Positions 1-47,472 of a stretch of 47,472 nt of DNA are shown piece by piece. Both the position numbers and the translations under genes were made by a program. The stretch lies in assembly GCA_001872315.1 (NCBI GenBank), contig MNVZ01000025.1:1-47472 (forward strand), written 5' to 3'. A model generated the notes under the pieces. That model saw only the letters and a program-made list of their open reading frames with translations, was not told the DNA's origin and did not search any database. The DNA comes from Candidatus Pacearchaeota archaeon CG1_02_39_14 (GTDB taxonomy: Archaea; Nanobdellota; Nanobdellia; Pacearchaeales; GW2011-AR1). Position 1 is the first letter of the stretch; each line of letters starts with the position of its first letter.

Positions 1-69
1 TCAAAAACAAACTAAAAATAAGTATTTAAATCTTTTCATCTGTTGCTACTATTAAAAAATAACAATACC

Positions 70-3000
70 TTATAAGATAAATCCTCTTTCAAATTCAAAT
101 CCTATTCTTGATAACTCTACAACATTGACCTTTCCATCACAATTAATATCATTATAATTGCTAAATCCAGAGTCTGTTGAGACATTATTATATCTGGCTC
201 TAATCGTATTAATATCGAAAAGGCCAACTTCCCCGCTATTATCAACGTCCGCATCTCTCGGACAATTCAGATATTTGTTCTGTATAGTTGTTCCATCTGA
301 GCCTGTCTGGCTTGCTCCGCTTCCTCCGCCAAGATTGACACTCCATGTACTTGTTAAACCAACAAGACCATCATAATTAATCTGTAATGTTCCTCCATTT
401 CCTCCAAACAAAAGGCCGTCTCCTCCCGTTCCCACAAACTTTGCATTTGTCCTGTTAAACAATCCAGTAGGAGGCATAGTTATATTCACAATACTTCCGT
501 TTGAGCCGATATTTGCCCCATCTTCTCCGCTAAACCTAACTCCTTTTTGAGAAGAGAACAATATCTGCCCTGAAAGGTTGATGTCAAGATCAAGGGCATT
601 ACCATTCTCATCAACGTTTGTATAGATGTCTCCATTGAACGTCAGGTCGTCAAACTGGCATATTCCACCAACACATAAATTGCTATTCAATCTGCAGTCC
701 CTGTCAATGACACAATCTCCGCCTTCCTTGCAGGTGTCCAGGCTTAAGCACAAAGGCAATGCACCGACAGAATAGTTAGTGAATCCAGTGACATTGAAGA
801 TTACTGGGTCTGCTTCTTCAGAAGTAAAGTTATAGCAGTCAGAGCAAATAAATCCATTCCTAAAGATGTAAAGTCCGAAGCTTTCCGGAAGGGCAAATTT
901 GACCAGGCTGACGTTTGCGCTTCTATTCAATCCGAGATTCAAATCGCTTCTGACATTTATAAGATTGTCTGTGAAAGAAATATCTCCTGTAAAGTTCCCT
1001 CCGCTTCCATTGACAGGATTAAGGAATCTGACCTCTCCATATTCAGAATCAACAACCCTCAATGTACTTCCAGCCGCATTCAGTGTATACTTCCCTATAA
1101 TGCTATCAATCAGATTCGTCCCGTTCGAGCTGACAAAATCAATATCGTAATAGGAAGGATCTGTGCCTGTGATAGTTGTACTATTAAAGGTATTGTTATC
1201 CCCTGAAGCCAGATAGACTGCCGTCTGGACAGAGTCTGTTATTCTGACATTATAGAAAGAGTTGTGCGAGCCGGAAAGATAAATAGCATTCACATCCGCA
1301 CTGCTCAAGTTAGTGTTCTTTATGGTGTTTCCATCCCCTGTAACTGCAACTCCGTAATTTCCTCCCTCAAAAGAGTTCACATTGAAAGTATTATTTCCCG
1401 AGGTAGCTATGAAGTGCACTCCTCTGTCAGAAGTGGCAAACGTATTCCCGTCAAAATAAGAGTGGTAAGTCGAGCTCAAAACAAGACCCGTGTTTCCATT
1501 GCTAAAGGTCACTCCTGTGACATTTGAATGATTTGCCCCTGCAAAGTATATCTCTCCGTTTGAAGAAAGTCCTGTAGCCCTTGTGAGATTAACATTTCTT
1601 ACACTCGTATATTTCTGATTGGAGTAAATCACATCATAGGAGAAAGTGCTCTCCCCTATTGTAAATCCGTTCCCTTCGATAGTCACGTTCTGTGCAGTCA
1701 CATCCAGGCAAGGCCCATCAAGAAGGTCAGATGGAATAATGTCTGCTGTAACATTATAGACCGTGTTTGCCTCGCTCAAAGCACCACATGCACTCACCTG
1801 CGTAACGTTAGGAGTCTCTCCGATTTCGTAAGTGCTGAATCCTGTAACATTGAATATAACAGTTGCTGCGTTAAGGCTTGTGAAGTTATAGCAATCACCA
1901 CACGCAGCTCCGTCCTTCAATATCGCAGGGTCTACAAAAGTTCCGGACATATTATAGAAGGTTATATTCGCAGGCCTGTTCAGTCCTGTCAGGACGCTTT
2001 CATCTACAGAAGTATAATTATTTCTTAGCTCGCTGTTGGCCCCTATCCCTGTCAGCGCAGATGAATCCAGAGTGTTGAGCCATCTTACTTCAGCCCCGGA
2101 AGAGCTTCCATTAATAAGAATAAGAGTCATATTCACACCATAATCTGCACTCGTATCAGTAAATGAGGAAGTGTAATTGATTGTCAATGATCCTGCACTG
2201 GCAGGAGTGCCGCCTGTGCTGACTCCCTGTGTAACATTGAGACTTGCGGAATTAAGATTGATAACACTATTCTCCAGGTAGATTAATCCTCCGTTTCCTC
2301 CTGCATTTGCCCCGCTCCCCCCTCTTGCAGAAGCCAGAGTGATATTCGAATTATATAGATAAATACTACCTCCTGATCCGCCAGCTCCAATTGAAGCATT
2401 TAAGTTTCCATCATTTGAGACACCAGTCAGTCCAGAATTCCTTATTGTGAAAGTTGTTCCATTTTCTCCTGTCCCTGCACCAGGATAGCTGTAAAATACG
2501 GAAAAATCGTAAGAGCTGACATTTAAATCAACAAGAGTGAAGTTAGTTGCCGGATAGAAAACATTGATTGCCTTGTCATTTGCCCCAAATCCTACTAACT
2601 GGCCCATTGTAAATCCTTTTCCATCAAAGACCACGTTGCTCGCATTGACATCAAAACAGCTAGAAGTTGGAGAAAAGAAGCTACCATTCAAATAATAGGT
2701 TTTGCTCTCCAGCAAAGAGGTACATCCACTTAACAATGAGGTATTTATTGAAAATGCAACACTTTCTGTGTCATTCCTGTTTCCGAAAGAGTCATTAACG
2801 TAAACTCTGAAAGTATAATCCCCTGAAGAAATTGAAGAGTTGCTTGCAGTATAAGTTCTGCTGTCAGAAGTGGACATAGTAACATTATTTATCCCTCCGT
2901 CGAGGCTGTAGCTTACACTGCCTCCATTTTCATTAAGAGTAACATTGAAGACCAAAGGAAGATGATTATAATGATAAGTTATGCCTGCAGGGAAAGTGAT

Positions 3001-6000
3001 ATTCACATTTGGAGGAGATATATCAGGGCCTCCCGCGCCTCCTCCCTGAACAGAAACAGTAATCAATCTTGTGTCAGTATTATTCTTGTTTCCTGCAATG
3101 TCAACAGCATAAGCTGTAAAGTTGTAATTTCCATTAGACAGATTCGAGAAGTTATGCTCATACTGTGTGCTTGTAGCGTTGAAAAGAGAGCTCAACTCCG
3201 CATTTGACAGAGACCTGTTGAATATCATGACCTCATCAATGCTTCCGTTCCATGCTCTAAGAGCACTAGCCGCATGAAGGGAGCCTATCGAATTTCCAAC
3301 TGAATTCTTAAAACTGCCCCCTGAATATGTGTCTCCCGTATTATAGGTTCCATCAAGACCGCATCCAATTACTCCTGAATTGTAAGTTCCGGTTATATGG
3401 TGCCATTCATTATCAGAAATATCAGTGGCTATCTCACATAATCCGGTTGTGGTTCCATCACCGACCAAAAGCCTCGGCCTTCCTGTAGTCTGATTAACCT
3501 GCAAAACCCATCCAACTCCTCCAACACTCACATCAGAAACAACATGTTTTATGCTGCCTGTATTATTGAAATTCACCCATGCAGAGACTGAAAAGGTGCT
3601 GTTAATATCGAATACAGAAATAGAAGAGCTTCCTCCAAGAGAGATATAATCTCCGCTTCCGTCAAAAACAAATCTGCTTCCATATTTCCCTCCTGTCGCC
3701 TGTGCTGCATTTCCCTGTGTTGCTCCATCATTCCCATAACTGCTCAAATCATCAGGATTTGTAGTTTCCGGAACAAGATCATCCATTCTTATCCATAATA
3801 CCAGGTCAGAGTCAAAATCTGTGAATGCATAATGGGATGTAAGCGCATCCGAACTCGACACGTTAACAATAAAACTATTCACACTTACCGTTTCCCCACT
3901 ATTTGGAGTTGGAGAGATAAATGAAATGTCAGGAGGCAAATCAGTAGGGTCTATTATATGGTCAAACTCAACACTTCCTGAAACAATCTTCAAATCAAAA
4001 GCATCCTGGCTGCCAACCAAATTGGACAGATACACTTTATTATACTGATTTTCAGCGAGAGAGTCAAACCTTGCTATTATCTCACTCCCATTCGCTTCGT
4101 AAATTTCAATTGAAGGCGTTCCATTGACAATTCTTGGGTAAATGGTTATATCATTTTCTGAAGTCAGGTTCCTCTCAAAAGTCACACGGACATATTCTTC
4201 TCCATTAATTGCTTCGCTCCAGATTCCATCAAGAGCATTTACCTCATTAAAAATATCAGACACAAACTGCCTGTCCGAATCCAGATGCTCTGCTTTCACA
4301 ATTTCTATTATGAAAGTCTGATTGCTCAACTGGGGAACAATCCACTCAACATAGTCATATATTCCATTTCCATCCTTGTCAGAAACAATTTCAGGCAGAA
4401 TATATACTGCCTGTTCCTGCCAGAATATTTTGACTGTTCCAGGGCTTGTAGCATCAAATTTTTCAGGTATATCGCTGTAAGCAAGGACCTCCTGATAATG
4501 GATACTTTCCGGCCCGACTATCTTAACCTCTTTTTCATCCTCTCTCTCTTCCTCAACTGCATAAGGGGCATCAGTAAAGTATTCTATTGTGACCTCTTCA
4601 ACAACCTCGCCGGGAGAGCCTGCCGAAATTTCGGAAACGACTCTTCCTGTAGGACCGAAAAGGCCCCTCAAAAAGACAACAAAATTTTCAAGAACATTGC
4701 TTTCCTTGCTCAATTTGAGGTCAACTGTAACCTCGCCGGTAATTGAAATACCATTTGGGATTTCATCTTCACTCAAATCCTCCCCTGATTTGTCTTCATC
4801 TATCCTTATCTCTTCTCCATCGTCGCTTACATTTATTACAACAGAAGGCCCCTGTTCAGGAGAGGCTTTCTTTCTCTTTATAACCTCTGCAACTTTAACA
4901 TCCTCAACATCATCAGAAAATTCTACAACAACTTTATCTGCAGGATTCTCACTGAAACTGACTCTCTTGCTCCACTTTACAGGCTGACCAAGAACCGCTC
5001 TGTGCTGCACTGTCTGCACATCATAGGTTGCGTTCCCTGTCTCATTGACAACACTTTCATTAGCTCCCGGAATGCTCTCGTTGTTCCTTACTATACTCTC
5101 CTTAACAATTATATTCTTTCTCGCCTGTGCCAATATAATCCCTGAATGCACTAAAGCAACATCAATTGAGTTGACACTCTCCTCTGCAAACAGGTTCAGG
5201 TCATGTAAATCTATCAAAATAGTCTTGCTTATTTCTTTATCAAAATAATCCTCTCCAAATCCCTCTTCTTCCTCATGATAATCAGTAGAAACAACAACCC
5301 CTTCATCTTTTGAGCTAAAAGAAACAATATCGTCTGAAGCATCTTTTCCATTAACCTTAACACTTCCGGAAACAAGTCTCGCCTTTTCGTTGCTTGCCAG
5401 AGAATATGTAAAATCTGATCCTTTAACGACAACCCCTGAAACAACAGTGCCTTCGCCTGTAACAACCAATCCAGTTATTCCAGCCCCTTCTCCAGTTCCG
5501 GCTCCCAATCCTGGCTCTTCAGGAGCTTCTACTCCTGGACTTATAGGCTCTTCAGGAACTTCCTCAACAGGAGGTTCAGGCTCAACAGGAGTTTCAACAG
5601 CATCTCCTCCGGAACCCCCTCCGGAACCCCCAGAGCTTCTCACGGGCTCGGAAGGCGGCTCTTGAGAATCCCCAACTTCAGGCTCAACAGGAGTTTCAAC
5701 AGCATCTTCAGATTCTGCGTCTTCGGATTCATCAGAATAAACTAAAATCTCAAACTCAACCTCTGGATAAACTTCTTTCTTTCCAATCACTCCATATCCC
5801 TTGCCGCTTCCCTCCAAATCGGCGCCTTCAGCATAGAACTTTCCCTCAATCAATTCGCCGGACGCAACACTGGAGAACAATACCTCTTTCGTCATCCCAT
5901 CAGCTTCAATGATAATAAGCGAATCTTCAGGAACCAGCTCCCCTCCGGAAAAATAGAATTCAAGCCTTCCCCCTATTTTTTCCCCAGGCTCATATATACC

Positions 6001-6237
6001 TCCAAGAACATCAAATGAGATTCTTCCTGTAGGTCTTAATCTGTCTGAAATTGCAAAAGCAGAAACAAAAAGAAGCACGAAAAAAAGAAGCACCCAGAAT
6101 GTAAATTTTCTGGAATCTTTCCTGTCAGAATCCCTTCCAACATACCTGGTTACAACCTTCCCGTCTTCCCTTTTATTCTCATAATAATACGGCCCAAAAA
6201 CTTTATCCCCTTTTTTTATGAATTTCTTATGAACCAA
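70..6237 (-). CDS. Giant membrane-anchored surface protein: N-terminal TM, acidic/Pro/Gly linker, LamG-like domain, beta-helix regions, Cys-rich segment, C-terminal dockerin-like repeats
   Basis: 2055-aa ORF; TM FTFWVLLFFVLLFVSAFAI; LamG-like LVLWIRMDD...GDYISLG...FSVSAWVNF...WHHITGTY...IDEVMIFNRSLS; N/G-rich NosD-like repeats; C-terminus DADVDNSGEVGLFDINTIRARY...NDINCDGKVNVVELSRIGFEF; many N-x-S/T sequons. Confidence 0.88.
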   Translation of the reverse strand: MVHKKFIKKGDKVFGPYYYENKREDGKVVTRYVGRDSDRKDSRKFTFWVLLFFVLLFVSAFAISDRLRPTGRISFDVLGGIYEPGEKIGGRLEFYFSGGELVPEDSLIIIEADGMTKEVLFSSVASGELIEGKFYAEGADLEGSGKGYGVIGKKEVYPEVEFEILVYSDESEDAESEDAVETPVEPEVGDSQEPPSEPVRSSGGSGGGSGGDAVETPVEPEPPVEEVPEEPISPGVEAPEEPGLGAGTGEGAGITGLVVTGEGTVVSGVVVKGSDFTYSLASNEKARLVSGSVKVNGKDASDDIVSFSSKDEGVVVSTDYHEEEEGFGEDYFDKEISKTILIDLHDLNLFAEESVNSIDVALVHSGIILAQARKNIIVKESIVRNNESIPGANESVVNETGNATYDVQTVQHRAVLGQPVKWSKRVSFSENPADKVVVEFSDDVEDVKVAEVIKRKKASPEQGPSVVINVSDDGEEIRIDEDKSGEDLSEDEIPNGISITGEVTVDLKLSKESNVLENFVVFLRGLFGPTGRVVSEISAGSPGEVVEEVTIEYFTDAPYAVEEEREDEKEVKIVGPESIHYQEVLAYSDIPEKFDATSPGTVKIFWQEQAVYILPEIVSDKDGNGIYDYVEWIVPQLSNQTFIIEIVKAEHLDSDRQFVSDIFNEVNALDGIWSEAINGEEYVRVTFERNLTSENDITIYPRIVNGTPSIEIYEANGSEIIARFDSLAENQYNKVYLSNLVGSQDAFDLKIVSGSVEFDHIIDPTDLPPDISFISPTPNSGETVSVNSFIVNVSSSDALTSHYAFTDFDSDLVLWIRMDDLVPETTNPDDLSSYGNDGATQGNAAQATGGKYGSRFVFDGSGDYISLGGSSSISVFDINSTFSVSAWVNFNNTGSIKHVVSDVSVGGVGWVLQVNQTTGRPRLLVGDGTTTGLCEIATDISDNEWHHITGTYNSGVIGCGLDGTYNTGDTYSGGSFKNSVGNSIGSLHAASALRAWNGSIDEVMIFNRSLSNAELSSLFNATSTQYEHNFSNLSNGNYNFTAYAVDIAGNKNNTDTRLITVSVQGGGAGGPDISPPNVNITFPAGITYHYNHLPLVFNVTLNENGGSVSYSLDGGINNVTMSTSDSRTYTASNSSISSGDYTFRVYVNDSFGNRNDTESVAFSINTSLLSGCTSLLESKTYYLNGSFFSPTSSCFDVNASNVVFDGKGFTMGQLVGFGANDKAINVFYPATNFTLVDLNVSSYDFSVFYSYPGAGTGENGTTFTIRNSGLTGVSNDGNLNASIGAGGSGGSIYLYNSNITLASARGGSGANAGGNGGLIYLENSVINLNSASLNVTQGVSTGGTPASAGSLTINYTSSFTDTSADYGVNMTLILINGSSSGAEVRWLNTLDSSALTGIGANSELRNNYTSVDESVLTGLNRPANITFYNMSGTFVDPAILKDGAACGDCYNFTSLNAATVIFNVTGFSTYEIGETPNVTQVSACGALSEANTVYNVTADIIPSDLLDGPCLDVTAQNVTIEGNGFTIGESTFSYDVIYSNQKYTSVRNVNLTRATGLSSNGEIYFAGANHSNVTGVTFSNGNTGLVLSSTYHSYFDGNTFATSDRGVHFIATSGNNTFNVNSFEGGNYGVAVTGDGNTIKNTNLSSADVNAIYLSGSHNSFYNVRITDSVQTAVYLASGDNNTFNSTTITGTDPSYYDIDFVSSNGTNLIDSIIGKYTLNAAGSTLRVVDSEYGEVRFLNPVNGSGGNFTGDISFTDNLINVRSDLNLGLNRSANVSLVKFALPESFGLYIFRNGFICSDCYNFTSEEADPVIFNVTGFTNYSVGALPLCLSLDTCKEGGDCVIDRDCRLNSNLCVGGICQFDDLTFNGDIYTNVDENGNALDLDINLSGQILFSSQKGVRFSGEDGANIGSNGSIVNITMPPTGLFNRTNAKFVGTGGDGLLFGGNGGTLQINYDGLVGLTSTWSVNLGGGSGASQTGSDGTTIQNKYLNCPRDADVDNSGEVGLFDINTIRARYNNVSTDSGFSNYNDINCDGKVNVVELSRIGFEFERGFIL
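5575..5605. repeat. 31-bp direct repeat, copy 1 (copy 2 at 5677..5707)
   Basis: ttcaggctcaacaggagtttcaacagcatct read at both places; encodes part of DAVETPVEPE linker. Confidence 0.85.
5677..5707. repeat. 31-bp direct repeat, copy 2
   Basis: Identical to 5575..5605. Confidence 0.85.
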
Positions 6238-6307
6238 TGTAGGTTAACCTCTCTTTTTTACTTGAAATAGAGTAAACTAGACCTTATAAATTTTACCAGA
6301 AGTTATC

Positions 6308-7189
6308 CTACAAAGAAGTAGTAATCTTTTTACCGTCTTTATTTATCAGGACTGTGTGCTCTGCCTGTGCAACTCTTCCTTTTTCCGCCTCAATCAGCTG
6401 TGGATACTCATATAAAATTCCGGATTGTTTCATCTGCCTCAAAGCTAACATTCCTCTTGAGCTGAATTTCTTATAAATCCATCTCGAGCAAAAAGGAAGC
6501 GTATTATATTCTTCTTTTATGTAAGCCAGTACTTCTCTTGCAAAAGAGTCCCTGACATTTCCCTCTGACTGCAAATGGTATATCCCTGAAGGCTTTCCAT
6601 CTTTCACCTTCCCGATTCCATTTGTAGTAAATGGCTCAATTGCAAAAAGCCCCTCCCCAATTTCGTTTTCATTCCCATTATCAACATTCGGAATAGTCAG
6701 ACCGGCATGCAACTCATACCTGTCTATGCTATGCCCTGAAAGATTAACAACCGGAGAAAATCCTTTGCTCTTGATTCCCTCCTCTATTTTTTTGCCAATT
6801 CCCCTTAATTTTGACTTCTTATTAACTTCCTCTAAAGCCAAATCCAGAGCACTCTCTGCCGCCTCAATTAATCTCTTGTTCTCTTCATCACTCTCTAAAT
6901 CAACTGTAAATGCAGTATCAGCGCACCAACCATCAACATGGACCCCAATATCAACTTTCAGCAATCCGGAAGCAACAGAATCATCATTCCAGGCAGGAGT
7001 GGAATGTGCAGCCACATCATCCACAGACAAATTTACAGGAAAAGCCGGCTTCCCTCCAAGCTCCAGAATTTTGGCATCTATACTATCAGCTATCTCAATA
7101 AGTTTCATCCCCGACTTGATTATGGATTTCGCATAAGCCACAACTTCCCTGGCGATCTTTCCCGCCTCAATAATCTTTTCTGTATCCAT
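6308..7189 (-). CDS. map: Methionine aminopeptidase, archaeal type II
   Basis: PAFPVNLSVDDVAAHSTP, KVDIGVHVDGWCADTAFTVD, GHSIDRYELHAG and EPFTTNG motifs. Confidence 0.95.
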   Translation of the reverse strand: MDTEKIIEAGKIAREVVAYAKSIIKSGMKLIEIADSIDAKILELGGKPAFPVNLSVDDVAAHSTPAWNDDSVASGLLKVDIGVHVDGWCADTAFTVDLESDEENKRLIEAAESALDLALEEVNKKSKLRGIGKKIEEGIKSKGFSPVVNLSGHSIDRYELHAGLTIPNVDNGNENEIGEGLFAIEPFTTNGIGKVKDGKPSGIYHLQSEGNVRDSFAREVLAYIKEEYNTLPFCSRWIYKKFSSRGMLALRQMKQSGILYEYPQLIEAEKGRVAQAEHTVLINKDGKKITTSL

Positions 7190-7218
7190 AACAATTCTAA
7201 GAATGATTCTTTTTAAGA

Positions 7219-7458
7219 TTAATCATTAACCTTTATCAGCCCAATCAAATCAGAAATAAGATATCTCTTTCTGCCTTCTTCAGTCTCAACAACGCAATGG
7301 CTATCATCATCCTTCCTCAAGATTCCTTCAGGCATATTTTTTGTTTCGCCAATCGCCCAGAGTACCACTCTCTGCCCATAGCATTCCTCTAAAACCTTTT
7401 CAGCCTGCTTCGGCCTTCTTGTAGAATAGTCCATCCCAAACAGCTCGTAGGTTCTCAT
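7219..7458 (-). CDS. Hypothetical small protein, possible Sm/SH3-like beta-barrel
   Basis: 79-aa ORF closely downstream-oriented with TATA-like upstream sequence; beta-rich GQRVVLWAIGETKNMPEGILRKDDDSHCVVETEEGRKRYLISDLIGLIKV. Confidence 0.6.
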   Translation of the reverse strand: MRTYELFGMDYSTRRPKQAEKVLEECYGQRVVLWAIGETKNMPEGILRKDDDSHCVVETEEGRKRYLISDLIGLIKVND

Positions 7459-7559
7459 AAACTTCTATCATTGGCAATTTATAAGAGTTTTCATATTAGC
7501 CCACTATTCAATAGTAACAAAAAGGAAAGGTTTAAAAATGCACAATAATCCCAAGCCTT

Positions 7560-7868
7560 ATGAGTCAAACACACACTAACCTTAAGATTCAAAGGATAAG
7601 GAGAGACCAGGAACTCGGGAGTCTTCTCCAGATAAGTTATAGTCCTGACCAACCTGTTATTTATTTATGGACAAGGGATGGTGAAAGCGTAATGAACGCT
7701 TATTCAGAGATAGAAAGGGCAAGAGGCGAAAGAAGAATTGGAAGCAGGGAACACACCCATTTTCTTTATTTTATGAAAAAAGCAGGATTTAACGGATTTA
7801 CTCCTAATGATGAAAGAAAAATCAACGGCCTCTTAGCTATTGCGGAAGACTTGAGGGAAGAAAAATGA
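7560..7868 (+). CDS. Hypothetical protein
   Basis: 102-aa ORF with TTTAAAAAT element about 25-28 nt upstream of ATG; ATGA overlap with next ORF. Confidence 0.6.
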   Translation: MSQTHTNLKIQRIRRDQELGSLLQISYSPDQPVIYLWTRDGESVMNAYSEIERARGERRIGSREHTHFLYFMKKAGFNGFTPNDERKINGLLAIAEDLREEK

Positions 7869-8050
7869 AAGATTCATATAAATTCCCATCAGAACTTGCA
7901 AGCGCAAGAGTTTCATATAAGGAACCAGGGAAAACAAATTACAGAATTTCCCCAAAAATGATTGGCAGGATAGACAGAGAACTAAAAGTTGTCCTAAAAG
8001 ATTCCAATTTCTGGGAAGAAATAAATGAATCCCTTAAAGAAACAGCTTAA
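7865..8050 (+). CDS. Hypothetical protein
   Basis: 61-aa ORF coupled to 7560..7868 by ATGA overlap. Confidence 0.5.
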   Translation: MKDSYKFPSELASARVSYKEPGKTNYRISPKMIGRIDRELKVVLKDSNFWEEINESLKETA

Positions 8051-8499
8051 CTCCTCCTGATTCTTCTTTCCTTTGGAACAAAATTAACAAGCTTCTCACC
8101 TGTGCTCTTCCCACACCCTAAAAGATCTCCGTTGTTAGCCACAACTTTCATTCCATAATCCTCTTCAACAATCAAATCCTCCCCCTTCATCCACTTTTCA
8201 ACATCTTCTATCTCAATCACATTCTTATCAATCTGCTCTCCAAATGCATGGCATCCATCAAGGCCAAGCCTCAATTCCCCCCTGTCTTCTTTCCTAAAAA
8301 GATAGAGCCCTATAGTCTCAACTCTCGCAATTTCCGCAAGTTCTTCAAGCTCTTCCCTGTTCATGCTGCCTGTAAATCCTCTCACTTTTCCTTTTCCTGT
8401 TTCAAGAAGAACATGCTTAATCTCTTTTATCCCAAAAGTTTCATTCAAATCTTTCAGCAGTTTCTTCTTCTCCCCACTTTTTATAAAATTAATCCTCAT
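8047..8499 (-). CDS. NIP7-like protein with C-terminal PUA domain
   Basis: C-terminal DYGMKVVANNGDLLGCGKSTGEKLVNFVPKERRIRR resembles NIP7/PUA proteins; overlaps upstream gene. Confidence 0.65.
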   Translation of the reverse strand: MRINFIKSGEKKKLLKDLNETFGIKEIKHVLLETGKGKVRGFTGSMNREELEELAEIARVETIGLYLFRKEDRGELRLGLDGCHAFGEQIDKNVIEIEDVEKWMKGEDLIVEEDYGMKVVANNGDLLGCGKSTGEKLVNFVPKERRIRRS

Positions 8500-9106
8500 T
8501 CAAATCCTCCAAATGCTCTACTGAATAAAGAGATTCAACATGATGCTTTCCGTCATCCCTTAGGTTTAATATGGTAACCGCAGTATTTTTGCTTAACTGC
8601 ATCAATTCATCATGATATCCTTCATCATCTCTGTTGAATAATTCCATAAGCAAGGCCCTCTTAGTAGCGCCATGAGTCATAACCAAAACCTTCCTTCCCT
8701 TCTCCTTCTCAAGCATGGCTCCAATAAACTCCTTTATTCTTTTTCTAACATCGTTAAAAGATTCTCCTTCCTCAGGCCTTATGTCAAACCTATGTCCCCT
8801 CACTTCATCACGCCAATCCAGGAATTCCTGCCATGGCCTTTCTTCAAATATTCCAAAACTGACCTCCCTTAATGCAGAAGTATAATGTACAGGAATATTT
8901 TTTTGCTTCAGGAAAGGAGCAAGAGTATCCCTGCATCTCTTCAAATCTGAAGAATATATAACATCTATCTCTTCCTTTGAAAGTCTTTCCGCTAACATTT
9001 CCGCTTGTTTTTTTCCAAGATCCGTGAGATAAGTGTCTAACTGTCCTTGTGTAATGTTATTCTTGTTATGAGTTGTCTGCGCATGCCTCACAATTATTAA
9101 TCTCAT
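8489..9106 (-). CDS. Histidine phosphatase family (phosphoglycerate mutase-like)
   Basis: LIIVRHAQTTHN, IYSSDLKRCRDTL, LREVSFGIFEERPW, VLVMTHGATKRALL. Confidence 0.9.
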   Translation of the reverse strand: MRLIIVRHAQTTHNKNNITQGQLDTYLTDLGKKQAEMLAERLSKEEIDVIYSSDLKRCRDTLAPFLKQKNIPVHYTSALREVSFGIFEERPWQEFLDWRDEVRGHRFDIRPEEGESFNDVRKRIKEFIGAMLEKEKGRKVLVMTHGATKRALLMELFNRDDEGYHDELMQLSKNTAVTILNLRDDGKHHVESLYSVEHLEDLNED

Positions 9107-9738
9107 ATTTTTACTCCCAATTTTTTCAATTCCCTGAAAGTCTGCTTATTATTCCTGAACAAAACAGTTTTCATTCCTAATTTCTTCGCAGGAATAATAT
9201 TCCAATCTCTGTTATCTATAAAAACAGCTTCTTCGGGCTTCATTTTTAATCTCTTTAAAGTAAGCTTGTATATCTTTGGGTTCGGCTTCCTCATTCCGAC
9301 ATCGCATGAAACAACAACGACATTGAATCTCCTTGCATCCTCTTTCTTGATTAAAGCTCTTTTAGACGCGTGCCACTGGTCTGATAGGATAGCAATTTTA
9401 TATTTCCGCTTTAATTTGAAAGCAAAATCAAAAAGCTCATTATTCCTCTTAAAATTATTCTCATAAGTTCCGATAAGAACATCCTGCAGGCTTCTTATTC
9501 CGGAGTTAATATTTCTGGCAATTGTCCTGAAAACAGTATTCTCTTTAATTGTCCCTTCAATTGATTTGGCATAAACGCTGTCAATCGCGTCAAACCAAGT
9601 ATCCAAATCCAAATCAAAAAATCTTGCTATAGATTCATGGATTCCCCTGTGGAGGTCATCCTTGCTTCTGCCCTCCTCCAGCTGCAAAACTCCCCCGATG
9701 TCAAAGATTACTGCCTTTATCTTATTTTTTTCTTTCAT
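9103..9738 (-). CDS. HAD-superfamily hydrolase
   Basis: VIFDIGGVLQLEEG, AILSDQWHASKRALI, CDVGMRKPNPKIY, VFIDNRDWNI; ATG at 9738 gives an ATGA overlap with the upstream Nudix gene (ORF track begins at 9753). Confidence 0.88.
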   Translation of the reverse strand: MKEKNKIKAVIFDIGGVLQLEEGRSKDDLHRGIHESIARFFDLDLDTWFDAIDSVYAKSIEGTIKENTVFRTIARNINSGIRSLQDVLIGTYENNFKRNNELFDFAFKLKRKYKIAILSDQWHASKRALIKKEDARRFNVVVVSCDVGMRKPNPKIYKLTLKRLKMKPEEAVFIDNRDWNIIPAKKLGMKTVLFRNNKQTFRELKKLGVKI

Positions 9739-10169
9739 TTTTTCATCTTCCAATACTTATCAAGCATTTGACTATGGGTGAAAGCCATATTCATCTTCTC
9801 AATCTCCTTCCTTGTAAACCACCTACTTTCTTTAACTTCCCAGCTTTTTTTTGCCTTTCCCTTAACAGACAGCTTGTAAATAAAAACAATTGCATGCAGA
9901 TTCAGTCTTCTGTCAAACTCCTCATGAACAAATAATAGTCTTGCACTCCTGGCATCAAGTCCTGTCTCCTCTTTCAATTCCCTCTTCATGGCATCTTCAG
10001 CCCTTTCCCATTTATCAACATGCCCTCCAGGCAGGCACCACTTCCCGCCCTCAACAAGCGCTCTGTTCCTCTTGGTCAAAAATATTTTTCCCTTATCCTC
10101 TATAATGCCTGCAACTGCCACTTCAACCCTCATAAAATTCATCAAAAAGGCAATTATTTTATCTTTCAT
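9735..10169 (-). CDS. Nudix hydrolase
   Basis: Nudix box GGHVDKWERAEDAMKRELKEETGL. Confidence 0.92.
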   Translation of the reverse strand: MKDKIIAFLMNFMRVEVAVAGIIEDKGKIFLTKRNRALVEGGKWCLPGGHVDKWERAEDAMKRELKEETGLDARSARLLFVHEEFDRRLNLHAIVFIYKLSVKGKAKKSWEVKESRWFTRKEIEKMNMAFTHSQMLDKYWKMKK

Positions 10170-11100
10170 TTTTTCTCCATAGCTCCCAGTAGACTTTGGT
10201 TTTTTTAATTGTTCTTAATAAAGTAGGATATCTTAGTTCTGGTTTCTTCTTCATGCCAAAATAGGACCACCAAAACATATTGCAGTTCTTCAATATTGCT
10301 GCAGCCAAAATATTTTTTTCTTCAGCTTTTGATAGCCGACCATATTTCCTGTAAAATTTTAAAAATTGATTAAATTTTGGCTTATCAGGTCTGATAATTT
10401 TAAGCAAATCGTTGACTTTAGGCTCATATCTGACATTTTCAAAATCCAATATCCCCGAAATTTCATCTCCTATAAAAACTACATTTCCCTTGTTAAAATC
10501 TGAATGAGTGATTAATAATCCTTTATTCAAATCTAAGTTCAAAACTCTGTTAAGCAACTCTTCAAAAAACCCAACATTCGACAGAGCAAGATTGTCCAGC
10601 TTTGACTTAGGGATGATATTTTTAATTTTAGCATATTTCTTCCTTATCCAGCCGTAATTATCAATTTTTTTAAATTCCTTAGGAATAACAAACTTAGAAA
10701 CAAATTTATGATAAACAGCTAAAGCCCTTGCTATACTTTCCCTCTTTTTTTCATTCAGTTTACTAATCTTTCTTCCTTTAATTCTTGGATAAACTTCATA
10801 TAAATTTCCTTTAATCAGGGAAATAAGGTTTCCATTTTTATTTTTAAGAAACATAGGAGTAGGATATGGAAATTTATGCTCATGAAGGTAATTAAGAATT
10901 AGAATCTCCAGCTTTTTCTGCCTGTTCCAGTACTTGTTGTTAAGCCGGTAACCAAGTTTTCTAACAATAAATTCTCCCTTATCAGTTTTGACCTTGAAAT
11001 TATAATTAATTATCCCGCTAGGGATAAGCTTAAACTCTTTAACTTTCCCAACTTCATAAGCATCGCATACTTCCTGAACATCTTTCTTAGTCAGCTTCAT
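10159..11100 (-). CDS. Aminoglycoside phosphotransferase/homoserine kinase-like kinase
   Basis: GEFIVRKLGY, LLITHSDFNKGNVVF (catalytic loop), ISGILDFENVRYEPKVNDL (metal-binding D). Confidence 0.85.
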   Translation of the reverse strand: MKLTKKDVQEVCDAYEVGKVKEFKLIPSGIINYNFKVKTDKGEFIVRKLGYRLNNKYWNRQKKLEILILNYLHEHKFPYPTPMFLKNKNGNLISLIKGNLYEVYPRIKGRKISKLNEKKRESIARALAVYHKFVSKFVIPKEFKKIDNYGWIRKKYAKIKNIIPKSKLDNLALSNVGFFEELLNRVLNLDLNKGLLITHSDFNKGNVVFIGDEISGILDFENVRYEPKVNDLLKIIRPDKPKFNQFLKFYRKYGRLSKAEEKNILAAAILKNCNMFWWSYFGMKKKPELRYPTLLRTIKKTKVYWELWRKNER

Positions 11101-11108
11101 CTCTCTTT

Positions 11109-12080
11109 CTACTTTATCTCCTCCTTCAATCTAAATCTCGCGACAAAAAACCCTTCTGAATCATTGTCATGCGGATAAATCCTGCAAACTTTTTTAACAT
11201 TCTTGTCAAACATCTCCCCTTCCCACTCTTGCAAACCAGACCTGCACTTCAAAGGCAATGTGATTTTCTCGACTTCAACAGGAAAGTTCTTCAAGGCAAA
11301 ATCAACAACTTCTTCATTCTCTTCAGGCGCGTGTGTACAGGTGCTGTATACCAAAACCCCTCCCTTTCTAAGGCACTTCATCGCGCTTGCAAGCATTTTT
11401 TTCTGAAGTCTCCCAAGCTTCTTTACAACTTTTGGGTTCCACATTAAAAATGTTTTCGGGCTGCTCCTTAAAGTTCCTTCCCCGGAACATGGGGCATCTA
11501 AAAGTATCTTATCAAATTTAAAATCCGTCTTCATAAGCCTCTCGCATAGAACAACTGCATCATTTCTTGTTACAACACAATTGCTCACCCCCATCCTCTC
11601 AAGGTTAGCAGAGAGTATCATTATCCTGTCAAGGGCAACATCATTTGCGATTATAGTTCCCTCATTGTTCATCATTGCGGCAATCTGCGTTGTCTTTGAG
11701 CCAGGAGAGGCGCACAGGTCAAGAACAAAATCTCCTGGTTTCACATCCAGAGCAATAGCGCTCATCATGGAAGATATTTCCTGCACGTAATAATATCCAA
11801 GCAGATGCTCGACAGCATTCCCCAAATCCCCCGGATTCAGGCCTGACTCAATAACCATAATCTCTTTATGATTCTCAAACGGCTGGCTGACTTTCCATCT
11901 CTTATTCAGTCTCTTAATCAGTTTATCAGAGCTTATTTTAAGTGTGTTGCACCTTATGAAATTCCTCGGACCGGTATGGACAATTTTCTCAAATGAATCA
12001 AAGTCATCAGCATCTTTGAGCAGTTTTCTCATACGCTCCTCAAACAAAGGCTTTATCTGGTACTTCCAGTCTTTTGGCAT
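11109..12080 (-). CDS. NOL1/NOP2/Sun family RNA cytosine-5 methyltransferase
   Basis: VLDLCASPGSKTTQIAAMM, DKILLDAPCSGEGTLRSSP, LVYSTCTHAPEENEEVV. Confidence 0.95.
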   Translation of the reverse strand: MPKDWKYQIKPLFEERMRKLLKDADDFDSFEKIVHTGPRNFIRCNTLKISSDKLIKRLNKRWKVSQPFENHKEIMVIESGLNPGDLGNAVEHLLGYYYVQEISSMMSAIALDVKPGDFVLDLCASPGSKTTQIAAMMNNEGTIIANDVALDRIMILSANLERMGVSNCVVTRNDAVVLCERLMKTDFKFDKILLDAPCSGEGTLRSSPKTFLMWNPKVVKKLGRLQKKMLASAMKCLRKGGVLVYSTCTHAPEENEEVVDFALKNFPVEVEKITLPLKCRSGLQEWEGEMFDKNVKKVCRIYPHDNDSEGFFVARFRLKEEIK

Positions 12081-12103
12081 GCTAATATTAAGAAAAGAGG
12101 GTT

Positions 12104-12337
12104 TTAAGGTTGTTGATTAGCAGCATACTCTTCATCCTGGTACCTTCTGCACCCTTCCTCAAACTCTTGTCTCGGAGGCAGAGAAGGATCTAGAGTTGGA
12201 GTTATTTCAAAAATTCCTGCCAGCCTTTTAAAAAGTTCAGGATAATACCAGCACCTTTCATGCCCTTGCTTATCAGTCCACTCCTGAACAACAAGTCTCG
12301 CTTCATCGTATCTTCTCCTTGCCTCTGAATCATCCAT
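12104..12337 (-). CDS. Hypothetical protein
   Basis: ORF track gives 12104..12394; start at MDDSEARRR (12337) leaves room for the topA promoter (ctatatacttta, about 12350-12362). Confidence 0.5.
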   Translation of the reverse strand: MDDSEARRRYDEARLVVQEWTDKQGHERCWYYPELFKRLAGIFEITPTLDPSLPPRQEFEEGCRRYQDEEYAANQQP

Positions 12338-12415
12338 ATCCGACAAAAAGCTATATACTTTAAAAACCCTTATTCTATCACTAAAAACAGGCATTAAAAG
12401 TGCCCAATTTGAAAA

Positions 12416-14635
12416 ATGGTCCAGTCATATCCTCCTGTAAACGACGCAAAAATCACAGTTGAAAAGCCAGTAAGGGAAAAGCCAAAATTATCTGAACTGA
12501 CTAAAATAGAAAAGCCCGGAAGGCCTGTTTCTGCCTCTGAACATGAAGAACTTCCAAAAAAAAGAACAAGGAAAAAAAAGAAAGATTCAGAAGTGGAAGT
12601 AAGAATAACAAAGACAAAAAAAGATGCTGTATTAATAATAACAGAAAAGCCCCAGGCCGCTTTGAAAATAGCCTCCGCGCTTGCAGACAAAGCCCCAAGG
12701 AAATACTCCGAAAATCATGTCTCATTCTACGAGCTTGAAAAAGACGGAAAGAAAATAATTGTTGCATCAGCAGTTGGGCACATATTCAATCTGACTTATG
12801 TAAAAGGCCAGACCGGATGGCCTATATTCGAAATTGAATGGGTTCCATCTTACAGGCAAAAGCATTCAGCATACACAAAAAATTATTACACTCTCCTGAA
12901 AAAACTTTCAGCAAGGGCAAAAGAAATCATAATAGCAACTGACTACGACACAGAAGGGGAAGTTATAGGCTGGAATGTTCTCCGCTTTATCTGCAAGGAA
13001 GACGATGCGAAAAGAATGAAGTATTCTACTTTGACAAAGCCAGAATTAATAAAGTCATACGAGCACCCGCTTCCGCATCTTGACTGGGGGCAGGCGTATG
13101 CAGGAGAGACGAGGCACGTTGTTGACTGGCTGTATGGAATAAACCTTTCAAGAGCACTGATGTCTGCAATTAAAACAACAGGAAGCTTCAAGATTCTTTC
13201 AATAGGAAGGGTTCAGGGCCCGGCATTAAAGACAATAGTAGACAGGGAAAGGGAAATAGCGGAATTCAAATCAGAGCCATACTGGCAGGTTTTTGCAATT
13301 GCGAATAACACAGAATTCAAGCATCCGAAAGATATTTTCAACAAAGATGAATTAAAAGAGTTTGAAGGAATAAGTGAAGCGGAAGCGGAAACCAAAATAA
13401 AAGAGGAATCTATTGAACCGCCCCATCCTTTTGACCTTACAAGTCTTCAAAGGGAATCATATAATCTTTACAAAATAAGCCCGTCAAAAACTCTTCAGAT
13501 AGCGCAGGCGCTTTATCTTGATGGAATCATTTCTTACCCCAGGACTTCATCTCAGAAAATTCCGCAGGAGATAGAGCCAAAAAAAATTCTCAAGAAACTC
13601 GCTGAAAAATTTCCCCAGGCAAAATATGCAACCCGTGATAAGCCTGTTGAAGGAAGCAAGTCTGACCCTGCCCATCCCTCAATTTATCCGACAGGAGAAT
13701 TTAAAGCCCTTCAGGATGAAGAAAAAAAGCTCTATGAATTGATTGTAAAAAGATTTATTTCGTGTTTCTGCCAGAATGCAATAACTGATAATAAAAGAAT
13801 AAAGCTCACAGCAGATAACGGAAAAATTTTCACTGCATCTGCACTTGTGATAAAAGAAAAAGGTTGGCTGAACGTCTATCCAAAGATAATGAATGAGTCA
13901 AATCTTCCGGACATGTCGGGAAAAATAAGTATAGAAAAAATAAGGTTTGACAGCAAGATGACACAGCCCCCAAAAAGGTACACTCCTGCCTCCCTCGTTT
14001 CAATACTTGAAAAAAAGAATCTTGGAACAAAAGCAACAAGATCAATGATAATAGATACTCTTTTTGACAGGGGATATTTAGACGGAAAGAGCATACAGGC
14101 AACACCCTTAGGATTGAAATTGATAGAGACCCTCGAAAAACACTCTCCCATAATTATAGATGAAAATCTTACAAAAGAGCTTGAGGAAAAAATGCAGGAT
14201 ATCCAGGAATCAAAATCAGGTTTCAAAGAAAAATACCAGGACATTGTAAAAAATGTAGAAAGGCTTATAGGTGACATCTCTAAAGAATTCAAAGCAAGCG
14301 AATCAAAGATAGGCAGGGATTTGCTGGATGGGACGCAGGAATCAAGAGCTATAGAAAGAGAAAACAACACCCTGATGCCCTGCCCTGTCTGCAAGAAAGG
14401 CCACTTGGCTATAAAATATTCAAAGAAAAACAAAAGGCAGTTTGTGGCTTGCGACCAATATCCAAATTGCACCGCAACTTACTCCCTTCCTCCTGGAGGG
14501 TTCGTTAAAAAAACGGAAAAAGTTAGCGAAGACGGCCTCCCAATTCTCATATCCCTGAAAAAAGGAAAAAAACCATGGGAATTTCCCTTCGACCCTAACT
14601 GGAAAGACAAGCAAAATAAAGACAGAGAAAATTAA
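12416..14635 (+). CDS. topA: DNA topoisomerase IA with C-terminal zinc finger
   Basis: VLIITEKPQAALKIA, ATDYDTEGEVIGW, GRVQGPALK, DGIISYPRTSSQ, zinc finger CPVCKKGHL...FVACDQYPNC. Confidence 0.95.
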   Translation: MVQSYPPVNDAKITVEKPVREKPKLSELTKIEKPGRPVSASEHEELPKKRTRKKKKDSEVEVRITKTKKDAVLIITEKPQAALKIASALADKAPRKYSENHVSFYELEKDGKKIIVASAVGHIFNLTYVKGQTGWPIFEIEWVPSYRQKHSAYTKNYYTLLKKLSARAKEIIIATDYDTEGEVIGWNVLRFICKEDDAKRMKYSTLTKPELIKSYEHPLPHLDWGQAYAGETRHVVDWLYGINLSRALMSAIKTTGSFKILSIGRVQGPALKTIVDREREIAEFKSEPYWQVFAIANNTEFKHPKDIFNKDELKEFEGISEAEAETKIKEESIEPPHPFDLTSLQRESYNLYKISPSKTLQIAQALYLDGIISYPRTSSQKIPQEIEPKKILKKLAEKFPQAKYATRDKPVEGSKSDPAHPSIYPTGEFKALQDEEKKLYELIVKRFISCFCQNAITDNKRIKLTADNGKIFTASALVIKEKGWLNVYPKIMNESNLPDMSGKISIEKIRFDSKMTQPPKRYTPASLVSILEKKNLGTKATRSMIIDTLFDRGYLDGKSIQATPLGLKLIETLEKHSPIIIDENLTKELEEKMQDIQESKSGFKEKYQDIVKNVERLIGDISKEFKASESKIGRDLLDGTQESRAIERENNTLMPCPVCKKGHLAIKYSKKNKRQFVACDQYPNCTATYSLPPGGFVKKTEKVSEDGLPILISLKKGKKPWEFPFDPNWKDKQNKDREN

Positions 14636-14934
14636 GCGGCAACATCAAGGCTCTTGCCTGAATATGCTCCTATTGAATAACCTCTTCCTAAAGAATCATA
14701 TAATGTTGTGCTCTCTTCACTGACAGGATGCTCCGTATAGATAGCTTTCCTTGTCTCCGCAACTGCCTCCTGCGCAAGTCTTAGCAATCCTGAATTCTCA
14801 CTTCTATCCCTGTTATCTGCTGAAGCCCCGTATGTTGGCTCAATTCTATGAATCAAGGGATAGTGATCGCCGGCACTCTGTACTTTTCCAAACTCAACTC
14901 CTCCCCTCAAAACATAATTAGCGCCAACTTCCAT
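14632..14934 (-). CDS. Hypothetical protein
   Basis: 100-aa ORF abutting rpl15e, same strand. Confidence 0.5.
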   Translation of the reverse strand: MEVGANYVLRGGVEFGKVQSAGDHYPLIHRIEPTYGASADNRDRSENSGLLRLAQEAVAETRKAIYTEHPVSEESTTLYDSLGRGYSIGAYSGKSLDVAA

Positions 14935-14935
14935 C

Positions 14936-15517
14936 TTACTTACCCTGCCTGTTCCAGGCTCTCAATGAAGGCCTTACTTTTCTCTTAGGGCTTCTTCCCT
15001 TCTTGCCTTTCATTCCTCTTGATTTTTTAGCTGCTGAAGTCAATCCTCTTTCAACTCTTTTGCTGTTGTTCCCATTTGAAATCCATCCAAGAGTCCTGTC
15101 GTTCTTTATTTCAGGCCTTCCCGGGTCTATCATTATAACTTCATAAAAATAATTCATTCCATCCTGTCCTATCCAATACGAGTTTAACACTTCCATGTTC
15201 TTGAACTTCCTTGCCGCCCTGATTTCTGCGACCCACTGATAGCTCATTTTCAGCACCTTTCTGTTTGTCTGCTTTCCGGTTTTCCTTCCCTTAACCTTGG
15301 TCATCTCTCTCTTTCTTCCACCTCGGCCAATCTTGACTCTGACAACTATAAATCCTTTTTTTGCCTTGTATCCCAAAGCCCTTGCCCTATCCAGCCTTAA
15401 CGGCCTGTCAACGACCTCTAAAGAATTTCCTCTACGCCACTCTATAAGTCTCGACTTTGTTTCAATACCTGGCTTTCTCCACGCCTGCCTCAAATAGTGA
15501 GATAATCCATTAACCAT
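14936..15517 (-). CDS. rpl15e: 50S ribosomal protein L15e
   Basis: LRQAWRKPGIETKSRLIEWRRGNSLEVVDRPLRLDRARALGYKAKKGFIVVRVKIGRGGRKR; VLNSYWIGQDGMNYFYEVIMIDP. Confidence 0.95.
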   Translation of the reverse strand: MVNGLSHYLRQAWRKPGIETKSRLIEWRRGNSLEVVDRPLRLDRARALGYKAKKGFIVVRVKIGRGGRKREMTKVKGRKTGKQTNRKVLKMSYQWVAEIRAARKFKNMEVLNSYWIGQDGMNYFYEVIMIDPGRPEIKNDRTLGWISNGNNSKRVERGLTSAAKKSRGMKGKKGRSPKRKVRPSLRAWNRQGK

Positions 15518-15554
15518 GCTCTCATTTCATAAAACAGCTTTTTAAAGCTTGCTG

Positions 15555-15947
15555 TTAGCTGTTAAGAAAAACTTCCCCGTTCTCTTTCCTGATAGAATTG
15601 CTTCCTTTCAAGGGCTGCCCCGAAACATCAGCAACAGGGTAGGCGGTAGCATGCTCCCCATCAAGTGTCCTGACGTAAACTGCTCCGGCAATTATACTTA
15701 TTTCATAATCGCTGTTCAGAATCTTTTCAGGAAGCTCAAAATTCCTTGAATATCCCTCCGAAGACCTGTGAGCAAGGTCTATTTCTGCCTGAACGTTCAA
15801 AGCAGTGTCTTTTACCAAAACGTCTCTTTTCTCATTTGTTTTATCAGCAGTATTTATCTGGATTGCAAATGCAAAAGCCATAAAGAAAAAAAGAACCGCC
15901 CCTACGAGAATTATGAACTCCACTGAAGATTGTCCCTTATTCCTCAT
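15555..15947 (-). CDS. Pilin-like protein with class III signal peptide
   Basis: N-terminus MRNKG|QSSVEFIILVGAVLFFFMAFAFAI. Confidence 0.85.
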   Translation of the reverse strand: MRNKGQSSVEFIILVGAVLFFFMAFAFAIQINTADKTNEKRDVLVKDTALNVQAEIDLAHRSSEGYSRNFELPEKILNSDYEISIIAGAVYVRTLDGEHATAYPVADVSGQPLKGSNSIRKENGEVFLNS

Positions 15948-16347
15948 TTACAGAAACTCCATTATCAAGAGCAATTATCTGAATTCTTTTTACTCCCTCA
16001 TTCTCGCTAAGGTCTCCGGATATGGGCACATTGCTCTTGTATGCACTCTTAGCCACTCCGTTAGCAGTTGAGATGCTCACAACAATCTGGTCCTCAATTA
16101 TTTCAACACTCTGCACACCTGCCGGAAGATACGCAGTGATTGTAACTCTTGATGGCTCTCCAGAATAAAAGACGCTCTCTGCCCCTGATACAATCTTTTC
16201 TGCATAGTTCTCAAGCTGGTAAAATTTGATGCTGTCTCTCAATTGAGCAGAATAATAAACTGCAACACCAAGCACCCCGATTACAAGAAAAGTTACAAAC
16301 CCCACAACAACAAGATACTCGACACTAATTTGCCCTTTTTTAATCAT
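15937..16347 (-). CDS. Pilin-like protein with class III signal peptide
   Basis: N-terminus MIKKG|QISVEYLVVVGFVTFLVIGVLGVAV; overlaps the next pilin gene. Confidence 0.87.
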   Translation of the reverse strand: MIKKGQISVEYLVVVGFVTFLVIGVLGVAVYYSAQLRDSIKFYQLENYAEKIVSGAESVFYSGEPSRVTITAYLPAGVQSVEIIEDQIVVSISTANGVAKSAYKSNVPISGDLSENEGVKRIQIIALDNGVSVNEE

Positions 16348-16365
16348 TTTCAGTTTTTCCTAAGA

Positions 16366-16385
16366 AGGTTTATAAAACAAAACCT
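16366..16385. promoter_or_regulatory. TATA element of the minus-strand pilin pair inside an inverted repeat AGGTTT-8-AAACCT (possible operator)
   Basis: aggtttataaaacaaaacct read directly; lies in the 81-bp divergent gap between 16347 and 16429. Confidence 0.45.
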
Positions 16386-16428
16386 CCATATTAAAATAAA
16401 CAGCTTCATATTTAAAATCTCTCAAAAA

Positions 16429-16962
16429 ATGGAAAAAAGAGGAGCAGGAAAAATACTGACAGTTCTGATTTCTGCAGTTCTGATAATCATAGCATTGCAT
16501 CTGATGGCCCACTTCACAGTTTATGGAACGAGAATCCCGACACTCGGGGAAAAGGGAGTCTCTGGGCTTGCAATCGGCCCACTGGGGATAGACGAAAGCG
16601 AATTTCAGGACATAAAAGGAAACACCCAAAAAGAAACCTTTTCAAAATACCTTATAGTTGGGGAATGGCTCTTCCTGATAGTCCTTGTCCTTTTCACTTT
16701 TGTCAAGGATAGAGTCAGCATGACAAGAGAGGTGATAGACCTGAATATAAAAGAGAGATACAAGAATCCAGGGAACAAGACAGACCTGGACATATTGTAC
16801 GAAATTCTCAAGGAAAAGAAGACCTTAAGGGTTTCAACAATCTCAAAGATGTTCAACATAGACAAGCGCCTTGTAATGGACTGGATAAACACTCTGGAAT
16901 CAGGAGATCTTGCCTCAATAAATTACCCAAGATTCGGAGAGCCTGAAGTAAGAATAAATTAA
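16429..16962 (+). CDS. Membrane-anchored winged-helix protein
   Basis: ATG at 16429 (track start 16243 overlaps the divergent pilin); TMs TVLISAVLIIIALHL and YLIVGEWLFLIVLVLFTFV; C-terminal LYEILKEKKTLRVSTISKMFNIDKRLVMDWINTLESGDLASI. Confidence 0.75.
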   Translation: MEKRGAGKILTVLISAVLIIIALHLMAHFTVYGTRIPTLGEKGVSGLAIGPLGIDESEFQDIKGNTQKETFSKYLIVGEWLFLIVLVLFTFVKDRVSMTREVIDLNIKERYKNPGNKTDLDILYEILKEKKTLRVSTISKMFNIDKRLVMDWINTLESGDLASINYPRFGEPEVRIN

Positions 16963-16972
16963 GAGATAACAA

Positions 16973-18892
16973 ATGCCAAAAAAGAAAATCAAACACGTAA
17001 AAAAGAGTGGAAAGAAAGCCCATAAGAATCCTGCAAAAATTGAAATCAGGAAAAGTTCAGCACATATGCCGGACTACGAGCTCAAAAGACAGGACATAAT
17101 GGAGAGGCTTCAAAGGCTGGATCCTTCATTTGTACCTAAAGAACCTCCAATGCCTTTTAAAAAAGAAAACAAAGACGAGCAGGAAGAGACCGAAGGGCAG
17201 AAAGAGACTGAAGAGAAAAAAGGAACTGAAGAGCAAGAAGAAAAAGAAATTCAAAAAGATAAGAAAAAAATTGAAATAGGACTTCCAAAACTTCCAAAAA
17301 AAACAGTTTTAGAAAAAGCCCCTGATAAATACGAGAATTCTGATGAGAGCCCTGCATTAAGAGCAGAAGAAGTGATTCCGATTAAAACCCAGGACCTTGA
17401 AGAGAAGAACGCAAAGCTGATAGAAAAATATGGCATAGAAGTTGACAAGGCTGCGGTAAGCGTGGAAATAAAGCAAACAGAAAGGGGCGTCAAATATTAT
17501 CTGCATGTGCCGAAGATAGACATAGCAACAACCTCGCTTCTGAACGAAATAAGAAATGAGCTTATCTCAATAACAACTATCAGCATGAAGGAACTGACAG
17601 ACCCTAACTCCCTTAATACAATAAAGAAAAGATTTATGAATGACGCGCAAAAAATACTTCGGGAGAATCTCCCAAACCTCCAGCAGAAATCGGAAGACTT
17701 TCTTATAGGAAAGCTTATTCAGGATATGCTTGGACTGGGAAGTATAGAATTTCTCATAAATGACCCCAATCTTGAAGAGATAGTTATAACATCCTCAACA
17801 GAGCCAATAAGGGTTTTCAGTAAGAAATACGGATGGGTTTCAACAAACCTGATAATAGAAAAAGAAGAGGAGATAGTCAATTACGCAAACATCATAGCAA
17901 GAAGGGTAGGAAGGCAGATAAACGTCCTTAATCCTCTACTCGACGCACATTTAGTCACAGGAGACAGAATAAATGCGGTCCTCTATCCTATTAACACAAA
18001 AGGAAATACCATAACAGTCAGGAAATTTGCCCGTGACCCTTTCACTATAATCGACCTGATAAAAAGCAAAACATGTGACCTTGACATCGCTGCACTTCTC
18101 TGGCTTGCAATAGAATATGAAATGAACATCCTTATTTCCGGTGGAACTGCCTCAGGAAAGACTGTTTTTCTAAACGCCTGCATGCCGTTTATCCCTCCAA
18201 ATCAAAGGATTATCAGCATAGAAGATACGAGAGAGCTTATGCTTCCTCAATTTCTTTACTGGACGCCGCTTGTTACAAGAACACCAAATGCTGAAGGAAA
18301 GGGAGAAGTCAGCATGCTTCACCTACTTATAAATTCATTAAGAATGCGTCCGGACAGAATAGTTTTGGGAGAGATGAGAAAGTATGAAGAAGCAATGGTT
18401 TTATTCGAGGCAATGCACACCGGGCACTCTGTATATGCAACAGTCCACGCAGATTCTGCAGCAGAAACAGTTTCGAGACTTACAAACCCTCCATTAAATG
18501 TTCCCCCAAATCTTCTTCGTTCAGTAAACCTTAATGTCATAATGTTCAGGGACAGGAGAAAAGGAATCAGAAGAGTTCTTCAGGTTGCTGAATTTGAGGC
18601 CGGAAAAGATGACGCAAAAGCAAACATCCTTTACAGGTGGTCTCCGGAAGAAGACAGAATAATAAAACATAGCGAAAGCTCAAGGTTTTTCGAAGAAGTG
18701 AGCAGGCATACCGGAATGTCCGAACAGGAAATGAACAAGGCACTTGAGGAGAAGAAAAATATTCTCTCCTGGCTGGTAAAAAATGAGATGAGAAGCCTTA
18801 AGGAAGTTGGCAAGGTAATGGACATCTATTACAAGAATAAGGAAACCCTAATGAAGATTATAAGTAAAAATGACAAGAAGAGCATCATTTAA
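16973..18892 (+). CDS. Type II/IV secretion (pilus assembly) ATPase, VirB11/PilT/FlaI family, with a charged N-terminal extension
   Basis: Walker A ILISGGTASGKTVFLN; ISIEDTRELMLPQ; RMRPDRIVLGEMRKYEEAMVLFEAMHTGHSVYATVHADSA. Confidence 0.96.
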   Translation: MPKKKIKHVKKSGKKAHKNPAKIEIRKSSAHMPDYELKRQDIMERLQRLDPSFVPKEPPMPFKKENKDEQEETEGQKETEEKKGTEEQEEKEIQKDKKKIEIGLPKLPKKTVLEKAPDKYENSDESPALRAEEVIPIKTQDLEEKNAKLIEKYGIEVDKAAVSVEIKQTERGVKYYLHVPKIDIATTSLLNEIRNELISITTISMKELTDPNSLNTIKKRFMNDAQKILRENLPNLQQKSEDFLIGKLIQDMLGLGSIEFLINDPNLEEIVITSSTEPIRVFSKKYGWVSTNLIIEKEEEIVNYANIIARRVGRQINVLNPLLDAHLVTGDRINAVLYPINTKGNTITVRKFARDPFTIIDLIKSKTCDLDIAALLWLAIEYEMNILISGGTASGKTVFLNACMPFIPPNQRIISIEDTRELMLPQFLYWTPLVTRTPNAEGKGEVSMLHLLINSLRMRPDRIVLGEMRKYEEAMVLFEAMHTGHSVYATVHADSAAETVSRLTNPPLNVPPNLLRSVNLNVIMFRDRRKGIRRVLQVAEFEAGKDDAKANILYRWSPEEDRIIKHSESSRFFEEVSRHTGMSEQEMNKALEEKKNILSWLVKNEMRSLKEVGKVMDIYYKNKETLMKIISKNDKKSII

Positions 18893-18894
18893 AG

Positions 18895-19788
18895 ATGGAC
18901 ACAAAAATAAAGTTCAAGGTTCCGTTTACAATAGCTGAACTGGAGAAGCAAAAGCAGAACTCCCATTTTCTTAACAAGTACTTCAGGCACAAGCCAAAAT
19001 CAAAACTGCAATTCTATCTCGAGAACAGCGACACCGGAATATCAAGAGAAGAATATCTTTCAATATGCCTCAAGAATTTCCTGATATCATTTGTCCTATT
19101 TTATATAATATCCACGACTTTCTTTTTCTTCCTAAAGATAAGCTACTCCTTCCTTGTCTCAATTCCCGTTGCATTCGCCTTTGCTGGATTCATATATTTC
19201 AGCCAGGCAATATACCCGAAAGTCTACGCTTCCAGAAAACAGAGAAATATAGAGAAAAATCTAATTCCCTCGTTAGAAGACATGCTTATACAGCTTAATT
19301 CCGGAATCCCCCTTTTCAGCATTCTTGTAAACATTTCAACGTCTGACTATGGATTCCTTAGCGTTGAATTCAAAAAAGCTGTTAGAAAAATTAATGCCGG
19401 ATATCCCCAGATGGAAGTTCTTGAGGAGCTCGGGGAAAAAAATCCCTCTCCTTTTTTCAGAAGGGCATTATGGCAGATAAGCAACGGTATGAGGGCGGGA
19501 AGCGACATATCGATAATTATCAGTGAAAGTATCAAGGCGCTTAACGAAGAGCAGTTGATTCAGATTCAGAACTACGGAAACAAACTAAATCCACTGATAA
19601 TGTTTTACATGCTTATATCAGTAATCATACCCGCACTTGCAATAACTTTTATGACTATAATAACCTCCATGGTAAGCCTTCCCTCATTTACATCAACTCT
19701 CCTTTTCATCACCTTGTTCGTATTTGTCATGATAATCCAGGTGACGTTTCTCGGGATAATAAGATCTGTGAGGCCTAGTTTACTATGA
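18895..19788 (+). CDS. Type II secretion F/TadC-like membrane protein (first copy)
   Basis: Multiple TMs; NLIPSLEDMLIQLNSGIPLFSILVNIS and WQISNGMRAGSDISIII GspF-type features. Confidence 0.85.
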   Translation: MDTKIKFKVPFTIAELEKQKQNSHFLNKYFRHKPKSKLQFYLENSDTGISREEYLSICLKNFLISFVLFYIISTTFFFFLKISYSFLVSIPVAFAFAGFIYFSQAIYPKVYASRKQRNIEKNLIPSLEDMLIQLNSGIPLFSILVNISTSDYGFLSVEFKKAVRKINAGYPQMEVLEELGEKNPSPFFRRALWQISNGMRAGSDISIIISESIKALNEEQLIQIQNYGNKLNPLIMFYMLISVIIPALAITFMTIITSMVSLPSFTSTLLFITLFVFVMIIQVTFLGIIRSVRPSLL

Positions 19789-20729
19789 AAGAAGAAAAGG
19801 AAAACAAGCTGAAAAGAGAAAAGAGAAACCAGGACATAAGAAAAAACATAATGGTTTCCGGAAAAACAAACATAATTGTCACTTCCTGCCTGTCCGTTTT
19901 TACCACAGTCATCGCACTAATATTCTCAAGAAGCCTGCTTATTACAGCCGTGACTCTGTTCTCTTCTATAGTCCTTGTTCAGATATACTTTGCAATCAAG
20001 CAGATTCTGAAAGAAGCAGAAAGGCTCAAAAAAATGGAATCTTCATTCCCTGACTTTATACAGCTCGTATCTTCCAACTTAAGGGCAGGCATGACAATTG
20101 ATAAAGCCCTGCTTTTGAGTTCAAGAAAAGAATTCGCCCCTCTCGATGAAGAAATACTTCACCTTGGAAAAGACCTTGTCACAGGAAAAGAAATATCCAC
20201 TGCCCTTGAAGAAATGGCAAAGAGGGTTGGCTCAGAAAAAATAATCAAGACAATCAATCTCATAGTGTCAGGAATAAGGTCTGGAGGAAATCTTGCAACC
20301 TTGCTGGAACAGACCGCCTCAAGCATGAGAGAAAGAAACTTCGTGGAAAAAAGGGCGGCATCAAATGTCCTTATGTATGTGATATTCATATTTTTCGCAG
20401 TCGCAATTGGTGCGCCTATCCTGTTCGGGCTCTCATCTGTGTTAGTTGAAATACTCACCGACCTCCTTTCAACTCTTCCAGAACTTGACGCATCCGTTTC
20501 GGTACCATTCACGCTGACAAGCATAAGCATCTCTGTAACTTTCATAACTTACTTTTCCCTTGCATTCATAATAGCCACAGATATAATGGCCTCATTCGTT
20601 CTCGGTCTCGTAAGTAAAGGAGAGGAAAAAGAGGGCTTGAAGTACCTCCTGCCCCTTGCTCTTGTAAGCATAGTTATATTCCTGATTGTGAGAGTATTCC
20701 TAAGAAGTTATTTTGGAGGGCTATTCTGA
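19785..20729 (+). CDS. Type II secretion F/TadC-like membrane protein (second copy)
   Basis: SFPDFIQLVSSNLRAGMTIDKALLLSSRKEF and IVSGIRSGGNLATLLEQTASSMRERNFVEKRA; ATGA overlap with first copy. Confidence 0.88.
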   Translation: MKEEKENKLKREKRNQDIRKNIMVSGKTNIIVTSCLSVFTTVIALIFSRSLLITAVTLFSSIVLVQIYFAIKQILKEAERLKKMESSFPDFIQLVSSNLRAGMTIDKALLLSSRKEFAPLDEEILHLGKDLVTGKEISTALEEMAKRVGSEKIIKTINLIVSGIRSGGNLATLLEQTASSMRERNFVEKRAASNVLMYVIFIFFAVAIGAPILFGLSSVLVEILTDLLSTLPELDASVSVPFTLTSISISVTFITYFSLAFIIATDIMASFVLGLVSKGEEKEGLKYLLPLALVSIVIFLIVRVFLRSYFGGLF

Positions 20730-20775
20730 TTCCCTAAGCAGTTAGGTTTTTATATCTCTAAATTTTATACTGAAT

Positions 20776-21552
20776 ATGAAAAAAAAGAAGGCTTCAAAAT
20801 CTCCTGTAAAAAAACCGGCATTAAGAAAGAAAAAACCTGAAAGTAAGAAAAGCTCTAAAGTCCAGACAGGAGTATCTGTGCTCGATTCTCTTATACAGGG
20901 AGGATTCGAGAGAAATTCAACAAATATGATAGTAGGAAGTTCAGGAAGCGGCAAGTCAATTCTTGCAACCCAGTTTTTAATGGGCGGAATCAAAAAGGGA
21001 GAAAGCTGCCTTTACGTGACTTTTGAGGAAAAAAAGGAAGAGTTTTTCAGCAATATGAAAAAATTTGGCTGGGACTTGGAAGAATATGAAAAGAAAGGTC
21101 TCCTTACATTTCTTGAATACACTCCAATAAAAGTCAAGACAATGCTTGAGGAAGGAGGAGGAGCTATAGAGTCTATAATCCTTAGAAAGAAGATAAGCCG
21201 AATGGTAATAGATAGCATAACCTCTTTTGCCCTTCTCTTCGATGACGAGCTTGAAAAAAGAGAAGCTGCCCTGTCCCTGTTCAACATGATAAGCGATTGG
21301 AACTGCACCTCCCTACTTACCCTGGAAACAGAGCCCCCAAAGAGTAATCAGTCGACAACTCATACGCTTGAATTTGAGGCAGACTCAATAATTCTTCTGC
21401 ATTACATAAGGAGCAAGGGGCAAAGAGAGAGATACCTCGAAGTCTTAAAAATGAGGGGAACAGATCACTCTACAAGTCTGCATAAGATTGATATAGGAAA
21501 ATCAGGGATAACAATCCAAAAGTCAGGTGCAAAAACACCCTCTTCCCTTTAA
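20776..21552 (+). CDS. RecA-superfamily KaiC/FlaH-like ATPase
   Basis: GVSVLDSLIQGGFERNSTNMIVGSSGSGKSILATQFLMGGIKKGESCLYVTFEE; MVIDSITSFALLF. Confidence 0.85.
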   Translation: MKKKKASKSPVKKPALRKKKPESKKSSKVQTGVSVLDSLIQGGFERNSTNMIVGSSGSGKSILATQFLMGGIKKGESCLYVTFEEKKEEFFSNMKKFGWDLEEYEKKGLLTFLEYTPIKVKTMLEEGGGAIESIILRKKISRMVIDSITSFALLFDDELEKREAALSLFNMISDWNCTSLLTLETEPPKSNQSTTHTLEFEADSIILLHYIRSKGQRERYLEVLKMRGTDHSTSLHKIDIGKSGITIQKSGAKTPSSL

Positions 21553-21588
21553 CAACAACATTAAATACACATTTTTACTTGTTATAAA

Positions 21589-22071
21589 ATGAGGAAAAAG
21601 AGGGGGCAGGCGTGGGGATTTGATTTGATGATTGCCACAATTATCTTCATTTCCGGAATAGTTGCATTCTACTTATATTCATTGAATTATCAGACTGAAG
21701 CCCAGGAAACCCTCGATGCTCTTTTCTACGAGGGAAATGCAATAGCCCAAGACATATTATCAGAAGGATTTCCCACAAACTGGAATATCAACACAGTTCA
21801 AAAAATAGGGCTGACAAATGACGGAAAGATAAATGCGACAAAGCTTGAGTATTTTTACAATCTCTCCGTTCAGGATTATCAAAGGACAAAAATCCTTCTT
21901 GACGCTAAAAATAATTATTATATGAACTTCTCTAATGGAATGGTGATAGGCCAGCAGGCAATTGAAGGAATCGGTCTCCCTCCATCAAGCCCTGCCAATA
22001 TTATTAAGATAACAAGATTCACAATATACGGGGAAAAACCCACGTCAATTAACATATTCATATGGAATTAA
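21589..22071 (+). CDS. Pilin-like protein
   Basis: N-terminus MRKKRG|QAWGFDLMIATIIFISGIVAFYLYSLNY. Confidence 0.75.
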   Translation: MRKKRGQAWGFDLMIATIIFISGIVAFYLYSLNYQTEAQETLDALFYEGNAIAQDILSEGFPTNWNINTVQKIGLTNDGKINATKLEYFYNLSVQDYQRTKILLDAKNNYYMNFSNGMVIGQQAIEGIGLPPSSPANIIKITRFTIYGEKPTSINIFIWN

Positions 22072-24479
22072 AAAAAGAAGGTGCCTTTTTCAGCATAGAC
22101 GCGCTAATAGCAGTAGCAATAATTTTTCTGATAATAACAATTGCCTATCCTGTTGTGAGGCAAACAACCCAGCAGACAGAGCTGCATTACGACATACTTA
22201 GCTCCCTCTCAAATCTTAAAGTAGGGGATTATGATAATGCTTACGTGCAGTCACTTATAATCGACGGAACAATTCAGAATCCAAATAACACTCTTTTGGA
22301 GCAGATAGGAGAATTTTATATAACAGACCCTGAAATAGCAAAAACAATCGGCGAATCAATCCTTTCAGATATAAGCACAAACGAAAATCTTGGGCTATGG
22401 TACGGCACAACCCTTATTGCCTCAAAAAACAAATCTTCTTACGACCCCGATAACTCAATCCTGATAGACACTGCAAGACAGACAATAACAGGAATTCAGA
22501 ACGGAACAAATGTAACAGGTTTCTCTGCAAGAGCATTCTTGTCCTCAAGCTTAAGAGAAGAATACTTTTACTTTGGCGGTTATATTGGTGACGGCAACAT
22601 CTCAACAAAGATAGAATTCAATGGGAATATAACCTCTGCTTCAATGGAAATGGCAATAAACAATCCGTTTGACCTATACATAAATAATGTCTCCTCCGGT
22701 TCCTACTCCGCTTCCCCCTCAGACTTCACCCCTTCAAATTACACCCTTCCTACAGGAAACTTCCAGACAGGAGAGAACATAATAAGAATAGAAGGGGACA
22801 ATATCCATATAGCTGGAGGATTCATAAAAATAACTTATGAGGCTGAAATAGAATACCAGCAGCCGCAAAGATATAATTTCCCTGGAATAACCGGGCTGAT
22901 AAATTTATACGATGGAGTTTACATCCCTCAAACTCCTGATTCTCTTTACATAAGTCTTCACCTGGACACTAACAACACAGAAATTATCCTGAACCTCGGA
23001 AACAAAACAATCTATAACGGCTCAACATCACAGGAGGAAACAATAACCTTCTCAAACTCCCAGCTTTCTTCATTGATTGACTACTCAAGCCTTGCAGATA
23101 AAACGACTCCTTTAAGACTCGGATTAAAAAATGTAACTTTTGTCAATAACGGGACTGGAGAAGCAGATGTAGTTTCTGTAACTGACTTATCAGGAAGCAT
23201 GAACAATGATAAGTTAACGAACGCCAAAATTGCAAATGATGTCCTGATTGATGCCCTGCTGAATGTCACAGGAAATAGAATAGGGCTTATAGGATACAAC
23301 TCCAGGACAATAGAAGGATATTCACATCATCTTTCAACAAATGTACAATCACTAAAATCAGTAGTTAGCAGCTGGAGGTCTGGAGGTTTTACATGCATCT
23401 GTTGTGGAATAAACAGCGCAAGAGACGAATTTGTCCTTAATTCGAACGAATCCAAGACAAAAGCAATGATTGTAATGAGTGACGGGAGGGCAAACAAAAA
23501 ATGCGATGAGCAGGGACAGGCAGACCCTAAACAGGATGCAATACTTGCAGCATGTCAGGCTTATCAGAATTATAATATAACTGTGCATGCCGTAGGCTTT
23601 GGAACAAGTGCGGACGAAGAAACACTGCAGGCAATAGCCGCCTGCGGAAATGGCTCATATTTCTATGCAGACATAGAGGAACTGGCACTGATATACCAGC
23701 AGCTGGCAGAAAACATAATAGAGACAACTTTTGAGGAACAGACAGTTGGGACTTCAGGAGACATAACAACAAAGCTTTATCCCGACTCATACATAGAATT
23801 CAATTATAGCTCTCCAACACCTCCTTACGGCCTTCTTATAACAAAAGAAGAGCTTTTTGATAACACTCTTTCATGCTCATTTGATATTATCTCGAATGCA
23901 ACAATCATAAGTTCAAATGTAGTTTCATATTCTGGTTCAAGATGGACAGATAATGTTGTGGTAAACGGACAGGAGATATACAATCTTGAAGATTTTGGAA
24001 AGCCGTATATAGAGCTCGGAGACCCTTATTCCATAAATATCCCGACTTACCTTCTAAATCAGTCTAACTACCTTGAACTGACAACAGGAGCATCAAAAGG
24101 GAATTCTTCCGCAGGTTCAGCTTCAAATAAAGTCATTTATACCCTTCTTACAAACGTGTCAGGATTTTCCGCAATTGCTGCAAATGCAAACGGATGCACC
24201 TGGACAATCCAGTTCGAGGATTACACCAACATCACTGCACCAATACCCTCAAATTATTCTGGCTCCGAAAACTGCTACTATCAGTCAACAAGAACAGAGT
24301 ACAATGAAAATGATGCAATCCAGACAGCTGTATTCAATCTTCTAAGAAAACTGGATTTGGATTCAAACAATCTTATAGACACAAAGTTCACAGAGCAGAA
24401 TCTTGAAATAAGCACTTCGGAGATAACAGGCATACCCTACACATGGTCGACTGAAGTTCAGGTGAGAACATGGAGATAA
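22062..24479 (+). CDS. Pilin-like membrane protein with von Willebrand factor A domain
   Basis: N-terminus MELKKEG|AFFSIDALIAVAIIFLIITIAYPV; MIDAS VTDLSGSMNNDKL; MIVMSDGRAN; AVGFGTSADEETLQAIAACGNGSYFYA. Confidence 0.88.
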   Translation: MELKKEGAFFSIDALIAVAIIFLIITIAYPVVRQTTQQTELHYDILSSLSNLKVGDYDNAYVQSLIIDGTIQNPNNTLLEQIGEFYITDPEIAKTIGESILSDISTNENLGLWYGTTLIASKNKSSYDPDNSILIDTARQTITGIQNGTNVTGFSARAFLSSSLREEYFYFGGYIGDGNISTKIEFNGNITSASMEMAINNPFDLYINNVSSGSYSASPSDFTPSNYTLPTGNFQTGENIIRIEGDNIHIAGGFIKITYEAEIEYQQPQRYNFPGITGLINLYDGVYIPQTPDSLYISLHLDTNNTEIILNLGNKTIYNGSTSQEETITFSNSQLSSLIDYSSLADKTTPLRLGLKNVTFVNNGTGEADVVSVTDLSGSMNNDKLTNAKIANDVLIDALLNVTGNRIGLIGYNSRTIEGYSHHLSTNVQSLKSVVSSWRSGGFTCICCGINSARDEFVLNSNESKTKAMIVMSDGRANKKCDEQGQADPKQDAILAACQAYQNYNITVHAVGFGTSADEETLQAIAACGNGSYFYADIEELALIYQQLAENIIETTFEEQTVGTSGDITTKLYPDSYIEFNYSSPTPPYGLLITKEELFDNTLSCSFDIISNATIISSNVVSYSGSRWTDNVVVNGQEIYNLEDFGKPYIELGDPYSINIPTYLLNQSNYLELTTGASKGNSSAGSASNKVIYTLLTNVSGFSAIAANANGCTWTIQFEDYTNITAPIPSNYSGSENCYYQSTRTEYNENDAIQTAVFNLLRKLDLDSNNLIDTKFTEQNLEISTSEITGIPYTWSTEVQVRTWR

Positions 24480-25390
24480 TGAACAAGAGAGGAATATTTT
24501 TCACAATACTTGTAATCCTTATATTTTCACTTTTTCTCGCATCTTTTACATTTTATTCAGGAATAAAAGAAAGAAAAACGACACAAAAAAGAGTTGAGTC
24601 CATGAACAGCTTCCTTCTTTCAGTAGAAGAGGATCTCCCAAGAAAATTATTTGTTTCCGGATTTAGGTCCATTTTTATACTTGAAACAAAGATAATAGAT
24701 TCAGGAAATTACATCTCAAATCCTGAAAGCAGGATGGAGGAAATGATATTCAATGGAACTCTTGACGGGGAATCTCAGGAGCTCATGCTCGGGGCCACAT
24801 ATCCGGAAATAATCTCATCAGTGCAGGAAAGGGCGGACAAGATAAATGTAAACCTCACTCTTGGAAATCCTGTTTTTTCCGTTGAGCAGGAAGACCCTTG
24901 GAATGTCAAATTCACCCTTGAGGTAGATTTGTCTATGCAGGACAAATCAGGGCTGGCTTCCTGGAGCAAGACAGAAACAATAACTGCTTACGTCCCTGTC
25001 CAGAATTTTGAAGACCCAATCTATGTTGTGAACACAAACGGACTTGTTATAAATAAGATAATAAGAAGCCCTTACTCTGTCTTTGTATCTGGAAATGATT
25101 ACACCAATCTTTCCCTGCATTCGGAAAACTCATATTATATAGCTGACTCAGATGCTCCTTCATTCATTGACAGGCTGCAGGGAGTGATAAGCGAAAGCCC
25201 GAACGGAATAGAATCTCTAGTAAATCTACAGGAATTATCTCAAAAAGGAATAAACGTTCAGGACAAGACTGTAGTTGACCATATCTACTTCTCAAGCAGT
25301 AATCCTTCATCCTGTTTTGTCCAGGGAATGCCTTCCTGGTTCAAGCTTGATACCAGCCATCTTGAAGTTTATAATGCAACATGCTCCTGA
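24479..25390 (+). CDS. Pilin-like/minor pseudopilin protein
   Basis: N-terminus MNKRG|IFFTILVILIFSLFLASFTFYSG; TAATG coupling with the vWA gene (track start 24470). Confidence 0.65.
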   Translation: MNKRGIFFTILVILIFSLFLASFTFYSGIKERKTTQKRVESMNSFLLSVEEDLPRKLFVSGFRSIFILETKIIDSGNYISNPESRMEEMIFNGTLDGESQELMLGATYPEIISSVQERADKINVNLTLGNPVFSVEQEDPWNVKFTLEVDLSMQDKSGLASWSKTETITAYVPVQNFEDPIYVVNTNGLVINKIIRSPYSVFVSGNDYTNLSLHSENSYYIADSDAPSFIDRLQGVISESPNGIESLVNLQELSQKGINVQDKTVVDHIYFSSSNPSSCFVQGMPSWFKLDTSHLEVYNATCS

Positions 25391-25405
25391 CGATAAATAA
25401 GAATA

Positions 25406-25413
25406 TTTATAAA
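25406..25413 (+). promoter_or_regulatory. TATA element of putative major pilin gene
   Basis: TTTATAAA; SD-like GGAGGTT at 25450-25456 upstream of ATG 25462. Confidence 0.65.
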
Positions 25414-25461
25414 CCTCCAGCCCTTAAAATTGATATACACTAGGTAAAAGGAGGTTAGAAA

Positions 25462-25914
25462 ATGCGTAACAAAAGAGGACAGGCAGCTATGGAGTTTTTG
25501 ATGACTTACGGCTGGGCTATTCTGGCTGCAATCATCGCAATCGGCGTCTTGGCGTACTTCGGTGTCTTCAGTCCAGGGCAATATGTCGGAAGTTCTGCTG
25601 TAGTTACCGCGCCTTGGTATGCGAATGCGTGGAATATAGACACAACAAACGTAAACCTCGAGCTTCAGAACAATGGTGGAGAGACCTTAACAATCCATGA
25701 TGTCAGCGTAGACCCATCAGATGGAGCTACCGGATGTACAAACACAGGACTCGTTGGAGCTGTAAACTCAAGTGGGTCTCAGATAGTTAATGTTGCATGT
25801 GCTGGAATGACTTCTGGATCAACATTCAGAGGAGATATAACAATAACATACTCCAGGCCAAGCAGCGGACTTAACTTAACTTCTACAGGTTCCATAACTG
25901 ATACAGTCAGGTAA
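25462..25914 (+). CDS. Putative major pilin
   Basis: N-terminus MRNKRG|QAAMEFLMTYGWAILAAIIAIGVLAYFGVF; own promoter, SD and T-rich downstream region. Confidence 0.85.
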   Translation: MRNKRGQAAMEFLMTYGWAILAAIIAIGVLAYFGVFSPGQYVGSSAVVTAPWYANAWNIDTTNVNLELQNNGGETLTIHDVSVDPSDGATGCTNTGLVGAVNSSGSQIVNVACAGMTSGSTFRGDITITYSRPSSGLNLTSTGSITDTVR

Positions 25915-25965
25915 TTTTTTATTTTTTATTTCCTAATTCTTATTTTATTTTTCTCATAAACAGAT
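25915..25965 (+). terminator. T-rich putative terminator downstream of major pilin gene
   Basis: ttttttattttttatttcctaattcttattttatttttctc directly after the stop codon. Confidence 0.5.
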
Positions 25966-25995
25966 TTATAAAACCCTACTTCTAAAAACCTTTAA

Positions 25996-26070
25996 GATCC
26001 CGTAGTTCAGCCCGGTTAGAACGCTGCTCTGATAAGGCAGAGGTCCCAAGTTCAAATCTTGGCGGGATCA
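25996..26070 (+). tRNA. tRNA-Ile (anticodon GAU), no intron, CCA not encoded
   Basis: Acceptor GATCCCG/CGGGATC plus A; anticodon arm CTGCT-CTGATAA-GGCAG; T-arm with TTCAAAT. Confidence 0.95.
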
Positions 26071-26114
26071 TTCATATTACAAAGGCTTAAAAAATATCTC
26101 CTTCTTGTAAGATT

Positions 26115-26372
26115 ATGCGAGAATATGACCAAAATCTGCAAGGTTATACCAATGAAAGACTTACACATGAAATTGCAAAATTGCGTTATGACTCCATAAG
26201 AGATATTATTGATAATCTATCCGGCGAATTAGAAAAACAGGCAGAAGAAGATTTGGGAAAAGGTCGGCCTATGCTTCATGTAGAAGTAACAGCGGCCGTA
26301 AGAAACTTAAGAAATGCAGTAGATAGCTTGAATAAAGCATGGAACATTTCCAGACCACACATAAACCATTAA
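26115..26372 (+). CDS. Hypothetical helical protein
   Basis: 85-aa ORF with cttaaaaaata element about 25 nt upstream. Confidence 0.55.
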   Translation: MREYDQNLQGYTNERLTHEIAKLRYDSIRDIIDNLSGELEKQAEEDLGKGRPMLHVEVTAAVRNLRNAVDSLNKAWNISRPHINH

Positions 26373-26376
26373 ATAA

Positions 26377-27000
26377 TTACTGCAGTCCGAACTCAACAAA
26401 AAGCTTTGAATCATCCACGCTGTATCCTTTCAAAGGCAGGTTGATTGGCAGGCTGTTCACATATACCTTCTTCTTCCCTATCGCTTTTACCTCATATCCG
26501 TTCTCAAGCTTTGATACAAAAACATCATTCACATCTTCTATTCCGGGAGCCCTCAATTCATAGACAATCTTATCGCTCAATCTCCTGACCTCCGTCTTTG
26601 CCTCAACTCTTGGCTTTCCTGACATCTTATCAAGCTGGTCCTGGGTAATCCCCTTTCTCTTTATAACCTTCTTCTTTCTAACCGGAACATTCCCAAATTT
26701 TATCCTTATGCCGTTTGGAATTTCTTCCACTTCAGATTCCTGAAACTGCTTCTCAAACCCTTTCATCATTTCAGGCATGCTCCTCACAAGATTATTCAGC
26801 AGTTTTTCTATAATCTTGTCGCTTATCCCAAATCCCCCTCCCCCAACAAGAGGAAGCTGCTCAACATTGTTTTTTCCAAGAAGGCCAAAATCCCTTTCGT
26901 CCTTTTTCGGATTTCTCAAATCTCTGCCACAGGTAGGGCAAAAGCTATACTTCTCTTTAATTCCTGTTTTGCACTTTGGGCATTTCTCTCTCTTAAACAT
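26377..27000 (-). CDS. Zinc-ribbon protein with C-terminal Hsp20/CS-like beta domain
   Basis: CPKCKTGIKEKYSFCPTCGRDL; C-terminal SDKIVYELRAPGIEDVNDVFVSKLENGYEVKAIGKKKVYVNSLPINLPLKGYSVDDSKLFVEFGL. Confidence 0.7.
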   Translation of the reverse strand: MFKREKCPKCKTGIKEKYSFCPTCGRDLRNPKKDERDFGLLGKNNVEQLPLVGGGGFGISDKIIEKLLNNLVRSMPEMMKGFEKQFQESEVEEIPNGIRIKFGNVPVRKKKVIKRKGITQDQLDKMSGKPRVEAKTEVRRLSDKIVYELRAPGIEDVNDVFVSKLENGYEVKAIGKKKVYVNSLPINLPLKGYSVDDSKLFVEFGLQ

Positions 27001-27070
27001 AATATTAATCAATATCCCTGACTTTTAAAAGTTATGGTAGAGAGTTCTATGGATTTTGGGCAGAAACAAA

Positions 27071-28447
27071 TCATTTCCCATGTATAAAATTCTTAAACCA
27101 GACAATATCAGAGCTTATCATTCTGAAAGGATGGTGTAAATCAGAGGAGAAGCCATTCATGACCTCTTGGTCCCTTTCGTCCTTTATCTGCGGCAGAAAG
27201 AAGAGAGAAGCCATAATCATCAATAAAGCCGAAAGCCCGAATACAAAAAATATTGGCTCTGTGAAATGAATAGGAAGGTATTGTATCATAAATCCTCCTA
27301 TAAGGCCGCCAAGGAAAACTCCTACCCCAACCAAAGCCGAAGTGTATGCAACACAAAGCCCTCTTTTCTGCGGCTTGACCGCCTCGTATGTGAAATTAGT
27401 GACTGCAATGGCAAAAGCAGCATTAGCAACTCCTGAAATCAAACCCGGTATAAAAAATAATGCCCACGGGTCTTTGAGAAATATCCACAATATCGGAATG
27501 GTTGGAAATAAAATTCCTGAAACATAGAGTAGCTTTACATTTCCATACTTATCTGAAAACTTGCCGGCAAGAGGAGTAAAAATCAGGTAAAAAATAGTGG
27601 AACTCATTGCAATCAAAGTAAATGTAAGATAGCCAAAGCCCAAATCTTCAAGCATATAGACTGCAAAGAAAGGGGAAGAAATCATGACAGCAAAAAAGAA
27701 TACTGCCTGATAAAAAGCAAATTTCCCGAAATTATCATATCTTTTGACAAAGCTTGAAAATGTGAAATAATACCCTCTTCTCACTCTGAAATTAGGGTTG
27801 AACATCCGTTTAATAAAATTCCTGGAGATGCTCCTGAAAATTATTGTCAAACCAAAAAGAACGCTAAATCCGAAAATAGCCATTCCATTTGTCTTAAAAT
27901 AGTCCAGGGCTAGCCCACCAAAGAAAAAGCTCACAAGCCCTACAAATCCGACTATCCTGTTCCTGTTTGCAAAATATCTCCCCTTACTATCATCAGATAT
28001 TAAGTCCCCCATCCATGAGAAAATCGCGGGCCTTCCCATACCTGTAAGGAAAATCACAGCCCCATAAAGAATAATCAGAATGTAAGGAAGATAAAATGCC
28101 AGCTGCCCGCGCCAAGACAAATAAGCGACACCCATGATTAAAAGCCAGAAAAGATTCTCAAGGGTCTTCTCCAGAGTTATTATCTTCTTTCTGGAAAACT
28201 TTTCAAGAAGCCTGCTTCCAAATAATTCTCCTATAGGGGAAACCAATCCGGAAAAAGAGCTTAATATCCCTATATGAAAGCTGTTAGCCCCTATTAGTAG
28301 AGCAAAGGGGGTGATAAACGAGCTTCCAAGGTTTCCCGCGACAGATTGTGCGGACCCCTCTGCGATGCTATATTTCAGGGCATGCTCTTTGGAATGAAGA
28401 ACATAAGGGCTTTCCTTTATTACAATCTCCTCCTTTCTTCTCCCCAT
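27071..28447 (-). CDS. Major facilitator superfamily transporter
   Basis: About 11-12 hydrophobic segments; GKFSDKYGNVKLLYVSG MFS-type loop. Confidence 0.85.
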   Translation of the reverse strand: MGRRKEEIVIKESPYVLHSKEHALKYSIAEGSAQSVAGNLGSSFITPFALLIGANSFHIGILSSFSGLVSPIGELFGSRLLEKFSRKKIITLEKTLENLFWLLIMGVAYLSWRGQLAFYLPYILIILYGAVIFLTGMGRPAIFSWMGDLISDDSKGRYFANRNRIVGFVGLVSFFFGGLALDYFKTNGMAIFGFSVLFGLTIIFRSISRNFIKRMFNPNFRVRRGYYFTFSSFVKRYDNFGKFAFYQAVFFFAVMISSPFFAVYMLEDLGFGYLTFTLIAMSSTIFYLIFTPLAGKFSDKYGNVKLLYVSGILFPTIPILWIFLKDPWALFFIPGLISGVANAAFAIAVTNFTYEAVKPQKRGLCVAYTSALVGVGVFLGGLIGGFMIQYLPIHFTEPIFFVFGLSALLMIMASLFFLPQIKDERDQEVMNGFSSDLHHPFRMISSDIVWFKNFIHGK

Positions 28448-28468
28448 TAGGATTAAATGAAAACTTGA

Positions 28469-28657
28469 TTAATAAAGTTTGCCCGTATTATCCCTTCCAT
28501 CAATGTAAATATCAACTTCTATTTGTGCAAGCTGCCTCTGCCTTTCAGAATATCCCACATTCAAATCATGGGTTGAATCAAGAACCCTCGCCATAATATC
28601 TCTCTCCATCCTGAAAGCAATATCAGGAAAGCAGTTCGGATCATATTCCCTGACCAT
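28469..28657 (-). CDS. Hypothetical small protein (start trimmed)
   Basis: Track ORF 28469..28780 reads through a tRNA; MVREYDPNCF start at 28657 avoids it. Confidence 0.4.
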   Translation of the reverse strand: MVREYDPNCFPDIAFRMERDIMARVLDSTHDLNVGYSERQRQLAQIEVDIYIDGRDNTGKLY

Positions 28658-28685
28658 TACCCTAAAAACAAAATAAGTATAAAAA

Positions 28686-28757
28686 TGCGCCGACCGGGAG
28701 TCGAACCCGGATCGCGAACTTGGGAAGCTCGAATCATAACCACTAGACCATCGGCGC
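28686..28757 (-). tRNA. tRNA-Gly (anticodon CCC), CCA not encoded
   Basis: Reverse complement GCGCCGATGGTCTAGTGGTTATGATTCGAGCTTCCCAAGTTCGCGATCCGGGTTCGACTCCCGGTCGGCGCA folds as a cloverleaf; anticodon loop TTCCCAA. Confidence 0.95.
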
Positions 28758-28834
28758 TTTGCAAAACAATAAACCAGCACTAATTAAATCTTATCTTCCG
28801 CAAATCTTTTTATATCCCTCAGGTTTAATCATCT

Positions 28835-30265
28835 ATGGCAAAATATTACGTAACCACTCCCATATACTATCCTAATGATGTCCCCCACATTGGGCATGCA
28901 TATACAACAATTGCGGCAGATGTCCTGAATAGATGGAACAAGCTTCAGGGAAAAGAAACCTTTTTTCTTACAGGCACAGATGAGCACGGAAAAAAGATAG
29001 CTGAAGCTGCTGAAAAATCAAAGCTCACCCCAAAAGAGTTCGCAGATAAATTGATTCCGGAATTCAAAAAAGCCTGGCAATTATTGAATATAGATTATGA
29101 TAGGTTCATAAGAACAACAGACAAGGACCATGAAAAAATTGTTCAGGAAATATTGCAGAGAGTTCATGACAAAGGCGACATATACAAGGGGGAATATGAG
29201 GGCCTTTATTGTACCGCGTGCGAAGCTTATTACACGGAAAAAGATTCAATAGATAACTGCTGTCCAATCCATAAAAGGCCTCTTGAGAAATTAAAAGAAG
29301 AAAGTTATTTCTTCAGGCTCTCAAAATACCAGCCATTTCTTTTGGATTTATACAGGAATAATCCTCAATTTATATCCCCGGATAAAAGAAGAAAGGAAAT
29401 AATAAACAGGGTAAAAGAAGGCCTGCATGACCTCTCAATATCAAGAACATCCTTCAACTGGGGCATTCCCCTTCCATTTGATAAGAAGCACTTTTCATAC
29501 GTCTGGTTTGATGCATTATTAAATTATTATTCAGCAACAAAAGAAAAGGGGAGGGAAAAGTTCTGGCCGGCAGATATCCATTTAGTCGGAAAAGATATCC
29601 TCTGGTTTCACGCAGTTTACTGGCCTGCTATCCTCAAATCAGCCGGAATAAAGATGCCAAAAAAGATATTCGCCCATGGATGGTGGACAGTTAACGGGGA
29701 GAAAATGTCTAAAACAGCAGGAAATGCGATTAAAATAAAAGAGCTGGCAGATATAGCAGGCACAGATTCTGCGCGCTATTTCCTTCTAAGGGAAACTTCT
29801 TTCGGGGACGATGGCGACTTTTCAAAAGAGATGCTAATAGAAAGGCATAACAATGAGCTTGCAAACAAGCTCGGGAATTTAGTAAGCAGAGTTTCAGCAC
29901 TCGCAGAAAAATACGGTCTGGAAAAAGCAAAAGCAATAGATTCAAAAAAAGTCATTAAGAAAACAAAAGATTATATTGAAGATTTAAAGTTTGACAGGGC
30001 AATTTACGAAATCTTTGCATTTATTGATAAAACAAACGAATTTATCCAGAAAGAAAAGCCATGGGAAACCCACGATTCCAAAGTGATCTATCAGGCATCC
30101 AATGCAATAAAGGATTCAGCCATCCTTCTCTACCCATTCATCCCGGAAACATCCGAAAAAATTGCCGGAATATTCAACTTTAAGATATCTCTTGATTCTT
30201 TAAACAAGCCGCTGAAAACAACAAAAATTAAAAAAGCCCCAATCCTATTTGAAAAGATAAAATGA
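28835..30265 (+). CDS. metG: Methionyl-tRNA synthetase, catalytic subunit
   Basis: TTPIYYPNDVPHIGHAYT, CTACEAYYT...CCPIH zinc knuckle, GEKMSKTAGN (KMSKS). Confidence 0.96.
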   Translation: MAKYYVTTPIYYPNDVPHIGHAYTTIAADVLNRWNKLQGKETFFLTGTDEHGKKIAEAAEKSKLTPKEFADKLIPEFKKAWQLLNIDYDRFIRTTDKDHEKIVQEILQRVHDKGDIYKGEYEGLYCTACEAYYTEKDSIDNCCPIHKRPLEKLKEESYFFRLSKYQPFLLDLYRNNPQFISPDKRRKEIINRVKEGLHDLSISRTSFNWGIPLPFDKKHFSYVWFDALLNYYSATKEKGREKFWPADIHLVGKDILWFHAVYWPAILKSAGIKMPKKIFAHGWWTVNGEKMSKTAGNAIKIKELADIAGTDSARYFLLRETSFGDDGDFSKEMLIERHNNELANKLGNLVSRVSALAEKYGLEKAKAIDSKKVIKKTKDYIEDLKFDRAIYEIFAFIDKTNEFIQKEKPWETHDSKVIYQASNAIKDSAILLYPFIPETSEKIAGIFNFKISLDSLNKPLKTTKIKKAPILFEKIK

Positions 30266-30597
30266 CAGAAATACCAATAGAAGATTTCAGGAAACTTGAC
30301 ATAAGAGTGGGTACAATAGTAAAAGTAGAAGACCATCCGGATGCAGACAAGCTTTACGTCCTTATTGTAGACATAGGAGAAGACGAAGACAAGCTTATAG
30401 TTGCAGGATTAAAAGAGCACTATAAAAAAGAAGAGCTTGAAGGCAAGAAGGCCATTTTCATAGTAAATCTGAAAGGCACGAAAATAAGGGGGGTTGAAAG
30501 TGAAGGAATGCTCCTTGCAGCAGTGTCAAATGATAAAAAATCAGTATCTATACTTCAGCCGGAAAAGGAAATGGATGAAGGAACAAGGATAAGTTAA
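30262..30597 (+). CDS. MetRS beta-type tRNA-binding (EMAPII/OB) subunit
   Basis: DFRKLDIRVGTIVKVEDHPDADKLYVLIVDIGE...RGVESEGMLLAA; ATGA overlap with metG. Confidence 0.93.
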   Translation: MTEIPIEDFRKLDIRVGTIVKVEDHPDADKLYVLIVDIGEDEDKLIVAGLKEHYKKEELEGKKAIFIVNLKGTKIRGVESEGMLLAAVSNDKKSVSILQPEKEMDEGTRIS

Positions 30598-31082
30598 TCC
30601 TCTTTCAGTTCAAAGATTACCTCATAATCAACAGGAATCTTATCAACAGAGAGTATTTCATAATAAGACAAAAGCACCTCATCACACTCTCCTTCTGTGT
30701 GTAAGTCAATCTCGAAGGCAGCCTTCTTTACTATGTCATTTCTGATAATTCTTTTTTCCATTTCGTAGCTGCATCCGCTGGCTTCTATCTTCTTTCCAAG
30801 AAGAGTCTTAGACGAATCGTATTCCCAATCAGATAAATTATAGCACCTGCTTAATCTTGTGTTCTGCAAATCCCTGAAAGAAGCCTCACTATTAATCACA
30901 AACTGGGAATCAAAATCTATGAAACAACCAGCGCTTGGGGATGTAAGTTCTGCAAACCCTGTTTCCCTGTTGCTCCCTGAATAAAATCCGTTCTCCAATC
31001 CTTTCGCAATAATCAAAAATGCAAGGACAACAACTAAAAGAAGAATCAGCCGCAGATACAATCTGTCAGATTTTCTTTTCAT
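30594..31082 (-). CDS. Membrane-anchored hypothetical protein
   Basis: N-terminal TM LYLRLILLLVVVLAFLIIA then ETGFAELTSPSAGCFIDFD; abuts minD. Confidence 0.65.
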   Translation of the reverse strand: MKRKSDRLYLRLILLLVVVLAFLIIAKGLENGFYSGSNRETGFAELTSPSAGCFIDFDSQFVINSEASFRDLQNTRLSRCYNLSDWEYDSSKTLLGKKIEASGCSYEMEKRIIRNDIVKKAAFEIDLHTEGECDEVLLSYYEILSVDKIPVDYEVIFELKED

Positions 31083-31835
31083 TTATCTTGCAAACATTCT
31101 CACTAAAAGATTAGGCTCCCTGTATCTGACGCCCGCAATTTTAGCAGCAATTTTCTTATAAGCCAGAGCCGCCCTTGAATTAGGGCTCACATGGACAATA
31201 GAATCCTTCTTCGCAAGCGCAGTCTGCATATTTCTGTCTTCAGGAATCACCCCAAGAACAGGGATTTCAAGAATATCTTTTATGTTACCTATAGTCATCT
31301 CGCTTTTCCTGCCTCCAACTCTTGTGACAATGACTCCCATTATGTTCTTTCCCATGCCTTCTATAAATTTTATTGCCTTCAAAGCATCAGTTACCGCAGG
31401 AACTTCCGGATTAGTTACAATTATTATATCATCTGCGGCCTCTATGCTTCCTATTGCCTCCTCCCCAAGACCAGAAGCGCCATCATAAATAATAAAATCA
31501 TTTGACATTTTTTTGAGCTTCTTCGCAACTTCCTTCAGTTTCCCGTGGTCTATGCTTTTAAGATCCTTTACTGACAAAGACCCGGGAATGATTCTTGTTC
31601 CTGATTCATGTTCATAAATTGCATCGCCTATCCTCGCTTTCCCAGCCAAAACATGATTAAGGCTGACAGGAACAATTGGAACACCAATATGCAGTCCAAG
31701 GTTTGGAGTCGTAAGATTTGCATCTGCGATTATCACATCCTTCCCAAAAAAGTTCAGAGCAGTACCGAGGTTAATAGAAGTAGTAGTCTTCCCAACCCCT
31801 CCCTTCCCTGAAATAACTGATATTAGTCTCACCAT
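31083..31835 (-). CDS. minD: MinD/ParA-family P-loop ATPase
   Basis: MVRLISVISGKGGVGKTTTSINLGTAL deviant Walker A; DFIIYDGASGLGEEA; C-terminal NLLVRMFAR amphipathic tail. Confidence 0.92.
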   Translation of the reverse strand: MVRLISVISGKGGVGKTTTSINLGTALNFFGKDVIIADANLTTPNLGLHIGVPIVPVSLNHVLAGKARIGDAIYEHESGTRIIPGSLSVKDLKSIDHGKLKEVAKKLKKMSNDFIIYDGASGLGEEAIGSIEAADDIIIVTNPEVPAVTDALKAIKFIEGMGKNIMGVIVTRVGGRKSEMTIGNIKDILEIPVLGVIPEDRNMQTALAKKDSIVHVSPNSRAALAYKKIAAKIAGVRYREPNLLVRMFAR

Positions 31836-31861
31836 TTGCAAACTTGTCAAGTAAAAGAGAA

Positions 31862-32293
31862 TTATTTGAGATAGCTTATAAACTTTTCTAACAAATCCGA
31901 ATATTCCTTCAATTTATCGAGGTTTATGCTTATAATCTTTCCCCCATACGTGACTTTAAGATTGACTCCCTTCCTAAACTCGCTTTCTCTGACTTTCTCA
32001 AGCTTTTCAATGTCCCTAAACATTTCATATAGCTCCAAGGTTTCAAAAACAACCGGCTCATCAGCATAAATTTTCTTCAGCTGGATTAATTTAGCCCTTG
32101 GCGCTTCTGGAACAGCCTTCCATTTCTTATTTTTCTTTGCCTTTTTTATAAGCTCTTCCGTAGCCAATTCTATCATTACCTTCCATCTTAGAAGCAGATT
32201 AATAATTACGTCACAAGTTTTTGTGTACTTCAGACTGACATATAATAAATGATCTGCGCTTATTTTCTCCTTTATAACGTTGTCCATTACCAA
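31862..32293 (-). CDS. Hypothetical helical protein
   Basis: 143-aa ORF with upstream palindromic TATA region. Confidence 0.6.
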   Translation of the reverse strand: MVMDNVIKEKISADHLLYVSLKYTKTCDVIINLLLRWKVMIELATEELIKKAKKNKKWKAVPEAPRAKLIQLKKIYADEPVVFETLELYEMFRDIEKLEKVRESEFRKGVNLKVTYGGKIISINLDKLKEYSDLLEKFISYLK

Positions 32294-32331
32294 AAACCAC
32301 CCCTCATAGAAGCATACTTTCCGAAGCTAAT

Positions 32332-32347
32332 AAGGTATTTATACCTT
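32332..32347. promoter_or_regulatory. Palindrome AAGGTAT-TT-ATACCTT overlapping probable TATA box of the 31862..32293 gene
   Basis: Perfect 7-bp arms, 2-bp spacer, about 40 bp upstream of start codon at 32293. Confidence 0.4.
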
Positions 32348-32388
32348 TCTAATTTTTTCTACTTCCTACTATTGAGTGAAACCAGCAA

Positions 32389-33588
32389 CTAAAGCAAAAA
32401 TTTACCACTCTTATAGATTAATTTTTCACTTCCATCAGCCAAAATAGCAGTAACTTCCTTATCTTCAGTTGAGACCATATCCGTATGTACAGCAGACTCA
32501 TTATAGCCCATTTCAGCCCATTCTCTCTTACTTACCTTATCCGCTTTTCCCGGATAAGACTCTTTGTAGGCCTCTCCTAAAGCAATATGTATGTTCCCGA
32601 AGTCCCCCCCTATATTTTCATCGTACAGGGTTTCAGCCATAAACTTTTTTATTCTGGAAAGCCTCACATCTGTCAGGGAGAATTCGCCTATCCTATCCGC
32701 CCCCTCAACTTTAATCATCTCCTTAAGCACATCAAGCCCCTTATCAGCATAAACATTCACCACTTTTCCTTTCTTAAACTCCAATTCAATTCCTTTGACA
32801 ATATTCCCATACCTGTATAAAGGCTGATTAAATCTCAATTTTCCTTCAGCAATTCTATTATCCGGGCTTATGAAAACTTCAAAGCTGGGAATATTTCTCC
32901 CGCTTCCTCCAAGCCACTTCCTGTTCTTTCCAATTCCTATAATAAAATCAATCCCCTCTCCTTTGACCTTTAATTTTTCAATCTCAAGCTCACTCAATGC
33001 AGCCCTTGTCCTCTCAACCTCTTCAAACACTTCTTTCCATTTTTTAACAGGATTATTTTCATTCAGGAAACATGCATTGATTATCTCCTGCCAATAGCTT
33101 TCTAAGCTCAATCCCGCCTCCCTGGCAGAAGCTTCAGTCCCATATAAGGCCAGGGTCCATGTAAACTTGCCTTTGTTCTCCTTATCCCTTCTCCAATCCT
33201 GGAAAGGTTTATACGCTTTACTTCTTCTCATTATTTTCCCAGGACTTATTCCCTCAAGCTCTTTCTTATTTGTATCTGCAATAATAGAAATAGCATGATC
33301 CATCTCATCAACGGCTCCCTTCAAATATTTACCAGGGAAAAAATCCAATTGTTCATCACTAGCTAACTCATAGAAATCTCTTGCAACATCATCCGGAAGA
33401 TAGTTAATAATCGGATTACCTCCTGCCTCAAGAACCGCCCTTCTCAGAGAAATAAGTAAAGGTTTAGCAACCTCAGGAACCTGCAAAAAAACAACCTCTC
33501 CTTTTTGGATTCCAGCCCCACTATTCAAAGCAAACTTCACAAGAACATCAGCATACTTATCCAATATCTCTTTTTCAGGAACGTACAT
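32389..33588 (-). CDS. M29-family aminopeptidase
   Basis: EGIDFIIGIGKNRKWLGGSGRNIPSFEVFISPD, EGKLRFNQPLYRYGNIVKGIELEFKKGKVV, GGDFGNIHIALGEAYKESYPG, ESAVHTDMVS. Confidence 0.9.
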   Translation of the reverse strand: MYVPEKEILDKYADVLVKFALNSGAGIQKGEVVFLQVPEVAKPLLISLRRAVLEAGGNPIINYLPDDVARDFYELASDEQLDFFPGKYLKGAVDEMDHAISIIADTNKKELEGISPGKIMRRSKAYKPFQDWRRDKENKGKFTWTLALYGTEASAREAGLSLESYWQEIINACFLNENNPVKKWKEVFEEVERTRAALSELEIEKLKVKGEGIDFIIGIGKNRKWLGGSGRNIPSFEVFISPDNRIAEGKLRFNQPLYRYGNIVKGIELEFKKGKVVNVYADKGLDVLKEMIKVEGADRIGEFSLTDVRLSRIKKFMAETLYDENIGGDFGNIHIALGEAYKESYPGKADKVSKREWAEMGYNESAVHTDMVSTEDKEVTAILADGSEKLIYKSGKFLL

Positions 33589-33591
33589 CTT

Positions 33592-33921
33592 TTACTCACT
33601 TAACCTGACAATAGACTCTGCTATGTCTCCTGTCTCTTCCAGAATCTTTCTAACCTCATCCTCCGGCCTTCCTGTCTTTTCCATTATCATATCTATATCT
33701 TCCTGCGAGAAATCAGGCTCTTCAGCGACACTTCCTGTGACTTGCCAGCTCACCTGTCCATGCATCTCTGTCTTCATCACGCTCGGGTTATCAATAATGA
33801 TATTTCCGGAATCCCTTTCAATTATAACTCTCTTTGCCTCAATCTCTTCCTGCTTGATGCCCATCTTTGACATCATCCCCTGCAGTTTTTTAGGGTCCAT
33901 TTTTCCAAGTCCAGGTATCAT
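33592..33921 (-). CDS. nac: Nascent polypeptide-associated complex protein (archaeal NAC)
   Basis: MIPGLGKMDPKKLQGMMSKMGIKQEEIEAKRVIIE; C-terminal UBA EDIDMIMEKTGRPEDEVRKILEETGDIAESIVRLSE. Confidence 0.95.
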   Translation of the reverse strand: MIPGLGKMDPKKLQGMMSKMGIKQEEIEAKRVIIERDSGNIIIDNPSVMKTEMHGQVSWQVTGSVAEEPDFSQEDIDMIMEKTGRPEDEVRKILEETGDIAESIVRLSE

Positions 33922-34358
33922 CTTTTAATATAAAACTCCTTCTTTAAATAACATTCTAAGACCCTCTCACTAGGAAAATATAAAGGTTTTGGCAGATTAT
34001 CAAGAGCAAACCATTTCCACTCGGTTATCTCGTCAGGTTCCTTGACTTTCGGCTCTCCTTCAAAATTTTCACATAACAGCCCGATTGTAACAAAATGGGC
34101 ATGTTCATTTTTGTCGTTATTGACACAAATAATTTTTACGCTTTTCAAATTCAAACCCGTTTCCTCTTCTGCTTCTCTCATTGCGGTCTGTTCAAATTCT
34201 TCCCCAATTTCTATGCTCCCCCCCGGCATAGTCCATGTACCTTCTCCGTGCAGTTCAGAATCTGCCTTATCCGGGTCTTCGTGTCTTTTGCCAAGCAGAA
34301 TCTTTCCATTTTTCAGAATCAAAACCCCAACACCTGCATTTACCTTATTTTTTGCCAT
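33918..34358 (-). CDS. Nudix hydrolase
   Basis: GGSIEIGEEFEQTAMREAEEETGLNL; start MAKNKVNAG at 34358 (track start 34532 overlaps neighbour gene). Confidence 0.9.
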   Translation of the reverse strand: MAKNKVNAGVGVLILKNGKILLGKRHEDPDKADSELHGEGTWTMPGGSIEIGEEFEQTAMREAEEETGLNLKSVKIICVNNDKNEHAHFVTIGLLCENFEGEPKVKEPDEITEWKWFALDNLPKPLYFPSERVLECYLKKEFYIKR

Positions 34359-34362
34359 TAAA

Positions 34363-34569
34363 TCACTCCTTAATCTCAACCTTCGTCCCGCATTCAGGGC
34401 AGAACTTCTCATCACCTGAAAGATATTTGTTGCATCCCTGGCAAACAGGCTTCTTCTTATCCTTTTGGATGATAGTCTTATATCCCAGCTTCCCTCCGGA
34501 AACAAGAGCTGAAAACGCATTTGGCACGGCATCAGATTCCTGTAATTCCCTTAAGTCTCTTCCATCCAT
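34363..34569 (-). CDS. Zinc-ribbon protein
   Basis: CQGCNKYLSGDEKFCPECGTKVEIKE. Confidence 0.7.
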   Translation of the reverse strand: MDGRDLRELQESDAVPNAFSALVSGGKLGYKTIIQKDKKKPVCQGCNKYLSGDEKFCPECGTKVEIKE

Positions 34570-34570
34570 T

Positions 34571-34735
34571 TTAAGCTACAGGCCAGAATATCTTCAGCCC
34601 AATCACAATAACAATTATTGCCAAAATAAACCCTATCACCGCCCCTGGATTTAACATGAACTTGCTCTTATACCCCTCATCATATCTCATCAGCCCACCG
34701 AAAACTCCGGGCACCTGTATCTTATTGTCTGCCAT
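34571..34735 (-). CDS. Preprotein translocase subunit Sec61-beta (absent from ORF track, 54 aa)
   Basis: Manual translation: MADNKIQVPGVFGGLMRYDEGYKSKFMLNPGAVIGFILAIIVIVIGLKIFWPVA. Confidence 0.93.
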   Translation of the reverse strand: MADNKIQVPGVFGGLMRYDEGYKSKFMLNPGAVIGFILAIIVIVIGLKIFWPVA

Positions 34736-34839
34736 ATTTCTTACTCTTCAAGCTTCCTTAAAAATCTTTCCTTGTTCCTATCTAATATTCTATAAACGTG
34801 TGTTAGAAAAAATTAAATATCTTCCTTCATTAAACATAC

Positions 34840-35826
34840 GTGGTAAAAGACAAAATTGGATTAAAAGATTTAGCAGATAATTTCAGTTATTTTCATGTTA
34901 AAATCGAAAGAGAGTTCTTAAAAGCTATTTTAGAAAGGTTATGTAACAATGAGAAACCACACTATAATCTAGGCTTGATTGAAAGTTTAGATATGAAATT
35001 AACCAAAGGAGTAAAGTATTGCACAACAATATATGGGTGGATATCTTATGATAAGACGATTCGTTTGGAGAAACTTAAAAAAATTGTTGAGATGTCAGAA
35101 ACGGAATGGGAAGACGTAGAGACAAAAATAATCTCTATAAAGTCTGGTCAAGCTAAAGGAGAAATAAGGCCAGTATTTCCTATTGAAATTAATAGAGGCC
35201 TTGGTTCAATAATCGGGCACATCTTAGGTGATGGCTCTATAGATGTAAGATATAAGCAGATAGCTTTCTCCAATTCAAATAAAGAACTGTTAGAAGAATT
35301 TAGACATTATATGAAGCAAATATTTGGTATAGAACCAAGGATTTGGATGCAAAAAAAGGCGGATTTTGGAAATACTTCTTGGGATCGTAAGTTGAATCGG
35401 ATAGAAGATACAATAGAGGGAAGAAATTGCAGTTTATTTTATCCAACTATCTGTGGATTAATCTTGAACAATTTATTTGATAATTTCGCAGTTGGTAAAA
35501 ATAAGTATATTACAAGAAAAATTATGTCTGCCAACAAGAATTTTAAGATCGGTCTAATAAGGGCGATTTATGATGATGAAGGTTCTGTAGACAAAAGATC
35601 ATATATTAGAATATTTCAGGATAGGAAGGAAATGCTGGCCTTACTAAAAAAACTATTGGAAGAATTTGAGATATCCTCCTCAGAAATATTTTCTTACATA
35701 AAAAGAAATAAGCAGAGATATTATTTTAACATTTATGGAAAGAAAAATTTTACGGAATTTCAAAATAAAATTGGTTTCACCTCAAGAAAGAAATCGGAAA
35801 GATTAGATAACCTAATCAGGAAGTAG
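34840..35826 (+). CDS. Free-standing LAGLIDADG-family homing endonuclease-like protein, GTG start
   Basis: Two motifs: LGSIIGHILGDGSID and FKIGLIRAIYDDEGSVD; visibly AT-richer than neighbours. Confidence 0.85.
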   Translation: MVKDKIGLKDLADNFSYFHVKIEREFLKAILERLCNNEKPHYNLGLIESLDMKLTKGVKYCTTIYGWISYDKTIRLEKLKKIVEMSETEWEDVETKIISIKSGQAKGEIRPVFPIEINRGLGSIIGHILGDGSIDVRYKQIAFSNSNKELLEEFRHYMKQIFGIEPRIWMQKKADFGNTSWDRKLNRIEDTIEGRNCSLFYPTICGLILNNLFDNFAVGKNKYITRKIMSANKNFKIGLIRAIYDDEGSVDKRSYIRIFQDRKEMLALLKKLLEEFEISSSEIFSYIKRNKQRYYFNIYGKKNFTEFQNKIGFTSRKKSERLDNLIRK

Positions 35827-36439
35827 GTTCATCTAATTTAGCCAAAATTTTATTTTTATCATGCCCTCTTATTTCTTTACCCCAAAGAACCAGAATTCGG
35901 TTTAATCTTGACCAATATTCCCTCGGGGCAATTTTCCTAATTTCCATTTCAGTCTGAAGTGGATTCTTTGTATGGACGATGCCCAATACATTCAAAATAC
36001 GATGACAATGAGTGTCTATACACACCCCTTCTTTATCATGGCATTCCGTGATGACAAGATTAGCTGTCTTCCTTCCAACGCCCGGAATCTTTACCAATTC
36101 TTCGATTTTATCAGGTATTTTTCCATGAAATTCCGAGATAATGAATTTAGCTGCTGCAATGACGTTCTTCGCCTTCGTTCTATTATAATTCAGGCTCTTA
36201 AAAATACGCAAAACATCCCCATAGTTCGCCCGAGCCAGGCTCTTCAGACTTTTGTATTTCCTGAACAATTTTTCAGCAATAGGAATAGTAGTCTCATCTC
36301 TACTCTGGGCTGACATAATTGTAGCAATAAGGGTCTTCCAGTCAGCACCCCAGCCCTCTCCTGCCAACCTTTTGTCATGTTTGCCATATTTCTTTTCAGC
36401 TTTCTTAAATACCTTAAGGAAATATCTCCTTTTGTCCAT
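35816..36439 (-). CDS. nth: Endonuclease III-like HhH-GPD DNA glycosylase lacking C-terminal Fe-S cysteines
   Basis: TLIATIMSAQSRDETT, KIPGVGRKTANLVITE, CIDTHCHRI; start at MDKRRYF proposed (track start 36490 overlaps valS start). Confidence 0.92.
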   Translation of the reverse strand: MDKRRYFLKVFKKAEKKYGKHDKRLAGEGWGADWKTLIATIMSAQSRDETTIPIAEKLFRKYKSLKSLARANYGDVLRIFKSLNYNRTKAKNVIAAAKFIISEFHGKIPDKIEELVKIPGVGRKTANLVITECHDKEGVCIDTHCHRILNVLGIVHTKNPLQTEMEIRKIAPREYWSRLNRILVLWGKEIRGHDKNKILAKLDEPTS

Positions 36440-36488
36440 AAAAGATAGAATCCTAAATCTTTTTAATACCTTCCTGCGTATCATAATC

Positions 36489-38816
36489 ATGGCTCCAATA
36501 GAAACAAAGAATCTGGAAAAACACTGGCTAAATTATTGGGAAAAGGAAAAAATTTACTCATTTGACAGGAATTCAAAGAAAAAAATATTCTCAATAGACA
36601 CACCTCCTCCAACGGTTTCAGGAGAAATGCACATAGGCCATGCCTACTCTTATTCACAGCAGGATTTCATAGCAAGATTCAAAAGAATGTCAGGGTTTAA
36701 CATATTCTACCCATTCGGAACAGACGACAATGGCCTGCCAACAGAAAAATTAATTCAAAAGCTAAAAGGGGTAAAAAGCAAGGACTTCTCAAGAGAAGAT
36801 TTCATTTCATTATGCCTGAAAACCCTGAAAGAAATAACCCCTGAATTCGTGCAAGGCTGGAAAGACATAGGAATATCGTGTGATTACGATTTATATTATT
36901 CAACAATAGACGGCAACTCAAGAAAAATATCTCAAAAAATATTCCTTGAGTTATATAAAAGTGGATTAATATACAAGGCTGATTTCCCTACACTCTGGGA
37001 CACAGAATTTCAGACTCCGGTCGCACAGGCAGAACTGGAAGACAAGGAAAAAGAGTCTCTTTTCACAACAATAAAATTCCAGGCAGATGGAAAGATTTTA
37101 CCAATAGCCACAACCCGCCCGGAATTATTGCCTGCATGCCTTGCAATATTTGTAAATCCAAAAGATAAAAGATACAAGCAGTTAATAGGAAAACAGGCAA
37201 CAGTTCCAATATTTAATAACAAAGTCCCAATTCTTGCAGATACTCATGCAGACATGGAAAAAGGCACGGGAGCGTTGATGATTTGTTCTTACGGCGACAA
37301 GAATGATGTTGAAGCTGTAAAGAAGCACAACCTGCCTCCTAAAATTATAATTACCAAAGACGGAAAAATCAATGTTCCTGGCTACGAGCTGCCAATAAAA
37401 GAAGCAAGAGCCAGAATATTAGAAGACCTGAAAAACCGAGATTTAATAATAAAGCAGGAAAGAGTAAAACACGTAACAAATGTCTATGAAAAGTCAGGAA
37501 AAGAAATAGAATTTCTCCCTGTAGAACAATGGTTCATAAAAATTTTAGATAAAAAGAAAAAACTCATTGAGCAGGGAAAGAAAATCAATTGGTATCCTGA
37601 ACATATGCAGAAAAGGTACGAAAACTGGATTCACGGCCTTGAATGGGATTGGTCTATTTCCAGAGAAAGGCATTTTGGAATACCTATCCCTCTATGGCAC
37701 TGCAAAGCCTGCAATCATGTTATCCCCGCAAAGCCTGAAGAGCTTCCGATAGACCCTGTGCAAAAAGAAAAATTCTGCAATAAGTGCGGGGCAAAAGCTG
37801 AGCCTGAAACAAAAGTTCTTGACACCTGGGCAACATCCTCTTTAACGCCCCAAATAGCTTCTTCCTTGGCAAATAACAAAATAAAACTGCCCTACTCGCT
37901 AAGGCCGCAAGCTCATGATATAATAAGAACCTGGGCATTTTACACAATAGTCCGTTCATTATACCATGAAAATAAAATTCCATGGAAAGACACAATAATT
38001 TCAGGCTTTGTGACACTCGGCGGGGAGAAGATGTCAAAATCTAAAGGGAACATAATCAGGCCAAAAGCAATAACTGAAGAATCGGGAGCGGACTCATTAA
38101 GATATGCAGCCGCTGCGTCAAAACTCGGCGAAGATTCAGACTATCAGGAAAAGGATGTGATTACGGGAAAAAGATTTGTAAATAAAATAATTAATGCATC
38201 CAATTTTGTTTTTATGAATCTCAAGCACCAAAAGAAAGCAAAACTCCATGAAACTGACAGATTATTACTGCAGCAGCTGAACAGGACAATAGATTCCGCC
38301 ACATCTGCATTTGAAGAATATAACTATATAAAAGCAAAATCAGAGGCAGAAAATTTCTTCTGGAAAACCTTTGCTGACAACTATCTGGAAATCGTTAAAA
38401 ATCGCGTTTACAATGGGACAAAAAAAGAGAAAGAATCTGCATTTTACACCCTATATAACTCACTGTTGGCAGTTACAAAATTGATGGCCCCGATAACTCC
38501 TTTCATAACAGAAGAAATTTATCAGCAGCATTTCAGGAAATATGAGAAAGAAAAGTCAATTCATGTCTCTTCCTGGCCGAAAAAAATTAGCCTAAGCAAG
38601 AGGAAGGAAGATGATAAAGTCTGGAACAGAATGATAGAAATAATCACTGCAGCCAGACAGGCAAAATCAGAAGCAAAAAAATCAATGAAAGCTCCTGTTG
38701 TTTTAACCCTTCCAAAATCAGACCATAAACTGCTGGCAAAAGTCCTGGATGATGTAAAATCAGTCATAACAGCCCAGGAAATCAAGGAAGGAAACTTCAG
38801 CATTGAATTCGTTTAA
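36489..38816 (+). CDS. valS: Valyl-tRNA synthetase
   Basis: Start MAPIETKNLEKHWLNYWE at 36489; TPPPTVSGEMHIGHAYSY, GEKMSKSKGN, anticodon-binding domain. Confidence 0.95.
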   Translation: MAPIETKNLEKHWLNYWEKEKIYSFDRNSKKKIFSIDTPPPTVSGEMHIGHAYSYSQQDFIARFKRMSGFNIFYPFGTDDNGLPTEKLIQKLKGVKSKDFSREDFISLCLKTLKEITPEFVQGWKDIGISCDYDLYYSTIDGNSRKISQKIFLELYKSGLIYKADFPTLWDTEFQTPVAQAELEDKEKESLFTTIKFQADGKILPIATTRPELLPACLAIFVNPKDKRYKQLIGKQATVPIFNNKVPILADTHADMEKGTGALMICSYGDKNDVEAVKKHNLPPKIIITKDGKINVPGYELPIKEARARILEDLKNRDLIIKQERVKHVTNVYEKSGKEIEFLPVEQWFIKILDKKKKLIEQGKKINWYPEHMQKRYENWIHGLEWDWSISRERHFGIPIPLWHCKACNHVIPAKPEELPIDPVQKEKFCNKCGAKAEPETKVLDTWATSSLTPQIASSLANNKIKLPYSLRPQAHDIIRTWAFYTIVRSLYHENKIPWKDTIISGFVTLGGEKMSKSKGNIIRPKAITEESGADSLRYAAAASKLGEDSDYQEKDVITGKRFVNKIINASNFVFMNLKHQKKAKLHETDRLLLQQLNRTIDSATSAFEEYNYIKAKSEAENFFWKTFADNYLEIVKNRVYNGTKKEKESAFYTLYNSLLAVTKLMAPITPFITEEIYQQHFRKYEKEKSIHVSSWPKKISLSKRKEDDKVWNRMIEIITAARQAKSEAKKSMKAPVVLTLPKSDHKLLAKVLDDVKSVITAQEIKEGNFSIEFV

Positions 38817-38858
38817 CCTAATCTTTATTAACCCTCTCCCTCTCTCTTAAAAATACAC

Positions 38859-39953
38859 ATGGACGAGAAACAGAAAAACGAGCTGGAAGAAGTAATTGAA
38901 GAGCTGGAGGCAAAGCGTGGCAGGCACACGCAGTTAGTCACCGTGATGATTCCTTCAGGTTTTAACATAAATCAGGTTACTAAACAGCTGGAAGCAGAAA
39001 AATCAACGGCTGCAAATATTAAGTCAAAGACAACAAGGTCAAATGTGATTGACGCTCTCGAAATGATAGTCAGAAAGTTAAAAGAGCTCAAAAAAACTCC
39101 TGAAAACGGGTTGGCATTGTACGCAGGAAACGTGTCAGAAAATGAAGGGACTTCGGATGTCAGAATATGGGTCATCGAGCCGCCAAAGCCCCTTAAGGTA
39201 AGAATGTACAGATGCGACCAGACATTCATAGTCGCTCCCTTAAGAGAAATGATACAAACCGAATCGGTCTACGGCCTTTTAGCCATAGATAGAAAAGATG
39301 CAATCATCGGCCTATTGGACGGCAGGGAAATAAAAGTAATCTCTAAGATGACTTCAGGAGTTCCCGGAAAAGTAAGAGCAGGAGGTCAAAGTTCACAGAG
39401 ATTCCACAGGATTACAGAAGGCCTTACAAAAGAGTTTTTCAGGAGAGTTTCGGAAGAGATGAAAAAAATATTTTTTGACATGCCAAGATTAAAGGGAATT
39501 CTTATAGGCGGCCCAATTCCAACAAAAGAAGAATTTTTGGAAGAAGGTCATTTAGTAACAAAGCTGAAAGAGCTTGTCATATCCGTAAAAGACATAGGAT
39601 ATGTCGATGAGCACGGCCTCGAATTATTAGTTGAGGATTCGCAGGAAGACATACAGGAGCAGGAATTTATAAAAGAGAAAAAGATAGTTGAAAGATTCTT
39701 CGAAATTCTTGGAAAAAATAAAGATATGGCGGCTTATGGAGAAGAAAAAGTAGCTCTTGCCATAGAAAGAGGAGCGGTAGACACTCTTCTAGTTTCAAGA
39801 GATTTTGACAGGGAAAAATCAGCAGAATTTGAAAAAAAGACAAATAGCATCAGCTCTCATTTAGTAATAATATCCACAGAAACTCACGAAGGCCAGCAAT
39901 TCCTTAACATAACAAAAGGCGTTGGGGCGATTCTGAGATTCCCTATTGAATAA
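38859..39953 (+). CDS. prf1: Peptide chain release factor aRF1
   Basis: GRHTQLVTVMIPSG, TAANIKSKTTRSNVIDAL (NIKS), GVPGKVRAGGQSSQRFHRITEG (GGQ). Confidence 0.97.
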   Translation: MDEKQKNELEEVIEELEAKRGRHTQLVTVMIPSGFNINQVTKQLEAEKSTAANIKSKTTRSNVIDALEMIVRKLKELKKTPENGLALYAGNVSENEGTSDVRIWVIEPPKPLKVRMYRCDQTFIVAPLREMIQTESVYGLLAIDRKDAIIGLLDGREIKVISKMTSGVPGKVRAGGQSSQRFHRITEGLTKEFFRRVSEEMKKIFFDMPRLKGILIGGPIPTKEEFLEEGHLVTKLKELVISVKDIGYVDEHGLELLVEDSQEDIQEQEFIKEKKIVERFFEILGKNKDMAAYGEEKVALAIERGAVDTLLVSRDFDREKSAEFEKKTNSISSHLVIISTETHEGQQFLNITKGVGAILRFPIE

Positions 39954-39998
39954 GTTATTACAACAAACCATATAAATCCCCCCGAACCTCTACTTCCT

Positions 39999-42005
39999 AT
40001 GGAACTCAAAAAACCAGATGAGATTATCCAGGAATCCAAGAATTTCTTTGAAGCATACAAAAAAGAGATAGGTCGTTCAATAAGAGAAGGAGAAAGGATA
40101 GTCAACATAAATTTTGGGCACATATCAGAGTTCTCTCCCCTCTTATCCGAAAGGCTTCTTGAAAATCCTGAAGAAACTTTAGTTTACCTGGAAACCGCGC
40201 TGGAGGAATCAGGCCTTATAAAAAACCCAAGGATAAGAATAAGAGAAGTTCCATCCTCCGTAGACACAAAAATAAGAGAAATAAGAGCAAAGCACCTGGA
40301 TAAATTTATACAGGTAGAAGGAATAGTGAAACAGGCATCTGATGTCCTTCCTCAAGTTGTCAATGCAAGGTTTGAATGCCCTACCTGCGGTGCTATTCTT
40401 TCTGTCCTGCAAATAGAAAAGAAATTCAGGGAGCCAGCAAGATGTTCCTGCGGAAGAAAGGGACAATTCAAGCTTCTTTCAAAAGAGATGGTTGACGCAC
40501 AGAGATTGGTTGTTGAAGAATCCCCTGACTCTCTTGATGGAGGAGAGCAGCCAAGAAGAATAAATATCTTCCTGAAAGAAGATTTGGTAGACCCAAGGAT
40601 GGAAGAAAGAACAACACCTGGAAGCAAGGTCAAAATCCTTGGGGTTTTGAAGGAAGTTCCAAGGCCCCTTCAGTCAGGATCAATTTCAACTCTTTTTGAC
40701 CTTGCTGTGGAAGCAAATCACATTACCCCTATGGAAGAGACCTTCGATGATCTCGAGATTTCAGAGGAAGAAGAAAAGCAGATTCTCGAGCTGGCTGCGG
40801 ACCCTCATGTACACACAAGGCTGGCAAAAAGCATATCCCCAAGTGTATATGGATATGACAGAATAAAAGAGGCCATCCTCCTTCAGCTATTTTCAGGAGT
40901 AAAGAAAACAAAATCAGACGGAGGAAAAACAAGAGGGGATATCCACATCCTGCTTGTAGGGGACCCCGGAGTTGCAAAATCTGTAACATTAAAATTTGTT
41001 TCCATAATCGCCCCGAAAGGAAGATATGTGTCCGGTAAAGCGGCGACAGCAGCCGGCCTCACAGCTGCAGTTGTAAAGGACGAATTTCTTAGGGGATGGA
41101 GCCTTGAGGCCGGAGCAATGGTTCTTTCCAATAAAGGGTTGGTTTGCATAGATGAGATAGAGAAGATGTCAGAACACGATAGATCAACTATGCACGAGGC
41201 AATGGAGCAGCAGACGGTAACAATTTCAAAGGCAAACATTCAGGCAACTCTGCGTGCCGAAACTTCTGTCCTTGCAGCGGGAAACCCGAAGATGGGAAGG
41301 TTTGACCCGCACACTCCAATACCACAACAGATAGACATTTCCCCTGCCTTATTGTCCAGGTTTGATGTTATCTTCGTTCTCCGTGACCTACCAAACAAAA
41401 TCCAGGACGAGGCGATTGCAACTCACGTTCTTGAAGAACACAAGCAGAAAGTTATAAGGGATGTCATTGCTCCGCAGCTATTAAGAAAATATATTGCATA
41501 TTCAAGAAAAATAAAGCCCCGCCTTTCAGAGGAAGCAGTTGAAGAAATAAAAAGCTTCTATATAAAACTTAGAAACCAATCTGTAAGAACTGACAGTGAT
41601 ATCAAGCCCATCCCAATTACAGCAAGGCAGCTGGAGGCAATCATCCGTCTTTCTGAAGCGTGCGCTAAAGTCAGACTATCAGATAAAGTTGAGCCGACAG
41701 ATGCAAAAAGGGCCATTGACCTCGTAAAGTTTTCTCTGCAGCAGGTTGGCTACGACGAAGAAACACAAACATTTGACATAGACAGAGTCACAGGAATCCC
41801 AAGCTCAAAGAGGGGAAAGTTCCTGATGGTAAAAGAAACCATCTCACGCCTGGAGTCGAGATTAGGAAAATTAATCCCGATGGAGGAATTACAAAAGGAG
41901 CTGGAGGATAAAGTGACACAGGATGAGCTGGAAGAAGCCATCACGCAGCTATCTAAGTCGGGAGATATCTTCAGGCCAAAGAAAGGTTTCATACAAAAGC
42001 TATAA
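39999..42005 (+). CDS. mcm: Replicative MCM helicase
   Basis: ILLVGDPGVAKSVTLKFV Walker A, GLVCIDEIEKM, LLSRFDVIFVLRD arginine finger, zinc motif CPTCG...CSCG. Confidence 0.97.
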   Translation: MELKKPDEIIQESKNFFEAYKKEIGRSIREGERIVNINFGHISEFSPLLSERLLENPEETLVYLETALEESGLIKNPRIRIREVPSSVDTKIREIRAKHLDKFIQVEGIVKQASDVLPQVVNARFECPTCGAILSVLQIEKKFREPARCSCGRKGQFKLLSKEMVDAQRLVVEESPDSLDGGEQPRRINIFLKEDLVDPRMEERTTPGSKVKILGVLKEVPRPLQSGSISTLFDLAVEANHITPMEETFDDLEISEEEEKQILELAADPHVHTRLAKSISPSVYGYDRIKEAILLQLFSGVKKTKSDGGKTRGDIHILLVGDPGVAKSVTLKFVSIIAPKGRYVSGKAATAAGLTAAVVKDEFLRGWSLEAGAMVLSNKGLVCIDEIEKMSEHDRSTMHEAMEQQTVTISKANIQATLRAETSVLAAGNPKMGRFDPHTPIPQQIDISPALLSRFDVIFVLRDLPNKIQDEAIATHVLEEHKQKVIRDVIAPQLLRKYIAYSRKIKPRLSEEAVEEIKSFYIKLRNQSVRTDSDIKPIPITARQLEAIIRLSEACAKVRLSDKVEPTDAKRAIDLVKFSLQQVGYDEETQTFDIDRVTGIPSSKRGKFLMVKETISRLESRLGKLIPMEELQKELEDKVTQDELEEAITQLSKSGDIFRPKKGFIQKL

Positions 42006-42036
42006 TGTTTTTAAACTATCAGAAACGAATAGAAAT

Positions 42037-42531
42037 ATGAATGAGCTGGCAGAGCTTGCAAATGCATATAATCCTCAATTAGTCACATTTGGCGTCGGCG
42101 CTATTGCAGGCGCAGCAATTACAGGAACTTTTGCATTATACAGGCATCTAAGAAACCAGGCACAGCCAGAGCCGGGAGTTTTCTACAGCAACTCTATGTC
42201 TCCGGACAGAATAATAGACTTCAAGAAAATCGAAAGGATTTACGCAATCGGAGAAATAAAATCTGCTGAATGGAACAGATTTAGCATGCAGATACCGGAA
42301 GAAAGAAGAAATACGCTTACTCTGGATATAGGGCATGTTGGAAAGCCAGGCCATTATATCTCCATAGACTTTTCAAATCCTGAAGTCATAACTGGTATCA
42401 GACATGGCTTTGCAGACCTGAAAGAAGATAGAAAAGAATTCCCAAAAAGTCTCGAAGGCAAACAGGTCCTCCAGCATTATTGGGGAAGCACTTTAGTAGC
42501 AATATCAAGGACACAACCTAGAAGACTATAA
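42037..42531 (+). CDS. Membrane-anchored hypothetical protein
   Basis: ATG at 42037 (track start 41923 lies inside mcm); TM LVTFGVGAIAGAAITGTFALY. Confidence 0.6.
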   Translation: MNELAELANAYNPQLVTFGVGAIAGAAITGTFALYRHLRNQAQPEPGVFYSNSMSPDRIIDFKKIERIYAIGEIKSAEWNRFSMQIPEERRNTLTLDIGHVGKPGHYISIDFSNPEVITGIRHGFADLKEDRKEFPKSLEGKQVLQHYWGSTLVAISRTQPRRL

Positions 42532-42816
42532 CTGGCCCTTTTCTACTGCATCCCTCACACAAAAGTCAAAAATTTTATCTCTTGCACAATAAACTGTAGC
42601 CCCATCATTAAAATAATATCTTCCTTCCCTATTATCAACACAAGTCAGCTCATCAACTAAAAAACGCAGATGATTATAGTTTTCCCCATGAACTATCCAT
42701 CTAACTCTTTCATTATGCCCCCATTGCCCATACATATACTCCCAAAGTTCCTCGAGGGTAGACCCAGGCCGGTCCTTAACCGCCTTCAAAGTAAACATTA
42801 TCTGGCTAACTAACAT
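42526..42816 (-). CDS. Hypothetical protein
   Basis: 96-aa ORF overlapping CYTH gene start-to-stop. Confidence 0.55.
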   Translation of the reverse strand: MLVSQIMFTLKAVKDRPGSTLEELWEYMYGQWGHNERVRWIVHGENYNHLRFLVDELTCVDNREGRYYFNDGATVYCARDKIFDFCVRDAVEKGQL

Positions 42817-43369
42817 CTTCCCCTTGCTTCGCCAGCACCATTATCGGATATCCTCTTAACTCAAGAGGGATTTCATCCCAATCAGCCCCAAGCTCATCTA
42901 AAATAGCGTAACATTCTTCCTTCGCCTTGCCTACATTATCAAATTTCTTGGCTTCAACTTCGATATAATGCCCGAGTTCCTTGATAAAATCCAGGCACAC
43001 TTCAAATCCCTTATAATCGTAAGTCTTCCTGTGCTTTGTAACTGTCACCTTATTAATCATATCCAACTTGCTTAAAATCAAAGACATCATCTCCGGATTC
43101 CCGACAGGGACTTCATACTCATCTGTCTTAAGCAATTCTTTCTTATCGTCAAAATGCAGAAAATTATAATGCAGCTCATCTTTCCCATCTTCGTGCCTTA
43201 CTCTTAAATATTCAACAGGCGGATTTAAAGCGAAAAAATCTTCATGCTTGGGCGTAAAATACTCGTCTTTCTGCTCTTTCTCCTTTACAAATTTGGCTAT
43301 TTCCTTAAGCCTTGCCTCAACCTCTTCAGGATTCTTCAAGGCAACCTTGATTTCAACTTCCTCATTCAT
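42806..43369 (-). CDS. CYTH domain (class IV adenylate cyclase/ThTPase-like) protein
   Basis: EVEIKVAL, YLRVRHEDGKDELHYN, VTKHRKTYDYKGFEVCLDFIKELGHYIEVEAK. Confidence 0.85.
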   Translation of the reverse strand: MNEEVEIKVALKNPEEVEARLKEIAKFVKEKEQKDEYFTPKHEDFFALNPPVEYLRVRHEDGKDELHYNFLHFDDKKELLKTDEYEVPVGNPEMMSLILSKLDMINKVTVTKHRKTYDYKGFEVCLDFIKELGHYIEVEAKKFDNVGKAKEECYAILDELGADWDEIPLELRGYPIMVLAKQGEDVS

Positions 43370-43419
43370 AGCTCATGAACCATAAAAATACTTATAAAAC
43401 CTTCTCTCTAACACTCTGA

Positions 43420-44034
43420 ATGTCAGAAGAAGAGTTCAAGAGACACATAGCTTATAAGTTCAGAATAGGGGATATTATTTCAGGAAATCCCGTTCTTGAC
43501 GCAGACAGGTTTAAATTTCTGGAAATAGGGGACAGGCATGTTGTCAGGGTTAACATAATAGCGAATATAGTTGAAAAATTTGTCCAAGATCAGGAAAAAA
43601 AATTCGCTTCTGTTACTTTAGACGATGCATCAGGCCAAATCAAGCTTAAAACATTCGGAGATGACATTGCAAAATTTGAAAAATTCTCGCAGGGAGATAC
43701 AGTCCAGGTAATCGGCCTTCTCCGCTCATGGAACAATGAAGTCTATATCATTCCTGAAATAATCAAATCAAGAACACCTGAATATTTATTATTAAGAAAA
43801 TTAGAAACTGACCTTGATAAGCCAAAACAGATAAGCAAAGAGCAATCTACTGCTATAAAAACCAAAATCCTAGAGATATTGAAGAAAGAAGAGGATAACG
43901 GCGGAGCGGACATAGAGAAGATGATTACTGATTTACCTGAATCTCCCCAGACAATCAACTTAGAGATAAAGAAACTCCTGGAAGAAGGCATTGCTTACGA
44001 GCCAAGGCCAGGAAAATTAAGATACCTAGGATAA
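43420..44034 (+). CDS. RPA-like OB-fold single-stranded DNA-binding protein
   Basis: FASVTLDDASGQIKLKTFGDDIAKFEKFSQGDTVQVIGLLRSWNNEVYIIPEII; C-terminal helical domain. Confidence 0.8.
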   Translation: MSEEEFKRHIAYKFRIGDIISGNPVLDADRFKFLEIGDRHVVRVNIIANIVEKFVQDQEKKFASVTLDDASGQIKLKTFGDDIAKFEKFSQGDTVQVIGLLRSWNNEVYIIPEIIKSRTPEYLLLRKLETDLDKPKQISKEQSTAIKTKILEILKKEEDNGGADIEKMITDLPESPQTINLEIKKLLEEGIAYEPRPGKLRYLG

Positions 44035-44670
44035 TTTCTTATTTCTGAAGAAAAAATGCAGGTAAGCCGTTGCGCGCGGCTTAGTCTCCCAAAAGTCAAC
44101 TAGTTCAAAATAATCTTTCATATAGTCCAAGAACTCATCTTTCTGATAATGAACAAAGTATCTTTTTGTGCCTGCTCCTTTTAGAAAATCTCTTGAGCTC
44201 GTATCATCCGTGTCTTCAATAAAGCATTCATTATCCCCCTTCTTAAGAACAACAAACAAAATTCCCTCTGGATTTAAAATTTCTGACAGCTTTTCAGAGA
44301 CATTTTTCATCCTATTTTTGGGAACATGCAATAAAGAAGTAACTGCCCAGACACCATCAAAGCTATTTTTATCAAATTGCAAATCTTCTATATCCATAAT
44401 CATGGCATCAACTCCTTTTGCCTTTGCTAGATTAATCATTTCTTCAGACAAATCAACGGCAGTGACTTCAAATTTATTGTCTTTAAACCATAAGGAATGG
44501 TCTCCTCCGCCACATCCTAAATCAAGAATCCTTTCTCCTTTTAGTATATCAATAAACCTGTGAAATTCGGGCCTTCCCGGAATGTCCATCAGCCCCTTAA
44601 AATAATCTGAAAACTTTTCAGCATTTTTGTTGTACGCCCTGATTGTCTCCGCCTTATACTCTTCCATCAA
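44026..44670 (-). CDS. Class I SAM-dependent methyltransferase
   Basis: RILDLGCGGGDHSLWF, VTAVDLSEEMINLAKAKG, FDGVWAVTSLLHVP. Confidence 0.9.
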   Translation of the reverse strand: MMEEYKAETIRAYNKNAEKFSDYFKGLMDIPGRPEFHRFIDILKGERILDLGCGGGDHSLWFKDNKFEVTAVDLSEEMINLAKAKGVDAMIMDIEDLQFDKNSFDGVWAVTSLLHVPKNRMKNVSEKLSEILNPEGILFVVLKKGDNECFIEDTDDTSSRDFLKGAGTKRYFVHYQKDEFLDYMKDYFELVDFWETKPRATAYLHFFFRNKKLS

Positions 44671-45073
44671 ACAATCTCCTGTAAATCTCTACCTCTTTCC
44701 TATAAAATCCATCCTGCCCGAGAAATTCATCAAGACCCTCATCTTCATTCAGGTCAATCCATCTAAATTCACTGTGCTCATCACTCAATCTAACCTCCTT
44801 GCTCAAAGGAGTGCACAAAAATGTAAGCATCAATATTTTCTGTCCATCCTGCCTTGTAAAATACCTTACACTCATCACATCTCCTATCTCAACATCCAGC
44901 CCTGCCTCTTCCATGACTTCTCTTTTTAATCCAAGAAAAGGATCTTCCCCCTCATTCAGCCGTCCCCCGGGAGGCTCCCAGATTCCGGGCATATGCTCCT
45001 TGCTTAATCTTTTTAACACAAGCAGATTGCCAGAATCAACAACAAAACCCCTCACAGCAACTCTGAAATCCAT
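44654..45073 (-). CDS. Nudix hydrolase
   Basis: GGRLNEGEDPFLGLKREVMEEAGLDV. Confidence 0.92.
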   Translation of the reverse strand: MDFRVAVRGFVVDSGNLLVLKRLSKEHMPGIWEPPGGRLNEGEDPFLGLKREVMEEAGLDVEIGDVMSVRYFTRQDGQKILMLTFLCTPLSKEVRLSDEHSEFRWIDLNEDEGLDEFLGQDGFYRKEVEIYRRLFDGRV

Positions 45074-45105
45074 GTAGAATTATTCAAAAAAGAGTTTATA
45101 ATGAT

Positions 45106-45642
45106 TTATCTTCTGAATCTTCCAAAGAAAGATTTCTTTTTCTGCCTGTTCAGTCTCAAAGCAATCCATATCAGCAAAATCAAAACTACAAGCAATAAGC
45201 CAAATCTCCAGTAATCAGAGAAGTTTCTCCAGTTAACAACACTTCCATAGAACAAAGCCCATATCCCTGAACCCATTAAAGCGCTTCCTACAGGTTCAGT
45301 TTTCAACAAGCTATATCCCAGAATGAAGGCAATAACTGCAACTATCAGAGAGATAAAGAATACTCTCTGCGCATGTGCATCAGAAGCATCATCAAATTCC
45401 TGCTGGCAATAATAGTAATAATCGCAATATCCATTATTCCACCTTCCTCCATCCGCTTCACATTCGGTCTGCGTTGGATTTTCTACATTTCCCCTTCCGT
45501 CTATAATTGTTTTAGGCACAACAGTCTCACTGCAATAGTCATCCCATTGTGGGCTTGGATAGAAAGCTTCAACTCCCTGCCATAAAACTAATGCAAATAC
45601 AACAATGATTCCAATTCCAAGAACGATATTCTTTATTCTCAT
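45106..45642 (-). CDS. Polytopic membrane protein with Cys-rich extracytoplasmic segment
   Basis: Start MRIKNIVLG at 45642; WDDYCSE...TECEADGGRWNNGYCDYYYYCQQEF, then three TM segments. Confidence 0.7.
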   Translation of the reverse strand: MRIKNIVLGIGIIVVFALVLWQGVEAFYPSPQWDDYCSETVVPKTIIDGRGNVENPTQTECEADGGRWNNGYCDYYYYCQQEFDDASDAHAQRVFFISLIVAVIAFILGYSLLKTEPVGSALMGSGIWALFYGSVVNWRNFSDYWRFGLLLVVLILLIWIALRLNRQKKKSFFGRFRR

Positions 45643-45692
45643 GCTTATGAATAAACAATCAAGTTTATAAACGTAATTCTTCAAGCTGATTT

Positions 45693-46100
45693 ATGGAATA
45701 CGAAAAATTATTGGAAAAGGCATATAATGAAATCAAGGTAGTGGATACTAACTCGGACAGGTTTGAAGTCCCTGCAGTCAAAGGGCAGGTTGCAGGAAAA
45801 AACACTATAATAACAAACATAACAGAGATTGCATCTTATATAAGAAGGCCCCTAGAAAATCTGGCAAAATACCTGCTAAAAGAGCTTGCAGTTTCGGGAA
45901 AAATGGACAATTCAAGATTGATTTTAAACAGAAGATTAAGCTCGACTCTTGTAAATGAGAAAGTCCAGCTCTATGTAAAAGAATTTGTCCTCTGCCATGA
46001 ATGTAAGAAGCCTGACACCGAAATCATATCCGAAAAAGGAATTAAGTTCAAGCACTGCCTCGCATGTGGTGCAAAGTATCCGATTAAGAGCAAAATCTAG
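45693..46100 (+). CDS. Translation initiation factor aIF2 subunit beta
   Basis: RFEVPAVKGQVAGKNTIITNITEIASYIRRPLENLAKYLLKELA; zinc ribbon CHECKKPDT...HCLACGAKYPI. Confidence 0.95.
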   Translation: MEYEKLLEKAYNEIKVVDTNSDRFEVPAVKGQVAGKNTIITNITEIASYIRRPLENLAKYLLKELAVSGKMDNSRLILNRRLSSTLVNEKVQLYVKEFVLCHECKKPDTEIISEKGIKFKHCLACGAKYPIKSKI

Positions 46101-46486
46101 TTTCTCTTTTCGGCCCAATCAATATAGCTCAAAGCCTTGTCTATTTTACGCATATTCCATTCCATCCTCTTCATCATCCTTCTTGGTATTTTATCGGACC
46201 AGGACCTCATAGCCTTGTCATCAAGCGCATCAATGGCCTCTCTGTAGATTTCAAAAAGGATGACTTCCTTATGATATCCATCCCTTACATTTGAGGCCGC
46301 GTTTCTCGCTCCAATAAGATCCTGCCTTAGAAGATCAAGCTCTGCTCCGGTAAATCTTCCGTTCACAATAAAGAAGTCATATCTATCTAGCACTTCTCTT
46401 CTTTTAGCCCACTCATTTAATAATCCGCTGATATCTTCAGGCATAGCAATCAGCAGCCTCTGTTCTACATAATGAATTAAGTCCAT
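46097..46486 (-). CDS. Hypothetical protein
   Basis: 129-aa ORF, compact convergent overlap with aIF2-beta stop. Confidence 0.55.
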   Translation of the reverse strand: MDLIHYVEQRLLIAMPEDISGLLNEWAKRREVLDRYDFFIVNGRFTGAELDLLRQDLIGARNAASNVRDGYHKEVILFEIYREAIDALDDKAMRSWSDKIPRRMMKRMEWNMRKIDKALSYIDWAEKRN

Positions 46487-46546
46487 CTAAACTTCTAAAG
46501 CAGACGTGATTTAAACTTTTCCACGCCAAAACCGCGGATAAAAACC

Positions 46547-46553
46547 TTTATAA
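46547..46553 (+). promoter_or_regulatory. TATA element upstream of DUF5679-like gene
   Basis: TTTATAA; SD GGAGGT at 46584-46589 before ATG 46598. Confidence 0.55.
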
Positions 46554-46597
46554 CCCCTAAAATCAATACAAAATCAACAAAACGGAGGTAAAAAATA

Positions 46598-46750
46598 ATG
46601 GCTACATATGGACGTTGTATGAAATGCAAGGAACAAGTAGAAATCCAGGATGCCAAGGAAGTTATGACTGCAAAAGGAACTAAGATGGCAAAGGGAAAAT
46701 GCCCTGCTTGTGGAACAACCGTTTGCCGAATGGGCGGCTTGCAAAAATAA
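46598..46750 (+). CDS. DUF5679-like small zinc-binding protein (absent from ORF track, 50 aa)
   Basis: Manual translation MATYGRCMKCKEQVEIQDAKEVMTAKGTKMAKGKCPACGTTVCRMGGLQK; strong SD. Confidence 0.88.
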   Translation: MATYGRCMKCKEQVEIQDAKEVMTAKGTKMAKGKCPACGTTVCRMGGLQK

Positions 46751-46780
46751 GGGGGAAATAATTTTTTTATTTTACTTACA

Positions 46781-47080
46781 ATGATTTGCGTAAAACTGCA
46801 TAAGTCTTATAGGAGCATACTGGCAGTTTGTGACTCTGATTTAATAGGAAAAAAGTTCGTGGAAGGAAAAAGGATTCTTCATGCAAGGGAACCTTTCTTT
46901 GGCAGACAGGAAATAACCCACGAAGAGGCCGTAGATTTAATGAGGGAACAGAGGGCCGAAGATTCGACCTTTAATATAATAGGCGAGAAGTCAATTAAGG
47001 CCGCGGAAGAGGCAGGAATAATAAATTCCGGATATGCAGTAAAAGTTCAGGGGATTCCGTTCATTCTGGTTCTACTGTAA
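46781..47080 (+). CDS. DUF424-like archaeal protein
   Basis: Recognisable pattern RSILAVCDSDLIGKKFVEG...FFGRQEITHEEAVDLM...FNIIGEKSIKAAEEAGII. Confidence 0.75.
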   Translation: MICVKLHKSYRSILAVCDSDLIGKKFVEGKRILHAREPFFGRQEITHEEAVDLMREQRAEDSTFNIIGEKSIKAAEEAGIINSGYAVKVQGIPFILVLL

Positions 47081-47111
47081 CTTTTAAATACACACATTTC
47101 TTGAGAAAAAT

Positions 47112-47465
47112 ATGAATGACGACTTTGGTGACTTTGAGGAAATCAAAGACCAGGAAATAGAAGAGGAAGAGCAAAAAACTCCCTCAAGGATTAGAATGCC
47201 CCAAGGCAAAGAATTAATCGGAATTGTAAGGGACAGGCTTGGAGGAAACAGGATGCATGTTCAGACCACAGACGGCAAAACAAGAAACTGCAGGGTTCCG
47301 GGTAGATACAAAAGAAGGCTCTGGCTTCGTCCCGGGGATATAGTCATAATAATTCCCTGGATTGACGATGACGCTAAAGGAGACATAATTTATAAGTATC
47401 CTCCTGTTGCGGTTACACAGATAAAGAAAACAGGACTAATCTCATCAATAAGGGATGAATTCTAA
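47112..47465 (+). CDS. Translation initiation factor aIF1A
   Basis: RMPQGKELIGIVRDRLGGNRMHVQTTDGKTRNCRVPGRYKRRLWLRPGDIVIIIPW. Confidence 0.95.
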   Translation: MNDDFGDFEEIKDQEIEEEEQKTPSRIRMPQGKELIGIVRDRLGGNRMHVQTTDGKTRNCRVPGRYKRRLWLRPGDIVIIIPWIDDDAKGDIIYKYPPVAVTQIKKTGLISSIRDEF

Positions 47466-47472
47466 AAATGCC

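Follow-up and report, generated by a model that had tools for sequence, protein, structure and literature searches.

A candidate archaeal type IV attachment pilus with a modular vWA-headed pilin in a Pacearchaeota genome

The window analysed here, a 47,472-nucleotide stretch of DNA from Candidatus Pacearchaeota archaeon CG1_02_39_14 (contig MNVZ01000025.1), contains an eleven-gene pilus locus at positions 15555-25914. We consider this to be, probably, the locus of an archaeal type IV attachment pilus, the trimeric tip of which would carry an exchangeable adhesive head, comparable to Streptococcus PilB or Caulobacter CpaL. The carriers of this gene set are tiny and for the most part uncultured archaea. 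How DPANN archaea recognize and hold other cells is little understood, and a tip built on a vWA pilin may show how: because the binding domain of the likely tip protein holds plugged-in domains in relatives, it may reveal how targets are recognized. A 2016 census of archaeal pili could not identify the cognate pilins of one nanoarchaeal ATPase type (PMC4858521); for one ATPase type of nanoarchaea, the locus supplies a pilin set that is complete and syntenic, and the variation of its head is legible in genomes. To judge by the literature searched, this would be the first archaeal vWA-headed modular tip pilin to be described, and archaea are absent from a 2021 survey of modular pilins. The locus also bears on the origin of the bacterial Tad tip.

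Machinery and pilins of the locus

The source genome is 688 kb in size and 86% complete, and the window is its contig C19. Ordinary archaeal genes (topoisomerase, MCM and aminoacyl-tRNA synthetases) lie on the flanks of the locus. Every gene named in a preliminary description was found in its place, with the ORF list of the window, Pfam and NCBIfam in agreement. The general features of archaeal type IV pili (T4P) are all present, namely a secretion ATPase, T2SSF platform proteins, class III pilins and a prepilin peptidase. The pilus assembly ATPase (16973..18892, plus strand; T2SSE, 1.4e-35) is followed on the same strand by the genes for platform protein 1 (18895..19788; PF00482, 1e-14) and platform protein 2 (19785..20729; PF00482, 1e-16), which overlap by 4 bases (ATGA). 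Each has a single T2SSF domain, so that PF00482 occurs once in each of two adjacent genes, a Tad-like trait in the style of TadB and TadC. The preliminary description had noted that no prepilin peptidase was visible; this is correct for the locus, but a Peptidase_A24 match (E 1.4e-15) is present elsewhere in the same genome (G000:C35:701-1012).

The best NCBIfam profile for the ATPase was that of archaellum FlaI, at 286 bits against a cut-off of 550. Equivalog scores for TadA (181.5 bits; cut-off 373.15), BasE (136 bits; cut-off 1000) and UpsF (33 bits; cut-off 400) were also below the cut-offs, and the nearest solved ATPase structures were Archaeoglobus 2OAP (253 bits), FlaI (187) and CpaF (166). 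In a quick tree with few references, rooted on CpaF and holding no Epd (clade 1) or clade 4 reference sequences, the window ATPase and its cassette-associated relatives formed a 24-row clade (SH-aLRT 99), and FlaI, 2OAP (Archaeoglobus GspE), Haloferax PilB and a second nanoarchaeal ATPase shared a branch that excluded this clade. A first tree of 132 rows was set aside as unreliable because of its long branches.

The genome also has a second pilus-type ATPase, which is in two pieces (G000:C23:10010-10900 and G000:C34:590-1222) cut at about residue 414-419. Both parts lie in a single ORF of ~1,000 aa in several relatives (for example, G001:C26:37743-40625), as would be expected for an intein-like insertion. 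A further ATPase of the genome resembles the PIN-domain type that is unlinked to pili. Three loci (L251-L253) represent a second nanoarchaeal pilus locus, with an ATPase of ~510-520 aa, platform genes of ~435 and 290 aa and several small ORFs ahead; L024, a member of the second nanoarchaeal ATPase type, grouped with Archaeoglobus GspE and Haloferax PilB.

Adjoining the ATPase gene is a gene for a membrane-anchored winged-helix (wHTH) protein (16432..16962, plus strand), the position of which is conserved. The preliminary description of this protein held in that homologues adjoin the ATPase in most loci, some of them with clear HTH or CBS domains. Its match to the winged-helix family HTH_29 is weak (0.017), and the gene probably starts at ATG 16432 rather than at TTG 16243. 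The family was present in 45 of the first 64 loci. Its other parts vary: the window protein has a membrane segment, the Aenigmatarchaeota homologues have CBS domains and, in many Woesearchaeales-type genomes, there is a coiled coil. From its constant place beside the ATPase, the protein would more likely serve in the cytoplasm as an adaptor or regulator than as a general transcription factor.

The KaiC-family ATPase (20776..21552, plus strand; PF06745, 3.5e-57) has a P-loop lysine (K60) and a catalytic-type EE pair (84-85) that are invariant in 17 homologues, and it scored 64.7 bits against the ArlH/FlaH cut-off of 215. The preliminary description had counted KaiC towards an unusual composition, which did not hold up: the gene was found in just 24 of the 69 loci with the cassette, and ATPases of this family had already been reported close to archaeal T4P genes (PMC4858521). 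KaiC is an optional accessory and not a defining component of the system.

Two small pilins are encoded on the minus strand. The first (15555..15947; class III signal KGQSSVEF) is DUF7266-like, with Pfam matches to DUF7266 (7.5e-5) and Class_IIIsignal (3.7e-4) that are both under the cut-off; DUF7266 was recognized in 10 of the 18 members of its family, and hhalign gave 93% for one pair comprising the window pilin and a Haloferax mediterranei pilus-locus protein. The second (15937..16347; KGQISVEY) belongs to a family in which Q6 and E10 are invariant and Class_IIIsignal was matched in 13 of 18 members. On the plus strand lie pilS, a small minor pilin (21589..22071; KRGQAWGFD) with invariant Q7 and D12, for which 6 of 22 family members match DUF7287; the large vWA pilin; the pseudopilin psp (24470..25390); and a candidate major pilin of 150 aa (25462..25914) with the N-terminal sequence KRGQAAMEFLMTYGWAILAA, the same N-terminus being found in pilins near the locus in many loci. 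Pfam recognized class III signals in the minus-strand pair, with scores under the curated cut-off, and in none of the other pilins; the signals of pilS, the vWA pilin and psp were judged by eye. By sequence reading, all three of these proteins are without the Glu5 typical of major pilins.

The AlphaFold model of psp is confident (pLDDT 91.8) and has a long N-terminal helix of 72 residues (residues 6-78). A structure search with this model returned no PDB analogue, and a GspK-like identity was rejected on this result; derivation from Haloferax DUF7261 was also rejected, with no significant match. Aenigmatarchaeota psp proteins (L055, L058 and L059) are 660-670 aa long with an N-terminal extension, and that of L055 has weak PepSY/YpeB-like matches. 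In nine loci (L103, L113, L115, L117, L119, L120, L121, L135 and L137) pilS is 365-508 aa long instead of ~160, and in L119 the extra part is internal to the protein; inserts may thus also be tolerated by pilS, a cassette pilin other than the vWA pilin.

The vWA pilin and its variable head

The vWA pilin (22062..24479, plus strand) is an 805-aa modular protein and a candidate tip adhesin. It begins with a pilin-like N-terminus, KEGAFFSIDALIA, followed by ~340 mostly beta residues, a vWA domain at residues 369-538 (23166..23675; Pfam, 3.4e-15) and a second beta-rich region. The AlphaFold model (pLDDT 81) places a membrane helix at residues 12-28, followed by a low-confidence break, and the first 40 residues have pLDDT values of ~40-70. 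Among the Foldseek matches of the model were inter-alpha-inhibitor heavy chain, three pilus-tip adhesins (SpaC, RrgA and Mfa5) and S. sanguinis PilB (7b7p), a type IV pilin with a vWA module; SpaC, RrgA, Mfa5 and PilB have also been reported as the closest structural analogues of Caulobacter CpaL (PMC12607857). Derivation of the vWA pilin from Haloferax DUF7288 was rejected, with no significant match.

The MIDAS residues of the window protein are D375, S377, S379, T444 and D474. All were kept in 58 of 68 homologues, and one or more were lost in the other 10. In most homologues the MIDAS threonine lies within a TCxCC motif, in which cysteines flank the threonine.

Inserts of 165-751 aa occur in 24 of 80 homologues, always at the same position of the model, after window residue 460; the equivalent site is empty in the window protein (23439..23444). 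The insertion point is flanked by a helix (446-460), next after the MIDAS threonine, and by the following strand (466-473) and, given the usual geometry of the vWA fold, would be on the face opposite the metal site. Pfam independently found the vWA domain in two halves, one on each side of the insert, and profile searches in three phyla broke at approximately the same vWA position. Some inserts are LamG/concanavalin-like, and many others resemble one another in sequence and have no Pfam name. In another set of relatives, of 609-657 aa (L119-L128), the N-terminal ~160 residues and sometimes the C-terminal part are kept, and there is no vWA domain. These alternative heads, the plug-in inserts, the retention of the MIDAS and the structural matches to tip adhesins leave the adhesion-type tip suggested in the preliminary description as the best reading of the protein. 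One locus (L117:3501-14508) has three tandem large vWA pilins (1363, 1402 and 906 aa), of which two carry inserts and the third has none.

A pilin cassette shared among archaeal phyla

Thirty public-genome loci were collected through the ATPase and many more through the vWA pilin or by genome, and all were annotated with profiles made from the window's own proteins. As loci were chosen by the ATPase or the vWA pilin, the synteny counts describe loci with at least one of the two. Among the 69 non-redundant loci that had both pilS and a large pilin, pilS was immediately upstream of the large pilin in 67, psp adjoined the large pilin in 66, and a further class-III pilin lay ahead of pilS in 58. 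Synteny in relatives had been set beforehand as the test of the preliminary description, and the order was kept in 66-67 of the 69 loci and in several phyla. The pilS-vWA pilin-psp arrangement is far from chance. Beyond the preliminary description, the sequences point to a unified cassette, an exchangeable vWA head with an insertion hot spot, and two pilins that resemble euryarchaeal families.

The machinery genes were similarly ordered. A high-scoring ATPase was found in 33 cassette loci, and in 32 of these the wHTH gene adjoined the ATPase gene and two platform genes followed. In 23 further loci the ATPase was under the score limit of 700 used for this count; the low-scoring ATPases tested, from Woesearchaeales-type genomes, fell in the clade of the window ATPase. 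Many Woesearchaeales-type genomes and a third archaeal phylum have the genes on one strand in the order pilin, pilS, vWA pilin, psp, wHTH, ATPase, platform 1 and platform 2. The pilin half is oppositely oriented in many Pacearchaeota; in the window, only the two class-III pilins are reversed. One genome, 95% complete, has a pilS-vWA-psp-pilin cassette (L239; G029:C15) and, as its sole pilus ATPase match, a divergent protein (E 1e-67), which hints that another ATPase may be able to serve the cassette.

The vWA-pilin profile was matched in 115 of 371 Nanoarchaeota genomes (E 1e-20), 41 of 96 Aenigmatarchaeota genomes (1e-10) and 22 of 29 genomes of the third phylum (1e-8), in which record L061 bears the label 'Euryarchaeota archaeon'. 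Of the weaker matches, a few span the vWA domain alone. Wider use in Diapherotrites was rejected, since the sample gave bare generic vWA domains only; one Diapherotrites locus (L056) has pilS-like genes and the ATPase. Distribution is patchy in the window's own family, in which 9 of 33 genomes have the ATPase. A link to genome reduction was likewise rejected: genome size did not differ significantly with presence of the system (p 0.26 and 0.87), and the system also occurs in a phylum with genomes of up to ~2.5 Mb. Given this spread, the association with a host-dependent lifestyle made in the preliminary description is tentative.

Relation to known pili and proposed function

S. sanguinis PilB, a structural match, resembles the window protein in combining a pilin-type N-terminus with a large vWA head that has a MIDAS, and its vWA module mediates adhesion (PMC8179133). 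In this bacterial protein the vWA domain directly follows a canonical pilin module, whereas the window protein has a beta-rich stem of ~340 residues before it and a second beta-rich region after it. The lectin domain of S. sanguinis PilC belongs to the same superfamily as the LamG inserts described here, but the lectin modules are within the vWA domain in archaeal homologues and on another pilin in S. sanguinis.

Tad pili offer a second comparison. Caulobacter CpaL is a pilin-vWA protein predicted to lie at the tip with two minor pilins and proposed to be a mechanosensor (PMC12607857), and in Myxococcus the pilus tips are made of bacterial minor pilins of the TadE/F/G type (PMC12075869). Tad tips (CpaL with CpaJ/CpaK in Caulobacter, KilL/M/N in Myxococcus) are alike in having a large head on a pilin, two smaller minor pilins and exchangeable tips, and Tad pili share with the window locus two single-domain platform genes. 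Unlike Tad, the window locus has KaiC instead of TadZ and no Flp pilin. Among the cassette pilins, searches for TadE/TadG domains gave no TadE match and a single Tad match at E 0.12, not above chance; homology to TadG/TadE was rejected after hhalign of the vWA and pilS families against Tad_C/TadG-type and TadE proteins of a Pseudosulfitobacter plasmid gave nothing. Denise et al. traced Tad back to a system of archaea that had two platform genes (PMC6668835), and the window layout fits such an origin, although the sequence tests of Tad minor pilins were negative. It is quite unlikely, if conceivable, that the bacterial Tad tip has its archaeal forerunner or sister in these loci, which together with the insertion hot spot would make up an ancient exchangeable recognition tip used by DPANN-type archaea for partner-cell choice; we raise this reading because of the split platform, the TadE/F/G-like layout of pilS/psp and the vWA pilin, and an ATPase outside the FlaI/GspE branch.

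Two archaeal systems share features with the locus. Two platform genes are common in euryarchaeal clade 2 T4P (PilB4-type loci; Makarova et al. 2016), and the families of two of the small window pilins show some resemblance to DUF7266 and DUF7287 of the Haloferax mediterranei pilus locus, with matches in part of their members and the window protein under the cut-off. However, the window ATPase falls outside the group of Archaeoglobus GspE and Haloferax PilB, unlike those of clade 2 (PilB3/PilB4), and no counterpart of the vWA pilin or psp was recognized in the Haloferax locus. Epd (EppA-dependent, clade 1) pili are alike in having two platform genes, class III signals and large candidate adhesins, but the window locus has no DUF2341 adhesin, MinD-type ATPase or EppA gene. 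By these sequence comparisons, membership of the window system in Tad, Epd or euryarchaeal PilB3/PilB4 could not be demonstrated.

We propose that the ATPase, probably linked to the adjacent winged-helix protein, would dock on the two single-domain platform proteins and polymerize class-III pilins into a filament, of which the 150-aa pilin would be the main fibre subunit. pilS, the vWA pilin and psp would probably come together as a complex of three parts, priming the fibre and capping its tip, and the vWA head, with its MIDAS site and conserved cysteines, would be exposed as the module that binds a ligand. KaiC would act as an optional modulator. As the vWA head carries plug-in lectin-like domains or is replaced, the tip would be the part that varies from target to target. 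Such a pilus may plausibly serve in attachment to a host cell. We counted against this model the poorly predicted N-terminus of the vWA pilin, for which a canonical pilin fold is thus no more than putative, the signals of pilS, the vWA pilin and psp judged by eye, a psp without an analogue, the loss of MIDAS residues in 10 of 68 homologues and the divergent ATPase of G029.

The vWA pilin might instead be a tip mechanosensor or retraction stop, with tension on the cysteine-bearing vWA domain read by KaiC or by the CBS/winged-helix partner. We regard this as unlikely, if with some merit: the proposal made for CpaL (PMC12607857), the TCxCC cysteines flanking the MIDAS threonine in most homologues and the CBS domain of the wHTH partner in Aenigmatarchaeota all speak for it, but variable lectin-like inserts and swapped heads suit target recognition better than a constant sensor, and KaiC was not found in most cassette loci. 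An improbable reading is that the pilS-vWA-psp trio is a membrane anchor or assembly platform that stays at the cell surface, as once proposed for TadG. TadG-type vWA proteins have been hypothesized to be pilus anchors (cited in PMC4858521); an anchor would hardly be expected to have lectin-like inserts and heads of up to ~2,100 aa, however, and the Myxococcus tips consist of minor pilins of the bacterial TadE/F/G type (PMC12075869). A pseudopilus for protein secretion or DNA uptake has in its favour the GspE-like ATPase and the presence of several minor subunits that resemble pseudopilins, yet the gene maps, in which flanking genes were not annotated singly, revealed no recognized DNA-import channel or exported effector conserved beside the cassette, and a pilin with the conserved major-pilin N-terminus lies in or near many loci, which makes this very improbable. 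A derived archaellum is hardly credible despite FlaI being the best NCBIfam profile of the ATPase and despite a FlaH-like ATPase, given scores below the cut-offs for FlaI (286 against 550 bits) and ArlH (65 against 215), no FlaF/FlaG match at the locus and an ATPase outside the branch of FlaI, Archaeoglobus GspE and Haloferax PilB (SH-aLRT 99), in agreement with the earlier assignment of the machinery and pilins to a T4P locus.

Elsewhere in the window, 9 kb from the pilus locus, a surface-type protein of 2055 aa (70-6237, minus strand), which has Ig-like matches as well as a LamG domain, is possibly a further adhesin.
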